From the NCBI GenBank assembly GCA_007745835.1, contig CP036424.1, positions 2,255,001 to 2,319,000 of the forward strand: DNA of 64,000 nucleotides. Reading direction: 5' to 3'. Under the pieces are notes generated by a model. It was not told the DNA's origin, did not search any database, and saw only the letters and a program-made list of their open reading frames with translations. The stretch is from Planctomycetes bacterium MalM25. GTDB lineage: Bacteria > Planctomycetota > Planctomycetia > Pirellulales > Lacipirellulaceae. The first letter of the stretch is position 1, and the number at the start of each line of letters is the position of its first letter. A program made the position numbers and the translations under genes. This document shows positions 1-64,000 of the stretch, in pieces.

Positions 1-158
1 TCGCCGACGGTCGCGAGGGGCGTAATCGGGTCGCCGGGGGTCTCTTCGAAACCCGAAAGGAAGGTGTCCGCCAGAGCGGGGGCGCCCAGGCAGGCAACGG
101 CGAGACACGCCGCTACCGAGGAACGCAGGCTGCGGGGTGGGGTGGTGAAATAACGCAT
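1..158 (-). CDS. secreted protein, N-terminal fragment (runs off left edge)
   Basis: The reading frame starts at the ATG at 158 on the minus strand and stays open to base 1, so only about 52 residues are visible. They are a typical signal peptide: a short basic start, a hydrophobic run (SVAACLAVACLGAPALA) and a likely cleavage site after ALA. The mature protein begins DTFLSGFEETPGD. That opening resembles the start of the neighbouring PEP-CTERM protein (ETLLSSFEQDL), which suggests tandem paralogs. Nothing can be said about its C terminus, though a PEP-CTERM tail would be expected from the neighbour. The frame was found by direct translation. The function is unknown. Confidence 0.6.
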   Translation of the reverse strand, partial: MRYFTTPPRSLRSSVAACLAVACLGAPALADTFLSGFEETPGDPITPLATVG

Positions 159-236
159 TAGAATAGGAGCTCCGTGAACTTGGTTATTGGTATGAGAAGA
201 AGCCTGTGGGACTCGCGCCCCACAGGCTCTCTGCGT

Positions 237-860
237 TCAGCGACGGCGGCGTGCGGCGGCCACCAAGCCGAACAGCGCGAGGACGGCCGTGGAGGGCTCG
301 GGGACGAGCTGCGTGGCGAAGCGGATGTTGTCGAAGGTCGTGGTGATATCGCCGCCACCTGCGTCGCCACCCTGCACGATGACGAGAGTCTGCCACCATG
401 TCGCTCCGGCAGCGGCCGCCTTGGCGCCCGATTCATTCAGGTCGAGGGCGTACGTGGTGGTCGCTCCCAAACCAACGTCGCCACCCCGTTGGGTCCAGCC
501 CAAGCCCTCGCCCTGCATGACGACGAAAACCTGACGCCACTCCGCGGTGTCGGGCACCGTGATGTCAAAGAGCATGTAGTTATTCGCAGCGACCAGCGGT
601 GCATGCTCACTGCCGTCGAGGGTTAAGTAGGTGCTCCAGCCTCCGCCGTGCGTGAGGGCGAGAGCGGAGCTGCCATCGGTCGTGCCGTTGGCCGTGTACG
701 CCGAACCGCTGGTTCCGACCGTCCAGTCGAGTCCCACCGAGGTCGTAAGGTCTTGCTCGAACGAAGAGAGCAACGTTTCGGCGTAGGTCGTCCCGGTGAT
801 CAGACAGGTCGCCGCGACGACGAGCGAGTAACGCAGCAGCGTCGTGTGTGTGACTTGCAT
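237..860 (-). CDS. PEP-CTERM sorting domain protein (207 aa)
   Basis: This is a secreted protein of unknown function. Residues 1-27 form a signal peptide with a hydrophobic core (LVVAATCLITGTTYA). The mature part begins ETLLSSFEQ and reads like a small beta-sandwich, possibly carbohydrate-binding (ANNYMLFDITVPDTAEWRQ, TTTFDNIRF). The C terminus is a clear PEP-CTERM signal: VPEPSTAVLALFGLVAAARRRR, i.e. the VPEP motif, a hydrophobic helix and an Arg cluster. In this family an exosortase cleaves near VPEP and the protein is exported to the surface or matrix; no exosortase lies in the window. It is transcribed leftward toward a truncated paralog that has the same LSxFE mature start. Confidence 0.85.
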   Translation of the reverse strand: MQVTHTTLLRYSLVVAATCLITGTTYAETLLSSFEQDLTTSVGLDWTVGTSGSAYTANGTTDGSSALALTHGGGWSTYLTLDGSEHAPLVAANNYMLFDITVPDTAEWRQVFVVMQGEGLGWTQRGGDVGLGATTTYALDLNESGAKAAAAGATWWQTLVIVQGGDAGGGDITTTFDNIRFATQLVPEPSTAVLALFGLVAAARRRR

Positions 861-924
861 TAGTTCACTTGGTTCCAGAGGAGTGGTGTCGAGTGGTGAG
901 AGAAGAATCGCAGTAGCTAGGGTT

Positions 925-947
925 CCCTCCCCGCGTTCGCGGGAGGG
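925..947. repeat. GC-rich intergenic hairpin
   Basis: Bases 925-934 and 939-947 pair into a 9-bp stem with one bulged C and a GTTC loop, in the gap between the PEP-CTERM gene and the LacI-type gene. Both neighbours read leftward, so it lies downstream of the regulator. It has no T-tract, so a role as an intrinsic terminator is only possible. It may instead be a dispersed intergenic repeat. Confidence 0.35.
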
Positions 948-998
948 GGATATGAGTTCGTGTCGGATTGCGAGCGATAGAACCTCCCGGGGTGAGGG

Positions 999-1988
999 TT
1001 ATCGTGGGCTGGTCGATTCGCGGAGGACGAGTTGCGGCGGGATCTTTACGCGCTCTTGCGGCGGTTGCTCACCGCGGATCAGGCTCGCCAGCATCCGCGC
1101 GCCGGTCACACCGCTCAGCCGGGTGTCGTACCCGATCGTCGTGAGCGGCGGGTTCATGTAGGTCACCTGAGGCAGGTCGTTGAACGCCACGACGCTCATG
1201 CTGTCGGGAACCGTGCGACCGGACCGCCAGAGGGTCTGCGTCAGGACCTGGGCTTCGACGTGGCAGTAGCAAACGACCGCCGTGGGAGAAGGATCGCGAT
1301 CGACCAGTCGCGAGGCGAGCTCTTGCTCGGTCACCCGCCAAACGGTCCCCTCGCCGAGCCCGGCCTCTTTGAGGGCCTGGCGATACCCGGCGATGCGGTC
1401 GGTAACGCTGTGGTGCTCGCGAGCGCCCTGTTCGATGTAGAAGCCGATCTCTCGATGGCCCAAATCGATCAGGTGATTCGTGGCGAGGATGGCGCCTTGT
1501 TTGTCGTCAAAGACGACCTGCGGCGCCGATCGGTCGGTGTCGTCACCCAGCAGCACCGTGGGGAGTTCGCACTTCTCGAGGAAACCCTGCCCCTCGGTCG
1601 GGTAGTGGTGCAGGATCGCGATGCCGTCGAGCCGGCCGCCGGTGAGCAGCTCTTTCCAACCGCCCTCCTCGTCCAGGGGGACGAGGACCAGGTGGTACCC
1701 GAGGTCGCGGAGCGCGTCGGTGAACGAGCTGGCGATCTCGCCCATCACCCCCTCGAAGATCCAGTCGCTGTGTGAGTTGACGAGCCCGATCGCGTGCGTC
1801 CGCCCGCTCGACAGCGCTTTGGCTTTCCAGCTTTGCTCGTAGCCCAGTCGCTCGGCGATGTTGCGGATGCGTTCGACCCGCTCGATGCTGTCCCGACGGA
1901 CCGCCTTGGTCTCCCCTCGCAGAGCACGCGCCACCGTGGAGCTCGAAACTCCGGCTTCCTTAGCGATCTGGTAGATGGAGACCGACAT
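999..1988 (-). CDS. LacI family transcriptional regulator
   Basis: A 329-residue protein of normal family length. Residues 1-60 are the LacI helix-turn-helix and hinge (SIYQIAKEAGVSSSTVARAL). The rest is a periplasmic-binding-protein-like sugar sensor (HAIGLVNSHSDWIFEGVMGE, DGIAILHHY, DRIAGYRQAL, PPLTTIGYDT). The family binds palindromic operators with a central CpG, and DNA release or binding is set by a sugar ligand. The upstream region carries such palindromes (2081-2092 and a related half at 2172-2184), consistent with autoregulation. The next gene upstream, in the same orientation, is a GH44 glycanase, so control of polysaccharide use is likely. The ligand cannot be read from the sequence. 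Confidence 0.93.
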   Translation of the reverse strand: MSVSIYQIAKEAGVSSSTVARALRGETKAVRRDSIERVERIRNIAERLGYEQSWKAKALSSGRTHAIGLVNSHSDWIFEGVMGEIASSFTDALRDLGYHLVLVPLDEEGGWKELLTGGRLDGIAILHHYPTEGQGFLEKCELPTVLLGDDTDRSAPQVVFDDKQGAILATNHLIDLGHREIGFYIEQGAREHHSVTDRIAGYRQALKEAGLGEGTVWRVTEQELASRLVDRDPSPTAVVCYCHVEAQVLTQTLWRSGRTVPDSMSVVAFNDLPQVTYMNPPLTTIGYDTRLSGVTGARMLASLIRGEQPPQERVKIPPQLVLRESTSPR

Positions 1989-2080
1989 GAAGACTTGACT
2001 CGATTCGCTGCGGCAGGGGCGTGCTCGGCGCCCTCAGAGCACCTGCTCCGAGGCTCTAGAGGCAGCCTAATACCGGATAA

Positions 2081-2184
2081 GACACCGGTGTCAGTTATGT
2101 GCAAAAAAGAAAAGTAGTCGGAAGAGTAGTGGCGTAATTGGAGCGTATTGTCGTGCAATCCGTTCCTGGCGCCGGTGTCAGTTA
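2081..2184. promoter_or_regulatory. candidate LacI-family operators upstream of the regulator gene
   Basis: GACACCGGTGTC (2081-2092) is a perfect 12-bp palindrome with a central CpG, the usual geometry of LacI-family operators. The 13-bp string CCGGTGTCAGTTA occurs at 2085-2097 and again at 2172-2184, 87 bp apart. The second copy is half of a weaker palindrome (GGCGCC/GGTGTC). Both lie 90-200 bp before the ATG at 1988. The remainder of the 375-bp gap (1989-2363) holds only short GC hairpins (2228-2247, 2274-2287) and no gene that I can support. Confidence 0.5.
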
Positions 2185-2363
2185 ATTTCGTTGTACCCAC
2201 GATTCAGCCGATTGTCAATTAAAATTCGTAGGGGGGCCAATCCCTACAATCCGCGCCCCTAACGAGCGAACATCCCCTCCTGAGGGGCCTCTTCCCCTGG
2301 CCGACGGCGCCCCATCGGGCGAGCGTCTCATTCTGGCAGGCCGTCCTGCTGCCTGCTGGCTGG

Positions 2364-4013
2364 CTACTCGGCGGCGCCTTCCTGGGCCGAGGTCAGCCGA
2401 ATCGTGCTCGCGCTGTAGGGAGGCATCTCGTAGCGGAGCGTGTTGCCTCGCCCCATGCCAAGGCTCCCAACACGGCGGAGGGCCGCCTCGCTGTCGGTGA
2501 GCCGGAAGACCTCAGCGGCCCGGTACGTGGCCCGGCCGGTCATACGCACTTCAGCTTCCAGCGGATGGGGCGCCTTGTTGAGCGCCACCAGGATCACCTC
2601 GCCCGGACGCGACGCGCTCTGGCTGGCGTAGACCGAAGCCGCCTCAACGTCGCTGTTGGTCGTGGGCAGAGAGGCTTCCCCGAAGCGGCCCCCGCGCCCG
2701 TCGAAATCGGTGAAGACCTCGAAGCCGGCTCGGATAAAGTCGCGATCTCCGTGGCGCTCAATCGGCCACCAGTGGGCCATGAAGACCCCCTCTCGGCCGA
2801 GAATGCCTAGCACGTCAGCCTGGGCGAGCGCCCCGGAGATGTGGTTGCCGCCGCCGTAGTTGTACTCGGTGATCGCCATCTTGGCGCCCGGCTTCAGTTC
2901 GTCGATGTCGCTCTGGACCCGCCTCAGCAGGCGGATTGGCTCACCCCGCGTGCTGGCTTTCGTGATCCAACTCGCTTCGGTGTAGCTCGGATCCCAGAGA
3001 GAGCGTGGCGCCTGCAGGCGCGCCGCGACGACCTCGGGCCGGTTGTCCAAGACGCCGTCGAAGGTGACACGCACGCCGCCGCCTCGCGCTTCGGGGTACC
3101 AGTGAAAATCGAGCACCTCCACGAGGGGACGCCCCCGCTTGTTCTCCTCGGCGGCCAGGGTCTTGAGCAGCCACCGGTTGAAGTGCAGGCCGGGGGTGGC
3201 GCGGGGAGCGGGGACCCTCCGGTCGAAGTCGGCAGCGCCACCGAGGTTGACCATCGCGCCCCACCCGTAGGTCACCCCCCCCAGCACCAGCGCGTCCGGG
3301 GCGATCGCCTTGATCGCCGAGGCGTGGCTGATCGACTTCCTGCCAATCTCCGCGAAGGTCGGGTTGGTCGTCCCGTAGAGACGCGGGTGCGTGCCGTCCC
3401 AGAGCGCCGGTTCGTTGCCCAACGAGTAGAAGACCGTCTGTTCGGGCGACCGTGTCTGTTCGACCCAGTTGACCAACTCGTCGGTGAAGACGTAGCCGTC
3501 CGATTCGTCCGGGGTGAGGCTGAGTTCCGAGCCGGGGTAGACCGACGACTTTCTCGCCTCGACGGCGCGCCAGCGAGGCGAGGGGGCCGTTTCCGTTTCG
3601 AGGACGTTCCCCTTGATGTCGGCCGCGACGTGCCCCGCCATCGGGACGGTAACCACGAGCGACGCTCCCAGCTCTGCCGCCTCGACCATCTTGGGACGGA
3701 TCGCCTCGCCCGGGGGCGTGTCCGGCCCCAAACCCTTGACCAGGTGGAGGTCGCTGCTGTGAAAGTAGTCGCTGCCGGCGTTCGAGTGATTGGTCTCCCA
3801 GTTGTAGCCCGAGTAGCGGTTGCCGCCGACCCGGATCGACCGGAGCCCCGAAGGACGCAGGCCCCCGTTCACGCCGTAGATGTGGGGCGAAATCGTCGTC
3901 GTGGGGCCCGTCGCGTCCACGGTGAAGACGACGCGCGCCTGGCCGGCCGCCAACTCCGCGACGCTGATCAGTGCCCCGAAGGCGAGGAGCCGGAAGGCGC
4001 GGAGAATCATCAT
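2364..4013 (-). CDS. glycoside hydrolase family 44 (endoglucanase/xyloglucanase)
   Basis: GH44 enzymes cut beta-1,4-glucan backbones, especially xyloglucan, with retention. Family signatures are plain: RVGGNRYSGYNWETNHSNAG (residues about 61-80), YSLGNEPALWDGTHPR (196-211, acid/base Glu201) and ITEYNYGGGNH (381-391, nucleophile Glu383). The C-terminal part is the beta-sandwich that accompanies the barrel. I start at the ATG at 4013, giving 549 residues with a signal peptide (LLAFGALISVAELAAGQA). The open frame extends upstream to 4349, but that part has no coding character. The enzyme is therefore exported. It lies upstream of and co-oriented with the LacI-type regulator, whose candidate operators are in the gap between them. 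Confidence 0.9.
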   Translation of the reverse strand: MMILRAFRLLAFGALISVAELAAGQARVVFTVDATGPTTTISPHIYGVNGGLRPSGLRSIRVGGNRYSGYNWETNHSNAGSDYFHSSDLHLVKGLGPDTPPGEAIRPKMVEAAELGASLVVTVPMAGHVAADIKGNVLETETAPSPRWRAVEARKSSVYPGSELSLTPDESDGYVFTDELVNWVEQTRSPEQTVFYSLGNEPALWDGTHPRLYGTTNPTFAEIGRKSISHASAIKAIAPDALVLGGVTYGWGAMVNLGGAADFDRRVPAPRATPGLHFNRWLLKTLAAEENKRGRPLVEVLDFHWYPEARGGGVRVTFDGVLDNRPEVVAARLQAPRSLWDPSYTEASWITKASTRGEPIRLLRRVQSDIDELKPGAKMAITEYNYGGGNHISGALAQADVLGILGREGVFMAHWWPIERHGDRDFIRAGFEVFTDFDGRGGRFGEASLPTTNSDVEAASVYASQSASRPGEVILVALNKAPHPLEAEVRMTGRATYRAAEVFRLTDSEAALRRVGSLGMGRGNTLRYEMPPYSASTIRLTSAQEGAAE

Positions 4014-4375
4014 GCTACCTCTCAGGACGCCGAGGCTCTCGGGGCGCCGGGGGAAGTCGAGAGACGGGGGGACGAGCCACTCCGTTTTACCCCAGGTCGA
4101 ACGCGCATCAAGGAGGCCGACTACCCCACGCGGAACCAGGGCCCCTCCCTTCCGGACGCCCGGTCCGCCGGCAAGCGGGCGAAACCTTTCGGGTTGTCGG
4201 TGTCGCACGCGTCGCCGCTGACCCTGCGGGAAACGCGAGTCGTCCCTCGTGGGCAAGCGTCCGCCGCGTGGTTTACCACCAGCGGCCTCCGCCGCGCGCC
4301 GGAGAGGCGGGTAGAGTTGTTCGCCCTCAAGAACAAACCAGCCCGCCATTTCTCCCCCCGCGACCGGAGAGCGTT
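4014..4375. other. divergent intergenic region, no gene seen
   Basis: This 362-bp gap separates the leftward GH44 gene from the rightward small lipoprotein gene and must hold both promoters. I see no clear -35/-10 pair, no strong palindrome and no credible small gene. Long open frames on both strands here are a by-product of the high GC content. Confidence 0.4.
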
Positions 4376-4531
4376 ATGAAGCGTGTCACTTCCTGCTTAG
4401 TCCTAGCGGCCCTGCTCGCCGGCTCGCTCGGCTGCGGCTGCTGCCCCTGGCGCCAGAAGACCACCACGGTGAACTACCCCATCGCCCCGGCGCCCGCTTG
4501 CGGACCGACGTGCGGGCCGACTTGCCAATAG
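4376..4531 (+). CDS. small Cys-rich lipoprotein-like peptide (51 aa)
   Basis: The ATG at 4376 follows a GGAGAG ribosome-binding site by a few bases. The product is a signal peptide (MKRVTSCLVLAALLAGSLGC) followed by a short Cys/Pro-rich tail (GCCPWRQ, then ACGPTCGPTCQ). The putative lipidated Cys20 sits in GSLGC, an imperfect lipobox because Leu is at -2 rather than -3. Short Cys/Pro/Thr-rich lipoproteins of this kind are common in planctomycetes and have no known function. The three CG(P/C) turns could form disulfides or bind metal. A strong terminator hairpin starts 20 bp after the stop, so the gene is monocistronic. Confidence 0.6.
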   Translation: MKRVTSCLVLAALLAGSLGCGCCPWRQKTTTVNYPIAPAPACGPTCGPTCQ

Positions 4532-4550
4532 GGTCAGCCCCGGCAGTAGA

Positions 4551-4586
4551 AAGGCGAGCCGACGACTTGCGTCGTCGGCTCGCCTT
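4551..4586. terminator. perfect 16-bp stem hairpin (terminator / intergenic repeat)
   Basis: Bases 4551-4566 pair perfectly with 4571-4586 around a TTGC loop. The arms read AAGGCGAGCCGACGAC and its complement, so the end facing rightward transcription has TT after the stem but no long T-run. It lies just after the lipoprotein stop and downstream of the leftward phosphoglycerate-kinase-like gene, so it could serve both. The outer GGCGAGCCG arm recurs in the inverted repeat at 6217-6292. Confidence 0.6.
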
Positions 4587-4722
4587 TGAAAGGTCTCTGT
4601 CAACAACGTTCTTTGGCCACGTGCGGCCACCCGAATTGTTTTAGCAGCGCAGCGCCCAATCGGGGGATCTAGCCCCGAAAAGGGTGGCTCGCTTCCAACA
4701 ATTCGGCCCGCCGCGGACCGGC

Positions 4723-6105
4723 TCATGCCTTCGCCGCGGCGCGGAGGGCGACCAGGTAGGGGACCGGCTCGCTGCCCAGGGCGTTCAGCACGGTGCCGCC
4801 GGCGGTGAAGCAGTGGGTGACCCAGTCGGGCTCGCCGTACTTGTCGAGCGCCTTGCCCCCCTCGCCGCCGCCGACGTAGACCTCGACGCCCGCCTGCTTC
4901 ATCCGCCGCAGCTCGGGGATCCACTGCTTGGTGCCGTTCTCGAACTTCGGGTCCTCGAACATGCCGAAGACGCCGTTGTGGAACGCCACGGCGCCGGCGC
5001 CCGCTTTGTTGATGAACTCGCCGACCGACTGGCTGAAGTGCGCGATCGACTTCGGGCCGATGTCGCACTGCTGATCGGCGGGCTCGAGCGTGTCCTTCGG
5101 CGTGCCGTCCTCGATCATCGAGTCGATCGGCGTGGTGAAGGTGATGCCCTTCTCGCGGCCGTCGGCGACGATCGCCTTCGCCTGGGCGACGCGGTCCTCG
5201 GGGATGTACCACGGGGCGCCGCTGTTGGCGGGGTCCTCGGCGGCGCCGAGGCAGACCGGCGCGTCGTCGAGCTGGCCGACCGCCTTGCGGATCGCCATCG
5301 CCAGCGAGCCCGAGGCGAAGATCTGCTTGATCGTGCCGCGGGCGATCATCGCCTCCATGTCGTCGAGCTTGTCGATCTTGATGCCCGAGAAGACCGCGAG
5401 GTCGGCCTTCAGGCACTGCTGCATCGGGCCATCGAACTCGCCGGCGGCGTACTTGCCCAGCGCGACCCGCTCCATGGCGGCTGGCACGGCGACGCTCGAC
5501 GCGTCGAGCGACCCGGCGCTGAAGGCCTCGTTGATGTAGACCGTGCCGACCTTCTCGGCCAGCCCGTTGGCGTACTTCGCGAGCTGCGGCGCAAGGCCCG
5601 CGACATCCTCGACGCCCGCCTTCCAGAGGACGCGCTCGACGTCGTACTTGCGGGTGTTCTGCAGCACGATCACGGCGCCGTTCGGGGCGGCGTCGACCGT
5701 CTCCTTCACGACGTCGAGCACGCCGGCGTCGGCGCAGTACCAGTCGTCGATGAGCTGAACGTCCTGCCCCAGCAGTTCGCCGAGACGTTTCGCGACCTTG
5801 TCGAGCGAGCCCTCCGGCTTGCGGCCGAGGTGACCGAAGACGACCTGCTTCCAGCCCTTCTGGACGCCGTACTTGAGGGTTTCGACCATCGAGCGGAGGC
5901 GGATGTCGCCCTGGCCGATCTCGGCGCCCGGCTTCGCGTCGGTGTCGCCGCGGACCAGCACGGGCGTGCCGGCGGGGACGTCGGCGAGCGAGTCGAGCCG
6001 CGGCACGTCGGCCAGGTAGTCGTTCAGCGAGAGGTCCGGAGCCGCCTCGCGACCGCGGACGAGGGTCTCGCAGAAGGCTTGCATCTGGGCGTCGGTGACG
6101 GGCAT
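4723..6105 (-). CDS. divergent phosphoglycerate kinase family protein
   Basis: The 460-residue protein follows the phosphoglycerate kinase fold from end to end but is about 60 residues longer than normal and altered at key sites. Recognisable family blocks are VFGHLGRKPEG (89-99), NTRKY (150-154), INEAFS (191-196), FSGIKIDKLDDMEAM (239-253), DIGPKSI (348-354), VGGGEGGKALDKYG (411-424) and a final FTAGGTVLNALG. The usual DFNVP near the N terminus is replaced by RGDTDAKPG, NDAFGTAHR by NEAFSAGSL (loss of an Arg that contacts the substrate phosphate), and WNGPMGVFE by HNGVFGMFE. It may be a second, specialised kinase or a non-glycolytic paralog. It stands alone, divergent from a LarA-like gene. 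Confidence 0.8.
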   Translation of the reverse strand: MPVTDAQMQAFCETLVRGREAAPDLSLNDYLADVPRLDSLADVPAGTPVLVRGDTDAKPGAEIGQGDIRLRSMVETLKYGVQKGWKQVVFGHLGRKPEGSLDKVAKRLGELLGQDVQLIDDWYCADAGVLDVVKETVDAAPNGAVIVLQNTRKYDVERVLWKAGVEDVAGLAPQLAKYANGLAEKVGTVYINEAFSAGSLDASSVAVPAAMERVALGKYAAGEFDGPMQQCLKADLAVFSGIKIDKLDDMEAMIARGTIKQIFASGSLAMAIRKAVGQLDDAPVCLGAAEDPANSGAPWYIPEDRVAQAKAIVADGREKGITFTTPIDSMIEDGTPKDTLEPADQQCDIGPKSIAHFSQSVGEFINKAGAGAVAFHNGVFGMFEDPKFENGTKQWIPELRRMKQAGVEVYVGGGEGGKALDKYGEPDWVTHCFTAGGTVLNALGSEPVPYLVALRAAAKA

Positions 6106-6216
6106 CGGGGGTCGCTCGCTGGAGGGGGTGGGGACCGGGTCGGGGAGAGCCCAGTAATTTAGCCCGAACGCGCAGCGGCGCAGAGCCCCCCGAACCGCGG
6201 TTGTTCCGAGGCTCTT

Positions 6217-6292
6217 GGCGAGCCGGCCACGTCAGTGGTCGGTGCGTAGCGGGTACCCGGCGCCCACCGACCACTGACGTCGTCGGCTCGCC
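6217..6292. repeat. compound inverted repeat in the pgk-like/larA-like gap
   Basis: The outer arms GGCGAGCCG (6217-6225) and CGGCTCGCC (6284-6292) enclose, after a 3x3 internal loop, a perfect 16-bp inner pair (6229-6244 with 6265-6280). The loop centre contains GGGTACCC. The element lies between two divergent genes, so it is not a terminator for either. It looks like a mobile or dispersed intergenic palindrome, sharing its outer arm with the hairpin at 4551-4586. Confidence 0.6.
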
Positions 6293-6371
6293 GTCTCCCG
6301 GCTCAGTGGACCATGGGTTGGCTCATCGATAGGATCACACGATTGCCCCGCCCCTCCAGCGACCCGCTCCC

Positions 6372-7616
6372 GTGCCCGTCACTCTGCTCCGCTGCGGCGC
6401 CCCGCCCGAATCGGTTGAGGCGCTCCCCCCCGAGACGCTGCGTTGCGTCGCTACGCCGCCCGACGGTGAGGCGATCGCGCGGCTGGTGATCGACGCCCTC
6501 GGCGAGCCGATCGGCCTGCCGGCGCTGCCGCTCTGCGTCACGCCGGACGACTACGTCGCGATCGCCGTCGGGCACGACGTGCCCGAGTCGGCCGCGCTGG
6601 TGATCGGCGTGATCGCGGCGCTCACGGCGGCGGGGATCGATCGCCCCCGGGTCCGCGTCGTCGCCGCCCACCCGCGCGACGAGGCGACGCTCAGCGAGGG
6701 CTTAGCGCAAGAGACCTCAAGCGGCGTGCGGCTGGAGGTCCACGACCCCGCGGGGGGCGATGACCTTTGCTTCGCGGGCCTCGCGAAGGGGGACCGGCCG
6801 CTGATGGTCAACCGCTCGATCTTCGAGGCGGATGTCGTCGTGCCCCTGTCGGCCGAAGCGACCGCCGGCGACCTGACCGCCACGGACGACGCGGGCGGGG
6901 CCTACGACGGGCTGTTCCCCGACTTCTTCGACCAAGAGACCATCGACCGCGTCCGCAAGGTCCGCACCGTGCAGGACGCGAGCCTCGGCTCCGAAACCCG
7001 CCGCACCACTCGTCGGGCCGAATCGGACCAGGCGGGCTGGCTGGTCGGCGCGCCGCTGGTGCTGCGGGCGGTGCCGGGCCCGGGCGGCGGCGTGGCGGCC
7101 GTGCTGGCGGGCGATCCGGAGCAGGTCGCCGAGCGGGCCGCCGCCGCCAGCAGCGAGGCGTGGCGCACTCCGCTGATCGAGACGGCCGACGTGGTCCTGG
7201 CGATCGTGAGCGGCGGACCGGGCCAACAGACTTGGACCGCGGTCGGCCGGGCGCTCGCCGCCGCCGAGCGGCTCGCCGGGCCAGGCGCGGTGCTCGCCGT
7301 CTGGTCCGACCTCGAGGAACCGATCGGCGAGAAGCTGATGCGGCTGGCCGACGTCGAGGACCGCGACCGGGTCGCCTCGGAGCTGGCAGCCGAGTCGGGC
7401 GACGAGGCACTCGCCGCCTGGCGGGTGCTCCAGGCGATCGATCGGGGGCCGGTCTTCCTCCGCAGCAAGCTCGACGCCGACGCGGTCGAGACGCTCGGCC
7501 TCGCGCCGGTCGGCAACGCCGAGGAGATGCAGCGGCTCGTCGGTCGCTTCCCTAACAGCACGGTGCTCGAAGAGGCGCAGCACGTGAACTTCGCCACCGC
7601 CGTCGAGGCGCCCTGA
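6372..7616 (+). CDS. LarA-like (DUF2088) protein, catalytic motifs not conserved
   Basis: A 414-residue protein. The N-terminal half resembles the lactate racemase LarA/DUF2088 fold (DYVAIAVGHDVPESAALVIGVIAALTAAGI at roughly residues 58-87, then VRVVAAHPRDEATLSEG and NRSIFEADVVVPLS). True LarA uses a nickel-pincer cofactor held by a Lys, plus catalytic His residues and a Gly/Ser-rich SGG-type segment. I cannot find an HH pair or that segment here, so lactate racemisation is doubtful. The start is a GTG at 6372 with no strong ribosome-binding site. The stop is only 2 bp before the ygfZ ATG, so the two are translationally coupled. Confidence 0.6.
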   Translation: MPVTLLRCGAPPESVEALPPETLRCVATPPDGEAIARLVIDALGEPIGLPALPLCVTPDDYVAIAVGHDVPESAALVIGVIAALTAAGIDRPRVRVVAAHPRDEATLSEGLAQETSSGVRLEVHDPAGGDDLCFAGLAKGDRPLMVNRSIFEADVVVPLSAEATAGDLTATDDAGGAYDGLFPDFFDQETIDRVRKVRTVQDASLGSETRRTTRRAESDQAGWLVGAPLVLRAVPGPGGGVAAVLAGDPEQVAERAAAASSEAWRTPLIETADVVLAIVSGGPGQQTWTAVGRALAAAERLAGPGAVLAVWSDLEEPIGEKLMRLADVEDRDRVASELAAESGDEALAAWRVLQAIDRGPVFLRSKLDADAVETLGLAPVGNAEEMQRLVGRFPNSTVLEEAQHVNFATAVEAP

Positions 7617-7618
7617 GC

Positions 7619-8434
7619 ATGGGATTTCCTGACGACGGCTTCGCTTTGGTGAATGATTGGTCTGCCGTTGAGGCGACCGGCCCCGACGCGGGCAAGTTCC
7701 TGCAAAGCTTCTGTACGAACGACGTGCTCAAGCTCGCCGACGGCGAGTCGTGCGAGGCGATGTTCACCGACGTGAAGGCGCACGTCGTCGCGTACGGCTG
7801 GGTCGCTCGACTCGCGGAGACGAGCTACACCGTCGTCCTCGGCTCTCCCCGCGCCGAAGGGCTGCACGCGCACCTCGACCGCTACCTGATACGCGAGCAA
7901 GTCGAACTGACCGTTAAAACGTTGCCCCAAGTGCGAATCGCAAAGCAGGCCGAGGGCGTCCCGCTCGAAGCCTTCGGCGCAGGGGTCCGAGCAAGCTGGC
8001 AAGACCACGCCTCAGCCGTCGGCGGCAGCCGACTGACCCCAGAGGCGTTCGAGGAGTTTCGCTTCTCGCTGCGAGTCCCCTTGGACGGCAGGGACGTCGA
8101 TGAGCGCAACCTCCCCCAAGAGATCGACCGCAACGAGCAAGCGATCAGCTTCACCAAGGGCTGCTACCTCGGCCAGGAGCCGGTCGCCCGGATCGACGCC
8201 CTGGGGCGCGTGAACTGGCTGCTGCGGACGATCGAGATCGACGGCCCGCCGCCGGAACGCGACACGCCGCTGATGCTCGGCGAGAAGCCGGCGGGACGGG
8301 TCACCTCTTCGATCGCAACCGAGACCGGATCGCTCGCGTTGGCGTACGTGCGTCGCGAGCAGGCCGAAGCGGGCACCGAGCTCGCCGTTAGCGGCGACCG
8401 GGTCCGCGTCCTGCCGAAGGGCTCGGCGAGCTAG
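7619..8434 (+). CDS. ygfZ: YgfZ/GcvT-like folate-binding protein
   Basis: The 271-residue product carries the family signature KGCYLGQEPVARIDALGRVN (about residues 180-199), the K-G-C-Y-x-G-Q-E motif with the essential Cys. YgfZ-type proteins bind tetrahydrofolate and support assembly or repair of certain Fe-S enzymes. The N-terminal GKFLQSFCTNDV segment corresponds to the folate-binding core. The gene starts 2 bp after the LarA-like stop, forming a tight two-gene operon. Its own stop overlaps, on the opposite strand, the stop of the HD-GYP gene. Family assignment is firm; its partner enzyme is unknown. Confidence 0.88.
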   Translation: MGFPDDGFALVNDWSAVEATGPDAGKFLQSFCTNDVLKLADGESCEAMFTDVKAHVVAYGWVARLAETSYTVVLGSPRAEGLHAHLDRYLIREQVELTVKTLPQVRIAKQAEGVPLEAFGAGVRASWQDHASAVGGSRLTPEAFEEFRFSLRVPLDGRDVDERNLPQEIDRNEQAISFTKGCYLGQEPVARIDALGRVNWLLRTIEIDGPPPERDTPLMLGEKPAGRVTSSIATETGSLALAYVRREQAEAGTELAVSGDRVRVLPKGSAS

Positions 8435-8440
8435 CTCGCC
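8425..8440. repeat. 16-bp palindrome spanning two convergent stop codons
   Basis: GGCGAGCTAGCTCGCC is a perfect palindrome. Its centre supplies the TAG stop of ygfZ on the plus strand (8432-8434) and the TAG stop of the HD-GYP gene on the minus strand (8433-8431). It could act as a compact bidirectional hairpin, although it lacks a T-tract and a loop. Confidence 0.6.
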
Positions 8441-10101
8441 GCTACGGCCTCTCGCGCTTGCTCCCAGGCCCGGACGTCGAGGTCGAGCGGCTCGCGTTCG
8501 ACGCGGCTGATCGCCTGGATGTCGGCGTGGGCCGCGAAGTAGGCGTCGACGACCGTTGGGTCCCACTGCTGACCGGAGCCGTTGCGGAGGATGCTATCGA
8601 CCTTGTCGATCGGCATCCCCTTGCGGTAGGGCCGGTCGCTGCCCATGGCGTCGTAGGCGTCGGCGACCGCGGCGATGCGGGCCAGCTTGGGGCACTCCTC
8701 GCCAACGAGCTTGCCCGGGTAGCCGCCGCCGTCCCACGACTCGTGGTGGTGCAGGACGATCGGGAGCACTTCCTCCAACTCGGGCAGCCCGCGGAGGATC
8801 TGCTCGCCGAGGGTGGGGTGGGTCTTGATCTCCTCGAACTCTTCGTCGGTCAGCTTATCGGGCTTCTGGAGGACCTCGTCACTCACGCCGATCTTGCCGA
8901 TGTCGTGCAGCAACCCGCCGAGGTAGAGGGCGTTGATCTCCTTGTCGGAGCAGCCGAGCTGTTGGGCCAGGCGGACCGCGACGCGCGCCACGCGGTCGCT
9001 GTGGCCGCACGTGTACGGGTCCTTGGCGTCGATCGCCGAGGTGAGGGCGTGGACCGTGCTGTTGAACATCGCGGTCCGGTCTTTGAAGTGCTGCCGATTG
9101 CCCGAGTGAACGCCCAGCAGCGTGGCGACGCTCGTCAGCAGACTCGCTTCAATCGATCCGAACTGTTCTTCCGAACGCGGCGATCCCGGGCTGGGCAGGT
9201 AGTTGAACGCGGCCAACCAGCCGACCGGCACGCCGTTGGCGAGGATCGGCGCGGTGACCAGCTCGCGGACCGTCGGGTAAGACCAAGTCGGCGAGCTGGT
9301 GCGGTCTTGGTTGAGGATGATCGTCCGACGGGGCGCCTGATCCCCGAGGCGGTCGAAGAACCGTGAGAGCTCCGCGTCGTCGATCGGCAGCGAGCCGCCG
9401 GCGACGGTCGCCCAGGACTCGTCCTCGCGGTAGAAGCTAGCGAGCACGCACTCGCAGGGGGTGAGCTCCGAGAGCCAGATGGCCGCCTGCTCGGCCAGCT
9501 CGCGGGAGCTGTGCCCGAGCGTTAGCCCTTCGGCGAGTTGGTGCAGCAGGTTGGCCTCTTCGAAGGTGGAGAGCAGTTGGCTCGACACCTCGGAGAGCTG
9601 CCGCTTGGTTGAGAGGGCGACGCGGTGCGCGTTGGCGGTCTCGGCGAGGGACTCCGCCAGCGGCAACGCCGCGTGGGCGGGCCAAGCCCGACGGCCAGCT
9701 GCCCAGACGGTCAGGTGCGCCGGGTCGAGGCCGAAGGCCCGCGCGGCGGCCTCGATCGCATCTCGGCTGGGGTCCTTCTCGGTCAGCAGGACGGTGACCG
9801 CCACCTTGGTCGGATCGGCTTCGTCCCCCAGCACGGGGACGGCCAGCAGCAGCAGCGGGGCGAAATCCTCGAGGACCTCGACGCGCTCGGAGCGGGCGAC
9901 TTGCTCGCACAGGGGCAGCCAGCGGAAGACATCGACGCGGGGCCAGTCGGCCGTGACACGCTCCAGAGCGCCGTGCGACGCGTCGACAACCGCGAAGGTC
10001 TGCTGGAAGGCCGTCTCCAGGCGATCCAGCAGGCCCCCGTCTGCCCCGGTCTGGGGAGTTGGCGTGGGGTGAACGGCGGGTGCGGTTCTTGCTGCGATCA
10101 C
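8431..10101 (-). CDS. GAF + HD-GYP domain phosphodiesterase
   Basis: This is a predicted cyclic-di-GMP phosphodiesterase. With the GTG start at 10101 it has 556 residues. Residues about 180-335 look like a GAF sensor. The HD-GYP domain follows (about 345-530), with LLHDIGKIGV (HD at 399-400) and the complete HHESWDGGGYP motif (452-462), so the metal and substrate residues are intact. The open frame continues to a TTG at 10239, but those 46 residues look non-coding. It lacks a response-regulator receiver domain, so input probably comes through the GAF region. It lies downstream of the M50 protease gene in the same direction and converges on ygfZ with overlapping stops. Confidence 0.88.
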   Translation of the reverse strand: MIAARTAPAVHPTPTPQTGADGGLLDRLETAFQQTFAVVDASHGALERVTADWPRVDVFRWLPLCEQVARSERVEVLEDFAPLLLLAVPVLGDEADPTKVAVTVLLTEKDPSRDAIEAAARAFGLDPAHLTVWAAGRRAWPAHAALPLAESLAETANAHRVALSTKRQLSEVSSQLLSTFEEANLLHQLAEGLTLGHSSRELAEQAAIWLSELTPCECVLASFYREDESWATVAGGSLPIDDAELSRFFDRLGDQAPRRTIILNQDRTSSPTWSYPTVRELVTAPILANGVPVGWLAAFNYLPSPGSPRSEEQFGSIEASLLTSVATLLGVHSGNRQHFKDRTAMFNSTVHALTSAIDAKDPYTCGHSDRVARVAVRLAQQLGCSDKEINALYLGGLLHDIGKIGVSDEVLQKPDKLTDEEFEEIKTHPTLGEQILRGLPELEEVLPIVLHHHESWDGGGYPGKLVGEECPKLARIAAVADAYDAMGSDRPYRKGMPIDKVDSILRNGSGQQWDPTVVDAYFAAHADIQAISRVEREPLDLDVRAWEQAREAVAAS

Positions 10102-10240
10102 GCTAGCGTGTCGGGGCTCTCGACGAGGCAAGTGGCCGGGCCCTGCGCCCAGCCACGCCGCGTTGCTTGTTGGGACAACCCTAGGGCGTGCTGCCGGTGA
10201 ACTGTTACACGTTCGGCTATCTGCAGAGATCCGCAGCAAG

Positions 10241-10257
10241 TTTGCGCGTTGCGCAAA
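10241..10257. promoter_or_regulatory. inverted repeat upstream of the HD-GYP gene
   Basis: TTTGCGC (10241-10247) and GCGCAAA (10251-10257) form a perfect 7-bp inverted repeat with a 3-bp spacer, about 140 bp before the chosen GTG start. It could be a regulator site or part of a leader. It is the only notable structure in the 208-bp gap between this gene and the M50 gene. Confidence 0.3.
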
Positions 10258-10309
10258 CGGCTTGGAGCGGTTGTAACGTCTTCGTGGCTGTGCCTGCTCG
10301 AGAAGCAGG

Positions 10310-11410
10310 TCAGGCGTCGTCCCGACGGCGGCGTTGGTAGTGCTCGCTCGCCCGCTCCAAGAGGGCCCGCTCGTTGGCGGTCAGGCCGGCGAGGCCGCTG
10401 CGGTGGACCTTGAGAAGGATGTCGTCGATGCGATCCTCGTCCCAGAGTTGCTCGAGGTACTCCAGGTCTTCGTCGAACGGGTCGGCGTGGCGGAGTTCCG
10501 AGCGCCCGGTCCTCAAGCCCTCGGGGATCGACGGCCTCGGCAGTTCGCTGAGCGAGATGCCCAGATCGTCGTCGAGAGGATCGGGCCAGGCGTCGCCGCC
10601 CTCGGCTAGCACCGCGTCGCGCGCCGCGCCGAAGGCGATCACCACGGACAGCACGGCGAGCGTGGTGGCCACGGGCAGCAAGTTCGACTGGGTCAGGATC
10701 AACGCCCCAGCCGCCCCGAGGAGGCCGGCGGAGACGAGCAACGCCGTGACGCACGTGGCGTCGCGCGCCGCGCGGCGGTCCATCCAGACCTGTAGCCACG
10801 ACCGCAGGGCGATCCCGCCATCAAAGGGCGACGCCGGCGCCAGGTTCACGGCGAACAGCGGCCAGTTGATAAGGATCATCAGCGGCGCGAGCGTCGTGAT
10901 CGGCGTCGCCTCGGCGGCGGCGGCCGCCGCGATCGCCTCGCGGGGGTTCAGGAGCGTGGCGACGTCGAGCTCGACGCCCCCCATGGTGAGCAGGAAGAGC
11001 GATCCGACCACCAACGCCAGGCTCGCCAGCGGTCCCGCCATTGCGCAGAAGACGCGTTCGCGGGCGTCGCCGTCGGCGCCGATCACTCGCATGCCGCCGA
11101 GCGGGCCAAGGATCACCGGGTCCTCGCTCGCCCGGCGACCGAGCGGGTGACGCGAACGCGTGGACGCGGCGAGGTGGGCCGCCTCGTGGATGAAGAGGCT
11201 GGTCAGGTAGGCCGACAGGGCCAGCCAAGCGATCGGCTCGCCGGACCACCAGCAAGCCCCGACCGCCAGGACCAACACCACCGCCAAAGTGACATGGACG
11301 CGGACCATGATGCCGGGCCACGGAGCCAGCGGGACCGACCAACCGTAGAGGCTCTCGGGCGAGGGCTCGGGGCGCGGTTCGATCGCCAGGATTCGACGCG
11401 GGCTCGACAT
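10310..11410 (-). CDS. M50 family site-2-type metalloprotease
   Basis: A 366-residue membrane protein. Transmembrane segments begin around residues 38-55 and 60-78. The zinc motif HEAAH is at 75-79 and the second family motif NLAPASPFDGG at 189-199, supplying the third zinc ligand Asp, so the active site is complete. Further hydrophobic segments follow at about 125-145 and 205-245. The C-terminal cytosolic tail (RIDDILLKVHRSGLAGLTAN, ERALLERASEHYQRRR) is of the type seen on planctomycete M50 and rhomboid proteins. Such enzymes cut membrane-embedded substrates, for example anti-sigma factors, but no specific target is indicated. It is downstream of glmS in the same direction, 97 bp away. Confidence 0.88.
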   Translation of the reverse strand: MSSPRRILAIEPRPEPSPESLYGWSVPLAPWPGIMVRVHVTLAVVLVLAVGACWWSGEPIAWLALSAYLTSLFIHEAAHLAASTRSRHPLGRRASEDPVILGPLGGMRVIGADGDARERVFCAMAGPLASLALVVGSLFLLTMGGVELDVATLLNPREAIAAAAAAEATPITTLAPLMILINWPLFAVNLAPASPFDGGIALRSWLQVWMDRRAARDATCVTALLVSAGLLGAAGALILTQSNLLPVATTLAVLSVVIAFGAARDAVLAEGGDAWPDPLDDDLGISLSELPRPSIPEGLRTGRSELRHADPFDEDLEYLEQLWDEDRIDDILLKVHRSGLAGLTANERALLERASEHYQRRRRDDA

Positions 11411-11507
11411 CGACTGGGGGTCGCCGAGGCGGCGACACTTCGGGGGGAAACGGACCCCTGATCCTATCCGCAGCTTGCCGGGGCGGCAAACTCGCGTCCC
11501 CGCCTGT

Positions 11508-13379
<1,872 letters not shown>

Positions 13380-13527
13380 GGGCGATTGCTCTCCTGTCTA
13401 TCCACGAAATTCCGCTGTCGCCCGCCGGGGACCGCTGTCTTCCACAAGGGGCCAAGTGAGGGGAGTCTACGGCGAGAACCGCGTCCAATGAAAGACGAGC
13501 CTGCGCTGAACCGATATTCCGCCGATT

Positions 13528-13550
13528 GGCCCTTTGACGCTAAAAGGGCC
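13528..13550. promoter_or_regulatory. inverted repeat in the glmS/kdsB divergent region
   Basis: GGCCCTTT (13528-13535) and AAAGGGCC (13543-13550) form a perfect 8-bp inverted repeat around GACGCTA. It lies about 50 bp before the kdsB start and 150 bp before glmS, in the only place where promoters for these two genes can be. It may be an operator or an mRNA hairpin. Confidence 0.3.
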
Positions 13551-13598
13551 CCTCGCGTTCCGCCGCCCCGCACGAGACGCCCCCCAGCCGGCCCCTCC

Positions 13599-14363
13599 AT
13601 GCCCACGCCCAACGCCTGCGTCGTCATCCCCGCCCGCATGCATTCGACCCGCCTGCCGGGCAAGATGCTGCTGCGGGAGACGGGCCGCTCTCTCCTGGAG
13701 CACACCCACCAAGCCGCCTGTGAGGCGAAGCGGCCCACGGCGGTGATCGTCGCCACCGACCACGAGGCGATCGCCGAGGAAGTTCGGCGTTTCGGCGGGA
13801 CGGCCGTCCTCACCAGCCCCGACCACGCCAGCGGCGCCGACCGGGTCGCCGAGGTCGCCCAGCGGACGCCCGGCTTCGACCTGTTTGTGAACCTCCAAGG
13901 GGACGAGCCGGAGATCGACCCCGTGGCGATCGACACCGCGATCGAGCAGCTGGTGTCCGACCCCGAGGCGAGCGTCGCCACGCTCGCCACGCCGCTGCGC
14001 GATCCGGAGCGACTGCTCGACCCGTCGAACGTGAAGGTCGTGTTCGACAACTCGGGCCGGGCGCTTTACTTCAGCCGCAGCCCGATCCCCTTCGTCCGCG
14101 ACGCCGCGAGCGCCTCGGCGGAGGAGGCGCCGCTGTTCTTCCACCACGTCGGCCTGTACGCCTACCGGCGCGAGTTCCTGCTCCGCTTGCCCAGCTTGCC
14201 TCCTTCCGCCCTCGAGCAGGCCGAGAAGCTTGAGCAGCTCCGCGTGCTGCAAGCGGGCGAGACGATCCGCGTCGGCGTGATCCCCACGGCGGCGCCCGGC
14301 ATCGACACGGCTTCCGACTACGCCGCCTTCGTGCAGCGCAGCAGCCGCTCGGCGGCGGCTTGA
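13599..14363 (+). CDS. kdsB: 3-deoxy-manno-octulosonate cytidylyltransferase
   Basis: KdsB activates Kdo as CMP-Kdo for lipopolysaccharide core synthesis. The 254-residue product has the nucleotide-binding start VVIPARMHSTRLPGKML, the HASGADRVAEVA segment, LFVNLQGDEPEIDP, YFSRSPIPFVRD and a closing EQLRVLQAGETIRVGV / GIDTASDYAAF. All are standard for the family and the length is normal. The start at 13599 is chosen because the family sequence begins immediately there; the longer upstream open frame runs antisense through glmS. The presence of Kdo chemistry agrees with the diderm envelope now accepted for planctomycetes. It converges with hisA, with 10 bp between the stops. Confidence 0.95.
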   Translation: MPTPNACVVIPARMHSTRLPGKMLLRETGRSLLEHTHQAACEAKRPTAVIVATDHEAIAEEVRRFGGTAVLTSPDHASGADRVAEVAQRTPGFDLFVNLQGDEPEIDPVAIDTAIEQLVSDPEASVATLATPLRDPERLLDPSNVKVVFDNSGRALYFSRSPIPFVRDAASASAEEAPLFFHHVGLYAYRREFLLRLPSLPPSALEQAEKLEQLRVLQAGETIRVGVIPTAAPGIDTASDYAAFVQRSSRSAAA

Positions 14364-14373
14364 TCCGCGTGGC

Positions 14374-15108
14374 TCAACCGTTGGCGACCTTCAGGGCCTC
14401 GGGCAGTTGGATCGTCCCTTCGTAGAGGGCGCGGCCGATGATCGCGGCGGCGAGGCCGGCCTCCTTCAGGGCGCGGACGTCCTCGATGGTTGTCACCCCG
14501 CCCGAGGCGACGACCGGCACCTTGCCCATGGCGCGCTGCATCTCGGCCATGGCGGCGACGTTCGGCCCTTGCATCATGCCGTCGGTCGCGATGTCGGTGT
14601 AGACGATCGCCGAGAGGGGCTTGTCGGCGAAGCGGCCGGCGAGCTCGACGGCGCTGGTCTGGCTGGTCTCGAGCCAGCCGTCGGTCGCGACCAGCCCGTC
14701 GCGGGCGTCGACGCCCAAGACCAGCCGGTTGGGGAATCGCTCGACGATCGCCTCGAACCAATCGGTCTGCTTGATGGCCGAGGTGCCCACCACCAGGCGG
14801 TCGAGCCCGAAGTCGAGCAGCTCAGCGATCGATTGCTCGTCGCGGATGCCGCCGCCCAGCTCGACGCGGAAGCCGCCGTCGTAGCCGTTCAGAGCGTCGA
14901 GGATCTCCTCGACGGCGGGCAGATTGACCGGAGCGCCCTCCCGGGCGCCGTCCAGGTCCACCACGTGCAGGCAGCGGGCGCCCGCTTCGGCGAATTGGCG
15001 CGCGACGGTGGCCGGCTCCTTGTTGAAGACGGTCTCTTGTTCGTAGTCCCCCTGACGAAGGCGGACACACATGCCGCCGCGCAGGTCGATGGCGGGCCAG
15101 ATTTCCAT
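14374..15108 (-). CDS. hisA: ProFAR isomerase (HisA)
   Basis: HisA converts ProFAR to PRFAR in histidine biosynthesis. The 244-residue protein matches the family length and starts MEIWPAIDLRGGMCVRL, with the catalytic Asp in AIDLRGG, followed by LHVVDLDGA, RVELGGGIRDE, YTDIATDGMMQGPN (second catalytic Asp) and VVASGGVTT. The start at 15108 is preferred to an in-frame codon at 15180 because the conserved sequence begins there and a GGAA lies just upstream. Other his genes are not adjacent. It is divergent from the Ser/Thr kinase gene. Confidence 0.95.
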   Translation of the reverse strand: MEIWPAIDLRGGMCVRLRQGDYEQETVFNKEPATVARQFAEAGARCLHVVDLDGAREGAPVNLPAVEEILDALNGYDGGFRVELGGGIRDEQSIAELLDFGLDRLVVGTSAIKQTDWFEAIVERFPNRLVLGVDARDGLVATDGWLETSQTSAVELAGRFADKPLSAIVYTDIATDGMMQGPNVAAMAEMQRAMGKVPVVASGGVTTIEDVRALKEAGLAAAIIGRALYEGTIQLPEALKVANG

Positions 15109-15251
15109 AGGTTCCAATGCCGTCCCGGGTGGCTGACGGTGCGGCCGAGTTCCGCAGCGGCCGATGAAGTATGTTGGCATAGTGGTGGCGACCCGCCTAG
15201 CCGCCCGTCGCCACGACCCGCCCCAGATTCACCGCAATCCGCCCTCGATCG

Positions 15252-17366
15252 ATGCCCGAACCGACGCTCCCGGTCGAACTGCTGGCGGTGATCGACGAGG
15301 TCTGCGACCGTTTCGAGTCGGCCTGGCGCGAGGCGGACCCCGCCGAGGGGCCTCCCTGCGAGGACTTTGTGGCCGACCTGCCCGACGCGGCCCGCGAGGC
15401 GGCGCTCGCCGAGCTGTTCGCCATCGAACGTCAGTACCGGGCAGCCAGGGGCCAGATGGCGTCCGCCTGGGCGTCGGGGCGGCCGGCGATCGAGCCGCTC
15501 GCCTCCGCCTCGAGAGACGAGGCCGAGACCCTCGCCGGGCCCGGGCCCGCGATGAACCCGATGCGCAGCGGCGGGCTCAGCGTGCAGTGCCCGCACTGCC
15601 AACAACGCGTCGAGGTGCTGGCCGACGCGCCGTTGGACGAGATCAGCTGCCACACGTGCGGCAGCAACTTCGGGCTCACCGGGTCAGACGACCACCCCGA
15701 CGCCGAGCCGATCCGCGTCGGCCGCTTCGCGTTGCGTGAACGGATCGGCGTCGGCGGTTTCGGGGCGGTTTGGCGGGCCCGCGACCCGGAGCTCGATCGC
15801 GACGTCGCCCTGAAGATGCCTCGCCGGGGGCAGCTCACGCCGCACGAGTCGGAGATGTTCTTCCGCGAGGCGCGGGCCGCTGCACAGCTCGCGCACCCGG
15901 GCATCGTGTCGGTCTACGAGGTGGGGCGCGACGACGGCCAGTCGGGCGGTGGCTCGATCTACATCGTCAGCGAGCTGGTCGACGGCGAGCCTCTCTCCGA
16001 TCGCTTGAAGGCGCAACGCCTCACCCCCAAGCAGGCGGCCGCCATGCTGGCCGACATCGCCGAGGCGCTCCACTACGCGCACGAGCGGGGCGTCATCCAC
16101 CGCGACCTGAAGCCGTCGAACATCATGCTCGATCGCTTTGCCACCGGCGGCGAAATCGGCAAGCATGGCGGGGAGGCTTTCGGTCGTCCCCGGTTGATGG
16201 ACTTCGGCCTCGCCAAGCGGGACTCGGGCGAGATCACCCTGACGATGGACGGCCAGGTCCTCGGCACCCCCGCCTACATGTCGCCCGAGCAGGCGAGCGG
16301 CCAGGTCCGCTGGGTCGATCGCCGGACCGACCTCTACGCGCTAGGCGTCGTGCTCTTCCGCATGCTCACCGGCGAGCTCCCCTACCGCGGCACCGCGACC
16401 AGTCAGATCCAGCAACGCCTGACCGACGACGCTCCCAGCCCCCGGCGGCTGGATGACAGCGTGCCGCTTGACCTGGCGACCGTCTGCCTGAAGTGCCTCG
16501 AACGCGACCCCAACCGCCGCTACGACAACGCCAACCAGGTCGCCGACGAGATGCGTCGCTACCTCGCGGGCGAGCCGGTCCACGCGCGGCCGCTCTCCGC
16601 GTGGGGCAGGGCGGGGCGGTGGGCCCGCCGCCGGCCCGCCACCGCGGCCGCCGTGGCGCTCGGGGCGGTGCTCGCGGTCGCCGGTCCGACGGCGGCCCTC
16701 GTGATCAGCGGCCAGAACGCCAAACTCCAAAGCAAGATCAGCGAGAACAACGAGAACCTCGCCCGCGGCAACCAGAAGATCGACCGCCTGAACAAGCAAC
16801 TCAGCCAAGTCACAGGCGGCCTGACCGAGAAAGGCCCTCACGCAAACCGCCTGCCCGAGTGGCGCCAGAAGCTGATCGCCGAGTACCTCGATCAACACGG
16901 CGAGCGCTTCGCCGAAGAGCTGTCGGACGACGAGTTGCCGACCGAGGAGCGTGCCGGCGGCTACCTCGCTCTTGGGCGTTTGGCGAGCGAAGCGGACCGA
17001 GCGGACGAGGCGATCGGCCACCTGCGATCCGCCGAGCCGCTGCTGGCGAGCCTTTTCGTGCGCGACCCGGTCGCTCTGTCGCCTTACGCCGAGTGTTGCG
17101 AGCTGCTCGCGCGTCTCTTGCACGCGTCCGATGAAGCCGCCGCCAAGGACTACGCCGCCCGGGCGACCGCCGCCCGGCGGGAACTGGCGGAGGCCGCGCC
17201 TGAGGACCTGGACGCCGCCGCCGCGGTGCTCGACACGCTCTCGACGCGTCCCGCCGCCGGCGCGCGAATGGACGACCTAGAAAGGCTCAAGAGCTTCGGC
17301 CAACGATTGCCAGCCAGGCTCGACCAGCTGGAAGCGGTCGCCAGAACGCTCACAAAGCAAGACTGA
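15252..17366 (+). CDS. membrane Ser/Thr protein kinase with N-terminal zinc ribbon
   Basis: A 704-residue Hanks-type kinase. Residues 113-136 hold two CxxC knuckles (CPHC and CHTC) typical of a small zinc ribbon. The kinase domain spans about 158-440: GVGGFGAVW (glycine loop), VALK with Lys188, HRDLKPSN with catalytic Asp285, DFG at 317-319 and GTPAYMSPEQ. A single transmembrane helix follows at about 463-485, then a coiled coil (488-520) and an alpha-helical extracytoplasmic region of about 180 residues that may sense a signal. The catalytic residues are all present. It ends in the left arm of a 27-bp inverted repeat. Substrates are unknown. Confidence 0.92.
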   Translation: MPEPTLPVELLAVIDEVCDRFESAWREADPAEGPPCEDFVADLPDAAREAALAELFAIERQYRAARGQMASAWASGRPAIEPLASASRDEAETLAGPGPAMNPMRSGGLSVQCPHCQQRVEVLADAPLDEISCHTCGSNFGLTGSDDHPDAEPIRVGRFALRERIGVGGFGAVWRARDPELDRDVALKMPRRGQLTPHESEMFFREARAAAQLAHPGIVSVYEVGRDDGQSGGGSIYIVSELVDGEPLSDRLKAQRLTPKQAAAMLADIAEALHYAHERGVIHRDLKPSNIMLDRFATGGEIGKHGGEAFGRPRLMDFGLAKRDSGEITLTMDGQVLGTPAYMSPEQASGQVRWVDRRTDLYALGVVLFRMLTGELPYRGTATSQIQQRLTDDAPSPRRLDDSVPLDLATVCLKCLERDPNRRYDNANQVADEMRRYLAGEPVHARPLSAWGRAGRWARRRPATAAAVALGAVLAVAGPTAALVISGQNAKLQSKISENNENLARGNQKIDRLNKQLSQVTGGLTEKGPHANRLPEWRQKLIAEYLDQHGERFAEELSDDELPTEERAGGYLALGRLASEADRADEAIGHLRSAEPLLASLFVRDPVALSPYAECCELLARLLHASDEAAAKDYAARATAARRELAEAAPEDLDAAAAVLDTLSTRPAAGARMDDLERLKSFGQRLPARLDQLEAVARTLTKQD

Positions 17367-17443
17367 GCCGAAGGCGCTAGCCTCGGGCGCCGCGAAGCCA
17401 AGTCATCTCTAGCCAGGGCGCCCGAGGCTAGCGCCTTCGGCTC
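17365..17443. repeat. 27-bp perfect inverted repeat between convergent genes
   Basis: The left arm (17365-17391, beginning GAGCCGAAGGCGCTAGCCTC) and the right arm (17417-17443) are perfect complements separated by 25 bp. It overlaps the last two bases of the kinase stop codon and ends 17 bp before the DUF1559 stop on the other strand, so it may act as a bidirectional terminator. The GAGCCGNAG..GCTAGCCT pattern recurs as a single degraded arm at 23837-23860, which points to a dispersed intergenic repeat family. Confidence 0.75.
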
Positions 17444-17460
17444 AAAGCGTGGCCCTCAGA

Positions 17461-18423
17461 CTACGGCCCTTCGCCACGGACCTCACCGCCGTCGCGGGTC
17501 GCGAGGTCTTGCAGCCGGGTCAGGTCGGTGTCGTTGACCAGGAAGCGGCAACTCCCGTCGACCAACGCGAATTGAGCGCCGCCCGGGTGGTGGCTGCCGA
17601 GGTAGAAGTCGTTCGGTTTCAGGGTGTCGATGGCGCCGGCCGGCTTCGTCGAGTCGCCCCGGAAGTAGCCGAACGTGTCGGGGGCGCCGTTGATCGGGTA
17701 GCGGACGTTCTTCACCGCGTGGAAGGTGATCTCTCTCACTTGGCGGACCGGGTTGCTGGTCCCATTCCAGATCGAGCCGATGATCCAGTACTGAAACCCG
17801 GTGAAGTAGGCCCGCTCACCGATCACGATCGTCTGCGACGTGCCATCGGTGACCTGCCCTAGCCGGACCCCTTTGCCCGGCGGCAGGGCGCCGTCGCGGA
17901 AGACGGGGCCGGAGAAAAGGTCATCGAGTCCGGGCCACACGCCGTCGTCCGTCTGGCCCGAACCGGCGATGCCGGCGTAGCTCGACCAGAGCAGACCGCG
18001 ACCGGGCTCGGTCGAGACTTCCCCCGGGCCGAGCGGCGCGCTGGGACAGACAAAGACTTTCGGCTGCTTGAACGGCCCGTCCGGGCCGCTGAATCCCCCC
18101 TGGTCGTTCGGTTCGATCGCCTCGTAGAGATCGTTCTCTTCCAGAAAGGGGAGCGCGTGTGCACGCCAGCCGAGGCTTGGGCGTCGGGGCTCGTCATGGA
18201 GTTGCGCCCCCGCGGGGAGCCGGCCGTGCGTCGACTCGTAGTTCAGCAGCGCGAGCGCCTGCTGGCGGAGCTGGTTCAGGCAGGTGCTGCGCCGCGCCGC
18301 CTCGCGGGCCGCCTGCACGGCGGGCAGCAGCAAGGCGATCAGGATCGCGATGATGGCGATCACCACCAGCAGCTCAACGAGCGTGAACGCCGGGGCGGAG
18401 CGACGTTTCGTAGCGGCGGTCAT
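17461..18423 (-). CDS. DUF1559 prepilin-like protein
   Basis: A 320-residue protein with a type IV pilin-like N terminus: a basic leader, then FTLVELLVVIAIIAILIALL and PAVQAAREAARRSTCLNQL. The body has the planctomycete DUF1559 hallmarks, NYESTHGRLPAGA, VCPSAP, GTSQTIVIGE and the C-terminal HHPGGAQFALVDGSCRF and LATRDGGEV. The residue before the processed Phe is Ala (PAFTL) rather than the usual Gly. These proteins are expected to be processed by a prepilin peptidase and to sit at the inner membrane or in pseudopilus-like fibres; their role is unknown. Its ATG overlaps the upstream gene's TGA by 4 bp, so the two are translationally coupled. Confidence 0.93.
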   Translation of the reverse strand: MTAATKRRSAPAFTLVELLVVIAIIAILIALLLPAVQAAREAARRSTCLNQLRQQALALLNYESTHGRLPAGAQLHDEPRRPSLGWRAHALPFLEENDLYEAIEPNDQGGFSGPDGPFKQPKVFVCPSAPLGPGEVSTEPGRGLLWSSYAGIAGSGQTDDGVWPGLDDLFSGPVFRDGALPPGKGVRLGQVTDGTSQTIVIGERAYFTGFQYWIIGSIWNGTSNPVRQVREITFHAVKNVRYPINGAPDTFGYFRGDSTKPAGAIDTLKPNDFYLGSHHPGGAQFALVDGSCRFLVNDTDLTRLQDLATRDGGEVRGEGP

Positions 18424-19637
18424 CCTTGACGCACACGGAAGGAAAGCGAGGCCAGACCGATCAGCACGATCGCGGCGGAGGCCGGTTCGGGGACGGGAGA
18501 GAGAGCCCGCGCGAGGGCCATCGCCGCCCCGCCGACTCCGGCGCCCTCCATCACCCCGTTGAACCAGGCGATGTCCTCGAAGTCGAACGTGTCGTCGACG
18601 CTCCCGCGGACGACGGGGTACTCGCCGAAGTAATTGAAGCGGTACTCTGTGGTGTCGAGCATCCCGAGGGCGAAGGCGTCGATGTCGGCCGCATCAAGGA
18701 TGCCCGACAGGTCCATGTCACCCAGCAGATCCTCGTAGGAGGCCATCTCGATGTTATCGACGGCCCACCAGCCATCATCGCCGGCGCCCTCCATGCCGAA
18801 CTCGATCTGCACGCCCCCGCCGCCGCTCGACATGCCGGCGATCGCGGAGTCGTTTTCCGCGGTCAGCAGGGCCAGCGCCGAGCCGGGGAGCAAGTCGGAC
18901 AGATCGAGGTACATGCGCTCGTTGCCGACGAACGGCACGTAGTTTGGATTGGGGATGTTGTTATTCCCCGCATTGTCCAACGGGTCGTTCGTCGGATTGC
19001 TCGGGTCACTGAGCTCAAAGAACGGGGCGGCCTCCCAACGCAGCAACTCGATCGTGGGGCCCCCCAGGATGTTCAGGCGGACGATGCCGGTCTGGTTGTT
19101 GCGCCCCTCCAAGCCATCAACATTCTGGCCGTCATCGCAGCAGTCTCCGCCGTTCCAGCTGGTGTCGAACTGCAATACTAAACGCGTGTCGCGATCACCG
19201 ACCTGGTCGAAATCGATGACCGGCGAGCTGATAAAGGTGTTGTAGAAGCCGAACTCGTTCGCGGGGTTGCCGAGGTCGTTCCAGGTGTCCGGGTCGGCGA
19301 CCGCGATCGTTCCCTCTCCCAGCTTGAACACGTCGCGCGCTCCGCCCGCGGCGTTCTTCCAGAAATCCTCGCGGGCGAACGACCAGCCCTTCCACTCGGG
19401 CACGCCGATCTGCGGGTTGCTCAGGCCCGGCAGTTGGTCGGCGCGGTCCCAGCCCAGAGGGGGGTCGAGCGTGAAGGCGAACGGCTCGCCGTAGGTCGGC
19501 GAGGTCTGCAGGGGCAGGCTGTCGAAGTTCTCGCTGAACAACACCGTCAGCGCGTGCGAAACGCTCGCCGACCAGGCCAGGGCCAGGGTGGCGAGGGAGG
19601 CAATCCAGAGCGATCGGGTGCTGGCGGGGCGGGGCAT
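18420..19637 (-). CDS. secreted dockerin-like / PEP-CTERM protein (405 aa)
   Basis: Residues 1-29 form a signal peptide ending ASVSHA. The mature part starts LTVLFSENFDSLPLQ, an opening common in secreted beta-sandwich proteins, and continues through a jelly-roll-like region (DTRLVLQFDTSW, WWAVDNIEM). Near the C terminus is a degenerate dockerin-like calcium segment (GDMDLSGILDAADIDAFALG). The PEP-CTERM signal closes the protein: VPEPASAAIVLIGLASLSFR, then VRQG, with only two Arg rather than an RRR run. Three Cys in DCCDDGQ and neighbours are unusual. It is co-transcribed and overlaps by 4 bp with the DUF1559 gene. The cargo function is unknown. Confidence 0.85.
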   Translation of the reverse strand: MPRPASTRSLWIASLATLALAWSASVSHALTVLFSENFDSLPLQTSPTYGEPFAFTLDPPLGWDRADQLPGLSNPQIGVPEWKGWSFAREDFWKNAAGGARDVFKLGEGTIAVADPDTWNDLGNPANEFGFYNTFISSPVIDFDQVGDRDTRLVLQFDTSWNGGDCCDDGQNVDGLEGRNNQTGIVRLNILGGPTIELLRWEAAPFFELSDPSNPTNDPLDNAGNNNIPNPNYVPFVGNERMYLDLSDLLPGSALALLTAENDSAIAGMSSGGGGVQIEFGMEGAGDDGWWAVDNIEMASYEDLLGDMDLSGILDAADIDAFALGMLDTTEYRFNYFGEYPVVRGSVDDTFDFEDIAWFNGVMEGAGVGGAAMALARALSPVPEPASAAIVLIGLASLSFRVRQG

Positions 19638-19823
19638 GGCGGGTCTTCTCGGTCAGTTGGCGGGCGCGCAGCGCGGGCGCCAGCTATTCACAATAACGTT
19701 GGCCGGCCGGCTCGCGCACGCGAGTCGGAGAAAAATTGAGCAGGGATTTGGCCCTCGCAGGCGGGGGCGGGTACTTTGGAGAGAGCGTTCTCGCCCGATC
19801 CGCCCCTCCTGGAACCGCCTCAA

Positions 19824-20825
19824 GTGCTGGGCCTCCGCCTCCGATGCGTCGCCTTGGCCACCCTCCTGGGGCTGGCCGCCGCCCCTCCGGTCGAGGGTCA
19901 GGCCCACTTTTGGTTGTCGGACAAGATGAGCGGATCGAGCGGCCCCGAGGCGCCCTCGTCGAGTCTGAGCGTCGGGGACACGAAGACCTATTACCTGTGG
20001 GGCCGACCGACCGACGGCCGCCAGTTCGAGGCGATCTCGCTCAACGTCGTCGCTTCGGCGACCGGCATCGATTTTGTGGACGGGTCGTACGTCTTCCACA
20101 ACGAGATCAGCGGCTCGGTCGATCGCTTCGAGCACACCCGCGACTCGTCGACGACGCCCGACCTGGAGTCCTTCGCCAGCGATATCGAAGTCGGCTTTGG
20201 CGCCGTGGACGCCCTGCTTGGCATCAACGCCTTCACTCAGAACGACTCGGCGGCGTACCGCGGCATGGGCCCGACCTGTGCCGACGGCGAGACCGCGTGC
20301 GAGATCGCCGCGGACGGCCAACCCGCCTGGCTGATCGCGACCTTCAACGTGGCGGCGGTCTCCGCGGGCTCGGTCGACCTCTACCTGCAGATCGGCGATC
20401 GGGGCATCCTCGAACGAGAGATGGCGGAGGGCGACTACGACATGGCGGGCGAGACCGAGAACGCCGACCACACCGTCTGGGCCGACAGCTACGGCTCCAC
20501 CACACTGCTCGCCGCCGACGGGACGGGCGACGGCGTCGTCGATGCGGCGGACTACACGGTTTGGCGTGACCATAGCGGCGATCTCTCCACGATCCTCTCG
20601 TTCGGGGACACCAGTGTCCGATTCGGAGTCGATGCGGGCGCGAGCAACGAGCCGGCGCACAGCGCCTCGACCGATCGCGAGCTCAACCTCCCCGGGGATG
20701 ACCCCGACGTGACGCTCACGATCTCGGCTCCGGCCGTATCGGTTCCTGAGCCCTCGGCGGCCTTGTTAGCGCTCGGTGCAGGGCTTATCAGCAGCGGGCG
20801 CCGCCGCCCGACACGCCGGCGATAA
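19824..20825 (+). CDS. secreted dockerin-like / PEP-CTERM protein (333 aa)
   Basis: I choose the GTG at 19824, which begins a good signal peptide (VLGLRLRCVALATLLGLAAA, cleavage near GQA). A TTG 48 bp upstream is also in frame but adds poor sequence. The mature protein has a cohesin-like or beta-sandwich appearance (LSVGDTKTYYLWGRP, FEAISLNVVASATGIDF, WLIATFNVAA). One dockerin-like cassette, [20 protein letters not shown], follows. The C terminus is a PEP-CTERM signal (VPEPSAALLALGAGLISSGR plus an Arg-rich end). The stop is 10 bp from the stop of the convergent sigma factor gene. Confidence 0.82.
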   Translation: MLGLRLRCVALATLLGLAAAPPVEGQAHFWLSDKMSGSSGPEAPSSSLSVGDTKTYYLWGRPTDGRQFEAISLNVVASATGIDFVDGSYVFHNEISGSVDRFEHTRDSSTTPDLESFASDIEVGFGAVDALLGINAFTQNDSAAYRGMGPTCADGETACEIAADGQPAWLIATFNVAAVSAGSVDLYLQIGDRGILEREMAEGDYDMAGETENADHTVWADSYGSTTLLAADGTGDGVVDAADYTVWRDHSGDLSTILSFGDTSVRFGVDAGASNEPAHSASTDRELNLPGDDPDVTLTISAPAVSVPEPSAALLALGAGLISSGRRRPTRRR

Positions 20826-20835
20826 AAAAGGGCTC

Positions 20836-21462
20836 TTAGGTCGCCTCGGACTCGGCCGCGGGCGCCCAGCAGGCGCGGATCAGGCCGAGCTTCCGCTCGA
20901 TGGTCCGCTCGACCACGCCCAACTCGGTCGCGATCTCGGCGCTGGTCCAACCCTCGAGCTTGCGGCCGGCGATCCGGCGGAGCGTGTCGTCGGGAAGCGA
21001 GTCCATCAGCCGCCGCATCTCCTCCTCCATGGCGACGACGAAATCGGGCCCCAGGTCATCGCCCGAGGGGTCGAACGAGGGCGTGCCCGAGTCCTCATCG
21101 CCCGGCCCGATGCCGAGCCGGGGCTGCCCACCCCCCCGCTTCTTGGCGGTCTGTTTCTGCCGCTCGTTGATCGCCTTGCGGGCGGTGATCTTCGCGAGGA
21201 GGGACCAGAGGTTTGATCGGTCGTGCAGCTGGGGGAAGCGGTCTCGCTCGAAGCCGTGGAAGAGGCTCTGCATGGCGCTGATGGCGACGTCTTCCTCGTC
21301 GGCGGGGCCCTTGGGCAGGCCCCCCAGCTTGGTGCGGGCCAGGGCGACGATCCGGCGGAAGTAACGGTCCCAGAGTTCCCGCTGGGCCACGGAGTCCTCC
21401 CCCTCCTGGAGCTCGGCGATCCACTGCGTGACCGATCCGCGAGAAGTCTCGGAGTCGTGCAT
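20836..21462 (-). CDS. ECF-type RNA polymerase sigma factor
   Basis: A 208-residue sigma-70-like factor. Region 2 is seen in ELWDRYFRRIVALARTKL and EEDVAISAMQSLFHGFERDR, and region 4 helix-turn-helix in RRIAGRKLEGWTSAEIATEL and VVERTIERKLGLIRACW. A linker rich in Gly/Asp/Ser separates them. The group is frequent in planctomycetes, often working with Ser/Thr kinases rather than classical anti-sigma factors. No anti-sigma gene is adjacent. Targets are unknown. The start at 21462 leaves a 251-bp divergent region shared with the small PEP-CTERM gene. Confidence 0.9.
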   Translation of the reverse strand: MHDSETSRGSVTQWIAELQEGEDSVAQRELWDRYFRRIVALARTKLGGLPKGPADEEDVAISAMQSLFHGFERDRFPQLHDRSNLWSLLAKITARKAINERQKQTAKKRGGGQPRLGIGPGDEDSGTPSFDPSGDDLGPDFVVAMEEEMRRLMDSLPDDTLRRIAGRKLEGWTSAEIATELGVVERTIERKLGLIRACWAPAAESEAT

Positions 21463-21713
21463 CGCGACCGTGCGTGCTAGGGGGAAGGAGATAATCAGGC
21501 GGCGAACCGCAGGAAGTCGTGTTCGTCGTCTTCTCTAGTTTCGTCCCCTAAAGCCCTGCTATGCAAGCACATACGAGACCGTTTTGTGAATTTCTCGCGC
21601 GTATGTCGGGCCATTTCGGAGATCTTTGATAGGCTGATGTTCGTGGGCCATGCCCTCGAACGACACCCCTTGATTGCTACCCCCCCGGCACGATTGCCCC
21701 GAAGGAAGGATCC

Positions 21714-21983
21714 ATGTTCATTCTACGCTTGCTCTGTGTGGCGACCCTGCTGGTCGCTTCGCTGGGAGCCCTCGAAGCGTCCGCGTCGGAGCTGGACGCT
21801 CCCTTGGTCACTAAGGAGGCCCTCGATGGCTTGCCTTTGACCGCTCCTCTGGAGCTTTCCGACGAGGTCTCGCTTGAGACCGACCAAGCGGAAGAGGCCC
21901 CGATGATCCCTGAGCCAGCCGGCATCGCCCTGATCGGCGGGGGACTGCTCGCGATGGTCGTGTTGCGACGCCGCTTCGGCTGA
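21714..21983 (+). CDS. minimal acidic PEP-CTERM peptide (89 aa)
   Basis: The whole protein is a signal peptide (LLCVATLLVASLGALEASA), about 45 acidic residues (SELDAPLVTKEALDGLPL and LSDEVSLETDQAEEAP) and a PEP-CTERM signal (IPEPAGIALIGGGLLAMVVL, then RRRFG). After both cleavages only a short acidic peptide would remain. An AAGGA ribosome-binding site lies about 6 bp before the ATG (CGAAGGAAGGATCC). It is a single-gene unit: its terminator at 22013-22049 is strong. Tiny PEP-CTERM proteins have been proposed as matrix components; this one has no recognisable domain. Confidence 0.78.
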   Translation: MFILRLLCVATLLVASLGALEASASELDAPLVTKEALDGLPLTAPLELSDEVSLETDQAEEAPMIPEPAGIALIGGGLLAMVVLRRRFG

Positions 21984-22012
21984 TCGCCTGATCGAGACAA
22001 CTCAAACAACCA

Positions 22013-22049
22013 GCCGGGCCGGTCTGTCACAGACCGGCCCGGCTTTTTT
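22013..22049 (+). terminator. intrinsic terminator after the small PEP-CTERM gene
   Basis: A perfect 14-bp stem (22013-22026 with 22030-22043, GCCGGGCCGGTCTG) closes a TCA loop and is followed by six T residues. It is one of the clearest intrinsic terminators in the window. Confidence 0.93.
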
Positions 22050-22189
22050 ATTGCGATTAAGCAAAAGCGGGGACAGGCGTGTCGGGCTTGGGCGCTCGTT
22101 GCGGATTGGCCGTTTGTCAGGGGGGCCACGAAGGCCCGCCGCCGCCAAGCAGCCTCTCTGCTCCTGTTCCAATCCAAGCGAGGTGTCCC

Positions 22190-23719
22190 GTGGTTCTCTC
22201 TCGTACAAGCTGGCTGAAAGCCGCCGCCGCCGCCCTCTGCGGCCTGCTCCCGACCGCCACCGCGGTCGCCTACACGCCCGTGCCGGTCTCTGGCGCAGCG
22301 ATCCCCGGGCCCGGCATGCTGCCGGCCGACATGGTCTGGGGTAAAGAGTATTCGCACGACCTGGATGTCACCGGAGGCCCGGGCGCCCCGCTTCCCGATC
22401 CCGAGCAGGTCATCTTGTGGGATGGTGGCGGCGGGACCGCCGACGGGGTCGATTACAGTGGCGCCCGGCCCAACTTCCCCATGGACCGCCAGGTCGATGC
22501 GATCGCCAACACCCGCGACGCCCTTTACAACGAGCTCCGCCGCGACGAGGCGGGCCTCGCCTTCTCGCACGACGACGAGATCATCGCCTTCACCCCCGCC
22601 GGCCCCACTCCGGTGACGCTCCCCAGCGCCGGACCGCTACCGCTGCCCAGCGGGATGGTGATCGGCGGGACCGGTGAGTTGAGCATCGAGTACGCGGGCG
22701 CCTTTGTCGGCCCCGCCGCTCTGGACATCTGGGCCAAGCAGCCCGAGATCGACAGCCGTTCGACCGTCGATGGTTTCCCGATGCCGCGCGACGTGGACGG
22801 CGTCGAGGTCTGGGGCCCGGAGCCGGGCGAAGCCAACGAGGGCTTCCGGGGCGACGCCGATAAGTACTCGCTCGAGATCGACTACGAGTCGGGCTTCTCG
22901 GTCTGGAACGCCTCGGGCACGCCGTACCTGCCGCACGCGGCGGTGGTGTCGGCGATCGAGTCGCTGCTCGGCCCGGTCCCCGACGAGGCCTTCCTGCCGT
23001 TCGACGAGGTCCGCGGCCGCGATGCGGTCAACCTCGACGCCTTGATGGTCCACGACCTTGTGGGCAGCCCCCAGCAGTTCAACTTCGAAGGGGGCCCGAT
23101 CGGCGGTCCGGACGGCGAGCCGCTCGTCGACCAGGAGGGTACGCCGATCGAACCGAATCAGGAGGGCGACTCGATCATCTTCAGCATCCGCCAGATGATG
23201 CTCCCGGGCGGTGGCTACTACGCCACGGGCAGCGAGCTTTTCGTGCTCGACTCGTTCGGCGGCGCCAGCTACCTGGTCCACGGCGGTCACAAGTGGGACT
23301 CGGCCTTCGCCCTCAGCGAGCTGTCGCTCAGCGGACTGGTCCTTGAGGACCAAGATGTCCAGATCGAGCACGCCGTGATCGACATCAACGCGATCGAAGC
23401 GATCGGCGATATCGACGATGGCCCGAGCGTCCTGCCCGGCGATTACAACCTGGACGGCAAGGTCGACGCGGCGGACTACACCGTCTGGCGTGACACGGAC
23501 GGCTCCGTGGGCGTCGGCCTCGCCGCCGACGGCGACGGCGATGGCGACGTGGATGTCGATGATTACCTCGTGTGGAAAGGTAACTACGGCGCCATGGCGA
23601 TGTCGCCGGCGATGGCCCCGGGCTCGTTCGCGGTCGCTTCGGCGGTGCCGGAGCCGACTGCCGCCGCCTTGGTTGTTCTCGCCCTGGGCGGGGTCGCTCT
23701 GCGTCGCCGCGAAGGTTGA
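22190..23719 (+). CDS. secreted dockerin-like / PEP-CTERM protein (509 aa)
   Basis: I start at the GTG at 22190, 5 bp after a GAGGTG ribosome-binding site; it gives a signal peptide (WLKAAAAALCGLLPTATAVA). The mature part of about 400 residues matches no family I recognise. It contains SFGGASYLVHGGHKWDSAFA and several Asp-rich turns. A full two-loop dockerin-like cassette follows ([19 protein letters not shown], then ADGDGDGDVDVDDYLVWKGN), and the protein ends with PEP-CTERM: VPEPTAAALVVLALGGVALR plus RREG. Calcium-dependent folding of the cassette is expected. The gene lies between two strong terminators, so it is monocistronic. Confidence 0.87.
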   Translation: MVLSRTSWLKAAAAALCGLLPTATAVAYTPVPVSGAAIPGPGMLPADMVWGKEYSHDLDVTGGPGAPLPDPEQVILWDGGGGTADGVDYSGARPNFPMDRQVDAIANTRDALYNELRRDEAGLAFSHDDEIIAFTPAGPTPVTLPSAGPLPLPSGMVIGGTGELSIEYAGAFVGPAALDIWAKQPEIDSRSTVDGFPMPRDVDGVEVWGPEPGEANEGFRGDADKYSLEIDYESGFSVWNASGTPYLPHAAVVSAIESLLGPVPDEAFLPFDEVRGRDAVNLDALMVHDLVGSPQQFNFEGGPIGGPDGEPLVDQEGTPIEPNQEGDSIIFSIRQMMLPGGGYYATGSELFVLDSFGGASYLVHGGHKWDSAFALSELSLSGLVLEDQDVQIEHAVIDINAIEAIGDIDDGPSVLPGDYNLDGKVDAADYTVWRDTDGSVGVGLAADGDGDGDVDVDDYLVWKGNYGAMAMSPAMAPGSFAVASAVPEPTAAALVVLALGGVALRRREG

Positions 23720-23748
23720 CTCGCTCGCGTCGCGAGCCAACCCGTCGA

Positions 23749-23790
23749 GCATGGGCCGTTCCTCAAAAGAGGAGCGGCCCATGCTTTTTT
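23749..23790 (+). terminator. intrinsic terminator
   Basis: A 16-bp stem (23749-23764 with 23769-23784) with one G-U pair and an AAAA loop is followed by six T residues. It terminates the upstream PEP-CTERM gene. Confidence 0.93.
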
Positions 23791-23836
23791 GCGCATCCCA
23801 ATCTCGGCGGTGCGGCGGGAGCATCCTTCACGGAGG

Positions 23837-23860
23837 GAGCCGTAGCGGCTAGCCTTAGGG
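23837..23860. repeat. degraded single arm of the GAGCCG..GCTAGCCT repeat
   Basis: This 24-bp stretch starts GAGCCGTAGCGGCTAGCCTT and resembles one arm of the inverted repeat at 17365-17443 (GAGCCGAAGGCGCTAGCCTC). The opposite arm is missing. It lies in the leader of the DUF4914 gene. Confidence 0.45.
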
Positions 23861-23901
23861 TTCTTCTGTCAGGCGATCCTTCGGACCTAGAGAACTTCGC
23901 G

Positions 23902-25836
23902 ATGCCGTTGAAAGAGCTCCCCGGACTGACTCTATCCAACAGCGCCATGTCCGTGCTCGAAGCGGCCGAGGCGGAGGGTCGGCTGCACCTGGCCGGCTCG
24001 GTTGAGGAACTGGTCGCCCTGGCGACGCCCGACGCTTCGCTCGGGCTGGGCGAAGCGGGACCGGATGGGGTCTACACGGTCGGTTACGACGTGGAGGGGC
24101 GCGGCTTCGTGCCCGAGGCCGAGGTCTGCCAGGTTCGCAACGGCGTTGCCGCTAACTACCTCGAAGCGTACATGCGCCGGCGCGATCCGAATTGCATGGT
24201 GGTTGGTGACAGTCGCGCCACCGACAAGCCGACCTTCGAGGGCCGCTTCAACGAGTCGTTCGACGGCCTCCGCGAGGAGACACTCGACTGGCTCAAGACC
24301 CAGCCGATCGCCTGCTTCTTCTTCCGATCGGGCCTGCCCGACGAGCCGCTCAACGCGGTCGCCATCGCCCCGGCCAACGCGGGCTTCTTCGCGCTCGGGC
24401 TCGCGATGTTGCAGGGCATCGTGCCCCTGGACGAGATCCGCGAGGCGGGCAGCGATTACCACCACGGCGCGGTGGTCTACGTCGCCCCGCCGTTCCGCCA
24501 CACGCACTTCGACGGCGGCCAAGTGGTGGTGCACAACCGCCGGTTCGAGGAAGAGATCGGGCTGCACGAGCTGTTCAGCTACAACCTCTACCCAGGGCCC
24601 TCGGCCAAGAAGGGCGTCTACGGCATGCTGCTCACGCTCGGCGAACGGCACGAGCACCCCTGGACCACGGCGCACTGCTCGACCGTCGAGGTGATGACCC
24701 CGTACGAGAACGCCACCGTGATCATGCACGAGGGCGCCTCGGGTGGCGGCAAGAGCGAGATGCTCGAGCAGATGCACCGCGAGGCGGACGGCACGCTGCT
24801 GCTGGGCGAGAACCTCGTCACCGACGACGCCCGCAAGCTCACGCTGCCGCGCGGCTGCGACCTGCGCCCGGTGACCGACGACATGGCCCTCTGCCACCCG
24901 TCGTTGCAGAAGACCGACCAGCGCAAGCTCTCGCTCATCGACGCCGAGAACGCCTGGTTCCTCCGCGTGAACCACATCGACAAGTACGGCACCGACCCGC
25001 ACAACGAGGCCCTCACCTGCAACCCGCCCGGGCCGTTGCTGTTCCTCAACATCGACGCGAAGCCGGGCGCGACCGCCCTCATCTGGGAGCACACCCAGGA
25101 CGAGCCGGGCGTCCCCTGCCCGAACCCGCGCGTCGTGGTGCCCCGCCAGTACGTGCCGGGCGTGATCAGCGACTCGGTCACGGTCGACATCCGCAGCTTC
25201 GGCGTTCGCTGCCCGCCGTGCACGGGGGACAAGCCGACCTACGGCATCATGGGCCTGTTCCACGTGCTGCCGCCGTCGCTCGCTTGGCTGTGGCGCCTGG
25301 TCGCCCCGCGCGGCCACGGCAACCCGTCGATCGTCGATCAGGGGGGCATGCAGTCGGAGGGGGTCGGTTCCTTCTGGCCCTTCGCCACCGGCCGAAAGGT
25401 CGATCAGGCGAACATCCTGCTCGATCAGGTGATGCAGACCGACGACACCCAGTTTGTGCTCATCCCCAACCAGCACGTCGGGTGCTGGAAGGTCGGCTTC
25501 GCCCCGCAGTGGATCGCCCGTGAGTACCTGGCCCGCCGCGGCTCGGCCAAGTTCCGCACCTCGGACCTGAAGTCATCGCGTTGCCCGCTGCTGGGCTACC
25601 ACAAGGAGACCCTTCAGGTCGAAGGCCAGACCATCGGCAAGTGGTTCATGGACGTGTCCGCACAGCCCGAGGTGGGCGAGGCGGCGTACGACGAGGGCGC
25701 CGCCATCCTGACGGCGTTCTTCCACAAGCAGCTGAACGAGTTCCTGGTCGACGACCTCCGCCCGCTCGGCAAGGAGATCATCCAGGCGTGCCTCGATGGC
25801 GCGACGCCGGACGAGTACGCCAAACTCGGTGGCTGA
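23902..25836 (+). CDS. DUF4914 family, PEP-carboxykinase-like ATPase
   Basis: A 644-residue cytosolic protein. The central phosphate loop EGASGGGKSEM (Walker A at about 278-285) and DPHNEALTCNPPGPLLFLNI are reminiscent of PEP carboxykinase-type P-loops, and the whole matches the uncharacterised DUF4914 family known from planctomycetes and a few other phyla. Other conserved-looking blocks are HEHPWTTAHCSTVEVMTPYE, HVLPPSLAWLWRLVAPRGHG and PNQHVGCWKVGFAPQW. The actual reaction is not established. The ATG at 23902 is selected because good coding sequence starts there. It converges with a GH29 gene across 26 bp and shares no obvious pathway with it. Confidence 0.75.
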   Translation: MPLKELPGLTLSNSAMSVLEAAEAEGRLHLAGSVEELVALATPDASLGLGEAGPDGVYTVGYDVEGRGFVPEAEVCQVRNGVAANYLEAYMRRRDPNCMVVGDSRATDKPTFEGRFNESFDGLREETLDWLKTQPIACFFFRSGLPDEPLNAVAIAPANAGFFALGLAMLQGIVPLDEIREAGSDYHHGAVVYVAPPFRHTHFDGGQVVVHNRRFEEEIGLHELFSYNLYPGPSAKKGVYGMLLTLGERHEHPWTTAHCSTVEVMTPYENATVIMHEGASGGGKSEMLEQMHREADGTLLLGENLVTDDARKLTLPRGCDLRPVTDDMALCHPSLQKTDQRKLSLIDAENAWFLRVNHIDKYGTDPHNEALTCNPPGPLLFLNIDAKPGATALIWEHTQDEPGVPCPNPRVVVPRQYVPGVISDSVTVDIRSFGVRCPPCTGDKPTYGIMGLFHVLPPSLAWLWRLVAPRGHGNPSIVDQGGMQSEGVGSFWPFATGRKVDQANILLDQVMQTDDTQFVLIPNQHVGCWKVGFAPQWIAREYLARRGSAKFRTSDLKSSRCPLLGYHKETLQVEGQTIGKWFMDVSAQPEVGEAAYDEGAAILTAFFHKQLNEFLVDDLRPLGKEIIQACLDGATPDEYAKLGG

Positions 25837-25862
25837 TCCGGCGGCCGACGCCCCGTCCGTTG

Positions 25863-27395
25863 CTACTTGGTCGGGCTCGGGAGCGGTCCCTTGAAACGCA
25901 ACCGCACGGGGTAGGCCGATCCGTAGGCCGGTCTCTCGGGAAGCCGGATGTGCAAGCCCTCGTGGTCTTGGCTCCATTCGAGGTCCGACTCGACTCCGAG
26001 CAGCCGGATCGATCCGATCCGATCGGCATCGACCGCGTCGTGGTTCAGGCTCTTGAGCGTGAGCCTCTCGCCCGGCCACTCGAAGGTGGTGGCGTAGAGG
26101 GTCGTGTTGTCTTTGCTGCGAGTGTAGCGGACCTTGAAGGCGCCGCGGTCGAGCCCGTCGCGGTGGATCGAGAAGGGGCGGGTCGCGTAGACCGCCTCGC
26201 CGTTGATCTGCAGCCACGCGCCCATGCCGAGCAACCGGTCGCGGTACTCGGGCGCAATCGTGCCATCGGCACGGGGTCCGAAGTTCAGCATCAAGACGCC
26301 GTTCTTGCTGACGACATCGACCAGCGTTTCGATGAGGTAGTCGAGCGAGTGGTACTCGTCGTTCGCGGCGTAGCCCCACGAGTGGATGCTGATCGACGTG
26401 TCGGTCTGCCAGACGTTCTTCTGGATGCTCCCCATCCGCCCCCGCTCGATGTCGCGGGTGACACAGTTCGGGGGGTCGTCGTGGTCCTTGGTGCAGAGGA
26501 CCACGCCGGGGGCTCCGTGCACGCCTTTGCCCTGCTCGACGGCGCGGTTGTAGTAGTAAGCGGCGAACTTCTGGTGGTAGCCCTCATCGGCCAGCCGCCC
26601 GCGGTCCCAGCCCCAGTCGAAGTAGTAGAGGTCGGGCTGGAGCTTGTCGACCGATTCGGTCGTCCGCTTCCACCAACGATCGATGTAGGCGTCGTCGACG
26701 ACGCCCTCTGAGTAAAGGTCGGCCAGCCGCTCACGGTCCGGCAGGTGCTTGTAGTTGGCGTGGTAGAAACGGAAGAACGTGGCGTTCCAGGCCATGTGGT
26801 TCGAGACGCCGAACTTGAGGCCCTTCTTGTAGACCGCCTTTTTCACCTCGCGGCAGAGGTCGCGTTTGGGACCTTTATCGACCGAGTCCCACTCGGTGTG
26901 CTCCGAGTCGTACAGCGAGAAGCTGTCGTGGTGCTGCGCCATCATGCAGAAGAATTTGGCGCCCGAGTCGACCGCCAGTTGCGCCCACTCGTCGGCGTCG
27001 AACTTCTCCGCCTTCCAAAGGTCGGCGAACCGGTGGTAGCCGAACTCCTCGGGCGGTCCGTAGGTCTCGCGGTGATGCTTCGCCTGCTCAAGACCTCGAC
27101 TGTCGTAGAAGTCGTTCATGATGGTCTCGGGCTGCCCCTTCTTGGGACGGATGTCCGGGCCCTTCTCGACCGCGTGCATCCCCCGGCCGTACCACTCGGC
27201 GGGGAAACCGTCGCCGCGTTTGGCGGGGACCGAGTAGATGCCCCAGTGAGGCCAGATGCCGAACTTGGCGTCCTGATACCACTCGGGTACCTGATAGCTG
27301 GAGATCGATTCCCAATCCGCTTCGTAGCGTTGGGCGAAGCCGGGTGAGACCAGGAGTGTGGTCAGCAACAAGGCCAACCGATTGATTGAAGGCAT
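25863..27395 (-). CDS. alpha-L-fucosidase, GH29
   Basis: GH29 enzymes release alpha-L-fucose by a retaining mechanism. The 510-residue protein (ATG at 27395) has a signal peptide ending PGFA, then AKFGIWPHWGIYSVPAKRGD (43-62), AQHHDSFSLYDSEHTEWD (153-170) and PDLYYFDWGWDRGR with the expected nucleophile Asp260. VDVVSKNGVLMLNFGPRADG is the usual late barrel motif. The Ser in place of Gly in HHDSF is a small deviation. It is exported. It is divergent from a second GH29 gene, and the gap between them has an ACCGGT-centred palindrome. Confidence 0.93.
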   Translation of the reverse strand: MPSINRLALLLTTLLVSPGFAQRYEADWESISSYQVPEWYQDAKFGIWPHWGIYSVPAKRGDGFPAEWYGRGMHAVEKGPDIRPKKGQPETIMNDFYDSRGLEQAKHHRETYGPPEEFGYHRFADLWKAEKFDADEWAQLAVDSGAKFFCMMAQHHDSFSLYDSEHTEWDSVDKGPKRDLCREVKKAVYKKGLKFGVSNHMAWNATFFRFYHANYKHLPDRERLADLYSEGVVDDAYIDRWWKRTTESVDKLQPDLYYFDWGWDRGRLADEGYHQKFAAYYYNRAVEQGKGVHGAPGVVLCTKDHDDPPNCVTRDIERGRMGSIQKNVWQTDTSISIHSWGYAANDEYHSLDYLIETLVDVVSKNGVLMLNFGPRADGTIAPEYRDRLLGMGAWLQINGEAVYATRPFSIHRDGLDRGAFKVRYTRSKDNTTLYATTFEWPGERLTLKSLNHDAVDADRIGSIRLLGVESDLEWSQDHEGLHIRLPERPAYGSAYPVRLRFKGPLPSPTK

Positions 27396-27472
27396 TGAAA
27401 AGCCGGTCGCTAGATGATGAGGCATCTGGGGTTCGTGGTGTGGCGTTGGCTCGAGATACGCTCAAGACAGGC

Positions 27473-27484
27473 CATACCGGTATG
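27473..27484. promoter_or_regulatory. candidate operator between two divergent fucosidase genes
   Basis: CATACCGGTATG is a perfect 12-bp palindrome with a central CpG, lying 78 bp before the leftward GH29 start and 153 bp before the rightward one. Its ACCGGT core is shared with the palindrome upstream of the LacI-type gene (GACACCGGTGTC), so the same or a related LacI-family regulator could bind here. The link is an inference. Confidence 0.45.
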
Positions 27485-27636
27485 TTTGCCGGCGCCGCGG
27501 ATTCACGCGGATTCAGGCCGTTTTTCGCCAATTCGGGTGTATCCGCCGCCGGCAGGGACATCCTTCTACGCCGGGCGTCTTGATGAGCCCGGAGCACGCC
27601 GAGAAGACACCGACGCCTCTCCGGAGACGAAAGCCC

Positions 27637-29232
27637 ATGCCCCTGCTCGCGTTTCTACGCCACGTCGCGATCGCTCTGCTGACCGCCAACACCGTGATGC
27701 AACCCGCCCGCGGCGAGGAAGGCCCCGCGCCGGGCCGGACCCCCGAGGAGACCGAGGCGCTCGAGTGGCGTTACCGCACGCCCCGCGAGACTCGCGATGT
27801 TGCAGACTACGAATGGGACGCCTACCAACGCGACGTGCCCGAGTGGTACCAAGACGCGAAGTACGGCGTGTACGCCCACTGGGGCCCGTACAACCAGGGC
27901 ATGGAGGAATCGGGCTTCACCGGCATGAACAACAGCTGGTTCGCCAAGTATATGTACGTGAAGGGGCACCCCTACAACCAACACCACATCGCGACCCGGG
28001 GCCCTTTGAGTGAGCAGGGCTACAGCGCGTACTTCGATACCTTCAGCGTTCCCGAGTTCGACCCGGTTGAGTGGGCCGACTTGATCGCCGGATCCGGGGC
28101 TCGCTTCGCCGGCCCGGTGGCGATGCACCACGACGGTTTCGCCATGTGGGACAGCCAGGTGGTTCCGTGGAACGCGATGAACTCGGCCGCGAAGCGAGAC
28201 ATCGCCGGTGAGCTGATCCAAGAGTACCGCCGGCGGGGCATGAAGATCGTTTCGAGCTTCCACCACGCTCAGAACGTGACCGGCCATTACTACGGCGGGC
28301 GTGAGGGGCGGCTGGACGACCTGCCGATCGACCTCGATTCGGACCTCGGCGACCCGGCGTACGCCAAGCTGTTCGGACGCCACGCCACGCAGGCCGAAGC
28401 CGAAGAGCACTGGCTGAAGGTGCTCAAGGAGTACATCACCAAGTACCGGCCCGACCAGCTCTGGTTCGACGGCGGCATGAAGGGGATCAGCGAAGAGAGC
28501 CGCTACGCGATGACTTCTTTCTACTACGACTTTTGCGAGCGTGAGGGGATCGACGGGATCATCTCCCAGAAGCACGATCAGATCCCGCGGCGTGTGTCGC
28601 TGTTCGACTACGAGCGGGGTGGCGCCCCGGAGATCCTGCCACGCACGTGGCAGACCGACGACAGCCCGGGGCCCTGGATGTACATCTCGTCGGCCGTCTT
28701 CAAGGACGCCGATTGGGTCTCTCGGCTCCTGACGGACATCGTCAGCAAGAACGGCGTGCTGCTGCTCAACATCGCGCCGCTCGCCGACGGCTCGATCCAC
28801 CCTCAGCAGCAAAAGACGCTGCGCGACTTGGGCGATTGGCTGGAAGTCAACGGCGAAGCGATCTACGGCAGCCGTCCCTGGAAGGTCCATTACCAAGGGG
28901 ACGAGCCCCACTTCTACGCTGGCGGCAAGGCCTTCTCCAAGACCTACGCCGAGTACGGCGAGGATGACCTGCGGTTCACCCGGTCCAAAGACAGTCGCAC
29001 GCTCTACGTCTTTGCGATGGGTGACCCGCCGAGCGGCGAAGTGATCCTCCGGTCGCTATCAACCGAAGAGCTCGGGCGTGAGTCTGCGGCGCGGCGACTC
29101 GGTTCGAGCCGCGTGGTTCCGCTTGGCGAATCGGCTGACGGTCACGTGGTGCTGCCCGCCGGTGAGCTGATGCAGGGGCCGGGATCGGACCTCAAGGGGC
29201 CGACCGTGTTCAAGATCACGGGGCTTCGCTAG
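27637..29232 (+). CDS. alpha-L-fucosidase, GH29
   Basis: With the ATG at 27637, preceded by CCGGAGA, the protein has 531 residues and a signal peptide (VAIALLTANTVMQPARG). The catalytic barrel shows AKYGVYAHWGPYNQGM (74-89), AMHHDGFAMWDSQVVPWN (162-179) and PDQLWFDGGMKG with predicted nucleophile Asp278. Its late motif is SKNGVLLLNIAPLADGS. The C-terminal beta domain ends in a region with no family match. It belongs to the same HHDGF type as the genes at 25863 and 38537. The stop is 6 bp from the stop of the convergent beta-helix gene. Confidence 0.93.
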   Translation: MPLLAFLRHVAIALLTANTVMQPARGEEGPAPGRTPEETEALEWRYRTPRETRDVADYEWDAYQRDVPEWYQDAKYGVYAHWGPYNQGMEESGFTGMNNSWFAKYMYVKGHPYNQHHIATRGPLSEQGYSAYFDTFSVPEFDPVEWADLIAGSGARFAGPVAMHHDGFAMWDSQVVPWNAMNSAAKRDIAGELIQEYRRRGMKIVSSFHHAQNVTGHYYGGREGRLDDLPIDLDSDLGDPAYAKLFGRHATQAEAEEHWLKVLKEYITKYRPDQLWFDGGMKGISEESRYAMTSFYYDFCEREGIDGIISQKHDQIPRRVSLFDYERGGAPEILPRTWQTDDSPGPWMYISSAVFKDADWVSRLLTDIVSKNGVLLLNIAPLADGSIHPQQQKTLRDLGDWLEVNGEAIYGSRPWKVHYQGDEPHFYAGGKAFSKTYAEYGEDDLRFTRSKDSRTLYVFAMGDPPSGEVILRSLSTEELGRESAARRLGSSRVVPLGESADGHVVLPAGELMQGPGSDLKGPTVFKITGLR

Positions 29233-29238
29233 ACGGCG

Positions 29239-31197
29239 TTACTCGAGCGTCCAACTCGGGGTCGGCAACTGCCCCGGATCGACCAGTGGCAAGCCACGCC
29301 AGACTTTATAGACACGCTTGCCGCTGGTGAGCTCTCCGAACGGACCGGGCGTGTCGTTAGCGTCGCCAAGGTTCAGGTCGGCTGGCATCGTCAGCGTCAG
29401 ATCGTGAGTAGCGCGGTCGTACTCGACGTCGCCGCCGGGGACGAGTCGGCTCGTGGTGTCGTTGGTGACCTGGTGAGCGGACCAGAACGCACGCCATGCC
29501 GGGAGCGTCATACTGGCGAGCCGCGGCGAGTAGGAGACCGATTCACCTGACGCGCCGCCGGCGAGGTCGCCCTCGATCAGGCGATTGAATTCATCGGCCG
29601 TCCAAGGGACCGGCTTATCGCTCTTCGCGCTGACGGCGAACGATCGCGACTCCGCCTCCGCGTCGTAGAGGTTCCCCTCGAAGCGTTGGATGTCGCTCCT
29701 GCCGGCCGGGTAGTTCACCTCCACGTTCGAGGCGTTGCCGATCAGCAGGTTGCGGCGGAAAGTGTGGCGGCCCGAGTTGGTGCGAGTCGTCACTTGGCGG
29801 ATCAGGATGGCCTGACCGCCGTCGGAGCTCGCCTTCGTGTTCGCCAGCAGGTTGTTCTCGAACGTTGCGCCCGACGCGTCGTGGATGTAGACGGCGTTCT
29901 CGCCGCTCCCGAGGATCACGTTGTGGTCGATCCGCAGGCTGTCGAATTCGTAGTCGCTCATCTCCAGGAAAACGCCCGATTTGCCGTTGCCGACCAGGAC
30001 GTTCCGCGTGACCCGAGCGCCGGGGAACTGGTTGTCGAGCCAGACCCCGTAGGTGAGGTGGTTGTCGGCGATGTAGTTGTCTTCGACCACGCCGTCACGG
30101 AACTGGTGACACTTGACGCCCGCTTGCTCCCAACGCTTGATGCCGTCGAAGCGAAGCAGGTTGTTCCGCAGGATGACGTTCCCCCGCACCACAAGCCGCA
30201 CCGAACCGTTCGAGAGCACCCCGGCGGAGCCGTTGTCGATCAGGTAGTTCGCTTCCACCAGGTTGTCCGTGACCTCCTCGCCGCGGCTGTGTCGATCGAC
30301 GCGGCCCACGTCCAAGGCGAAGGTCTTCGCGTGGCGGATCACGTTTCGGCGGATCACCCAATCGTGGCCCGCTCCGGTCCCTACGGCGCCCCTTTGTGCA
30401 TTGGCGTCGGTATTCCAGAAATTGGTCGGGTACTGATTGCCGCAGTGCTCGAAGATGAAGCCCTCGACGGTGATGTGCCCCAAACCGCGTTGGATCGGGG
30501 CGAAGAGGCGTCGCCGCGTTGTCAGCTCGACAAGTCGTCCCGTCGGGTCTTGCTCGCCGAAGTGTACGTAGACCCGCTCACTCCTGTTGTCGTACCACCA
30601 AGACCCTTTGGTTAACTCCTCACGTTTCGGAACTTCGGTGAGGCGTTTGCCATCAACGAAGACTTGGCCGCACGTGAAGCGGACGGTCTCGTCGCACTTG
30701 CCGATACGGTCTTCGCCTTGCTCGCGGGTCTTGATCTCCGACTGCCCATTGCGCCCCCAGGGCGAGGAGGCGAGGCGCACCTTCAGGGGGTTGTGACTCT
30801 CGATGTACTCGTCGCTCCGGTCGTCGAAGAGCTGTGGAGCGGGAGAAGCGGAACGCACCCCTTGCCCCTCGTCCCGCCAGTCGGGCTGCCACACCTCGGA
30901 CCCCTTTACGATGACCCGCTCGCCGGGGACGCCTCGGTAGGTGATCGGGCTGCCCGGCCCGCCGCCCCGTGGCGGGGCGACCCGCTCCCGGTAGACGCCT
31001 CCGTGCACCAAGACGGTGTCGCCTGGCCGAGCCTCTTCGGCCCCGCGAGAGATCGTCCGAAACGGTTGCCCCTTGTCTCCCGGGTTGGAGTCGTCCCCCT
31101 GCTGGGAGACGTGCCAAGTGGTGGCGTGGGAGAACGCTGGGGCGCATAGAAGGCCCAGGGCCACCAGCAGGTGGCGCCGTGAGGAGACTCGCGTCAT
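29239..31197 (-). CDS. secreted right-handed beta-helix protein
   Basis: A 652-residue protein with a signal peptide (LLVALGLLCAPAFSHA) and a DUF1565-type start: TWHVSQQGDDSNPGDKGQPF, RTISRGAEEARPGDTVLVHG and GVYRERV. The body consists of parallel beta-helix coils, visible as repeated N-N-V/I-I strings (RRNVIRHAKTF, VRGNVILRNNLLRF, VEDNYIADNHLTYGV, IDHNVILGSGENAVYI). This fold occurs in polysaccharide lyases and in glycosidases such as GH141, but I cannot place it in a catalytic family. It is third in a sigma factor - anti-sigma - beta-helix operon and converges on a fucosidase gene, so a role on a fucose-containing glycan is likely. Confidence 0.85.
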   Translation of the reverse strand: MTRVSSRRHLLVALGLLCAPAFSHATTWHVSQQGDDSNPGDKGQPFRTISRGAEEARPGDTVLVHGGVYRERVAPPRGGGPGSPITYRGVPGERVIVKGSEVWQPDWRDEGQGVRSASPAPQLFDDRSDEYIESHNPLKVRLASSPWGRNGQSEIKTREQGEDRIGKCDETVRFTCGQVFVDGKRLTEVPKREELTKGSWWYDNRSERVYVHFGEQDPTGRLVELTTRRRLFAPIQRGLGHITVEGFIFEHCGNQYPTNFWNTDANAQRGAVGTGAGHDWVIRRNVIRHAKTFALDVGRVDRHSRGEEVTDNLVEANYLIDNGSAGVLSNGSVRLVVRGNVILRNNLLRFDGIKRWEQAGVKCHQFRDGVVEDNYIADNHLTYGVWLDNQFPGARVTRNVLVGNGKSGVFLEMSDYEFDSLRIDHNVILGSGENAVYIHDASGATFENNLLANTKASSDGGQAILIRQVTTRTNSGRHTFRRNLLIGNASNVEVNYPAGRSDIQRFEGNLYDAEAESRSFAVSAKSDKPVPWTADEFNRLIEGDLAGGASGESVSYSPRLASMTLPAWRAFWSAHQVTNDTTSRLVPGGDVEYDRATHDLTLTMPADLNLGDANDTPGPFGELTSGKRVYKVWRGLPLVDPGQLPTPSWTLE

Positions 31198-31245
31198 ACG
31201 GACACACTCTGATCGGGAGGGAGAGAGCTCGCCGCTGACGCGGTG

Positions 31246-33090
31246 TCAATCGCGGAAGAGCGGAAGGAGCCCGGAGCGGGCGACCAAGGGGGCCCACAGA
31301 TCCCTCGAGCCGGGCCGGCTCGGCGCCTTGGCGAACTCGCTGAAGCGTCCCCCGATCTCGAGTCGCGCCCCTGAGAAGACGGAGTGGTCGTCGTGCTCGA
31401 CATCGTGCATGCAAGTGGCGAGCGTCAGGTAACGGGCTTCGCGGGGGAGAGGGACATCGAACGAGGTGAAAGTGCCGTCTCTGCGGATGATCCGGGGGAG
31501 CTTGTGAGCGCTCAGGTCGAACGTGTAGACCTCGTCGCTGGTCATGTGAACGGGGTACAAATCTCCGTCGATATAGCCGGCGAGAATCGTGTCGGTCGAA
31601 CTGACCAGCACGATGAAGCGTGCGCTGGCCATAAGCGGGTGCGGGGTCGCCGGAGGCTCGCGGTCGTTGATGCCGACGCGGTCCGAGACGAAAGTCATGA
31701 TGCGGTCTTCCAGCTGACCCGCCTTGCGGATCTCGTCGAGATCGAAGGTCAGCATCTCGTTGGCGCTCATGCCGACCCCCTCTTCGCACCTCTGCCCCAG
31801 TTCGTTCTCCAAGAACTCGCGACCGGTTGTCCGGATGCCCACGGCCGAGGTGGAGCGGTAGGCGTCGTTCGCTGGCAAGCCTTTGACTTTTGGCCCCCCG
31901 CCACCGACGTTGCTGAGATTGATCCGAACGCCCGACTCCGCGATCAGCAAGTCCGCATCGAGGTGCCCGTCGTGAACCGCCGCGACCCCCAGATCGACGA
32001 TCTCGGCGGCCGACTGGAACGTGTCCGTGGCGACGGCCTCGTCGATCGAGGCGTCCTTGCTGTCGTCGAAGAGGTTGCCCAGCGGGATTTCATCGCCCAA
32101 GAAGGGCTTCGAGCGGCGTTCGGGCATGCGCGAAACGAACTCACGCGGCCCCGTCGGTTGGATCAGATCGTTGTCCAACACGCCCCCCGTATCGCCGACC
32201 TTGATCGACTCGCCGTAGGCGAACCGATAGCTCTCATCGTCGCGTCCCACGTAGGAGCCTGCGATCTCTGACGAGAGCCCCTTGGGGTAAGCCTGCATGT
32301 GGACGGCGCCGCCGTTCTCGTTGCTGTCCGCCTCGACGCCGAACTCGCCGGCCCCGCAGCGGAACTGTCCGGCGCGGGTCGCGAGGATAAAAGCGCTGAG
32401 CCCCTCGGGAACGGTGACCTTCGCTTTCCCCCGGAACAGTTTGCCCCCTCGGTCCGAACGCGCTTCATAAGTGGCCGGCCCTTCCAGGATGACCGTGGCG
32501 CCGTTGCGGTGCGTGAGCTCGATCAAGCCCGACTCGAGCCGGACCTGCTGGCCGATGCGCAGGCCTCGCGTCGGGGGGGTTTCGGGGACATCGGCGGTCT
32601 GCAGCACGGCGTCGCTCGAACCGACGGTCTTGGCGACCATGTCCTTATCGACCGACCACTCCCATCCGTTGGCGGTGAAAACCGCTCGCGGTTGCAACGC
32701 GGCCGCGGCGAACAGCCCAAGGCTGCACCCGACGCCCACACCGACGAACAGCACCGAAGCGAACAACGCCAACCTCGAATTCATCCAGCGAGTGGCGAAG
32801 CCGGGGGAGACCCGGCGCGAGGCGTTGAGGGCACTTTCGCGGGCGTCGCCCGCGGAGGGGGGCTCCGTGTTCCCCTGCTCGAAGGCTTGCTCGCAGACCT
32901 CGGTCGCCTTGTTGATCGTGGTCAGGTCGGCGTGCAGCGAGACCGCGTCGGCGTACCAGCTGCGCGCCGCTTCGCTCTTGAGCAACTCCGCCTGCAGCTC
33001 GAGCTCCTCGTCTCTGGTCAACGGACCATCGAAGCTCCGGAACACGAGCTTCCGCAGTTCGCGGCTCGGCTTGTCTTGTGGAGTCGTCAT
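31246..33090 (-). CDS. FecR-domain membrane protein, likely anti-sigma factor
   Basis: A 614-residue protein. The N-terminal about 100 residues are cytosolic and look like an anti-sigma region (ELRKLVFRSFDGPLTRDEEL). A transmembrane helix spans about 106-132. A FecR-type domain follows (GLIELTHRNGATVILEGPAT, FILATRAGQFRCGAGEFGVE). The C-terminal 300 residues have an NPCBM-like character (ARFIVLVSSTDTILAGYIDG, VPLPREARYLTLATCM), suggesting glycan sensing outside the cytoplasm. Its start overlaps the sigma factor stop by 4 bp, the standard arrangement for a sigma/anti-sigma pair. The ligand is unknown. Confidence 0.85.
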   Translation of the reverse strand: MTTPQDKPSRELRKLVFRSFDGPLTRDEELELQAELLKSEAARSWYADAVSLHADLTTINKATEVCEQAFEQGNTEPPSAGDARESALNASRRVSPGFATRWMNSRLALFASVLFVGVGVGCSLGLFAAAALQPRAVFTANGWEWSVDKDMVAKTVGSSDAVLQTADVPETPPTRGLRIGQQVRLESGLIELTHRNGATVILEGPATYEARSDRGGKLFRGKAKVTVPEGLSAFILATRAGQFRCGAGEFGVEADSNENGGAVHMQAYPKGLSSEIAGSYVGRDDESYRFAYGESIKVGDTGGVLDNDLIQPTGPREFVSRMPERRSKPFLGDEIPLGNLFDDSKDASIDEAVATDTFQSAAEIVDLGVAAVHDGHLDADLLIAESGVRINLSNVGGGGPKVKGLPANDAYRSTSAVGIRTTGREFLENELGQRCEEGVGMSANEMLTFDLDEIRKAGQLEDRIMTFVSDRVGINDREPPATPHPLMASARFIVLVSSTDTILAGYIDGDLYPVHMTSDEVYTFDLSAHKLPRIIRRDGTFTSFDVPLPREARYLTLATCMHDVEHDDHSVFSGARLEIGGRFSEFAKAPSRPGSRDLWAPLVARSGLLPLFRD

Positions 33091-33611
33091 CGATTGTTCT
33101 CTTGGGCGAGGCGGCGTTCGATGCAGGTCAGCAGCGACTCACGGATGCGTCGCAGCGAATTGCAGATACTCGCTTGCGATCGTCCCAGCAGCTCCGAGAG
33201 CTGACGCGACCCGAGGCCGTGTGAGTATCGACTCTCGATCAGCTTGCCGTCTTCCGAGGAGAGCTTGGGGAGGCAGTCCTTCAACGCCGTGCGGCGTGAC
33301 TCGGCCATCTCCAGCGAGCGTTCACGGAATTCTGCGGCCAGCAGTTCGATGAGGTCCTGATCGAAGCAGAGCCGGCTTCGCCTCCTGTACTTGAGGTAGT
33401 TGAGTGTCTCGTACCGAGCGATCGTGATCGCCCAACGAACAAATTCGGTGCCCGGGGTGAACGTGTCGAATTTGTTCCACATCGTGATCGCCGACTGCTG
33501 CAGGATGTCCTGAGCGTCGGCGTTGTTGCGGACCAATCCGAGGATGAACCCGAAGACCTGATGCTGGTGGGCGGCGAATAACTCGGCAAACTCGCTGTGC
33601 GATTTAGCCAT
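33087..33611 (-). CDS. ECF RNA polymerase sigma factor (paired with FecR anti-sigma)
   Basis: A 174-residue sigma factor, starting at the ATG at 33611 (MAKSHSEFAELF). Region 2 is LVRNNADAQDILQQSAITMW and FVRWAITIARYETLNYLKYR. Region 4 is YSHGLGSRQLSELLGRSQAS and ICNSLRRIRESLLTCIERRL. It belongs to the planctomycete group of short ECF factors that sit before FecR-domain membrane proteins. The TGA overlaps the next ATG. It probably drives its own leftward operon and perhaps the divergent DUF1549 operon. The in-frame upstream extension to 33686 is not needed. Confidence 0.92.
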   Translation of the reverse strand: MAKSHSEFAELFAAHQHQVFGFILGLVRNNADAQDILQQSAITMWNKFDTFTPGTEFVRWAITIARYETLNYLKYRRRSRLCFDQDLIELLAAEFRERSLEMAESRRTALKDCLPKLSSEDGKLIESRYSHGLGSRQLSELLGRSQASICNSLRRIRESLLTCIERRLAQENNR

Positions 33612-34071
33612 CAGCGATGCGTACCGTCGTCGTATCGGTTGGAATCTGGCGGAGGCTTCCGAAGCGATTAGCCTCGAAAGCCACACTCTGAGCTAGCCAG
33701 AAAAGAACAGCCACGCAAACGCAAATCGCCACCCCAGCAGTTGTTTTGCGCAGCCTGCACTTCCCTGCGGAACACCGCACGGCGTCTGACCTCTTACGAG
33801 GCTTGCCGTGAAGCAGCACCCTGTAATCACTAGATGTCCCGAAGCCAGCTTTTTTTACTCGCTTCGACAAGGTTGGGGAAAAACCGGATCGCGGCGAGAT
33901 GGCACGCTGATTTCGCGTGAAATTGAAGCTCTCATGTCAATTTCACAGCAGAGAGAGTTCGGCCCAGCCTTGAAGGGCGGGCCCCCTTATCACCAATTGG
34001 TTAGCCCATCGCCTGACGGTGCGGCTGGCCGCAGTTTTCGCCAGCTTGTACTACCGCGCCTGGCGCACCCC
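33612..34071. promoter_or_regulatory. divergent control region of the two carbohydrate operons
   Basis: This 460-bp gap lies between the leftward sigma/FecR/beta-helix operon and the rightward DUF1549 operon, so it must carry both promoters. It is less GC-rich than its surroundings (for example the stretch around 33849-33860 with a T7 run). I found no clear ECF-type -35/-10 pair and no long palindrome. The DUF1549 open frame extends back to 33808, but the sequence there does not look coding. Confidence 0.45.
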
Positions 34072-36969
34072 ATGCCGACAACGACTTTCCATAGCAATCC
34101 TCCTGCGGCTGACCAAGGAACCCGGAGCGTCTGCTGGGCGCTCCGCGGTATCGGTCTGGCCGGTTCGATGGTCTTGCTGTGGGGCCTGCCCGGCTTGGCC
34201 TCCGAGCCGGTCGATTTCGACGCCGAGGTCCGGCCGATCTTCACCAAGCACTGCACCGCTTGCCACGGTGGAGTCAAGCAGGCGGCCGATCTCTCCTTCG
34301 TTTATGGAGACACCGTCGAGTACACCATCGAAGCCGGATCGCCCGACGACTCGTACCTGATCGAGCGGGTGATTGCCGACGATGAGAGCCGCATGCCGCC
34401 TCCCGAGCACGGCCCTCCGCTCTCCGCCGACGAGGTCGACCTGCTGAAGCGATGGATCGAGCTGGGGGCGGCGTGGGAGGCGCCGTGGTCTTACCTGGCT
34501 CCCCAGCGGCACGCGATGCCAGAGACCGAGGACCCCGATTGGGCTCGCCAACCGATCGATCACTTCGTGCTCGCCAAGCTCGAGGCCGAAGGCGTTGCCC
34601 CGTCGCCCGATGAGCGGCCCGATCGTTGGTTGCGACGAGTCTCCTTGGACCTCGTTGGCTTGCCACCGAGCCTTGAGGAGCGAGCCGCGTTCCTAAAGGA
34701 CCTCTCCGCTACGGGGGAGGAGGCCTACGCCACCGTCGTTGATCGACTGCTCGGTTCGGAACGTTTCGGGGAGCGCTGGGCGAGCGTCTGGTTCGATCTG
34801 GTCCGCTACGCCGACTCCCGCGGGTACGGCGAGGATTCCACCCGCGATATCTGGAAGTACCGCGACTGGGTGATCGACGCCTTCAACGCGGACATGCCGT
34901 ACGACGAATTCACAACGAAACAACTCGCCGGCGATCTGTTCCCCGAGCGGACACTCGAAGACCACCTCGCCACGGCCGTCCACCGCCTCACCCACACGAA
35001 CGAGGAGGGGGGCACCGACGACGAGGAGTTCCGGGTCGCCGCGGTGATCGATCGGGTCTCGACAACTTGGCAGACCTGGATGGGGGTCACGATCGGGTGC
35101 GTACAGTGCCACTCGCACCCCTACGATCCGATCGAGCACGAGGACTTCTACCGTTCGGCCGCCTACTTCAACAACACCGCGGACGTCGATCTGAGCGACG
35201 ATTGGCCCCTGCTGGACGTCCCCATCAAACAAGAAGACTACGTCCTCGCGACCGAACTCGATCGGAGGATCACCCGCGCGAAGCTCGAGGCCTGGGAGCA
35301 ACGCTGGCGTGCGGCGCACCTCGATACCGACTGGACGCCCACGCGGATCGATTCGGTGAGGAGCTCAACGGCGACCGAGGTCGGCGTCGATAAGAAGGAC
35401 GATCACGACGACTACCGCACCTCGGGCACGGTGGCGAAGCACAGCGACTTCGAGCTGACACTCCCCATCGAACCGACGGACAAACCGATCACGGGCGTTA
35501 AGGTCGTCGCCTCGCCGCTCGATCCCGAAACCGCCTTGCCGGACGCCGAAGTCGGGTTCGTGCTCTCGCGCATCCAGCTGGCGATCCTGCCGAAGGACGC
35601 GAAGAAGCCGGTCGACGTGCCGATCCGGCGGATCGTGGGCGACGAGCCATTGCCGCGGTACGACGCGAGCAACAGCCTCCGGGACAACAACGAAGGCTTC
35701 GGCGCGTACACCCGCGTGAACCACCCGCGTGAAGCGGTGCTGATCCCCAAGGAGCCGATCCAGCTGGAGCCCGGCTCGCGTCTGGTGGTGAAGCTGCGTC
35801 ACCGTGTCTTCAACCTGGCAGCCTTTGTCCTCGTGACGCGCCGAGGGTCGGTCGAATACACAACCGACGAAGAGCTGCCGACTCGCCTCGAGGACGAAAC
35901 GCTGACCGAGCTTGACGAGCAAATCAAAGGCCTTCAAGCCGCACGCGATCAGATCGAGTCCGTCCCCACGCCGATCCTTCAAGAGCGGCCCGACCACTTG
36001 GCACGCCCGACTCACCAGTTCATCCGCGGGCTGTTTCTCACGAAAGGGGAACAAGTCGCTGCCGGCGTGCCCGCTTCGATGATCGGCGCGGAGGACCAGC
36101 CCTCGTCGCGACTCGAGCTGGCGGAGTGGCTGGTCAGCGAGGGCAACCCGCTCACGTCGCGAGTCGCCGTGAACCGCTTCTGGTCGCGGCTCTGGGGCAT
36201 CGGCCTCGTGGCGACCGAAGAGGACTTCGGCGCCGCCGGCGATCGGCCTTCTCACCCCGCGCTGCTGGACGATCTCGCGGTTCGTTTCCGTGAGGATTAC
36301 GGCTGGAGCGTCAAACGGCTACTGCGCGAAATCACCCTCTCGCGGGCGTACCGCCAGGAATCGAAGCTCCGCCCCGAGCTGATCGAGCGCGACCCGCTCA
36401 ACCGATTGTTAGCCCACGGCCCCCGGCACAGCCTGCCGGCGGAAACGCTTCGAGACCAGATGCTCGCGGTCAGCGGATTGCTGACCACCAAGATGCACGG
36501 CCCGCCCGTCTACCCGCCGCTCCCGCGTGGGGTGTGGAAGGCTCGCCGGGGTTCGTGGCCGACGGCGCCCGTGGGGAACCCCGATCGCTACCGGCGGAGC
36601 GTTTACACGTTCATCAAGCGGAGCGTCCCGCACCCCGCCTTTGCGGCGTTCGATGCGCCGTCACGCGACTATTGCATTGCGAAGCGTCAGCGATCCAACA
36701 CGCCGCTACAACCGCTGATGCTGCTGAACGACACCGCGTTCGTGGAGTGCGCCGAGGCGCTCGCCGATCGGATGCGCGAGCACCCCGGTGAGCTGTCCGA
36801 ACAGATCGCCTACGGCTTCAGCCGGGCGACCTGCCGCGAACCCCGTGATAACGAGGTCGAGCAGCTCAACAAGTTGCACAGCGAAGTGCTGGCGTCGGAC
36901 GGTGAGAAGATCGCGCTGCAAACGGTCGCGGCGGTGCTGCTCAATCTCGACGAGATCATCACGAAGTAG
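34072..36969 (+). CDS. PSCyt1/DUF1549/DUF1553 (PSD1) protein
   Basis: A 965-residue exported protein typical of planctomycetes. After a hydrophobic leader (LAGSMVLLWGLPGLA) comes the cytochrome-like PSCyt1 domain with CTACH (61-65), then PSD/DUF1549 (VGLPPSLEERAAFL, RYADSRGYGEDSTRDIWKYR) with a second CxxCH (CVQCH, 343-347), and DUF1553 at the C terminus (PLTSRVAVNRFWSRLWG, LLREITLSRAYRQ, TPLQPLMLLNDTAFVECAEA). The family's reaction is not known; haem binding by the two motifs suggests electron transfer. It is always paired with DUF1501, as here 29 bp downstream. Here the pair heads an operon of fucosidases and a sugar-dehydrogenase-like protein. The ATG at 34072 is the start that leads directly into the leader. 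Confidence 0.9.
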   Translation: MPTTTFHSNPPAADQGTRSVCWALRGIGLAGSMVLLWGLPGLASEPVDFDAEVRPIFTKHCTACHGGVKQAADLSFVYGDTVEYTIEAGSPDDSYLIERVIADDESRMPPPEHGPPLSADEVDLLKRWIELGAAWEAPWSYLAPQRHAMPETEDPDWARQPIDHFVLAKLEAEGVAPSPDERPDRWLRRVSLDLVGLPPSLEERAAFLKDLSATGEEAYATVVDRLLGSERFGERWASVWFDLVRYADSRGYGEDSTRDIWKYRDWVIDAFNADMPYDEFTTKQLAGDLFPERTLEDHLATAVHRLTHTNEEGGTDDEEFRVAAVIDRVSTTWQTWMGVTIGCVQCHSHPYDPIEHEDFYRSAAYFNNTADVDLSDDWPLLDVPIKQEDYVLATELDRRITRAKLEAWEQRWRAAHLDTDWTPTRIDSVRSSTATEVGVDKKDDHDDYRTSGTVAKHSDFELTLPIEPTDKPITGVKVVASPLDPETALPDAEVGFVLSRIQLAILPKDAKKPVDVPIRRIVGDEPLPRYDASNSLRDNNEGFGAYTRVNHPREAVLIPKEPIQLEPGSRLVVKLRHRVFNLAAFVLVTRRGSVEYTTDEELPTRLEDETLTELDEQIKGLQAARDQIESVPTPILQERPDHLARPTHQFIRGLFLTKGEQVAAGVPASMIGAEDQPSSRLELAEWLVSEGNPLTSRVAVNRFWSRLWGIGLVATEEDFGAAGDRPSHPALLDDLAVRFREDYGWSVKRLLREITLSRAYRQESKLRPELIERDPLNRLLAHGPRHSLPAETLRDQMLAVSGLLTTKMHGPPVYPPLPRGVWKARRGSWPTAPVGNPDRYRRSVYTFIKRSVPHPAFAAFDAPSRDYCIAKRQRSNTPLQPLMLLNDTAFVECAEALADRMREHPGELSEQIAYGFSRATCREPRDNEVEQLNKLHSEVLASDGEKIALQTVAAVLLNLDEIITK

Positions 36970-36998
36970 TCGTAAGAACCAAATCCTCACGACGCAAT

Positions 36999-38459
36999 AT
37001 GGATAACAGCCACCTACAAGCCGAGCTCGCCGCGCAGTCCTTGCAGGCGCAGACCCGGCGTTCGTTCCTTGGGAACAGCGTCTCGGGCATGGGGGCGATG
37101 TGGCTCGCCGCGCTCGGCGCCGACCGGGCCGGCGCGAGCGCCAGCCCGCCGGCCGCTGCCTTGCCGGCGACGGCCAAGCGGATCATCTACCTGCACATGG
37201 TCGGTGGCCCGAGTCAGCTTGAGCTGTTCGACTACAAGCCGCAGCTCGCCAAGTTCGATGGCAAGCTGTGCCCCGAGGAGTACCTGGAGGGCGAACGCTT
37301 CGCGTTCATTCAAGGCCGGCCCAGGATGCTGGGACCTCAGTTCGATTTCCAACAGCACGGCGAATCGGGCGCCTGGGTCTCCGACCGGATGCCCGAGCTG
37401 GCGAAACGGGCCGATCAACTCTGCTTCGTCAAGACGTTGCAGACCGATCAGTTCAACCACGCGCCGGCCCAGTTGATGGTCCACACGGGCAACGCGCGGA
37501 CCGGCTATCCTTCGATCGGCTCGTGGGTCACTTGGGGGCTGGGCACTTCGAACGAGAACCTGCCGGGATTCATGGTGCTGCTCTCGGGGGGCGTTCCCCG
37601 GAATGGCAAAGCGCTGTGGTCGAGCGGCTTCCTTCCGTCCGTCTACCAAGGTGTGCAGTGCCGCCCCAGCGGCGACCCGATCCTCAATATCTCCAATCCG
37701 AAATCGACCTCCCGCGATGTCCGGCGGAAGATGCTCGACACGCTGAAGAGCCTCAACGAGCAGTCGTACGACGACTACGGCGATCCGGAGACCCTCACTC
37801 GCATCTCGCAGTACGAGATGGCGTTCCGTATGCAGATGACGGCGCCCCAGGTGTCGGACCTCTCCGACGAGCCACAGCACGTCCTCGACGCCTACGGCGT
37901 TGGGGAGGGCAAGAAAACGAACGCCTTCGCCCGCAACTGCATCCTGGCCCGCCGGCTCGCCGAGTCGGGCGTGCGGTACATCCAGCTGTACGACATGGGG
38001 TGGGACTCGCACGGCGCCGCGAAGACCGAAGCGATCAACGGGGGCTTCAAGGACAAGTGCGATCAGACCGATCGTCCGATCTCTGCCCTGCTGGATGACC
38101 TGCAGAGCCGCGGCATGCTGGAGGACACGCTCGTCGTCTGGAGCGGCGAGTTCGGCCGCACGCCGATGCGCGAGAACCGTGGCGGCGTGACCATGCAGTA
38201 CGTGGGGCGTGACCACAGCCCCTCGGCCTTCACCGCTTGGATGGCGGGCGGCGGCGTCAAGCCGGGGTTCACCTACGGCGAGACCGACGAGTTCGGGTAC
38301 CGTCCCGCCAACGACCCGGTGCACCTGCGCGACTTCCACGCGACGTTGCTGCGGCTGCTCGGCGTGGATCACCAGCGCTACAGCGTCTACTTCCAAGGAT
38401 TGAACCAGAAGCTCACCGGGGTTAAACCGGCTAAGGTCCTGCAAGAGATCATCGCGTAA
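36999..38459 (+). CDS. DUF1501 protein with Tat signal
   Basis: A 486-residue protein, sulfatase/alkaline-phosphatase-like in fold according to family knowledge. The N terminus has a twin-arginine motif, TRRSFLGNS (residues 19-27), so it is exported folded. Family blocks include IIYLHMVGGPSQLELFDYKP, DQLCFVKTLQTDQFNHAPAQ, DMGWDSHG and LVVWSGEFGRTPMRENRGG, and GRDHSPSAFTAWMAGGGVKPG. Metal-ligand-like residues (DSHG, GEFGRTP, GRDHSP) are kept. Function is unproven; it is the obligate partner of the DUF1549 gene immediately upstream. It is followed 77 bp later by a GH29 gene, apparently in the same transcript. Confidence 0.92.
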   Translation: MDNSHLQAELAAQSLQAQTRRSFLGNSVSGMGAMWLAALGADRAGASASPPAAALPATAKRIIYLHMVGGPSQLELFDYKPQLAKFDGKLCPEEYLEGERFAFIQGRPRMLGPQFDFQQHGESGAWVSDRMPELAKRADQLCFVKTLQTDQFNHAPAQLMVHTGNARTGYPSIGSWVTWGLGTSNENLPGFMVLLSGGVPRNGKALWSSGFLPSVYQGVQCRPSGDPILNISNPKSTSRDVRRKMLDTLKSLNEQSYDDYGDPETLTRISQYEMAFRMQMTAPQVSDLSDEPQHVLDAYGVGEGKKTNAFARNCILARRLAESGVRYIQLYDMGWDSHGAAKTEAINGGFKDKCDQTDRPISALLDDLQSRGMLEDTLVVWSGEFGRTPMRENRGGVTMQYVGRDHSPSAFTAWMAGGGVKPGFTYGETDEFGYRPANDPVHLRDFHATLLRLLGVDHQRYSVYFQGLNQKLTGVKPAKVLQEIIA

Positions 38460-38536
38460 CCGTCGCCAGGATCGCGAAACGATTCGCCCGCGGGCGGTCT
38501 CCTCACCCAACTCATCACGCACCACTGAGCCTCCAA

Positions 38537-40012
38537 GTGAACATCTTACGCCTGTTGCTCGTTGCGTTCGCCCTGCAGATCGGCCTCGCGGCGTGGGCCG
38601 AAGGGCCCTACGAGCCGAACTGGGAGTCGCTGCGCAAGCACAAGCCGGCGCCCGAGTGGTTCCGCGACGTCAAGTACGGCGTCTACTTCCACTGGGGTGT
38701 TTACTCGGTGCCCGCCTACGGCAACGAGTGGTACCCGAATCACATGCACCATAAAAGTGGAGGAGGTCGCAAGCACGTCTACGACCACCACGTCGCGACC
38801 TACGGCGACCCGTCCGAGTACGGCTACGACAAGTTCGTGCCACAGTTCAAGGCGGAGCATTTCGACGCCGAGGAGTGGGTCGACCTGTTCGCGAAGTCGG
38901 GCGCCAAGTTCGTGGGCCCGGTCGCGGAGCACCACGACGGCTTCGCCATGTGGGACAGCGAGATCACGCCCTGGAACTCCGCCGATCGCGGCCCGAAGAA
39001 GGACATCGTCGGCGAGATCACCGAGGCGGCCCGCAAGCGGGGCATGAAGACGATCGCCACTTTCCACCACGCTCGCAACAACCTCTGGAAGAACGAGAAG
39101 GGGAAGTGGACCGGCCACTACGAGCAAGCCCATCGGCATTTCCCGGAAGTCCTCGAAGACAAAGAGCGGGCGATCCTCTACGGCTACCTCCCGCGTGAAG
39201 AGTTCCTCGACATGTGGTTCGTGAAGCTCAAGGAGGTCATCGACGGTTATGATCCGGACATCATCTGGTTCGACAGCTGGCTGCACGAGATCCCCGATGA
39301 CGTGAAGATGAAGTTCTTGGCGTACTACTTCAACCACGCCGAGGAGACCGGCCAGGAAGTCCTGGTCACCTACAAGCAGAAGGACCTGCCGCAAGATGTC
39401 GGCGTGCTCGATCTCGAGAAGGGGGGGATGGGCGAACTCACCGAGTTCACTTGGCTCACCGACGATACGATCAGCCTCGGCAGCTGGTGCTACACCGAGA
39501 ACCTGCGGATCAAGTCAACCGACATCGTCCTGCACAGCCTGATCGACATCGTCAGCAAGAACGGGCAGCTGGTGCTCAACGTCTCGCCTAAGGCAGACGG
39601 CAGCATCCCGCAGGTCCAGCGCGACGTGCTGCTGGAGCTGGGCGAGTGGCTCGGAAAGTACGGCGAAGCGATCTACGAGACGCGCCCCTTCACCACCTAC
39701 GGGCACGGCCCCACCGTCGCCGGCAAGGGGCACTTCGGCGGGATCGCCACCGACAAGAGCTACACCGCCGAGGACATCCGCTACACCAAGAACGGCGACA
39801 CCGTCTACGCGATCCTACTCGGCACACCCACGGCGGGGGCGGAGACGCTCCTGAAGGGGTTTGCGGGCTCTGAGGCTTCGATCAAGTCGGTCTCGTTGCT
39901 GGGCAGCGACGCGAAGATCGACTGGCGCAAGACCGACGACGGTTTGGCCGTCACCGCGCCGGGCGAGTGCCCGGACGAGATGGCGAATGTCTATCGGATC
40001 GAAACCGAGTAG
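38537..40012 (+). CDS. alpha-L-fucosidase, GH29
   Basis: A 491-residue exported enzyme starting at a GTG at 38537, with a signal peptide (LLLVAFALQIGLAAWAEG). Signatures are VKYGVYFHWGVYSVPAYGNE (45-64), AEHHDGFAMWDSEITPWNS (130-148) and PDIIWFDSWLHEIP, with predicted nucleophile Asp246. The late motif is SKNGQLVLNVSPKADGS. It groups with the HHDGF-type genes at 25863 and 27637, all three ending in a similar C-terminal beta domain (RYTKNGDTVYAILLG). It follows DUF1501 and precedes another GH29 gene in the operon. Confidence 0.94.
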   Translation: MNILRLLLVAFALQIGLAAWAEGPYEPNWESLRKHKPAPEWFRDVKYGVYFHWGVYSVPAYGNEWYPNHMHHKSGGGRKHVYDHHVATYGDPSEYGYDKFVPQFKAEHFDAEEWVDLFAKSGAKFVGPVAEHHDGFAMWDSEITPWNSADRGPKKDIVGEITEAARKRGMKTIATFHHARNNLWKNEKGKWTGHYEQAHRHFPEVLEDKERAILYGYLPREEFLDMWFVKLKEVIDGYDPDIIWFDSWLHEIPDDVKMKFLAYYFNHAEETGQEVLVTYKQKDLPQDVGVLDLEKGGMGELTEFTWLTDDTISLGSWCYTENLRIKSTDIVLHSLIDIVSKNGQLVLNVSPKADGSIPQVQRDVLLELGEWLGKYGEAIYETRPFTTYGHGPTVAGKGHFGGIATDKSYTAEDIRYTKNGDTVYAILLGTPTAGAETLLKGFAGSEASIKSVSLLGSDAKIDWRKTDDGLAVTAPGECPDEMANVYRIETE

Positions 40013-40075
40013 GCGGTGACCTCTTCGGTTTTGTGACCGGACCATCTCAGCAGACGCCGCCCCGTGCAACTCCCT

Positions 40076-41545
40076 ATGCCGCTGATGAAGAATGCCCTCG
40101 CCCTCGCCGCCTGCGTGCTGATGCCGATGGCGACCACTGCGCAAACCCTGTCGAAGGAGGCTCTGCTCGACTTCGTCAACACGCGATACCAGGCGTACTT
40201 CCACTACAACCTCTGCACGTTCAAGAACGTGAACGAGGAGAAGCACTCGGGGCGCAGCCGGGGGACCGAGCCGGTCGAATGGTGGAACCCGACGGGCCTT
40301 GATTGCGAGCAGTGGGCCCAGGTCTGTATCGACTCACGGATGGCGGGCGGCTGGCTGACGGCGAAGCACCACGGCGGCTTCTGCCTGTGGGACAGCGCGC
40401 ACACCGACTACGACGTCGCCTCCTCGCCGGTCAAGACCGACGTCGTCGGCGAGTTCGTAAAGACGTTCCGCGAGCGCGGCCTCAAGGTCGGCATCTACTA
40501 CTCGATCCTCGATTATCACCACGGCATCGACAACGGGACCGTGACTCAAGAGAAGATCGAATTCCTAAAGGCCCAGATCACCGAGCTGCTGACGAACTAC
40601 GGGCCGATCGACTACATGAACTTCGACGGATGGAACACCTGGCCGACGCTGCCGGACTACGACGACTGCCCGTACGACGAGTTGTTCCGACTGGTGAAGC
40701 GTCTCCAACCCGAGTGCCTGATTGTCAGCCACACCTACGAGTCGAACCTCGCCCACACCGAGATCCCTTTCGCCGACGCGGCGGGCCGCGCTTACCCGTA
40801 CCACCCGGACTACATGCGTCCAACCGCCGCGTCCGATTGCTCGCAGCGTGATTGGTGGTGGGACGACATCCCAGAGTACCGCAAGCCGAAGTCGAAGGCG
40901 TACCTGCTGAAGCAACTCGACAGCTACAACTCGCACAACTCGGTTTACGTGCTGAACATCTCGCCCGGCCCCAACGGCCGGCTCGACGACAGCGTCTGCA
41001 AACGGCTCACCGAGGTCGCCGAGGCGTGGGACAGGCCGGCCGACCTGACCGAGGCGGGCGACAACTGGGGCTACCAGTACGACGTCTCGACCAACCTCGC
41101 CTTCCATAAACCGGCGACTCAATCGACCACCGACGGGCCGATCCTCGACATGCGCGCCCGCCCCCGGGCGGAGATCGCCGTCGATGGCGTGATCGAAGGG
41201 AGCGGCGCCATGGAGCAATGCTCGCTGACGACCGAAGAGATGAGCCCCTGGTGGCAGGTCGATCTGCGTTGCGAGTGCCACCTCGACGAGGTGCAGATCT
41301 ACTTTCAAACGGATGCGCCTGACCGAAAGCGTTCCGACATCGCGTTGATCGTCTACGACGCGGCGGGCCAAGCCGTGTGGACCGAACGCCTGAAGCCGTC
41401 GAGCCCGGCGTACACGGAGCCGGATCGATTGGTCGTTAAGCTCGGTTCTGACAAGGTCGTGGGCCGCGTTATCCGCATCAAAGCGATCAGCAAGCAGACC
41501 GTGCTGGGCATCGCGGAAGTCCTTGTTCACGGCGAACCCAACTAG
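40076..41545 (+). CDS. alpha-L-fucosidase, GH29 (second subtype) with F5/8-type domain
   Basis: A 489-residue exported enzyme from the ATG at 40076; an ATG three codons on (MKNALALAACVLMPMATTA) or a GTG at 40064 are alternatives. It differs from the neighbouring fucosidases: the motif is AKHHGGFCLWDSAHTDYDV (96-114) and the nucleophile region is IDYMNFDGWNTWP (Asp184), as in GH29 enzymes that prefer branched, 1,3/1,4-linked fucose. Residues about 335-485 form an F5/8-type C (discoidin-like) domain (NLAFHKPATQSTTDG, WWQVDLRCECHLDEVQIYF) that should bind sugar. It is fourth in the operon, 63 bp after the previous GH29. Confidence 0.92.
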   Translation: MPLMKNALALAACVLMPMATTAQTLSKEALLDFVNTRYQAYFHYNLCTFKNVNEEKHSGRSRGTEPVEWWNPTGLDCEQWAQVCIDSRMAGGWLTAKHHGGFCLWDSAHTDYDVASSPVKTDVVGEFVKTFRERGLKVGIYYSILDYHHGIDNGTVTQEKIEFLKAQITELLTNYGPIDYMNFDGWNTWPTLPDYDDCPYDELFRLVKRLQPECLIVSHTYESNLAHTEIPFADAAGRAYPYHPDYMRPTAASDCSQRDWWWDDIPEYRKPKSKAYLLKQLDSYNSHNSVYVLNISPGPNGRLDDSVCKRLTEVAEAWDRPADLTEAGDNWGYQYDVSTNLAFHKPATQSTTDGPILDMRARPRAEIAVDGVIEGSGAMEQCSLTTEEMSPWWQVDLRCECHLDEVQIYFQTDAPDRKRSDIALIVYDAAGQAVWTERLKPSSPAYTEPDRLVVKLGSDKVVGRVIRIKAISKQTVLGIAEVLVHGEPN

Positions 41546-41566
41546 CCTCCCAAGGCGGATCCCCCG

Positions 41567-44500
41567 ATGAATCGTGGTTCCTCTTCTCGCGACCGGTTGA
41601 ATCGTCGGGTCGAGCGACTCGAACACCGCCGCCTGCTCGCGGTCGATAGCGTCGGGTTCGAGCTGGAGACGGTCGTTCAGCCCGGCGTGCTTAACCAGCC
41701 CGTTACCTTCGACGTAGCCTCCGACGGGCGGATCTTCGTAGCGGAGAAGGAGGGGACGGTCGCCGTGCTCGACGCCAATGGCGCCCGCCTGAGCACCTTC
41801 CTCGATATCCGGGGCCGCGTGAACTCGTTCCAGGACCGAGGCCTCCTGAGCCTGGCGCTCGATCCCGATTTCGACACCAACGGGCACGTCTACCTGAACT
41901 ACGCCAAAGAGATCGACGCCTTCAACCCGGAGATCACCCCCGGCGTCGATCCGGAGGACCTCGACCAGGGGAGCCGTCCCGGCGGGATCAACGCGCTGGG
42001 CGAGGTGATCCGCGTGACCGTCTCGGCGGGCGACCCGAACCTGGCGGACATGACCAGTCAGACCCTGGTTCACGACGGCTTTTTCCACGTCGGCGGGTCG
42101 CACTCGGTCGGGGACATCGACTTCGACAACGACGACAACCTGATCTTCACATGGGGAGATGGCGGCTTCAACGTGCAGGCCCGCCTCGCCGCTCAAGACC
42201 CGGACGATCCGCGTGGCAAGCTCTACCGTGTGAACAAAGACACCTTCGAGGGCGTGCCCGACAACCCCTTCTACGAGGCGGGCGACCCGAGCAGCACACG
42301 CTCTCGCGTCTGGTCCCTCGGCCTGCGCAACACGTGGAAGATGACCGTCGATACGCCGACGGGCGATGTCTACCTCAGCGAGGTCACCGACTCGGGCCCC
42401 GAAGAGATCAACGTCATCCGAGGCGACGGCTCCACGACGCTCAACCTCGGCTGGCCCTGGTTCACCGGCGACAACGCGAGCAACCGCGGCGGCGAGTACG
42501 ACCCCGACGGCGACATCGATGGCGACGGCAACGTCGAGCTGCCTCCGGGCTTCGCGTACGAATCGCCACTCATCGAGCTGGGCGTGCGGACCCAAGGCTA
42601 CTTCGCCATTGTTGGCGGCGCCGTCTACCGACCCGACGCCACGCCGACCGACAACTATCCCGCCGAGTTCGACGGGTTGTACTTCTTCAGCGAGATCGGT
42701 TCGGGTTCGCTCTACGCCTCTGGCCAAGACGGGCAGGAGATGCTCTTCGGCGAACTGGGCGCCAACGAAGGGATCGCCGACATCCAGCTGGGACCCGACG
42801 GCAATCTCTGGGCGACCTCGCTCTTCACCGGCAGGATCCAACGCGTCGTCTTCACCGGTGAAGGGGATGGCATCGACCAGGCGGTGAAGGCGCGAGCCAC
42901 CGCGTCGCGCACCGCGGGCGCGGGTCCGCTCACGGTGCAATTCGATGCGGGCGCCTCGAGCGGCCCCGTCGACGCCAATTTGAGCTACGCCTGGGACTTC
43001 GACGGCGATGGCGGGATCGACTCCACCGACGTGCGTCCGATTCACACCTACAGCGGGGTGGGGCGTAGCCTGACGAAGCTGACCGTCTCCGCGGGGCTCG
43101 AAACCAACGAGATGGTCTTCGAGATCGACTCGCTGGCTTCCGAGCCCTCGGACGGCAATCTGGCGCTCGGCAAGCCGACGTCCCAGTCTTCGACCCGCTC
43201 GGGCGGCGGCGCGTCGAGCCGCGCGGTCGACGGGAACACGAGCGGCGCCTTCCCCGGCGACAACCTGGTCAACTCGGTCACACACACCGTTGGCCCCGGC
43301 GAGCGAACCCCGTTCTGGGAGGTCGATCTCGAGCAGATCGGAGACCTCAGCAGCATCCGCCTGTTCAACCGCGACGGCTTGGAGAGCCGGTTGAGCAACT
43401 TCTACGTGATGATCTCGGACACGCCGATCAGCTCGGGCAACCCGAACGCCGCGATCGCGCTGCCCGACGTGAAGCACGCCTTCTTCTCGGGCTCCGCTGG
43501 CAGCTCGGAGATGCTCGACCTCAGCGACTTTATCGATGTGAACGGCGATCCGATCGACGCGGCCGATTTCACCGGTCGGTACGTGCGGGTGCAGCAGTCG
43601 TCGCAGTTCGGCATCCTTTCCCTCGCGGAGGTGCAGGTCTTCGGCGAGGCAGCGCCGGTGGTGCGGTTCTTCGATCCGGGCCTAGTCCCCTCGGGAGGCG
43701 ACTTGGAGCTGCAGGTGGAGGCCTACGACAGCGGGGACGGGATCGCCAATGTTCAGCTGTTCCTCGACGACCAGTTTGTGCGGCAGGAGACCTTCAGCCC
43801 TTACACCTGGAACGGCTTTGGGCAGGACGATCCGCTCCTGCAGGACCTCGCCACGGGCGAGTACACACTGCGAGCGGTCGCGACCGACGATCAGGGGCTG
43901 CAGTCGAGCAGCGAACGGGTGTTCGCCGTCGGTGTCGAAGGAGATTACAACCGCGACGGCGTCGTGAACGCGGCCGACTACACCGTTTGGCGTGACCGCC
44001 AAGGCGAAGCGGCCGACTCCTTCACCAGCGCCGACGGCGACGGCGACGCGACGGTCGGCGACGGCGACGAGGCCGTGTGGCGAGCGAACTACGGCCGCAC
44101 CGATCAAGTCGTCCCACCGCCCGACCCGACCCACGCCGGTGAGTTCGCCGGCTTGCTCATCAACGGGGACGAGCAGGGCGACGCCTTCGACGAGATCGAT
44201 CTCCGATTCGAGCCACACGGGGGAGGGGAGTTCACCCTGCTCGCGGACAGCTTTACGGGCTACGACGGCGATCGGCTCAACGACCCGGCGCTCGACGGCG
44301 GTTGGGAAGCGGTCTCCCTCGGCGGGGCGAGGCTGCTTAACGGGCACGCCCGGGGCGCCGGCGCGTCGCAGAATCTGCAATCTTTCGATGCCTCGTCGTT
44401 GGACGAGGAGGGCGTCATCACCCTGGAGATGGTCTCCCGGGCCCGCGAGCAGTTTCGCCAAGAGACCGCTTTGATCGATTTCGAAGGGGTGCCGCTGCTG

Positions 44501-45046
44501 TCGGTCGGCAACCTGATCGCGTCGGCGGGCACCGGCTTCGAAGTCGAGAACGCCGACGGGGTCACCCTGCTTCAGGGCAACGCTCTGAGCTCGCCGATCT
44601 CGTTCAGTTCACACATCTACTTCGACCTCCGGCTCACTTACGATACGGCGACCGGCGTCGGCTCGCTTGAGATCGGCCCCGGCAGCGCGAACGTCACCCC
44701 GAACGGTCCCTACGAATTGGTCGGGACGTTCAACAACCCGCTCGCGAGTCCCGCGGCGTCCACGGCCGGTCCGGCTGGCTTCTCACCGACGTCAAACTCG
44801 GAAGAGGACCCCGCGTGGGCCCCGTTAGACGCGGCGCCTAGGCAGGCGAGGTACGAATCGCCCGAAGCGAGCACTGGCTCCCGCGACCGGACGGCCGAGA
44901 CCTACGATGAGGCTTTGATGCTCCTGCTCGGCGACTCGTCGTGGAACCAACTGCCCAAAGGCAACGACGACGAGCCCGCATCTTTGGACCCCAGTGCGGA
45001 TGGGCACGCCGGCGACCCTGATCCGGATCCGTTGAAGGCTTTCTGA
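41567..45046 (+). CDS. multidomain secreted sugar-dehydrogenase-like protein (1159 aa)
   Basis: Residues 14-25 are RVERLEHRRLLA, the planctomycete LExRxLL N-terminal motif of giant extracellular proteins. Next is a glucose/sorbosone dehydrogenase-type beta-propeller (about 30-430; GLLSLALDPDFDTNGHVYLN, VWSLGLRNTWKMTVD), usually PQQ-dependent. PKD-like (about 440-520), F5/8 discoidin-like (about 525-705), Ig-like, and dockerin-like (792-845, [20 protein letters not shown]) modules follow, and then a C-terminal module without family match. The last 90 residues are acidic and end DPLKAF. No PEP-CTERM is present. It starts 21 bp after the GH29 stop and is probably the last gene of the DUF1549 operon. 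Oxidation of released sugar is an inference. Confidence 0.85.
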   Translation: MNRGSSSRDRLNRRVERLEHRRLLAVDSVGFELETVVQPGVLNQPVTFDVASDGRIFVAEKEGTVAVLDANGARLSTFLDIRGRVNSFQDRGLLSLALDPDFDTNGHVYLNYAKEIDAFNPEITPGVDPEDLDQGSRPGGINALGEVIRVTVSAGDPNLADMTSQTLVHDGFFHVGGSHSVGDIDFDNDDNLIFTWGDGGFNVQARLAAQDPDDPRGKLYRVNKDTFEGVPDNPFYEAGDPSSTRSRVWSLGLRNTWKMTVDTPTGDVYLSEVTDSGPEEINVIRGDGSTTLNLGWPWFTGDNASNRGGEYDPDGDIDGDGNVELPPGFAYESPLIELGVRTQGYFAIVGGAVYRPDATPTDNYPAEFDGLYFFSEIGSGSLYASGQDGQEMLFGELGANEGIADIQLGPDGNLWATSLFTGRIQRVVFTGEGDGIDQAVKARATASRTAGAGPLTVQFDAGASSGPVDANLSYAWDFDGDGGIDSTDVRPIHTYSGVGRSLTKLTVSAGLETNEMVFEIDSLASEPSDGNLALGKPTSQSSTRSGGGASSRAVDGNTSGAFPGDNLVNSVTHTVGPGERTPFWEVDLEQIGDLSSIRLFNRDGLESRLSNFYVMISDTPISSGNPNAAIALPDVKHAFFSGSAGSSEMLDLSDFIDVNGDPIDAADFTGRYVRVQQSSQFGILSLAEVQVFGEAAPVVRFFDPGLVPSGGDLELQVEAYDSGDGIANVQLFLDDQFVRQETFSPYTWNGFGQDDPLLQDLATGEYTLRAVATDDQGLQSSSERVFAVGVEGDYNRDGVVNAADYTVWRDRQGEAADSFTSADGDGDATVGDGDEAVWRANYGRTDQVVPPPDPTHAGEFAGLLINGDEQGDAFDEIDLRFEPHGGGEFTLLADSFTGYDGDRLNDPALDGGWEAVSLGGARLLNGHARGAGASQNLQSFDASSLDEEGVITLEMVSRAREQFRQETALIDFEGVPLLSVGNLIASAGTGFEVENADGVTLLQGNALSSPISFSSHIYFDLRLTYDTATGVGSLEIGPGSANVTPNGPYELVGTFNNPLASPAASTAGPAGFSPTSNSEEDPAWAPLDAAPRQARYESPEASTGSRDRTAETYDEALMLLLGDSSWNQLPKGNDDEPASLDPSADGHAGDPDPDPLKAF

Positions 45047-45096
45047 GCGGACGCCCTACCCACCATCCGGTTGGCGCGTGCCACCAGTCGCACCGT

Positions 45097-47109
45097 TCAG
45101 AGATCCTTCTCGCTCTCTCGTCCCGATGCAACTTTCGCCACTTGGCCGCTGCTGGTCGATGGGGTGAAGTGAGCGGCGAAACCGCCGTTTGGCAGCAGGT
45201 TCAGACGAAGCGTTTGAGCGCGCTGGCATCTTCGCTCATCCACGCGGACCCGTGTTGGTGTCTGAATGGAAGGATCGTCGGTGAAGGTCATCGTGTCGTA
45301 CGTCGCTTCACCATGAAGGAAGTCGAGCGGGACTTGCAACGTGCGTGGTTCCGACGCGTTCATGACCCCAAGGAACCAGTCCTCCCCAGAGCGACGAGCG
45401 ATCACGGCGTACTCGCCGATCTCGCCTTCTAGGACCCGCGTCTCGTCCCAGGTGGTGGGCAAACGACGGAAGAGCTCTTGATCCGGCGTGTCGATGATGA
45501 CCGCCTTGTGGTCGCCTGGCGGCCGCACGTGATCGGCCAAGGGCGTGTCGTACCAGTAGATGAACTGCCACGGGCTGTAGAAACAGATCGGCTTGGCAAG
45601 CTGGTGCCCGTGCGTCCATTTCTCTTCGACTCGCTCAGCGAAATAGCAGACGGTGAAATCGCTCGCCCCGGCGATGCCTCGGGTGAAGAGGCTGATGAGC
45701 GTTTGCTCCGAACTCGGTGAGGCCTCGTCGCCTCGCACCCCTTCCTGGGTCATGAGGTTCGGGAAGGTGCGGCTGAAGCCGGTGGGGCGGTACTCGTCGT
45801 GCACGTCGACCATCAGGCCGTGCTTGGCGGCCTTCTCAACCGCTTCGTGCAGCCACTCGGTCGCCTCCTGAGAACCGACGTGAACGAATCCGTACTTCAC
45901 GCCGCTGACCCCCCACTCTTTATAGAGTGGCAGGATCTCGTCGAGCTGCTTGTGCAACGCCCTCCGGTTGACGTACAGGATGACCCCGACCCCGCGTTGA
46001 TTGGCTTCGCGGATCAAACGGCGTAGGTCCAAGGGGCCCGGCGTCCGTTTGGGGTCGACCGTGATCGTCGTGGCGTCCGATTCGTCGTCGTACTCGTGCC
46101 CGTACCACCCCGCGTCGAACTCAACGAACTGGAAGTTGTTCTTGACCGCGAAGTCGATGCTGGCCTCGGCCCCTGCGGTGGTCAAGGTGATCTCGCGGAG
46201 CACCTTGCCAGGGCGGATCCAAGAAGCCTCGGCGATGCGGCACGGCTGATTCAGATCGAGGATGACCTGGTTGCTCTCCAAGAGTTCGCCGGGGCTCTCC
46301 CCGACCAGCACAACCCGCCAAGGGGTGGTCAGTTGCTGCTTGGCAGTCGCGGGGCCATCTAGGTCCGTGACCAAGCAGTTGCCGCCCTCGGCGTGCTGCG
46401 ACAGCAGGGCCCGTGGGTAACCCACCTGGGCCGCTTCGGTAATCGCGAGATACGTTCTATCAGCCAACTTCGAGACGAGTGGTCTCTCGGTCCCTTTGGG
46501 CATCTCGTCGATCAGGCACTCTCGATACAATCCCTGGGCGTTTGTCGTCGACCAACAGACCGCCTCACCGGACAAACGGAATTCAGAGAGTTCTCGCTGC
46601 ACTTCAATCGTCTTACCGGAGTCCGTCTGCAGGTGAGACCGAAAGGCGAGTCCCTCGTTGTAGCAGCGGAACTCAAACTCAACCGACAGCCCCGTCTCTT
46701 CATCGAACGCCGAGGCACGGAGGGTATTCGCCGACAGTTGGACGCGCTCTTGTTCTCCGTACACCGGCGCCCAGTCGCCACGATGGTTACCCGTTTGCGG
46801 AGGGCCTGAGGGACTCAGCCCCTTCCCAACCGTCGCGCCCGAGATCAGCTCAAACCCGAGCGAAGACTCAGCCACGACAGGCTGGCCTCCTCGCTCAAGC
46901 GAGTATTGGATGCCCTTCGAGTTGGCATCCCCGCCGAGCCGCACCTGCAACGACAGGAGGCCGTTCGGAGAATGGATCGTCTTGACCCAAGAGGCCTGAC
47001 CGGGCTTCGCCACGTGACGAGGTCTGGTTGCGGCGTCGGCGGCTAAGGACGGAGTTCCTAGAGCGATCGCGAGGATCGTGGTCAAAGCGAGTGTGGCTCG
47101 ATAACTCAT
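45097..47109 (-). CDS. glycoside hydrolase family 97 (alpha-glucosidase-type)
   Basis: A 670-residue exported protein with a signal peptide (TLALTTILAIALGTPSLAAD). GH97 signatures are VEFDAGWYGHEYDDES (329-344), GVSGVKYGFVHVGSQEA (400-416), VDVHDEYRPTGFSRTFPNLM (434-453) and TQEGVRGDE (454-462). From family knowledge, retaining members have Asp where this one has Gly in VKYGF and Gly where this one has Glu439 in HDEYRPTG; both choices here fit the inverting, SusB-like group that acts on alpha-glucosides. Inhibitor or substrate tests are lacking. The C terminus has a short extra tail after the beta domain. It is convergent with the dehydrogenase-like gene and divergent from the LamG gene. Confidence 0.92.
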   Translation of the reverse strand: MSYRATLALTTILAIALGTPSLAADAATRPRHVAKPGQASWVKTIHSPNGLLSLQVRLGGDANSKGIQYSLERGGQPVVAESSLGFELISGATVGKGLSPSGPPQTGNHRGDWAPVYGEQERVQLSANTLRASAFDEETGLSVEFEFRCYNEGLAFRSHLQTDSGKTIEVQRELSEFRLSGEAVCWSTTNAQGLYRECLIDEMPKGTERPLVSKLADRTYLAITEAAQVGYPRALLSQHAEGGNCLVTDLDGPATAKQQLTTPWRVVLVGESPGELLESNQVILDLNQPCRIAEASWIRPGKVLREITLTTAGAEASIDFAVKNNFQFVEFDAGWYGHEYDDESDATTITVDPKRTPGPLDLRRLIREANQRGVGVILYVNRRALHKQLDEILPLYKEWGVSGVKYGFVHVGSQEATEWLHEAVEKAAKHGLMVDVHDEYRPTGFSRTFPNLMTQEGVRGDEASPSSEQTLISLFTRGIAGASDFTVCYFAERVEEKWTHGHQLAKPICFYSPWQFIYWYDTPLADHVRPPGDHKAVIIDTPDQELFRRLPTTWDETRVLEGEIGEYAVIARRSGEDWFLGVMNASEPRTLQVPLDFLHGEATYDTMTFTDDPSIQTPTRVRVDERRCQRAQTLRLNLLPNGGFAAHFTPSTSSGQVAKVASGRESEKDL

Positions 47110-47277
47110 AGCTGCGGCATGAGAGGGGCGATCTTCGCGAAACGTGCCGCATCTCAAGTGTCCCTACCGTGAAGTGACGAGAGTGCAGCCTCAGGAAGCT
47201 ACGGCCCTAGCTTGCCCATTTTTCATGCGGGATCGGAAAGGTGGTGGCTGATTTCCGACCGTTGTCAGCTTGCCGAC

Positions 47278-47295
47278 AATGCGGCATGCCGCATT
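47278..47295. promoter_or_regulatory. 18-bp perfect palindrome in the GH97/LamG divergent region
   Basis: AATGCGGCATGCCGCATT is perfectly palindromic, 169 bp upstream of the GH97 start. A 7-bp inverted repeat (TCGGAAA at 47233-47239, TTTCCGA at 47252-47258) lies closer to GH97, and an ACCGGTAT half-site at 47441-47448 lies on the LamG side. Together they make this 568-bp gap (47110-47677) the best regulatory region in the window. The short ORFs inside it lack coding character. Confidence 0.5.
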
Positions 47296-47677
47296 CATCG
47301 CGAGGATACCGTACCTGCCGTGTTGCAAGTCTTTATTTGAAAGGCACTTACATCCATGATTGCCCAATCTCCCAAAAAAGTAGGCAGAAAATGTCCGGGA
47401 CACTTCGTTAAACCCGTTCGGGAGCGGACATCTCCGTGTGACCGGTATTTGCAGAGGCAAACCTCTTCCGAGAGGAAGAAACGCTCTAGGCATCATCGGT
47501 TAGCCCTTTTCGTTAGTTCGTTCAGCAACTTCTCATCGCAGCCGGACAGCCGAGAAAGATCGCTCTCTAAGCCCTTGGGTCTCAGGGATTCAAGGTCTGC
47601 AAATATCACTTTTCTACAGAAGCAAGCTGAGTCTAGTGGCACCCGAACCGTCGGCTACTCACCAGGAAAATCTAGTA

Positions 47678-48775
47678 ATGAAGACTCTTGTCACCCGTTC
47701 AGCATTCGCTGCCGCCGCGTTGCTCGCGGCGACTGTTCCAGCGTCTGCCCAGCTCTGCGGCGTTTCGCTCGATTGTGATTGGCCCGTCCCCGATGTCGGC
47801 TACTGGGCCTTCGACGAGACTTCGGGCGAGACGGCGAGCGACTCGATTAACAGCAACGACGCAATCTGGCAGGGGGGCGCTGGCAACAATGCCTGGGTCG
47901 GCGGCCTCATCAACGGCGCCGCTCAGATGAATGACGAGAACGGCGGCAACGGCCAAGAGCACTTCGACATCGCCACGATGTCGCAGCTCTCGGGCGCAAC
48001 GGGCCTCAGCATCTCGCTCTGGTTCAACCAGAACGTCGAAACGAACAACAACTCGACGTACAACGGCCTCTTCATGAGCCGAACGCTCACCTCGTCGTTC
48101 GGCGGCGGTAGCGAGAACTGGGGCATCGCCCTGGAGAACAACAACAGTCCCCGCCACATCGACTGGCGTATCGACGGAGTCCCCGGGGCCGAAGACGACC
48201 TCATCCTTGGTAATAACCAGGACCGTTGGGATCACGTCGTCTTCACTTGGGACGGCACCGATCAGGGGGACGGCATGGGCGAACGAGCCTTGTTCCTGAA
48301 CGGAGCCGAGCTTCAGCGAGAGGACGCCCCGTTGGGATCGATCACCTCCAGCGGTGACTTCGACATCGGAAACGACTCTTGCTGCGGTTCGCGTGAGTTC
48401 ACGGGCACGCTCGACGAGGCCGGAGTCTGGTCCTCGGCACTCAGCGCCACAGATGTCTCGCAGATCTACAACGCCGGGATGTCGGCGATCACCCTCGACA
48501 AGGTCGAGCCCGCGCTATTGGGCGATACCGACGAGGACGGAGACGTCGACCTCGACGATGTGACCCCCATCAACTCCAACTTCTTCCAGTCGGTAGCGAC
48601 CCGCGCCGAGGGCGACCTGAACTCCGACGGAGTCGTCGACTGGATCGACTTCGCCCAATGGAAAGAGAATTTCCCGACCAATGTCTCCAGCACCACGTCG
48701 ACGGTTCCCGAACCGACCGGCGCTCTCCTCCTCGCTCTAGGCCTCACCGCTGTGGCGACGCGTTCGCGTCGCTAG
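47678..48775 (+). CDS. LamG-domain dockerin-like / PEP-CTERM protein (365 aa)
   Basis: With the ATG at 47678, 11 bp after an AGGAAAA, the product has 365 residues. The signal peptide (LVTRSAFAAAALLAATVPAS) is followed by a concanavalin-like LamG fold (VGYWAFDETSGETASDSIN, LSISLWFNQNVE, WDHVVFTWDG, FTGTLDEAGVWSSALSATDV). A two-loop dockerin-like cassette follows (GDTDEDGDVDLDDVTPINSN, GDLNSDGVVDWIDFAQWKEN), then the PEP-CTERM signal VPEPTGALLLALGLTAVATR. LamG folds bind polysaccharides or proteins. It precedes a longer protein with the same LamG start, probably a duplication. Confidence 0.87.
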   Translation: MKTLVTRSAFAAAALLAATVPASAQLCGVSLDCDWPVPDVGYWAFDETSGETASDSINSNDAIWQGGAGNNAWVGGLINGAAQMNDENGGNGQEHFDIATMSQLSGATGLSISLWFNQNVETNNNSTYNGLFMSRTLTSSFGGGSENWGIALENNNSPRHIDWRIDGVPGAEDDLILGNNQDRWDHVVFTWDGTDQGDGMGERALFLNGAELQREDAPLGSITSSGDFDIGNDSCCGSREFTGTLDEAGVWSSALSATDVSQIYNAGMSAITLDKVEPALLGDTDEDGDVDLDDVTPINSNFFQSVATRAEGDLNSDGVVDWIDFAQWKENFPTNVSSTTSTVPEPTGALLLALGLTAVATRSRR

Positions 48776-48854
48776 GCGGAGGTGTTTCGTTGGCTGTGTT
48801 ACCTCATCCGACCAGAGATCTCCCTCACATTCGATACACCTCGGGGTTGCTCCG

Positions 48855-51056
48855 ATGAACCTAAACATGAAAACACTGACCTTCGCGGCCGCGCTGCCGG
48901 CCATGGCTCTCGCCACCGCCCTGGCGACGGCGCAGACGCCGATAGCCTACTACAACTTCAACGAGCCGGTCGGCTCGGCCACCCTGGCCGACAGCAACCT
49001 CAACGGCGGGTCGGCGTTCGACGCCACCTACCAAGGGGGCGGCACGGCCTCGTACGGCGAAGGCGTTCTGCAGGGCGCTTGGCGCGGAACCGGCGCGGTA
49101 GGCGACTACTTCCGCACCTCCGACATCACCGAGCTCAGCGGGATCATCGATCTCTCGATCTCGGTCTGGGTGAACCCGTCACGCGATGCGGGCTTCGACG
49201 GCATCTTCACGGCGCGTGGGGCCGAAACGAATCTCGGCAACATGGACAATCCCGCATCGGGTAACTGGGGCCTCAATCACCAGGGTGGCAATCGGATCGA
49301 CGCCCGTGTTCAGAGCGGACCGACCAGCAGTGCGGGAACCGACACCCCGATCGACTCGTTGCCAATCGACACCTGGACTCACGTTGCCTACGCCTACGAC
49401 TCGTTCGATGGTGAAATCGATGTCTACCTGAACGGAGTCCTGTCGGTGAACGGTACCGGCCAGCCCATCGACACCGATTGGGTTACCGGTGGTCCGTGGT
49501 CGATCGGCAATGACGGCACCACCGCTGGTCGCGAGTTCGGTGGCTTGATCGACGATTTGGCTATTTACGACACGCTTCTGTCGCCCGGCCAGATCTCCAC
49601 GATCTACAACAACGGACTCGCTGGGATGGCGATCGACGGCATTTCGAACCCGGTCGCGGGTGATGTCGATGGGAACGGCCTCGTTGAGGCCTTCGTTCCC
49701 GGCGCCGGCAATGACGATTACGATCCCATCATCGACAACTTCCTGGACGACGTCACCGGTTCGGGCGACACCCGTCCCTTCGGCGACCTGACCAACGACG
49801 GCGTCGTCAACTTGGCCGATTTCCGCGCCTTCAAGGACGCGAACTCCCCTTCGTCCGCAAACGGCTCGACCGTCCCCGAGCCCACCTCGGCCGCCCTCGT
49901 AGCGTTGTTGCTCGGCGGGGCGTTCGCGTTGCGTCGTGCGGCCAAGCCGTTGGCCGCAGCGGCCCTGCTGGTCACGGTGGGCTTTTCGGCCTCGGCCGAA
50001 GCCCAGGTGGTCGCTAGCGTGAATCAGGAGACGGGCGTGATCACGGTCGCCAACAATGGTGACACCGACGTCCTATTCGATGGCTACTCCTTCCAGTCGA
50101 CGAACCAATTGCTCGACCCGGTCGGTTGGTCTGGCTTCGAAGAGAACTCAGTTCCAGGTTGGGACGCCTTCGGGCCGTCCAACGCGGGGCAGTTCGGTGA
50201 GCAACTCCTCAGCGCCGGAGCGTCAGCGGTAGTTCCGATGTCACCGGCCTCCGTCGATCTGGGCTCGGCCTTCGATCCCGCGGCCGTGATCACGGCTCAG
50301 CAAGCCGCCGGCCTGGGTGTGGAAGTGCGGGACCTCAGTTTCCTGTTTCGCGAGCCGGGCAACGACGATGCGACCACCGGAACGGTTGAGTACATCGGAG
50401 AGACCGTTACGAACAACCTGGTGATCAAGATCGCCAGTGACGGCACCGCTTCGCTCGAGAACGAATCCCCGTTCACCTTTTCAATCGACGGCTTCGCGAT
50501 CACCTCAACAGGTGGCGCCCTCAATGCTTCGTGGGCCGGCAGCCCCGACCTGCCGCTCAGCAACGCGGCCTGGCAGTTGGGGAGCCCCTCAGTCAATGGC
50601 CTGGGGCAAGTCAGCTTGAACTCAAGTGAATCTCTCGACGCGGCCGTCGCCGGCGTGGTCCAGGCGGGCGGCACAATCGATCTGGGGGACATCTTTGTCC
50701 CGGGTGGCGCCAACGATCTCGAATTCCGCTTCTTGCGGGTCGGCGAGGACGATGGTGAGGGCTTCTTGGGCGTTGTTGAGTACGACCTGAGCCTCACGCC
50801 GCTCAACGGCGATTACAACGGCGACGGCATCGTCAACGCCGCCGACTACACCGTCTGGCGTGACAACAACGGCACCAACAACGTCCTGCCGAACGATCAG
50901 ACGCCCGGCGTCGTCGATGCGTCCGACTACACCGACTGGGCGGACAACTACGGAGCCACCAACCTGTCGCCTGCTTCGGCGGCGGCGGTTCCCGAGCCCA
51001 CCGCCTGCCTGCTCGCTGCGTACGGCTTACTGGTTGCGGTCAAGTTTCGACGCTAA
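48855..51056 (+). CDS. tandem fusion of two PEP-CTERM proteins (733 aa)
   Basis: Residues 1-365 are a complete LamG/PEP-CTERM protein: signal peptide, LamG fold (AYYNFNEPVGSATLADSN), dockerin-like cassette (GDLTNDGVVNLADFRAFKDA), and VPEPTSAALVALLLGGAFALRR (340-361). Without a stop or a new ATG the frame continues as AAKPLAAAALLVTVGFSAS/AEAQ (to about 384), which reads as a second signal peptide. A second secreted domain follows, with a dockerin-like cassette ([20 protein letters not shown]) and a terminal PEP-CTERM (VPEPTACLLAAYGLLVAVKF). An in-frame TTG at 49929 could alternatively start the second half separately. The start could also be the ATG at 48867. The functions of the two halves are unknown. 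Confidence 0.82.
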   Translation: MNLNMKTLTFAAALPAMALATALATAQTPIAYYNFNEPVGSATLADSNLNGGSAFDATYQGGGTASYGEGVLQGAWRGTGAVGDYFRTSDITELSGIIDLSISVWVNPSRDAGFDGIFTARGAETNLGNMDNPASGNWGLNHQGGNRIDARVQSGPTSSAGTDTPIDSLPIDTWTHVAYAYDSFDGEIDVYLNGVLSVNGTGQPIDTDWVTGGPWSIGNDGTTAGREFGGLIDDLAIYDTLLSPGQISTIYNNGLAGMAIDGISNPVAGDVDGNGLVEAFVPGAGNDDYDPIIDNFLDDVTGSGDTRPFGDLTNDGVVNLADFRAFKDANSPSSANGSTVPEPTSAALVALLLGGAFALRRAAKPLAAAALLVTVGFSASAEAQVVASVNQETGVITVANNGDTDVLFDGYSFQSTNQLLDPVGWSGFEENSVPGWDAFGPSNAGQFGEQLLSAGASAVVPMSPASVDLGSAFDPAAVITAQQAAGLGVEVRDLSFLFREPGNDDATTGTVEYIGETVTNNLVIKIASDGTASLENESPFTFSIDGFAITSTGGALNASWAGSPDLPLSNAAWQLGSPSVNGLGQVSLNSSESLDAAVAGVVQAGGTIDLGDIFVPGGANDLEFRFLRVGEDDGEGFLGVVEYDLSLTPLNGDYNGDGIVNAADYTVWRDNNGTNNVLPNDQTPGVVDASDYTDWADNYGATNLSPASAAAVPEPTACLLAAYGLLVAVKFRR

Positions 51057-51075
51057 GGATATCTCGCAGGTGCGG

Positions 51076-51099
51076 CGGGCGCCCACACCAGGGCGCCCG
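51076..51099. terminator. hairpin after the tandem PEP-CTERM gene
   Basis: A perfect 9-bp GC stem (51076-51084 with 51091-51099) with an ACACCA loop stands 19 bp after the stop. There is no T-tract, so termination would be partial at most and the lipoprotein gene downstream may still be co-transcribed. Confidence 0.5.
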
Positions 51100-51145
51100 T
51101 CACGCCTTTGGCAAGGATTGCCACGATCATCACGACACAAGAACC

Positions 51146-51613
51146 ATGACGAATCGTCTAGCTAATTCAATCCGTTTCAGCATGCCTTACGGTTCGCTGA
51201 TGGTGCTTGCAGCAACCACTCTGATTGCTGGTTGCAACGACAGCGGTCTAAGGCAGGTTGAAGGTGTCGTGACCATCGCGGGTGAACCTCTCACGACCGG
51301 CCGCATTGAGTTCGTCCCTGAAGTCGGACGTCGCGCGACCGGCAACATTCAGAGCAACGGCTCCTTTAAGCTGATGACCTTCAAGCCGGGGGATGGAGCC
51401 AAAATCGGTGATTACAAGGTGCTGATCGAAGCGGTTGAGACCGAAGGACAGCAAAAAATGGGGACGTCGATATTCGATGAGCCGAGCGTCGATCCCAGCT
51501 CTTTTAAGAGGCGAACACTGGTTCACCCCAGATATGGATCACTAGCGTCATCGCCGCTGGTCGCGACCGTCAAGAGCAGTGGCAATCAGATCAACTTCGA
51601 ACTCGAACAATAG
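51146..51613 (+). CDS. lipoprotein, carboxypeptidase-regulatory-like (155 aa)
   Basis: A secretion signal leads to the lipobox LIAGC with lipidated Cys30. The rest is a single beta-sandwich of the carboxypeptidase-regulatory type: RQVEGVVTIAGEPLTTGRIE, FVPEVGRRATGNIQSNGSFK and GDYKVLIEAVE. In planctomycetes genes of this kind regularly stand just before or after a DUF1559 gene, as here (30 bp before it). No enzymatic residues are apparent; a structural or binding role at the membrane surface is likely. Confidence 0.85.
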   Translation: MTNRLANSIRFSMPYGSLMVLAATTLIAGCNDSGLRQVEGVVTIAGEPLTTGRIEFVPEVGRRATGNIQSNGSFKLMTFKPGDGAKIGDYKVLIEAVETEGQQKMGTSIFDEPSVDPSSFKRRTLVHPRYGSLASSPLVATVKSSGNQINFELEQ

Positions 51614-51642
51614 GGGCACGGCCGCCTAGCCCGTGAACAGAC

Positions 51643-52749
51643 ATGGCTGCAAGTACTCACTCTAGGATCGCTCGCTGCGGCAAGGGTTTCACACTTGTCG
51701 AGTTGCTCGTAGTGATCGCGATCATCGGAATCCTAGTCGCTCTACTCTTGCCGGCCGTGCAGGCGGCTCGTGAAGCGGCGCGTCGCAGTTCGTGTGTCAA
51801 CAATCTGAAGCAGGCGGGGCTCTCGCTCGCGAACTACGAGTCGGCTAGGGGGGAGTTGCCGCCTGGCGCCACGGCCGAAGAAATCGACTGTGCGAAAACT
51901 GACACGGACGGACTCTACCGTGAGGATTGCCGTGGGCTCAGCATGTACATACTGCTGTTCCCATATATTGAGGACCAAGCGTTCAAGGATCAAATACAAG
52001 AGATACTCGATGAGAGAACGACAAACCGCTGGGGTTGGACTTACTTCATCGGGCGACTGGTCAACGATCTCGAACTACGGGTAAGCATCCCCAGCTTTCA
52101 GTGTCCGAGCGTCAGCGACGAGCTCAACTTCCCAGAGCGGATCGATTATTTCGGCATCTCGGGAGGTCGAGAGAATGACGATGAGTTGGCCAATGCGTCA
52201 AATACAGACCGTCGAAAGTTGATACAGCCTCGAACACAGAATGGTCGTGGGCATGTCTACTCCGACGGCCTCTTCTTCTGGTTAGACCCAGTCAGTCTGC
52301 GACAGATCACGGATGGCACCTCGCACACCATGGCAATCGGTGAGAGTGTCCACTGGTCGGTAGCCGGGGGTCCTCCTGTCGGTAATTACCCCGGGTATGG
52401 AGTTGTTGGAGTTGGTGGGCCTTCAGCTTGGTATTTCGGCGGCGGAGGTAGTCTCAACGCCAACTACGCTGACAGGAGGACACTGGGGGGGAACTCTACC
52501 GGACGTCCCCTCCGCACCACGCACTGGCCCATCAACTACCCGCTTGATGAGGTTTGGGTTGAGAAATGTGGCACAAATTCAGACTGCGCACTTGAAGAAG
52601 ACATGGACGGTCCTCTGGGTAGCAACCACCCGGGGGGCGCCCAAGTCGTCTTTGCTGATGGGCACGTCGAGTTCCTCCAAGAAGACATCGATGAGTACGT
52701 CTACAAGTCTCTCGCTACGCGAGCGGGCGGTGAGGTGGTTGAACGATGA
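51643..52749 (+). CDS. DUF1559 prepilin-like protein
   Basis: A 368-residue protein with the canonical prepilin leader GKGFTLVELLVVIAIIGILV (Gly15|Phe16, Glu20 at +5) and the DUF1559 opening PAVQAAREAARRSSCVNNLK. The middle has NYESARGELPPGATAEE, FQCPSVSDE and DGTSHTMAIGESVHW. It ends with NHPGGAQVVFADGHVEFLQ and LATRAGGEV. Compared with the DUF1559 protein at 17461 it has the usual Gly at the cleavage site. It is co-oriented with and 30 bp behind the lipoprotein gene. A terminator follows at 52820. Confidence 0.94.
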   Translation: MAASTHSRIARCGKGFTLVELLVVIAIIGILVALLLPAVQAAREAARRSSCVNNLKQAGLSLANYESARGELPPGATAEEIDCAKTDTDGLYREDCRGLSMYILLFPYIEDQAFKDQIQEILDERTTNRWGWTYFIGRLVNDLELRVSIPSFQCPSVSDELNFPERIDYFGISGGRENDDELANASNTDRRKLIQPRTQNGRGHVYSDGLFFWLDPVSLRQITDGTSHTMAIGESVHWSVAGGPPVGNYPGYGVVGVGGPSAWYFGGGGSLNANYADRRTLGGNSTGRPLRTTHWPINYPLDEVWVEKCGTNSDCALEEDMDGPLGSNHPGGAQVVFADGHVEFLQEDIDEYVYKSLATRAGGEVVER

Positions 52750-52819
52750 GAGGGACGGTCGGCTGAGCACGCAGCACCTCAGCAAACCGTCATCAGGTTC
52801 CCGCAAGGCAGGGGGTGGT

Positions 52820-52856
52820 GGGCGGCGTCGCCACATGGCGGCGGCGCCCTCTTTTT
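52820..52856 (+). terminator. intrinsic terminator after the DUF1559 gene
   Basis: A 13-bp GC-rich stem (52820-52832 with 52837-52849) with one mismatch and one G-U pair closes an ACAT loop and is followed by TCTTTTT. Confidence 0.85.
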
Positions 52857-53000
52857 ATTGGCATGAATCCACGTCCAGTGTGAACATAGAGACAGAGAGC
52901 CCCGGCAGTCCTTCCTAGCTTGAGAGGAGGCGTCGGTTGGCTCTCTGCGTTGGGCGTGCGTCAACGCTCACACGGAACTCGAGATAGGCAAGGCATCGAT

Positions 53001-56000
53001 ATGAACTTCCCGACACCCCCATGGGGTCGCGGCCCGAGCCGTCGCGCCAAGGCGCGTCCTTCCAACTCGGCCGCCCGCCGTGTGGAGGCGCTCGAGCGTC
53101 GCGAGATGCTCACCGATTTCTACGTCTCCGCGGCGGACGGGGCGAACTTCCCGAACGACGGGTCGTTCGACGAACCGTTCCAGACCATCGGCCGCGCCGT
53201 TCAGTTCGCGCAGGCCGGCGACACGGTTTATATCCACGAGGGGGTCTACCGCGAGCAGGTGAACCTCACCCGGTCGGGCTTCGATGGCAGCCCGATCACC
53301 TTCAAGCCTTACAGCAACGAGAGCGTCGTCGTCTCGGGCGGGGATCTAGTCACCGGGTGGACCAACCAAGGGGGCGATGTTTGGACGGCTACCGCCAATT
53401 GGGACGCGGACGGCGACAGGGACAACAACACGCTCTTCGTTGATGGGGAGCTCAAGTACGAGGCAAAGCAGTTCGCCGAGAACGACCCGCTCGACATCGA
53501 CGACTGGGGCCGCTTGAAGCAGGGCCGCCTCTCCAGCAACGCCAGCAGTTTCACGGTGGACGACCTCGGTGGTTTTCCCGACGACAAGTGGAACGGGGCG
53601 AAGATCAAGTTCCATGTCAACGACTGGACTCTGGTGACCCGGACGATCACCGATTTCGACGCCGGGTCGGGGACCATCTCCCTCGACAGCCCGGTCGGGA
53701 TTGTTTCCCAGAAGCAAGAGAACGGCTACTTCATCTACGACACGCTCGAAGCGCTCGATCAGCCGGGAGAGTGGTACAAGGCGGACGGCTCGAGCACGCT
53801 CTATTACTACGCGGAGCCGGGGCAGGACCCCAACGACCTCGACATCGAGTTCAAACGTCGCGAGTACGGGTTCAACCTGAACAGCCGAGACCACATCCAC
53901 ATCGAAGGGATCGAGTTCCGCGGAGTGAGCCTCGACACGAATTCGGGTACCGACAACAACGTGATCGGCGGCAACCGTTTCCATGGATACGATAAAGGCG
54001 ATTACGGTCGCTTCATTCTGGAGGGCTCCGGCAACGTCATCCGCGACAACGAATTCAGCCACACCTGGGGTTCGGTCGCGACAATCAACGGCTCCGGGCA
54101 TCAGATCGTCAACAACTACCTCCACGACATCGGATTCCGTGGCGCCTCGCGGGTGGTCTCGGCGAGCGGAGCCGTTGAGATCCTCGTAAGCCACAACACG
54201 GTCAGCACGTTTGCGCGTAGCTTCATGGATGGCTACCCAACGCGGAGCGAGATCGCCTACAACGTCTTTGAAGACGGCGGGAACTTATCCTGGGACACCG
54301 GCGTGTTTGACGCCGACGGTGGAAACGGCGACTCGAGCTACTCCATCTTCCATCACAATGTCTTCCGCGACACGGATACCCGTGGGATCTTTGAGGCCTT
54401 CTACGGGCGCAATAGCAACGCCGTCGTCCACCACAACCTGTTCTACGACTTCGATGGCAACGGGCGGACGGTCCTCCGCTCGTACGGCCTCGATTTCCGC
54501 CAGGCGTTTCACAACACGGTCATCTCGTCGGTCTCTGGCGCGCCTTCGGGATCGCTCGAGGCGCGTGAGGCGATCCAGACGCGTTACAACAACAACGTGC
54601 AGATCACCGCCGAGGACATCGAGGCGCTCGGCGTCGATAGCCGTGGCAACCACGACTACATCCCGAGCGATTTCGTCGATTTCGCGGGCAAAGATTTCCG
54701 CCTCGCCCCGGGCTCGGACGCGATTGATTCGGGGATCGTTATCCCGGGCATCAACGACGGCTACCTCGGCGCCGCGCCCGACGCGGGCGCCTTCGAGTCC
54801 GGCCAGGCAGCGTGGGAAGCCGGGCATGACTTCGCGAACCCGCCCAACCCGGTCTACTCGTGGGTTGCGCTGCCGGGCACGAACCTCTTCGACAACGTCC
54901 AATTCCAGGAGGGGATCGTCGACTGGAGCGTCACCTCGGGGTCGCCCGTCTCGAGCGACCGCAACTCGTGGAACCTGCAGGCTTCGGGCGCTCCGCTGAC
55001 CGGCACCTTCCGCACCCAGAGCGTCGAATTCACGCCTGGTGAGGGGATGGAGCGGACCTTCACGGGGCTGACCCCCGGAGCCACCTACACGATCGGCGTT
55101 GGGGTCCGCCTCGCGGATCGACTCGGGGACGCGGACGATTTCAACGGCTCGTCGGGAACGATCTCCACGGGCGAGCACCGCGACGAACGGTACGTAAGCG
55201 GCCTCACCGCGGGAGAGTGGGTCCGTTACGACAACGTTAACTTCGGCGACCCGGGGCAGTACGACCTGCTCGACCTGCTGCACATCCGCGACCCGAGTGA
55301 TTTCAACCAGTCGCTCGACGGGGTGAGCGTTCAGGTCCGCTTGGATGACCCTGCGGGCACGTTGATCGCCGAGTTCGACGACCTACTCGACGGAAACACC
55401 AAGGATCGCTGGCGGGCCGATCGTGAAGCGATCGCTGGCATTTCAGGACAGCACTCGATTTACGTCTCGGTGTCGGGCGCTAACGCGGCGAACCTTGCCC
55501 TGGGGAGCTTTCGCCTGCTCAGCAGCGCTCCGGTGGCAGACGACCTGCTCACGATCAAGGTGGAGTCCGCCGGCGTGGAGCGGGTGTCTGCCCGAGTCGG
55601 CTTGGAGGACTGGGACTACGGTTACGAGGAGATCGTCTTCCAGACCGGCCCGGCGGCTACCGAGGCGACGATCTCCTTCGCCAACAACGGCCGGCTGGAC
55701 GCCTACCTCGACCGGCTTTACCTGATCGAAGGGCACAGCACACGCGGCGCTGAACCCCAAGAGCTGGCCGGTGGCGCCGCGGCGCACGGTTCGCTGAACT
55801 CGACGCTCCGAGCCGCGACGCCTGAGCTTACGGACGGTTCGCTCGCGACCGAGGCGGTCTCGGGAGATCACGCCGGCGCTTGGCTCCAGGTCGACCTCGG
55901 CGATACCGAAGCGCTCTACGGCCTCCAACTCATCACCACAGCCAGCCAGCCGGACCGGCTGAGCAACTTCCGCGTCACGGTCTGGTCGGCCGATCCGGAC

Positions 56001-58793
56001 CAGGGGGGAACCGAACTTTGGAGCCAAGACTACCTGACCGACAGTCAAGCTCTTGGCGCCAACGAGTCGCTCTTTATCCAAGCGGACGCGGAGGGGCGCG
56101 ACGGGGCCACTGAACTGGGCGACGTGCGAGGGCGGTACATCCGGGTCGAGTCGCTCGGCCTCAATGCGGCGGGTGACCAACGTGTCGCGCTCAGCGAGTT
56201 GCGTGTGCTCGGTTTCGACCTCAACAACCTCGCCACCACCGACGGCCTGGCGACCCAGTCCACGGACTGGAACGGGCAATCCGCCGATCTCGCTAACGAC
56301 GGCGACGACGCCACCGCCTCGGCGACCGACCCGGGTGCGCACAACAGCTGGTGGCAGACCGCTTTCGCTCAACCACTGAGCATCGGCCAGATTGAGCTGC
56401 AGAATGTCGATGCCTCGACGTACGGCGAGCTGAGCAATTTTACGGTCTCGGTGTGGGACGAGGACCCCGCCGATGGCGGGACGAAGCTTTGGGAGAAATC
56501 CTTCCTGTCGACTGGCAGCGTGGGCAGAGGCCAGACCCTCGTGATCGACGGCAGCGAAGTCTCCGATACCTCGACCCGCCGCTTGGCCACGGTGCACACG
56601 GGCAGTGTGGTCCGTGTTCAGCTGAACGGCGCCAACAACGAGGGCAACGGACGCCTCTCGCTGGCGGGGGTCCGTGTCGCCGCGGGCGACGCCATTACGC
56701 CGATCAATAACCTCGCTCAGCAGGGGGCCGCCGATCAGCGGCGTGATTTCTATGGCGACGCGGGCTTCAACGCCTCGAACGGCTTCGCCGTTGACGCCAA
56801 CGATGGGCTGATCTTCCCGGAGTCGAACTTCACTTCCACGCTCAGCGAATCCGGAACGTGGTGGCAGGTCGATCTCCAGGAAACGAGCGACATCGATCAG
56901 ATCGTCCTTTATAACCGGACCGACGCGGCGAACCGGCTGAACAACTTCCGCGTCACGGTCTGGGACGACGACCCGGACAGCGGCGGTTCCGAGCTGTGGG
57001 GCCGCACCTACTTCTATTCGGACTCGGCCTCGACCTACTCGACCGGATCGACCATCGGAGCGGGGGGGGCGTTGATCATCGACGGATCCGACACCGACGG
57101 TGGCCTGCGCCTGGATAACGTGAGCGGCGGCAAGTACGTGCGGGTTCAGCTCCTCGGAACCAACATCCTGTCACTCGCGGAGGTCCAAGTCTGGGCGCCC
57201 AATTCGGTGCTCAGGACCAGCCCATTCGCAACCGACTTCAGCTACGACCTGGGCACGGAGTCCTCTCCTGTCGAGCCGGGAGCGACTCGCGTTAGCCCCT
57301 CCACCTACGGCGATGCCTGGTGGACCGGCGAAGTCGACGCGGCGGATCGCGGCGGCTCGGGGACGGCACGCGACTTCGTTGAAGGCTACGGTCCGGCGAC
57401 CCTCAATCACACCCTGCCGAACGGCTACTACCGCGTGACCGCGCAGTTCGGGGATTCGTCGGTGGCCCGGCCGGATATGAGCCTGTGGGCCGAGGGGGGG
57501 CTGATCTCCGACGGCATCGACGCCACCACCGCCGGCGTCACCGAGGTCGCTTTCGACGTCACGGTCGATGACGGCGAGCTCAACCTGGCGCTGGACGGCC
57601 CGGTGAACACGGGCTGGGCGCTCAGCAGACTCGTCATCGAAGAGCAGACTCCTGTCGTGACGCTGGCTGGCGACTACAACGACGACGGTGTCGTTGACGC
57701 GGCCGATTACACCGTGTGGCGCGACGCGGAAGGGACCAGCACGTTCCTGCCCAACGACGCCACTCCGAACGTCGTTGATCAGAGCGATTGGCAAGTGTGG
57801 CGTGACAACTACGGCGCCGCGTTGCCCGTGAGCGTGACCACGGTGCTGATCGACGCCACGGCCGGCAACGGGGAGTTCGAGATCGACAACCCGGCGGCCA
57901 TCTCGGCGACCGGAGGGGGCGGCGACCCCCTCTCGATCGATGTCAATCGCGACCGAGCTTTCCGCAGCACGTCCGGCATCAACCGCGGCCTCTCCGTGCC
58001 GGGCTGGACCAGCACGCGGACCGGTTACTCGGGGGGCAACGCCGCACTCGGGTTCGACGGCAACTACGGTTTCGCGATCGACGCGGGCACGCTCCCGGGG
58101 GAAACCGGTCAGGCCTTCGTGAATAGCGGGACCGTCGATCTTGAGTCGGACCCGATCGCGCACGCCTTCCAAGCGGGTGATGTGATCGATCTGTCGTACC
58201 TGCTAGGCACCGACGCCTCCGGGGCGCCAACCGTCGATGCGGACGTCGAGTTGCGGTTCAATGAGGGCCTGCCCTCCGCCTTCACCCACACGTTCGCAAC
58301 ACGATCGGGAACCGGTTTGGTGACCCCCGCGATCACCGAGCAGTACAACTTGCCGATGGCGGCACAGAGTCTCCGCCTTGTCTTTTCGCTCGACGGTCGT
58401 TCGGTCGGTGTGCGGACGCTGGTCGATGATGTCGAACTGTCGGTCACCGGCCCCGCGGCGAGCTCCGCCAGCTCGGTCTCGTTCGCGTTCGTCGAAAGCC
58501 CTCCGGTCGAGGCGGGGAACAACCTGGAAGATGCCCCGGCGGATGACCTCATTGCGATGATCGCCCTCGGGGCGTCGCCGTTAGGCACGCCCGCGTCCAG
58601 CTCACCGAGCCTCGGTCCGGACGCTGCCGACGGGTCGGCGAGCGACGACCTCTTACTGCTGGCTGCTGACGTCGCTCTCTCCTGGAGCGATTCGGAGGGA
58701 GATACGGCCTTCGAGGCGGTGACTGAGGAGGACGCACGGGACGAGAAGGACCCGCAAGAGGAAGCGGTCGCCCGTTCGGTGCTGGCTTTCTGA
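53001..58793 (+). CDS. giant secreted beta-helix / discoidin / dockerin-like protein (1930 aa)
   Basis: The ATG at 53001 is the sensible start; [13 protein letters not shown] at 26-38 is the planctomycete LExRxLL motif. The DUF1565-type beta-helix (about 38-585) begins [20 protein letters not shown] and has right-handed coil repeats. It resembles the beta-helix protein at 29239. After a linker with CBM-like modules come three F5/8 (discoidin-like) repeats (about 924-1071, 1075-1230, 1236-1398; for example [10 protein letters not shown]), a malectin-like module (about 1404-1550), a dockerin-like cassette (from 1556, [20 protein letters not shown]) and an unassigned module (about 1613-1830) shared with the protein at 61224. 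The tail is acidic and ends SVLAF. It probably acts on, or holds, a polysaccharide outside the cell. Confidence 0.85.
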
Positions 58794-58835
58794 CCGAGCG
58801 TCGGTAGCCTCTCTTTCCCAAGCATTGAGTACGTC

Positions 58836-60875
58836 ATGAGTGGTTTGCGGTCGCGCAGTGTCTCTAGTCACCGCCTCGTGGCGTTCTTGTGCGTCGCGAC
58901 CTGGTGGACCGTCCCCCCGGTTGCGGCCGAGGGTCAACACTCGCCAATCCGGCTCGCCAAGCCTTCAGCGAAGCAGGTTGAGTTCGCCGATTGGGAGGTC
59001 GGGGCTTTCATCCATTACGGCCTGAACCCTTTCACCAACCAGGAACACGGCGACGGCCAAGAGCCTCCCGCCAAGTTCAATCCGACGCAGCTCGACACCG
59101 ACCAGTGGGCGCGAACGGCGAAGGCGCTCGGCGCCCGCTACGCCGTGCTCACGGCGCGGCACGAGGGGGGCTTCTGTCTCTGGCCCTCCAAGACCACCGA
59201 TTACACGATCGCGAACAGCCCGTACCAGAACGGCGAGGGGGACATCGTTCGCGATTTCGTCGCCTCGTGCCGGCGACACGGGCTCAAGGTTGGGCTCTAC
59301 CACACGGCCGGTTTCAACGCGCACGAGGCGCTCCGCGACTATCAGGCCAAGAGCCAACTCGACCAGCCCCTCGAGTGGGGCAAGAGCTGGGGGCGGGCGG
59401 TCTCCTCCGCCTTCAAAGCCGACCCAACCCTGCGCGCCCGGTTCGACGCGGTCCAGGTCGAGCAGTTCCGCGAGTTGCTGACGAACTACGGGACGATTGA
59501 CTTCATGTGGTCCGATCACTGGGACGCCACCGATTCCAAGGGCGTGTGGCGTGCGGTCACCGATCTGGCCGAGGAGTTGCAGCCCAACATGGTCATGATG
59601 GGCCCCGACACCTGGGTGCCGGGCAACGAGACGGGCCACGTCGTCTACCCGATGTGGAACGCAGTCAACACCGCCGACGGCACCCACTACAGCCGCCCCG
59701 CCCGGACGGAATCCGACGTCTCGGTGAAGAACGACTACGGGCTGCTCGAGACCGACGTGCTCACCGGGCACCCGCTCGGCAGATTCTGGAGGGTGCGTGA
59801 ATGCACGACCCACGCCGCTTTTCACTACGGCGGTTGGTTCTGGCATCCCGACGAGGTCAAGAAGACCTATCCGCGTTCGCTCTCGGATCACGTCGATCTG
59901 TACTACCGCACCGTCGGCCTTGGCGCGAACACAATCATCAACCTCCCACCCGACACGCGAGGGCTGATCCCCGACGATATCCGGGATGCGGCACAAGCGC
60001 TCGGTGACGCGGTGCGTGAGCGCTTCGCCGAGCCCCTCGCCGAGGTCGATGCGGTGCAGGTCGGCGACACCGTTGAGCTGGCCTGGGAAGTCCCTCAGGA
60101 GATCAACACGATCGTGACGCGCGAGAACATCGCCAACGGCCAGCGGATCGCGAAGTACACGTTGGAAGCGTACGTCGAAGGCGAATGGCGACCGCTCGAG
60201 CCACGCAATCGGCTCGACGCCTGGTCCCCTTACAACTCGAGCCCCGGCTTTGAGACCATCGGCCACAAGAAGATCGATCGTGTTTCGCCGGTCACGACCA
60301 ACCGTGTGCGGTTCCGCTGCCTCGAATCGGTCGTCTCGCCGGTCGAGATCCGCAGCCTGGCCGTCTATCGATGCGAGCCGAACCCTCGTAACTTTCCCAC
60401 GACCTATCCCTACCTCAGCGGCGTTGAGACCGAGTATGAACTGGCGCACGGAGGGGTTCGGCGTGACGTCAATTACACGGGGCACGAGATCGTCATCCGA
60501 GGCGTCCCCTATGAGCACGGCGTGATGGCTTGCCCGACCGGGGCCGATCGGAAGAGCGTCGTCGAGTACGCGCTCGCCGGCCTCACGAAGGCGCGTGGCT
60601 TGCAAACTCTCGTCGGTCTCGACGACGGCGCCCTCGGACGTGGATCGTGCGTCTTTCGAATCGACGGGTACCGGGGAGGCGAGTGGAGCACGCTCGCCCA
60701 AAGCCCACGCCTCACCGGGAAGGACGAGCCTGTCCAGATGACCGTGGCGTTCCCCGACGGCATGGCGAAGCTCCGCCTCCTCGTGACCAATGGCGGCGAT
60801 GACTCGCACTCCGATCACGCCGTCTGGGCCGACGCCCGGTTCACGGAATCGGTTTCCGCCTCGCCGGCTCCTTGA
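58836..60875 (+). CDS. alpha-L-fucosidase, GH29 (second subtype) with NPCBM-like domain
   Basis: A 679-residue exported protein (signal peptide up to PPVAAEG). The barrel has EVGAFIHYGLNPFTNQEHGD (54-73), TARHEGGFCLWPSKTTDYT (106-124) and IDFMWSDHWDATD with predicted nucleophile Asp227. RHEGGF in place of KHHDGF places it near the protein at 40076 rather than the three HHDGF enzymes. A C-terminal NPCBM-like region follows (GVRRDVNYTGHEIVIRGVPY, GLQTLVGLDDGALGRGSCVF), expected to bind galactose-like sugars. It is 42 bp downstream of the 1930-residue beta-helix gene, so the two may be one transcript. Confidence 0.93.
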   Translation: MSGLRSRSVSSHRLVAFLCVATWWTVPPVAAEGQHSPIRLAKPSAKQVEFADWEVGAFIHYGLNPFTNQEHGDGQEPPAKFNPTQLDTDQWARTAKALGARYAVLTARHEGGFCLWPSKTTDYTIANSPYQNGEGDIVRDFVASCRRHGLKVGLYHTAGFNAHEALRDYQAKSQLDQPLEWGKSWGRAVSSAFKADPTLRARFDAVQVEQFRELLTNYGTIDFMWSDHWDATDSKGVWRAVTDLAEELQPNMVMMGPDTWVPGNETGHVVYPMWNAVNTADGTHYSRPARTESDVSVKNDYGLLETDVLTGHPLGRFWRVRECTTHAAFHYGGWFWHPDEVKKTYPRSLSDHVDLYYRTVGLGANTIINLPPDTRGLIPDDIRDAAQALGDAVRERFAEPLAEVDAVQVGDTVELAWEVPQEINTIVTRENIANGQRIAKYTLEAYVEGEWRPLEPRNRLDAWSPYNSSPGFETIGHKKIDRVSPVTTNRVRFRCLESVVSPVEIRSLAVYRCEPNPRNFPTTYPYLSGVETEYELAHGGVRRDVNYTGHEIVIRGVPYEHGVMACPTGADRKSVVEYALAGLTKARGLQTLVGLDDGALGRGSCVFRIDGYRGGEWSTLAQSPRLTGKDEPVQMTVAFPDGMAKLRLLVTNGGDDSHSDHAVWADARFTESVSASPAP

Positions 60876-60904
60876 GACGCGTTGTCGGTAGATCCCCGTT
60901 TTTG

Positions 60905-60925
60905 CCGCCCGAATCCGGGCGGTTT
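60905..60925 (+). terminator. weak terminator after the last GH29 gene
   Basis: CCGCCCG (60905-60911) pairs with CGGGCGG (60916-60922) around AATC and is followed by only three T residues. The remaining gap to 61223 (about 300 bp) must contain the promoter of the next gene, but shows no other structure. Confidence 0.55.
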
Positions 60926-61223
60926 GCCCTGTTTTCGCGATCGGCGCGTGAATACTCGCCACGCCCTGCCATTTCACAACGGCAGTGCAGCAAGCCGCGG
61001 CGAACAGCCTGCGGTCAGCCGCATTCCTACCTAGTCCGCTCCCAAGGAGAGGTGCTCTCGGCGGTTCCGCAGAGGGTGTCAGGCTGGGTCTGCCTTGGAA
61101 CAGCAGGCCACGTTCGATTCCGACCTACACCGCTTCCAGAGTGTGTGAGCTGAAATCGATATGACACTCGGGATGCCGCGCGAGTGGCCGATCTTGTCCA
61201 CTCCCAGATTCAGTTAATCCATC

Positions 61224-64000
61224 ATGAGCTTGCCGAAATCGGGTCGTCTTGCCACCGCTCGCCTTGAGCGTCTCGAAGAGCGGCAGTTGCTCGCCGCCGA
61301 TGGTCTGCAAGCCGCTGACGACGGTGTCGATGCGGTCTCGGCCGCACCGCTCTCTCCGAGCGAGTCGGGCGAAACCGTCGCCTTGGAGACCAGCGACACG
61401 CTCGTGTCGCTCCAGCTCCCATCCGATCTTCCGCAGCAGTTCTCAGCAGCGATATCGATCGATGACGCCACGCTGACCCTGGAGCTCGAGAAGAACTCGG
61501 TGTTCGGCGAGAACACGCGCATCTTGGTCGATGACGGCACCGGCGAGCTCGTTCAGATCGACCACGGCCCCGACGGAACGTACCTGGGCCGCGTCGCCGA
61601 ACACCCCGAGTACAGCGTGGTCGCCGTGCTCGGCGAGGCCGGTCTGCGGGCGAGCATCACCCGACCGGGCTTATCCTCGCTTTCGATCGAGCCGGCGAAC
61701 GGGACGCACCGAGTCTTTGAGGCGGACGCCGAGCCGATCAGCCACGACCACGACGGCGACGGCGTCCCCGACCACGCGCCCGAAGACCACCCGAACGGCA
61801 CGAGCGGTGGGCACCCGCCCGGCTGCACCTGCACGGGCTGCTGCGCCGCCGCTAGCCAAGGGGTCGCGGCGAGTCAGGGGCCGGTTGCCGACGCGCCGGT
61901 GGCCCCGCTCGCTTCGGAGATCGACGACGAGGCGCCCCGTTCGGAGGCCGCGACCCTGGCGCCGAGCCGGGTCGTCGACGTTTACGAGTACGAAGTCGGC
62001 GTCGAGATCAGCTCTCGCGCGTTCGTCAACAACTACGGGAGCGACCTCGCCTTGGCGCAGTCGGTGGCGCAGGGCATCGCCGCCAACATGGACGCGCGGT
62101 ACCTGCACTCGACCGGGATCAAGCACCGCGTCGGCACGGTCATCATCCGCACCAATCCGGCGACCGACCCGCTGAACGTCGCCAACGGCAACGACAGCGC
62201 GGGGCTCTCCGCGTTCCGCAGCTACTGGAACGACCTACAAGCCAACGAAGGCATCGCCCCGACACACGACCTGGCGGTCTATCATGTGCAAGGCGCGCCG
62301 TCAGGACTCGCTTACGTGAATCAGGTTGGTACGGGCTCGCGCTACGCGCTCTCCGCGAGCAACGGCGCCACGAGCTGGGCCGACGGCACGCTGGCCCACG
62401 AGTTCGGCCACACGTGGAGCCTCGCGCATGTCGGGTCGCATTCGTTCTACGAATCGAAGCCTCGGAGCAACGGGAATGCGCCGGGTGGTGATGATGTCTT
62501 CGTCAGCGTCATGCACGGCGGTGGCGACCACAACATCGGCCGCCTGGCGACCGACGAGGCGAATCGGGTCTACAACGTCAAGCTCAACAAGCTGCAGTTC
62601 GGCGACCTGATCGCCAACCCAGAACCGATCAAGCCGTTCGGCCACCGAGATAGCTTCGAGGTGGGCACGGCTCCTGTGGTGCTCGACGTCGTGGCGAACG
62701 ACTACGACGCCAACAACGACGTCCTCAACGTGCAGCTGCGCGACACGGTCAGCCAGCAGGGGGGTACGATTAGCGTGTCGTCCGGCACGGGGCCCGGCGG
62801 TCGTGACGAGCTGATCTACACCCCGCCGGCGGTCTTCAGCGGCAACGATTTCTTCCACTACAACGTGATCGACTCCACCGGCCGCACCGACTGGGGCGCG
62901 GTCTACATCACCTCCGCATCGATCGGGGTTGATCTGGGGCAAGACGACTACGCCTACGACTTCGGCACCACCGACTCGCCGGTCTTCAGCAACGACGACG
63001 TGCAGGCCATCCGGGTCTCTCCCGCCACGGTGGGCGACGTGACCTGGGGCGGCCCGGTCCAGGCCGTCGACCGCGGCTCGTCAGCCGGCAACGCCTACAA
63101 TCGCGACTTGGTTTACGGCACGACCCCGGTCAGTTGGTCCCACAAGATCCAGAACGGCCGTTGGCGGGTCACCGTCAACATGAGCGATTCGAGCAACAAC
63201 CTCGATAACATGTTCGTCATTGCCGAAGGGGCGATCGGTCTGAGCGATCTCGATCGACCGATCGGGCAGAATCAGACTGTCTCGTTCGAGGTTGAAGTGC
63301 TCGACGGCGAGCTCGACCTCACCTTCGGAGACGCCGATGCGAACAACTCGTTGTGGGCGTTGAACCGCGTCGTCCTGGCGCAGCTAGAAGAGTACATCCC
63401 GCCGGTTCTTGAAGGGGACTACAACAACGACGGGATCGTCAACGCCATCGATTACACGATCTACCGCGACACGCTCAGCCAGGCGGTCGCCAATCCGTAC
63501 GACGGCGCCGACGGCGATGGGGACCGAGCCGTTGACGCCGACGACCACGCCGTCTGGGGTGTAAACTACGGGGCCGAACTCGTCACCACCTCGTTGATTG
63601 ACGCCACCACCGGCAACGGTGAGGTCGCCGTCGACGATGCGAACGACGTCTCCCTCTTCGGGGGCGGCACGGACACCGCGACGATTGTCCTCAGCCGAGA
63701 CCGCGCGTTCCGCAACGTCGGGACAGCGGGCCGAGGCATCTCGGTCGACGGCTGGGACATCGAACGGGTGTCGTACGGAGGCAGCAACGCCGCCTACGGT
63801 ACCGACGGCTTGTACGGGTTCGCCCAAGACGCCGGCACGGGACCGGGGCAGACCGGCCAGTTCTTCGTCAACAGCGGTGTGATCGACATCCGCTCGGACG
63901 CGGTCGCGGGCGGCTTCGAGGCGGGCGAACAGATCAACCTCTCCTACTTGCTCGGTTCCGACACCAACGGCGCCTCGGAGACCGTCGAAGCGACCGCTTC
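61224..64000 (+). CDS. secreted metzincin-type metalloprotease with dockerin-like module (runs off right edge)
   Basis: Reading from the ATG at 61224, the frame is open to the window end (925 codons). RLERLEERQLLA (13-24) is the LExRxLL motif. A prodomain-like region is followed by an Asp/His-rich stretch (SHDHDGDGVPDHAPEDHPNG) and a Cys cluster (CTCTGCC). The zinc motif HEFGHTWSLAH is at 392-402 (H392, E393, H396, H402), the HExxHxxxxxH form of metzincins. Ig/cadherin-like, malectin-like and dockerin-like modules (GDYNNDGIVNAIDYTIYRDT) come next, then the module shared with the protein at 53001 (LIDATTGNGEVAVDD). The end is not seen. It may process neighbouring surface proteins; this is inference. 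Confidence 0.85.
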   Translation, partial: MSLPKSGRLATARLERLEERQLLAADGLQAADDGVDAVSAAPLSPSESGETVALETSDTLVSLQLPSDLPQQFSAAISIDDATLTLELEKNSVFGENTRILVDDGTGELVQIDHGPDGTYLGRVAEHPEYSVVAVLGEAGLRASITRPGLSSLSIEPANGTHRVFEADAEPISHDHDGDGVPDHAPEDHPNGTSGGHPPGCTCTGCCAAASQGVAASQGPVADAPVAPLASEIDDEAPRSEAATLAPSRVVDVYEYEVGVEISSRAFVNNYGSDLALAQSVAQGIAANMDARYLHSTGIKHRVGTVIIRTNPATDPLNVANGNDSAGLSAFRSYWNDLQANEGIAPTHDLAVYHVQGAPSGLAYVNQVGTGSRYALSASNGATSWADGTLAHEFGHTWSLAHVGSHSFYESKPRSNGNAPGGDDVFVSVMHGGGDHNIGRLATDEANRVYNVKLNKLQFGDLIANPEPIKPFGHRDSFEVGTAPVVLDVVANDYDANNDVLNVQLRDTVSQQGGTISVSSGTGPGGRDELIYTPPAVFSGNDFFHYNVIDSTGRTDWGAVYITSASIGVDLGQDDYAYDFGTTDSPVFSNDDVQAIRVSPATVGDVTWGGPVQAVDRGSSAGNAYNRDLVYGTTPVSWSHKIQNGRWRVTVNMSDSSNNLDNMFVIAEGAIGLSDLDRPIGQNQTVSFEVEVLDGELDLTFGDADANNSLWALNRVVLAQLEEYIPPVLEGDYNNDGIVNAIDYTIYRDTLSQAVANPYDGADGDGDRAVDADDHAVWGVNYGAELVTTSLIDATTGNGEVAVDDANDVSLFGGGTDTATIVLSRDRAFRNVGTAGRGISVDGWDIERVSYGGSNAAYGTDGLYGFAQDAGTGPGQTGQFFVNSGVIDIRSDAVAGGFEAGEQINLSYLLGSDTNGASETVEATA

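Follow-up and report, generated by a model that had tools for sequence, protein, structure and literature searches.

Two PEP-CTERM surface proteins of Planctomycetes bacterium MalM25 are encoded head to tail in one reading frame, with a complete sorting signal and a new signal peptide between them, and joins of the same order recur in other genomes. The frame lies on the forward strand of the 64,000-nucleotide stretch that we analysed (the window), in a genome consisting of a single contig of 4.72 Mb. It spans 48855-51056 (733 aa plus a stop), is open from an ATG at 48855 to a TAA at 51054-51056, and encodes a LamG PEP-CTERM protein that leads straight into a signal peptide and another PEP-CTERM protein, the junction having neither spacer nor ATG; the in-frame read-through of two PEP-CTERM halves that an earlier note on this DNA had claimed is thus real. 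Judging from the sequences, we consider it rather probable that this frame and others like it are secretory polyproteins, in which each hairpin between modules would be cut by exosortase on one side and by signal peptidase on the other.

The first module (module A) begins with an N-terminal signal peptide, recognised by inspection (approximately residues 1-26, 48855-48932), followed by a LamG/ConA-like domain (PF13385, residues 83-248, 49101-49598, 78.8 bits) and a dockerin-like calcium-loop segment (49656-49850) that is apparent from its motif only and was not called by Pfam. It ends in a PEP-CTERM signal with VPEP, a hydrophobic helix and RR (V340-R361, 49872-49937), which carries the putative exosortase site. 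That this internal signal is complete, as the earlier note had it, is borne out by the profiles: it fits the pattern of a PEP motif, a hydrophobic helix of about 14 residues and a basic cluster, and it exceeds the curated cut-offs of both PF07589 (22.3 bits, cut-off 20.7) and TIGR02595 (20.4 bits, cut-off 16). A further 372 residues follow it in the window protein. The sequence past the internal PEP-CTERM reads RRAAKPLAAAALLVTVGFSASAEA|QVVASVN, and the terminal basic residues (RR) of the PEP-CTERM double as the positively charged beginning of the second signal peptide. By inspection this peptide (approximately residues 360-383, 49932-50003) has the features of a Sec signal, namely a basic start, a hydrophobic core and an AxA-type site, in the order RRAAKP-LAAAALLVTVGF-SASAEA|Q, with a predicted signal peptidase cut before Q384 (AEA|Q, 50003/50004).

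Module B (residues 384-640, 50004-50774) has homologues in 29 of the 97 genomes searched, its own genome counted, and no Pfam family above cut-off. Both of its halves match one stretch of L208, and it appears from this to consist of a unit present twice, in divergent copies; the domain is probably beta-rich according to a structure model of low confidence (five-row alignment, mean pLDDT 55.6). Behind it lie a dockerin-like segment (50805-50966), which has many paralogous stretches in the genome and stays below the Pfam cut-off (Dockerin_1, PF00404, 16.6 bits against 22.9), and the terminal PEP-CTERM (VPEPTACLL...KFRR, 50988-51053). The terminal motif, VPEPTACLLAAYGLLVAVKFRR, is recognised as a motif, with an NF038129 tail match below cut-off, and PF07589 gives no match in the second half at a threshold as lax as E<=1; by motif it sits where the placement criterion given in PMC1569441 would have it. 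The second half can therefore be described as a dockerin/PEP-CTERM protein, as the earlier note did, on the strength of motifs and weak matches below cut-off, but not of a Pfam call at cut-off.

The frame is preceded, at a distance of 79 bp, by a separate gene for a LamG PEP-CTERM protein (A1, 47678-48775), a paralogue of the first half of the fusion (37% identity over query residues 11-364). It is followed on the same strand by a small ORF with a lipobox-like LIAGC by inspection (51146-51613; no Pfam or NCBIfam match at E<=0.1) and by a gene for a DUF1559/SBP_bac_10 pilin-like protein (51643-52749, Pfam match). After the latter comes a 1957-aa ORF (52920-58793) whose listed start is a TTG, though the true start may lie downstream of it; by inspection the ORF has a dockerin-like segment in its interior and lacks a terminal PEP-CTERM.

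The gene order A1, A2 (LamG PEP-CTERM), B and a DUF1559-like gene recurs in Aeoliella straminimaris ICT_H6.2 (G023, two loci), G005 and G008 (DUF1559-like by inspection), and a similar-looking DUF1559 pilin-like gene follows B, again by inspection, in L049-L052 and L054. A second G008 locus (L053) has one LamG gene and B, then a different gene. All five related A-B loci read are unfused, with gaps from stop to ATG of 54, 68, 67, 78 and 22 bp, and the two paralogous B genes of the window genome are likewise separate. Relatives had been proposed as a check on the fusion, and they answer it in two ways: the five related loci hold separate genes with stops, while the same architecture is kept fused elsewhere (see below). 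As far as read, then, the A-B fusion in the window is local or lineage-specific. It probably arose when stop, spacer and start were deleted together, the simplest origin given that the spacer and the ATG are both missing at the junction; a search there for a vestigial ATG or intergenic DNA found none. A recent loss of a single stop codon, which the earlier note had listed as a rival explanation, is excluded for this junction since the spacer and the ATG are gone as well, and a single wrong base is excluded because some 20-80 bp and a start codon would be missing. A different history is likely for a frame in A. straminimaris (L049:5228-7303) in which two adjacent LamG PEP-CTERM modules are joined by a 47-residue loop that resembles a translated spacer, with a start-like Met remaining before the signal peptide; judging from this sequence, it is probably a young stop-loss fusion. 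Among the joins surveyed, loops containing a Met have a median length of 17 residues (n=25), against 10 for Met-free loops (n=125).

Further in-frame joins from a PEP-CTERM to a signal peptide were present beside that of the window in the first loci scanned. A model built from nine joins gave, among the matches listed for the 43 family genomes, many that are stop-free and near full length, in frames of approximately 500 to 1658 aa. The first regions and the window together hold 87 joins in 61 frames (36 with two modules, 24 with three, one with four), after one false candidate of the initial 88, a 361-aa frame in L102, was left out. In all, the survey yields 150 joins with this succession of elements (VPEP, helix, basic loop, second hydrophobic stretch), distributed over 82 frames with up to 10 modules each. 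The 31 genomes concerned comprise 23 of the 43 family genomes searched and eight outside the family. A PEP lies within 45 residues of the frame end in 73 of the 82 frames, and the remainder includes frames cut at a contig or region edge. The survey regions were picked with models containing the PEP-CTERM and the signal peptide, so these counts are not rates, and motif and score statistics drawn from them are partly selected. When 149 of the joins were compared they fell into 78 pairing clusters (70 singletons, the window's join among them). In the same regions, an unfused PEP-CTERM gene follows within 400 nt at 47 of 144 PEP-CTERM gene ends, at a median gap of 108 nt.

The window genome has a second case, a three-module frame of 1503 aa (C1:857-860 kb, L103); among the 82 PEP-CTERM matches listed for this genome two were recognised as joins, and one further match proved terminal. 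The longest frame, in L259 (G068), has 10 modules in 2531 aa with its 5' end open at a contig edge, and L260 has eight modules in one frame. The seven-module frame L261:2594-9874 (2427 aa; G086, a genome listed as 98% complete) contains six FGE-sulfatase stretches and mostly near-identical joins, and looks as if an entire module, signals included, had recently been duplicated in tandem. Eleven frames of 681 to 2531 aa, with two to nine internal PEP-CTERM joins each, were seen in L259-L268 (G068, a Pirellulales bin); in the two of them that were scanned for domains, LamG occurs among the modules of both L259 and L260, and discoidin-like domains in L259. With its 710 contigs and 81% completeness G068 is fragmented, but joins are also found in G015, G017, G007 and G028, which have one to six contigs; the last is Lacipirellula limnantheis I41 (NZ_CP036339.1), where L109 holds a frame of two modules and L193 one of three. 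A first module that is phosphatase-like by inspection is joined to LamG and other modules in L087 (G017) and L091 (G004), and in G021 (L090) a homologue of the third module of this G017/G004 protein sits in a separate frame about 1.1 kb downstream.

For the extent of the phenomenon we searched with a 39-row join model at E<=1e-9, counting the own genome in each tally. The model matched 22 of the 43 genomes of the family, 36 of 196 from the order and 8 of 294 from the phylum, some of the matches containing stops or covering the PEP part only. Joins without a stop that span most of the model were present in 19 of the 43 family genomes, in eight order genomes outside the family, and, at phylum level, in three of 294 (the own genome, G173 and G255). 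All of these are lower bounds, as candidates per genome were only partly scored and some known joins fall below the cut.

We suggest that such frames would arise when two neighbouring operon genes for PEP-CTERM surface proteins become joined in frame. In the topology that we infer, the PEP-CTERM helix (outside to inside) would work as a stop-transfer during export, the arginines after it would lie in a loop on the cytoplasmic side, and translocation would resume with the next signal peptide (inside to outside), leaving both mature modules outside. Two cuts would follow, one by exosortase at VPEP and one by signal peptidase I behind AxA, and the hairpin between them would be discarded. The products would be two mature proteins as in the unfused loci, made in a fixed ratio from one start site, and this fixed stoichiometry may be of benefit. 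Because the junction keeps topology and both signals, fusions of this kind can arise and persist. The earlier note had raised the possibility of cleavage of the internal block from both sides; recurrence and conservation favour it and it is the best explanation we have, the cuts themselves being predicted. The window genome encodes an exosortase (PF09721, 151.6 bits at G000:C1:360020-360688). Exosortase profile matches there fall in two adjacent pieces (L142 and L143) of one 515-aa frame (G000:C1:359684-360688), and their profile ranges overlap.

Conservation across the hairpin was followed in one family of joined proteins (NF). In its four closest orthologues, from two genera, the mature parts share 71-73% of their residues, against 40% for the hairpin body and 33% for the terminal tail, and the PEP is retained in 18 of 18 residue comparisons. 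In nine NF sequences, which stem from the model-selected survey, the corresponding values are 48-57%, 34% and 28%, with 100% identity at PEP (108 of 108 residue comparisons). Identity in the AxAQ columns is only 58% and 26% in the two sets, in part through displacement of the cut site within the alignment. We also searched the family with two downstream modules, the NF module and another that we call module-3, with neither signal in the query, and 17 and 48 matches were listed. NF-module genes were joined upstream via PEP-CTERM and signal peptide in 16 of 17 cases, the exception (L190) being a partial match. For module-3, loci were available for 30 of the 48 matches (18 lay outside the sample), and five of these were second pieces of one gene; 20 of the 25 genes examined were joined, and five stood alone with their own start and signal peptide. 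All but one of the joined genes retain the PEP (35 of 36). As the query modules were drawn from joined proteins, this result shows conservation of the joined state but does not make it the default.

The main competitor to excision is that the hairpin is retained, so that the product is one multi-domain protein with an internal two-helix anchor and only the last PEP-CTERM is cut. Under the positive-inside rule a hairpin of helix, basic loop and helix is a stable membrane element, and cleavage at the joins is here a prediction from sequence. A mere anchor, however, would have no need of a PEP that is invariant in the nine NF sequences and nearly so among the fused homologues, and the hairpin body diverges almost as far as the terminal tails, well beyond the mature parts. 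An invariant PEP in a diverging hairpin is what an excised signal would be expected to leave, and we regard retention as rather unlikely.

The make-up of the joins favours the polyprotein reading. A second hydrophobic stretch lies within 70 residues of the PEP in all 150 joins, and the net charge of the loop is at least +2 in all 150 (median +5), although this is partly selected, a basic residue after the helix having been required. Behind the second hydrophobic stretch, 143 joins have an [AVST]xA and seven have none, compared with its presence in 41% of random 20-mers and in 53 of 62 predicted N-terminal signal peptides of the same frames; strict AxA follows in 114 of 150 joins, against 19% of random 20-mers, and this variation in cut-site residues counts against the reading. 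Scored with a model of 70 tails from single genes, internal PEP-CTERMs have a median of 28.8 bits (150 sites) and the terminal ones in these frames 26.0 bits (73 sites), with the qualification that the internal sites had been preselected by models containing the PEP-CTERM. A second competitor is that the internal PEP-CTERMs have decayed and lost their function, as Haft (2006) suggested for examples with long tails. That internal copies score as well as terminal ones, selection bias notwithstanding, speaks against decay, as does the retention of PEP in 35 of 36 fused homologues found with queries that lacked it. On the other side, PMC1569441 reports more sequence variation in atypically placed examples, and the one exception among our fused homologues, a module-3 gene (L172), has PEG in place of PEP. 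Taking these together, we find decay improbable.

A still smaller chance attaches to a second translation start at an in-frame TTG, which would let the frame yield two proteins. The earlier note had pointed to such a codon at 49929; it is indeed there, as L359, where the second signal peptide opens with its basic residues, and within the stretch scanned an ATG, GTG or TTG occurs in 132 of the 150 junctions (ATG in 58). The TTG has no SD-like motif ahead of it, a weak test because none of the six downstream-gene ATGs in the compared loci has one either, and the window junction is without an ATG. Across the survey, SD-like motifs precede 36 of 62 predicted N-terminal ATGs but only 23 of 150 junctions with all start codons considered (5.2% per random position), and ribosomes arriving from upstream would in any case make the fusion. 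The use of the TTG as an alternative start thus receives little support. Least probable of all is an assembly or sequencing error in the window, for which the unfused state of all five related loci might speak, as it would require a clean in-frame loss of about 20-80 bp with stop and ATG in a single-contig genome that holds another joined frame, the three-module ORF in L103, and third-position G+C stays at 0.72-0.90 across the window ORF (150-base steps).

What looks new in the excision reading is that normally separate surface-protein genes are in many cases strung head to tail, joined by an apparently removable double sorting signal. We lean, if only slightly, towards the broader proposition that in the Lacipirellulaceae and some other Pirellulales a part of the exosortase-sorted surface proteome consists of polyproteins of two to at least 10 modules, whose hairpins would be excised by two membrane proteases from opposite sides, setting stoichiometry and release order. 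The joins revise the rule that the PEP-CTERM is a C-terminal signal, and surface proteins will be miscounted if joined ORFs are annotated as single PEP-CTERM proteins. They also suggest a route by which adjacent secreted-protein genes could fuse repeatedly with neither product lost. To our knowledge there is little direct biochemical proof of exosortase cleavage. As natural substrates, the joined frames would allow the cuts of exosortase and of signal peptidase to be read from a single chain, and whether the polyprotein halves separate or not would be a clean assay for the former; L. limnantheis I41, a named strain with a chromosome record, carries such frames.

The joins belong with the PEP-CTERM/exosortase system, as described in PMC1569441 and by PF07589 and TIGR02595, in having the same tripartite signal and, in the window genome, an exosortase gene, but differ from it in the internal position of the signal, behind which a new signal peptide and a new module follow. 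That founding description regards long-tailed PEP-CTERMs as possibly non-functional. In PMC12188702 the role of exosortase in processing is called hypothetical, and an exoproteome result is presented as direct evidence that exosortase may process some PEP-CTERM proteins. A family named midcut-by-XrtH (NF033207) suggests, judged from its name alone, that an exosortase site in mid-protein has already been proposed elsewhere. The present proteins do not belong to it: the window protein is unlisted at E<=0.1, the L261 frame reaches 20 bits against a cut-off of 45, two of 39 joins match at E<=0.1, and none of 29 genomes does, control genomes being silent too. In the open-licence literature searched, we found no description of PEP-CTERM polyproteins of this kind.

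Two more distant systems offer the closest parallels for the mechanism. The cytochrome b/c1 protein FbcH of Bradyrhizobium is a bacterial polyprotein cut at an internal signal peptide, as we propose for the present frames, but it has neither an exosortase signal nor repeated secretory modules. The anchor-signal hairpin between E and NS1 of flaviviruses has the same order of helices, a stop-transfer helix and then a signal helix cut by signal peptidase; it is viral, works in a eukaryotic host and lacks a PEP-CTERM-like cut on the other side. If our reading is correct, the joined PEP-CTERM frames would be a bacterial counterpart of viral polyprotein processing.
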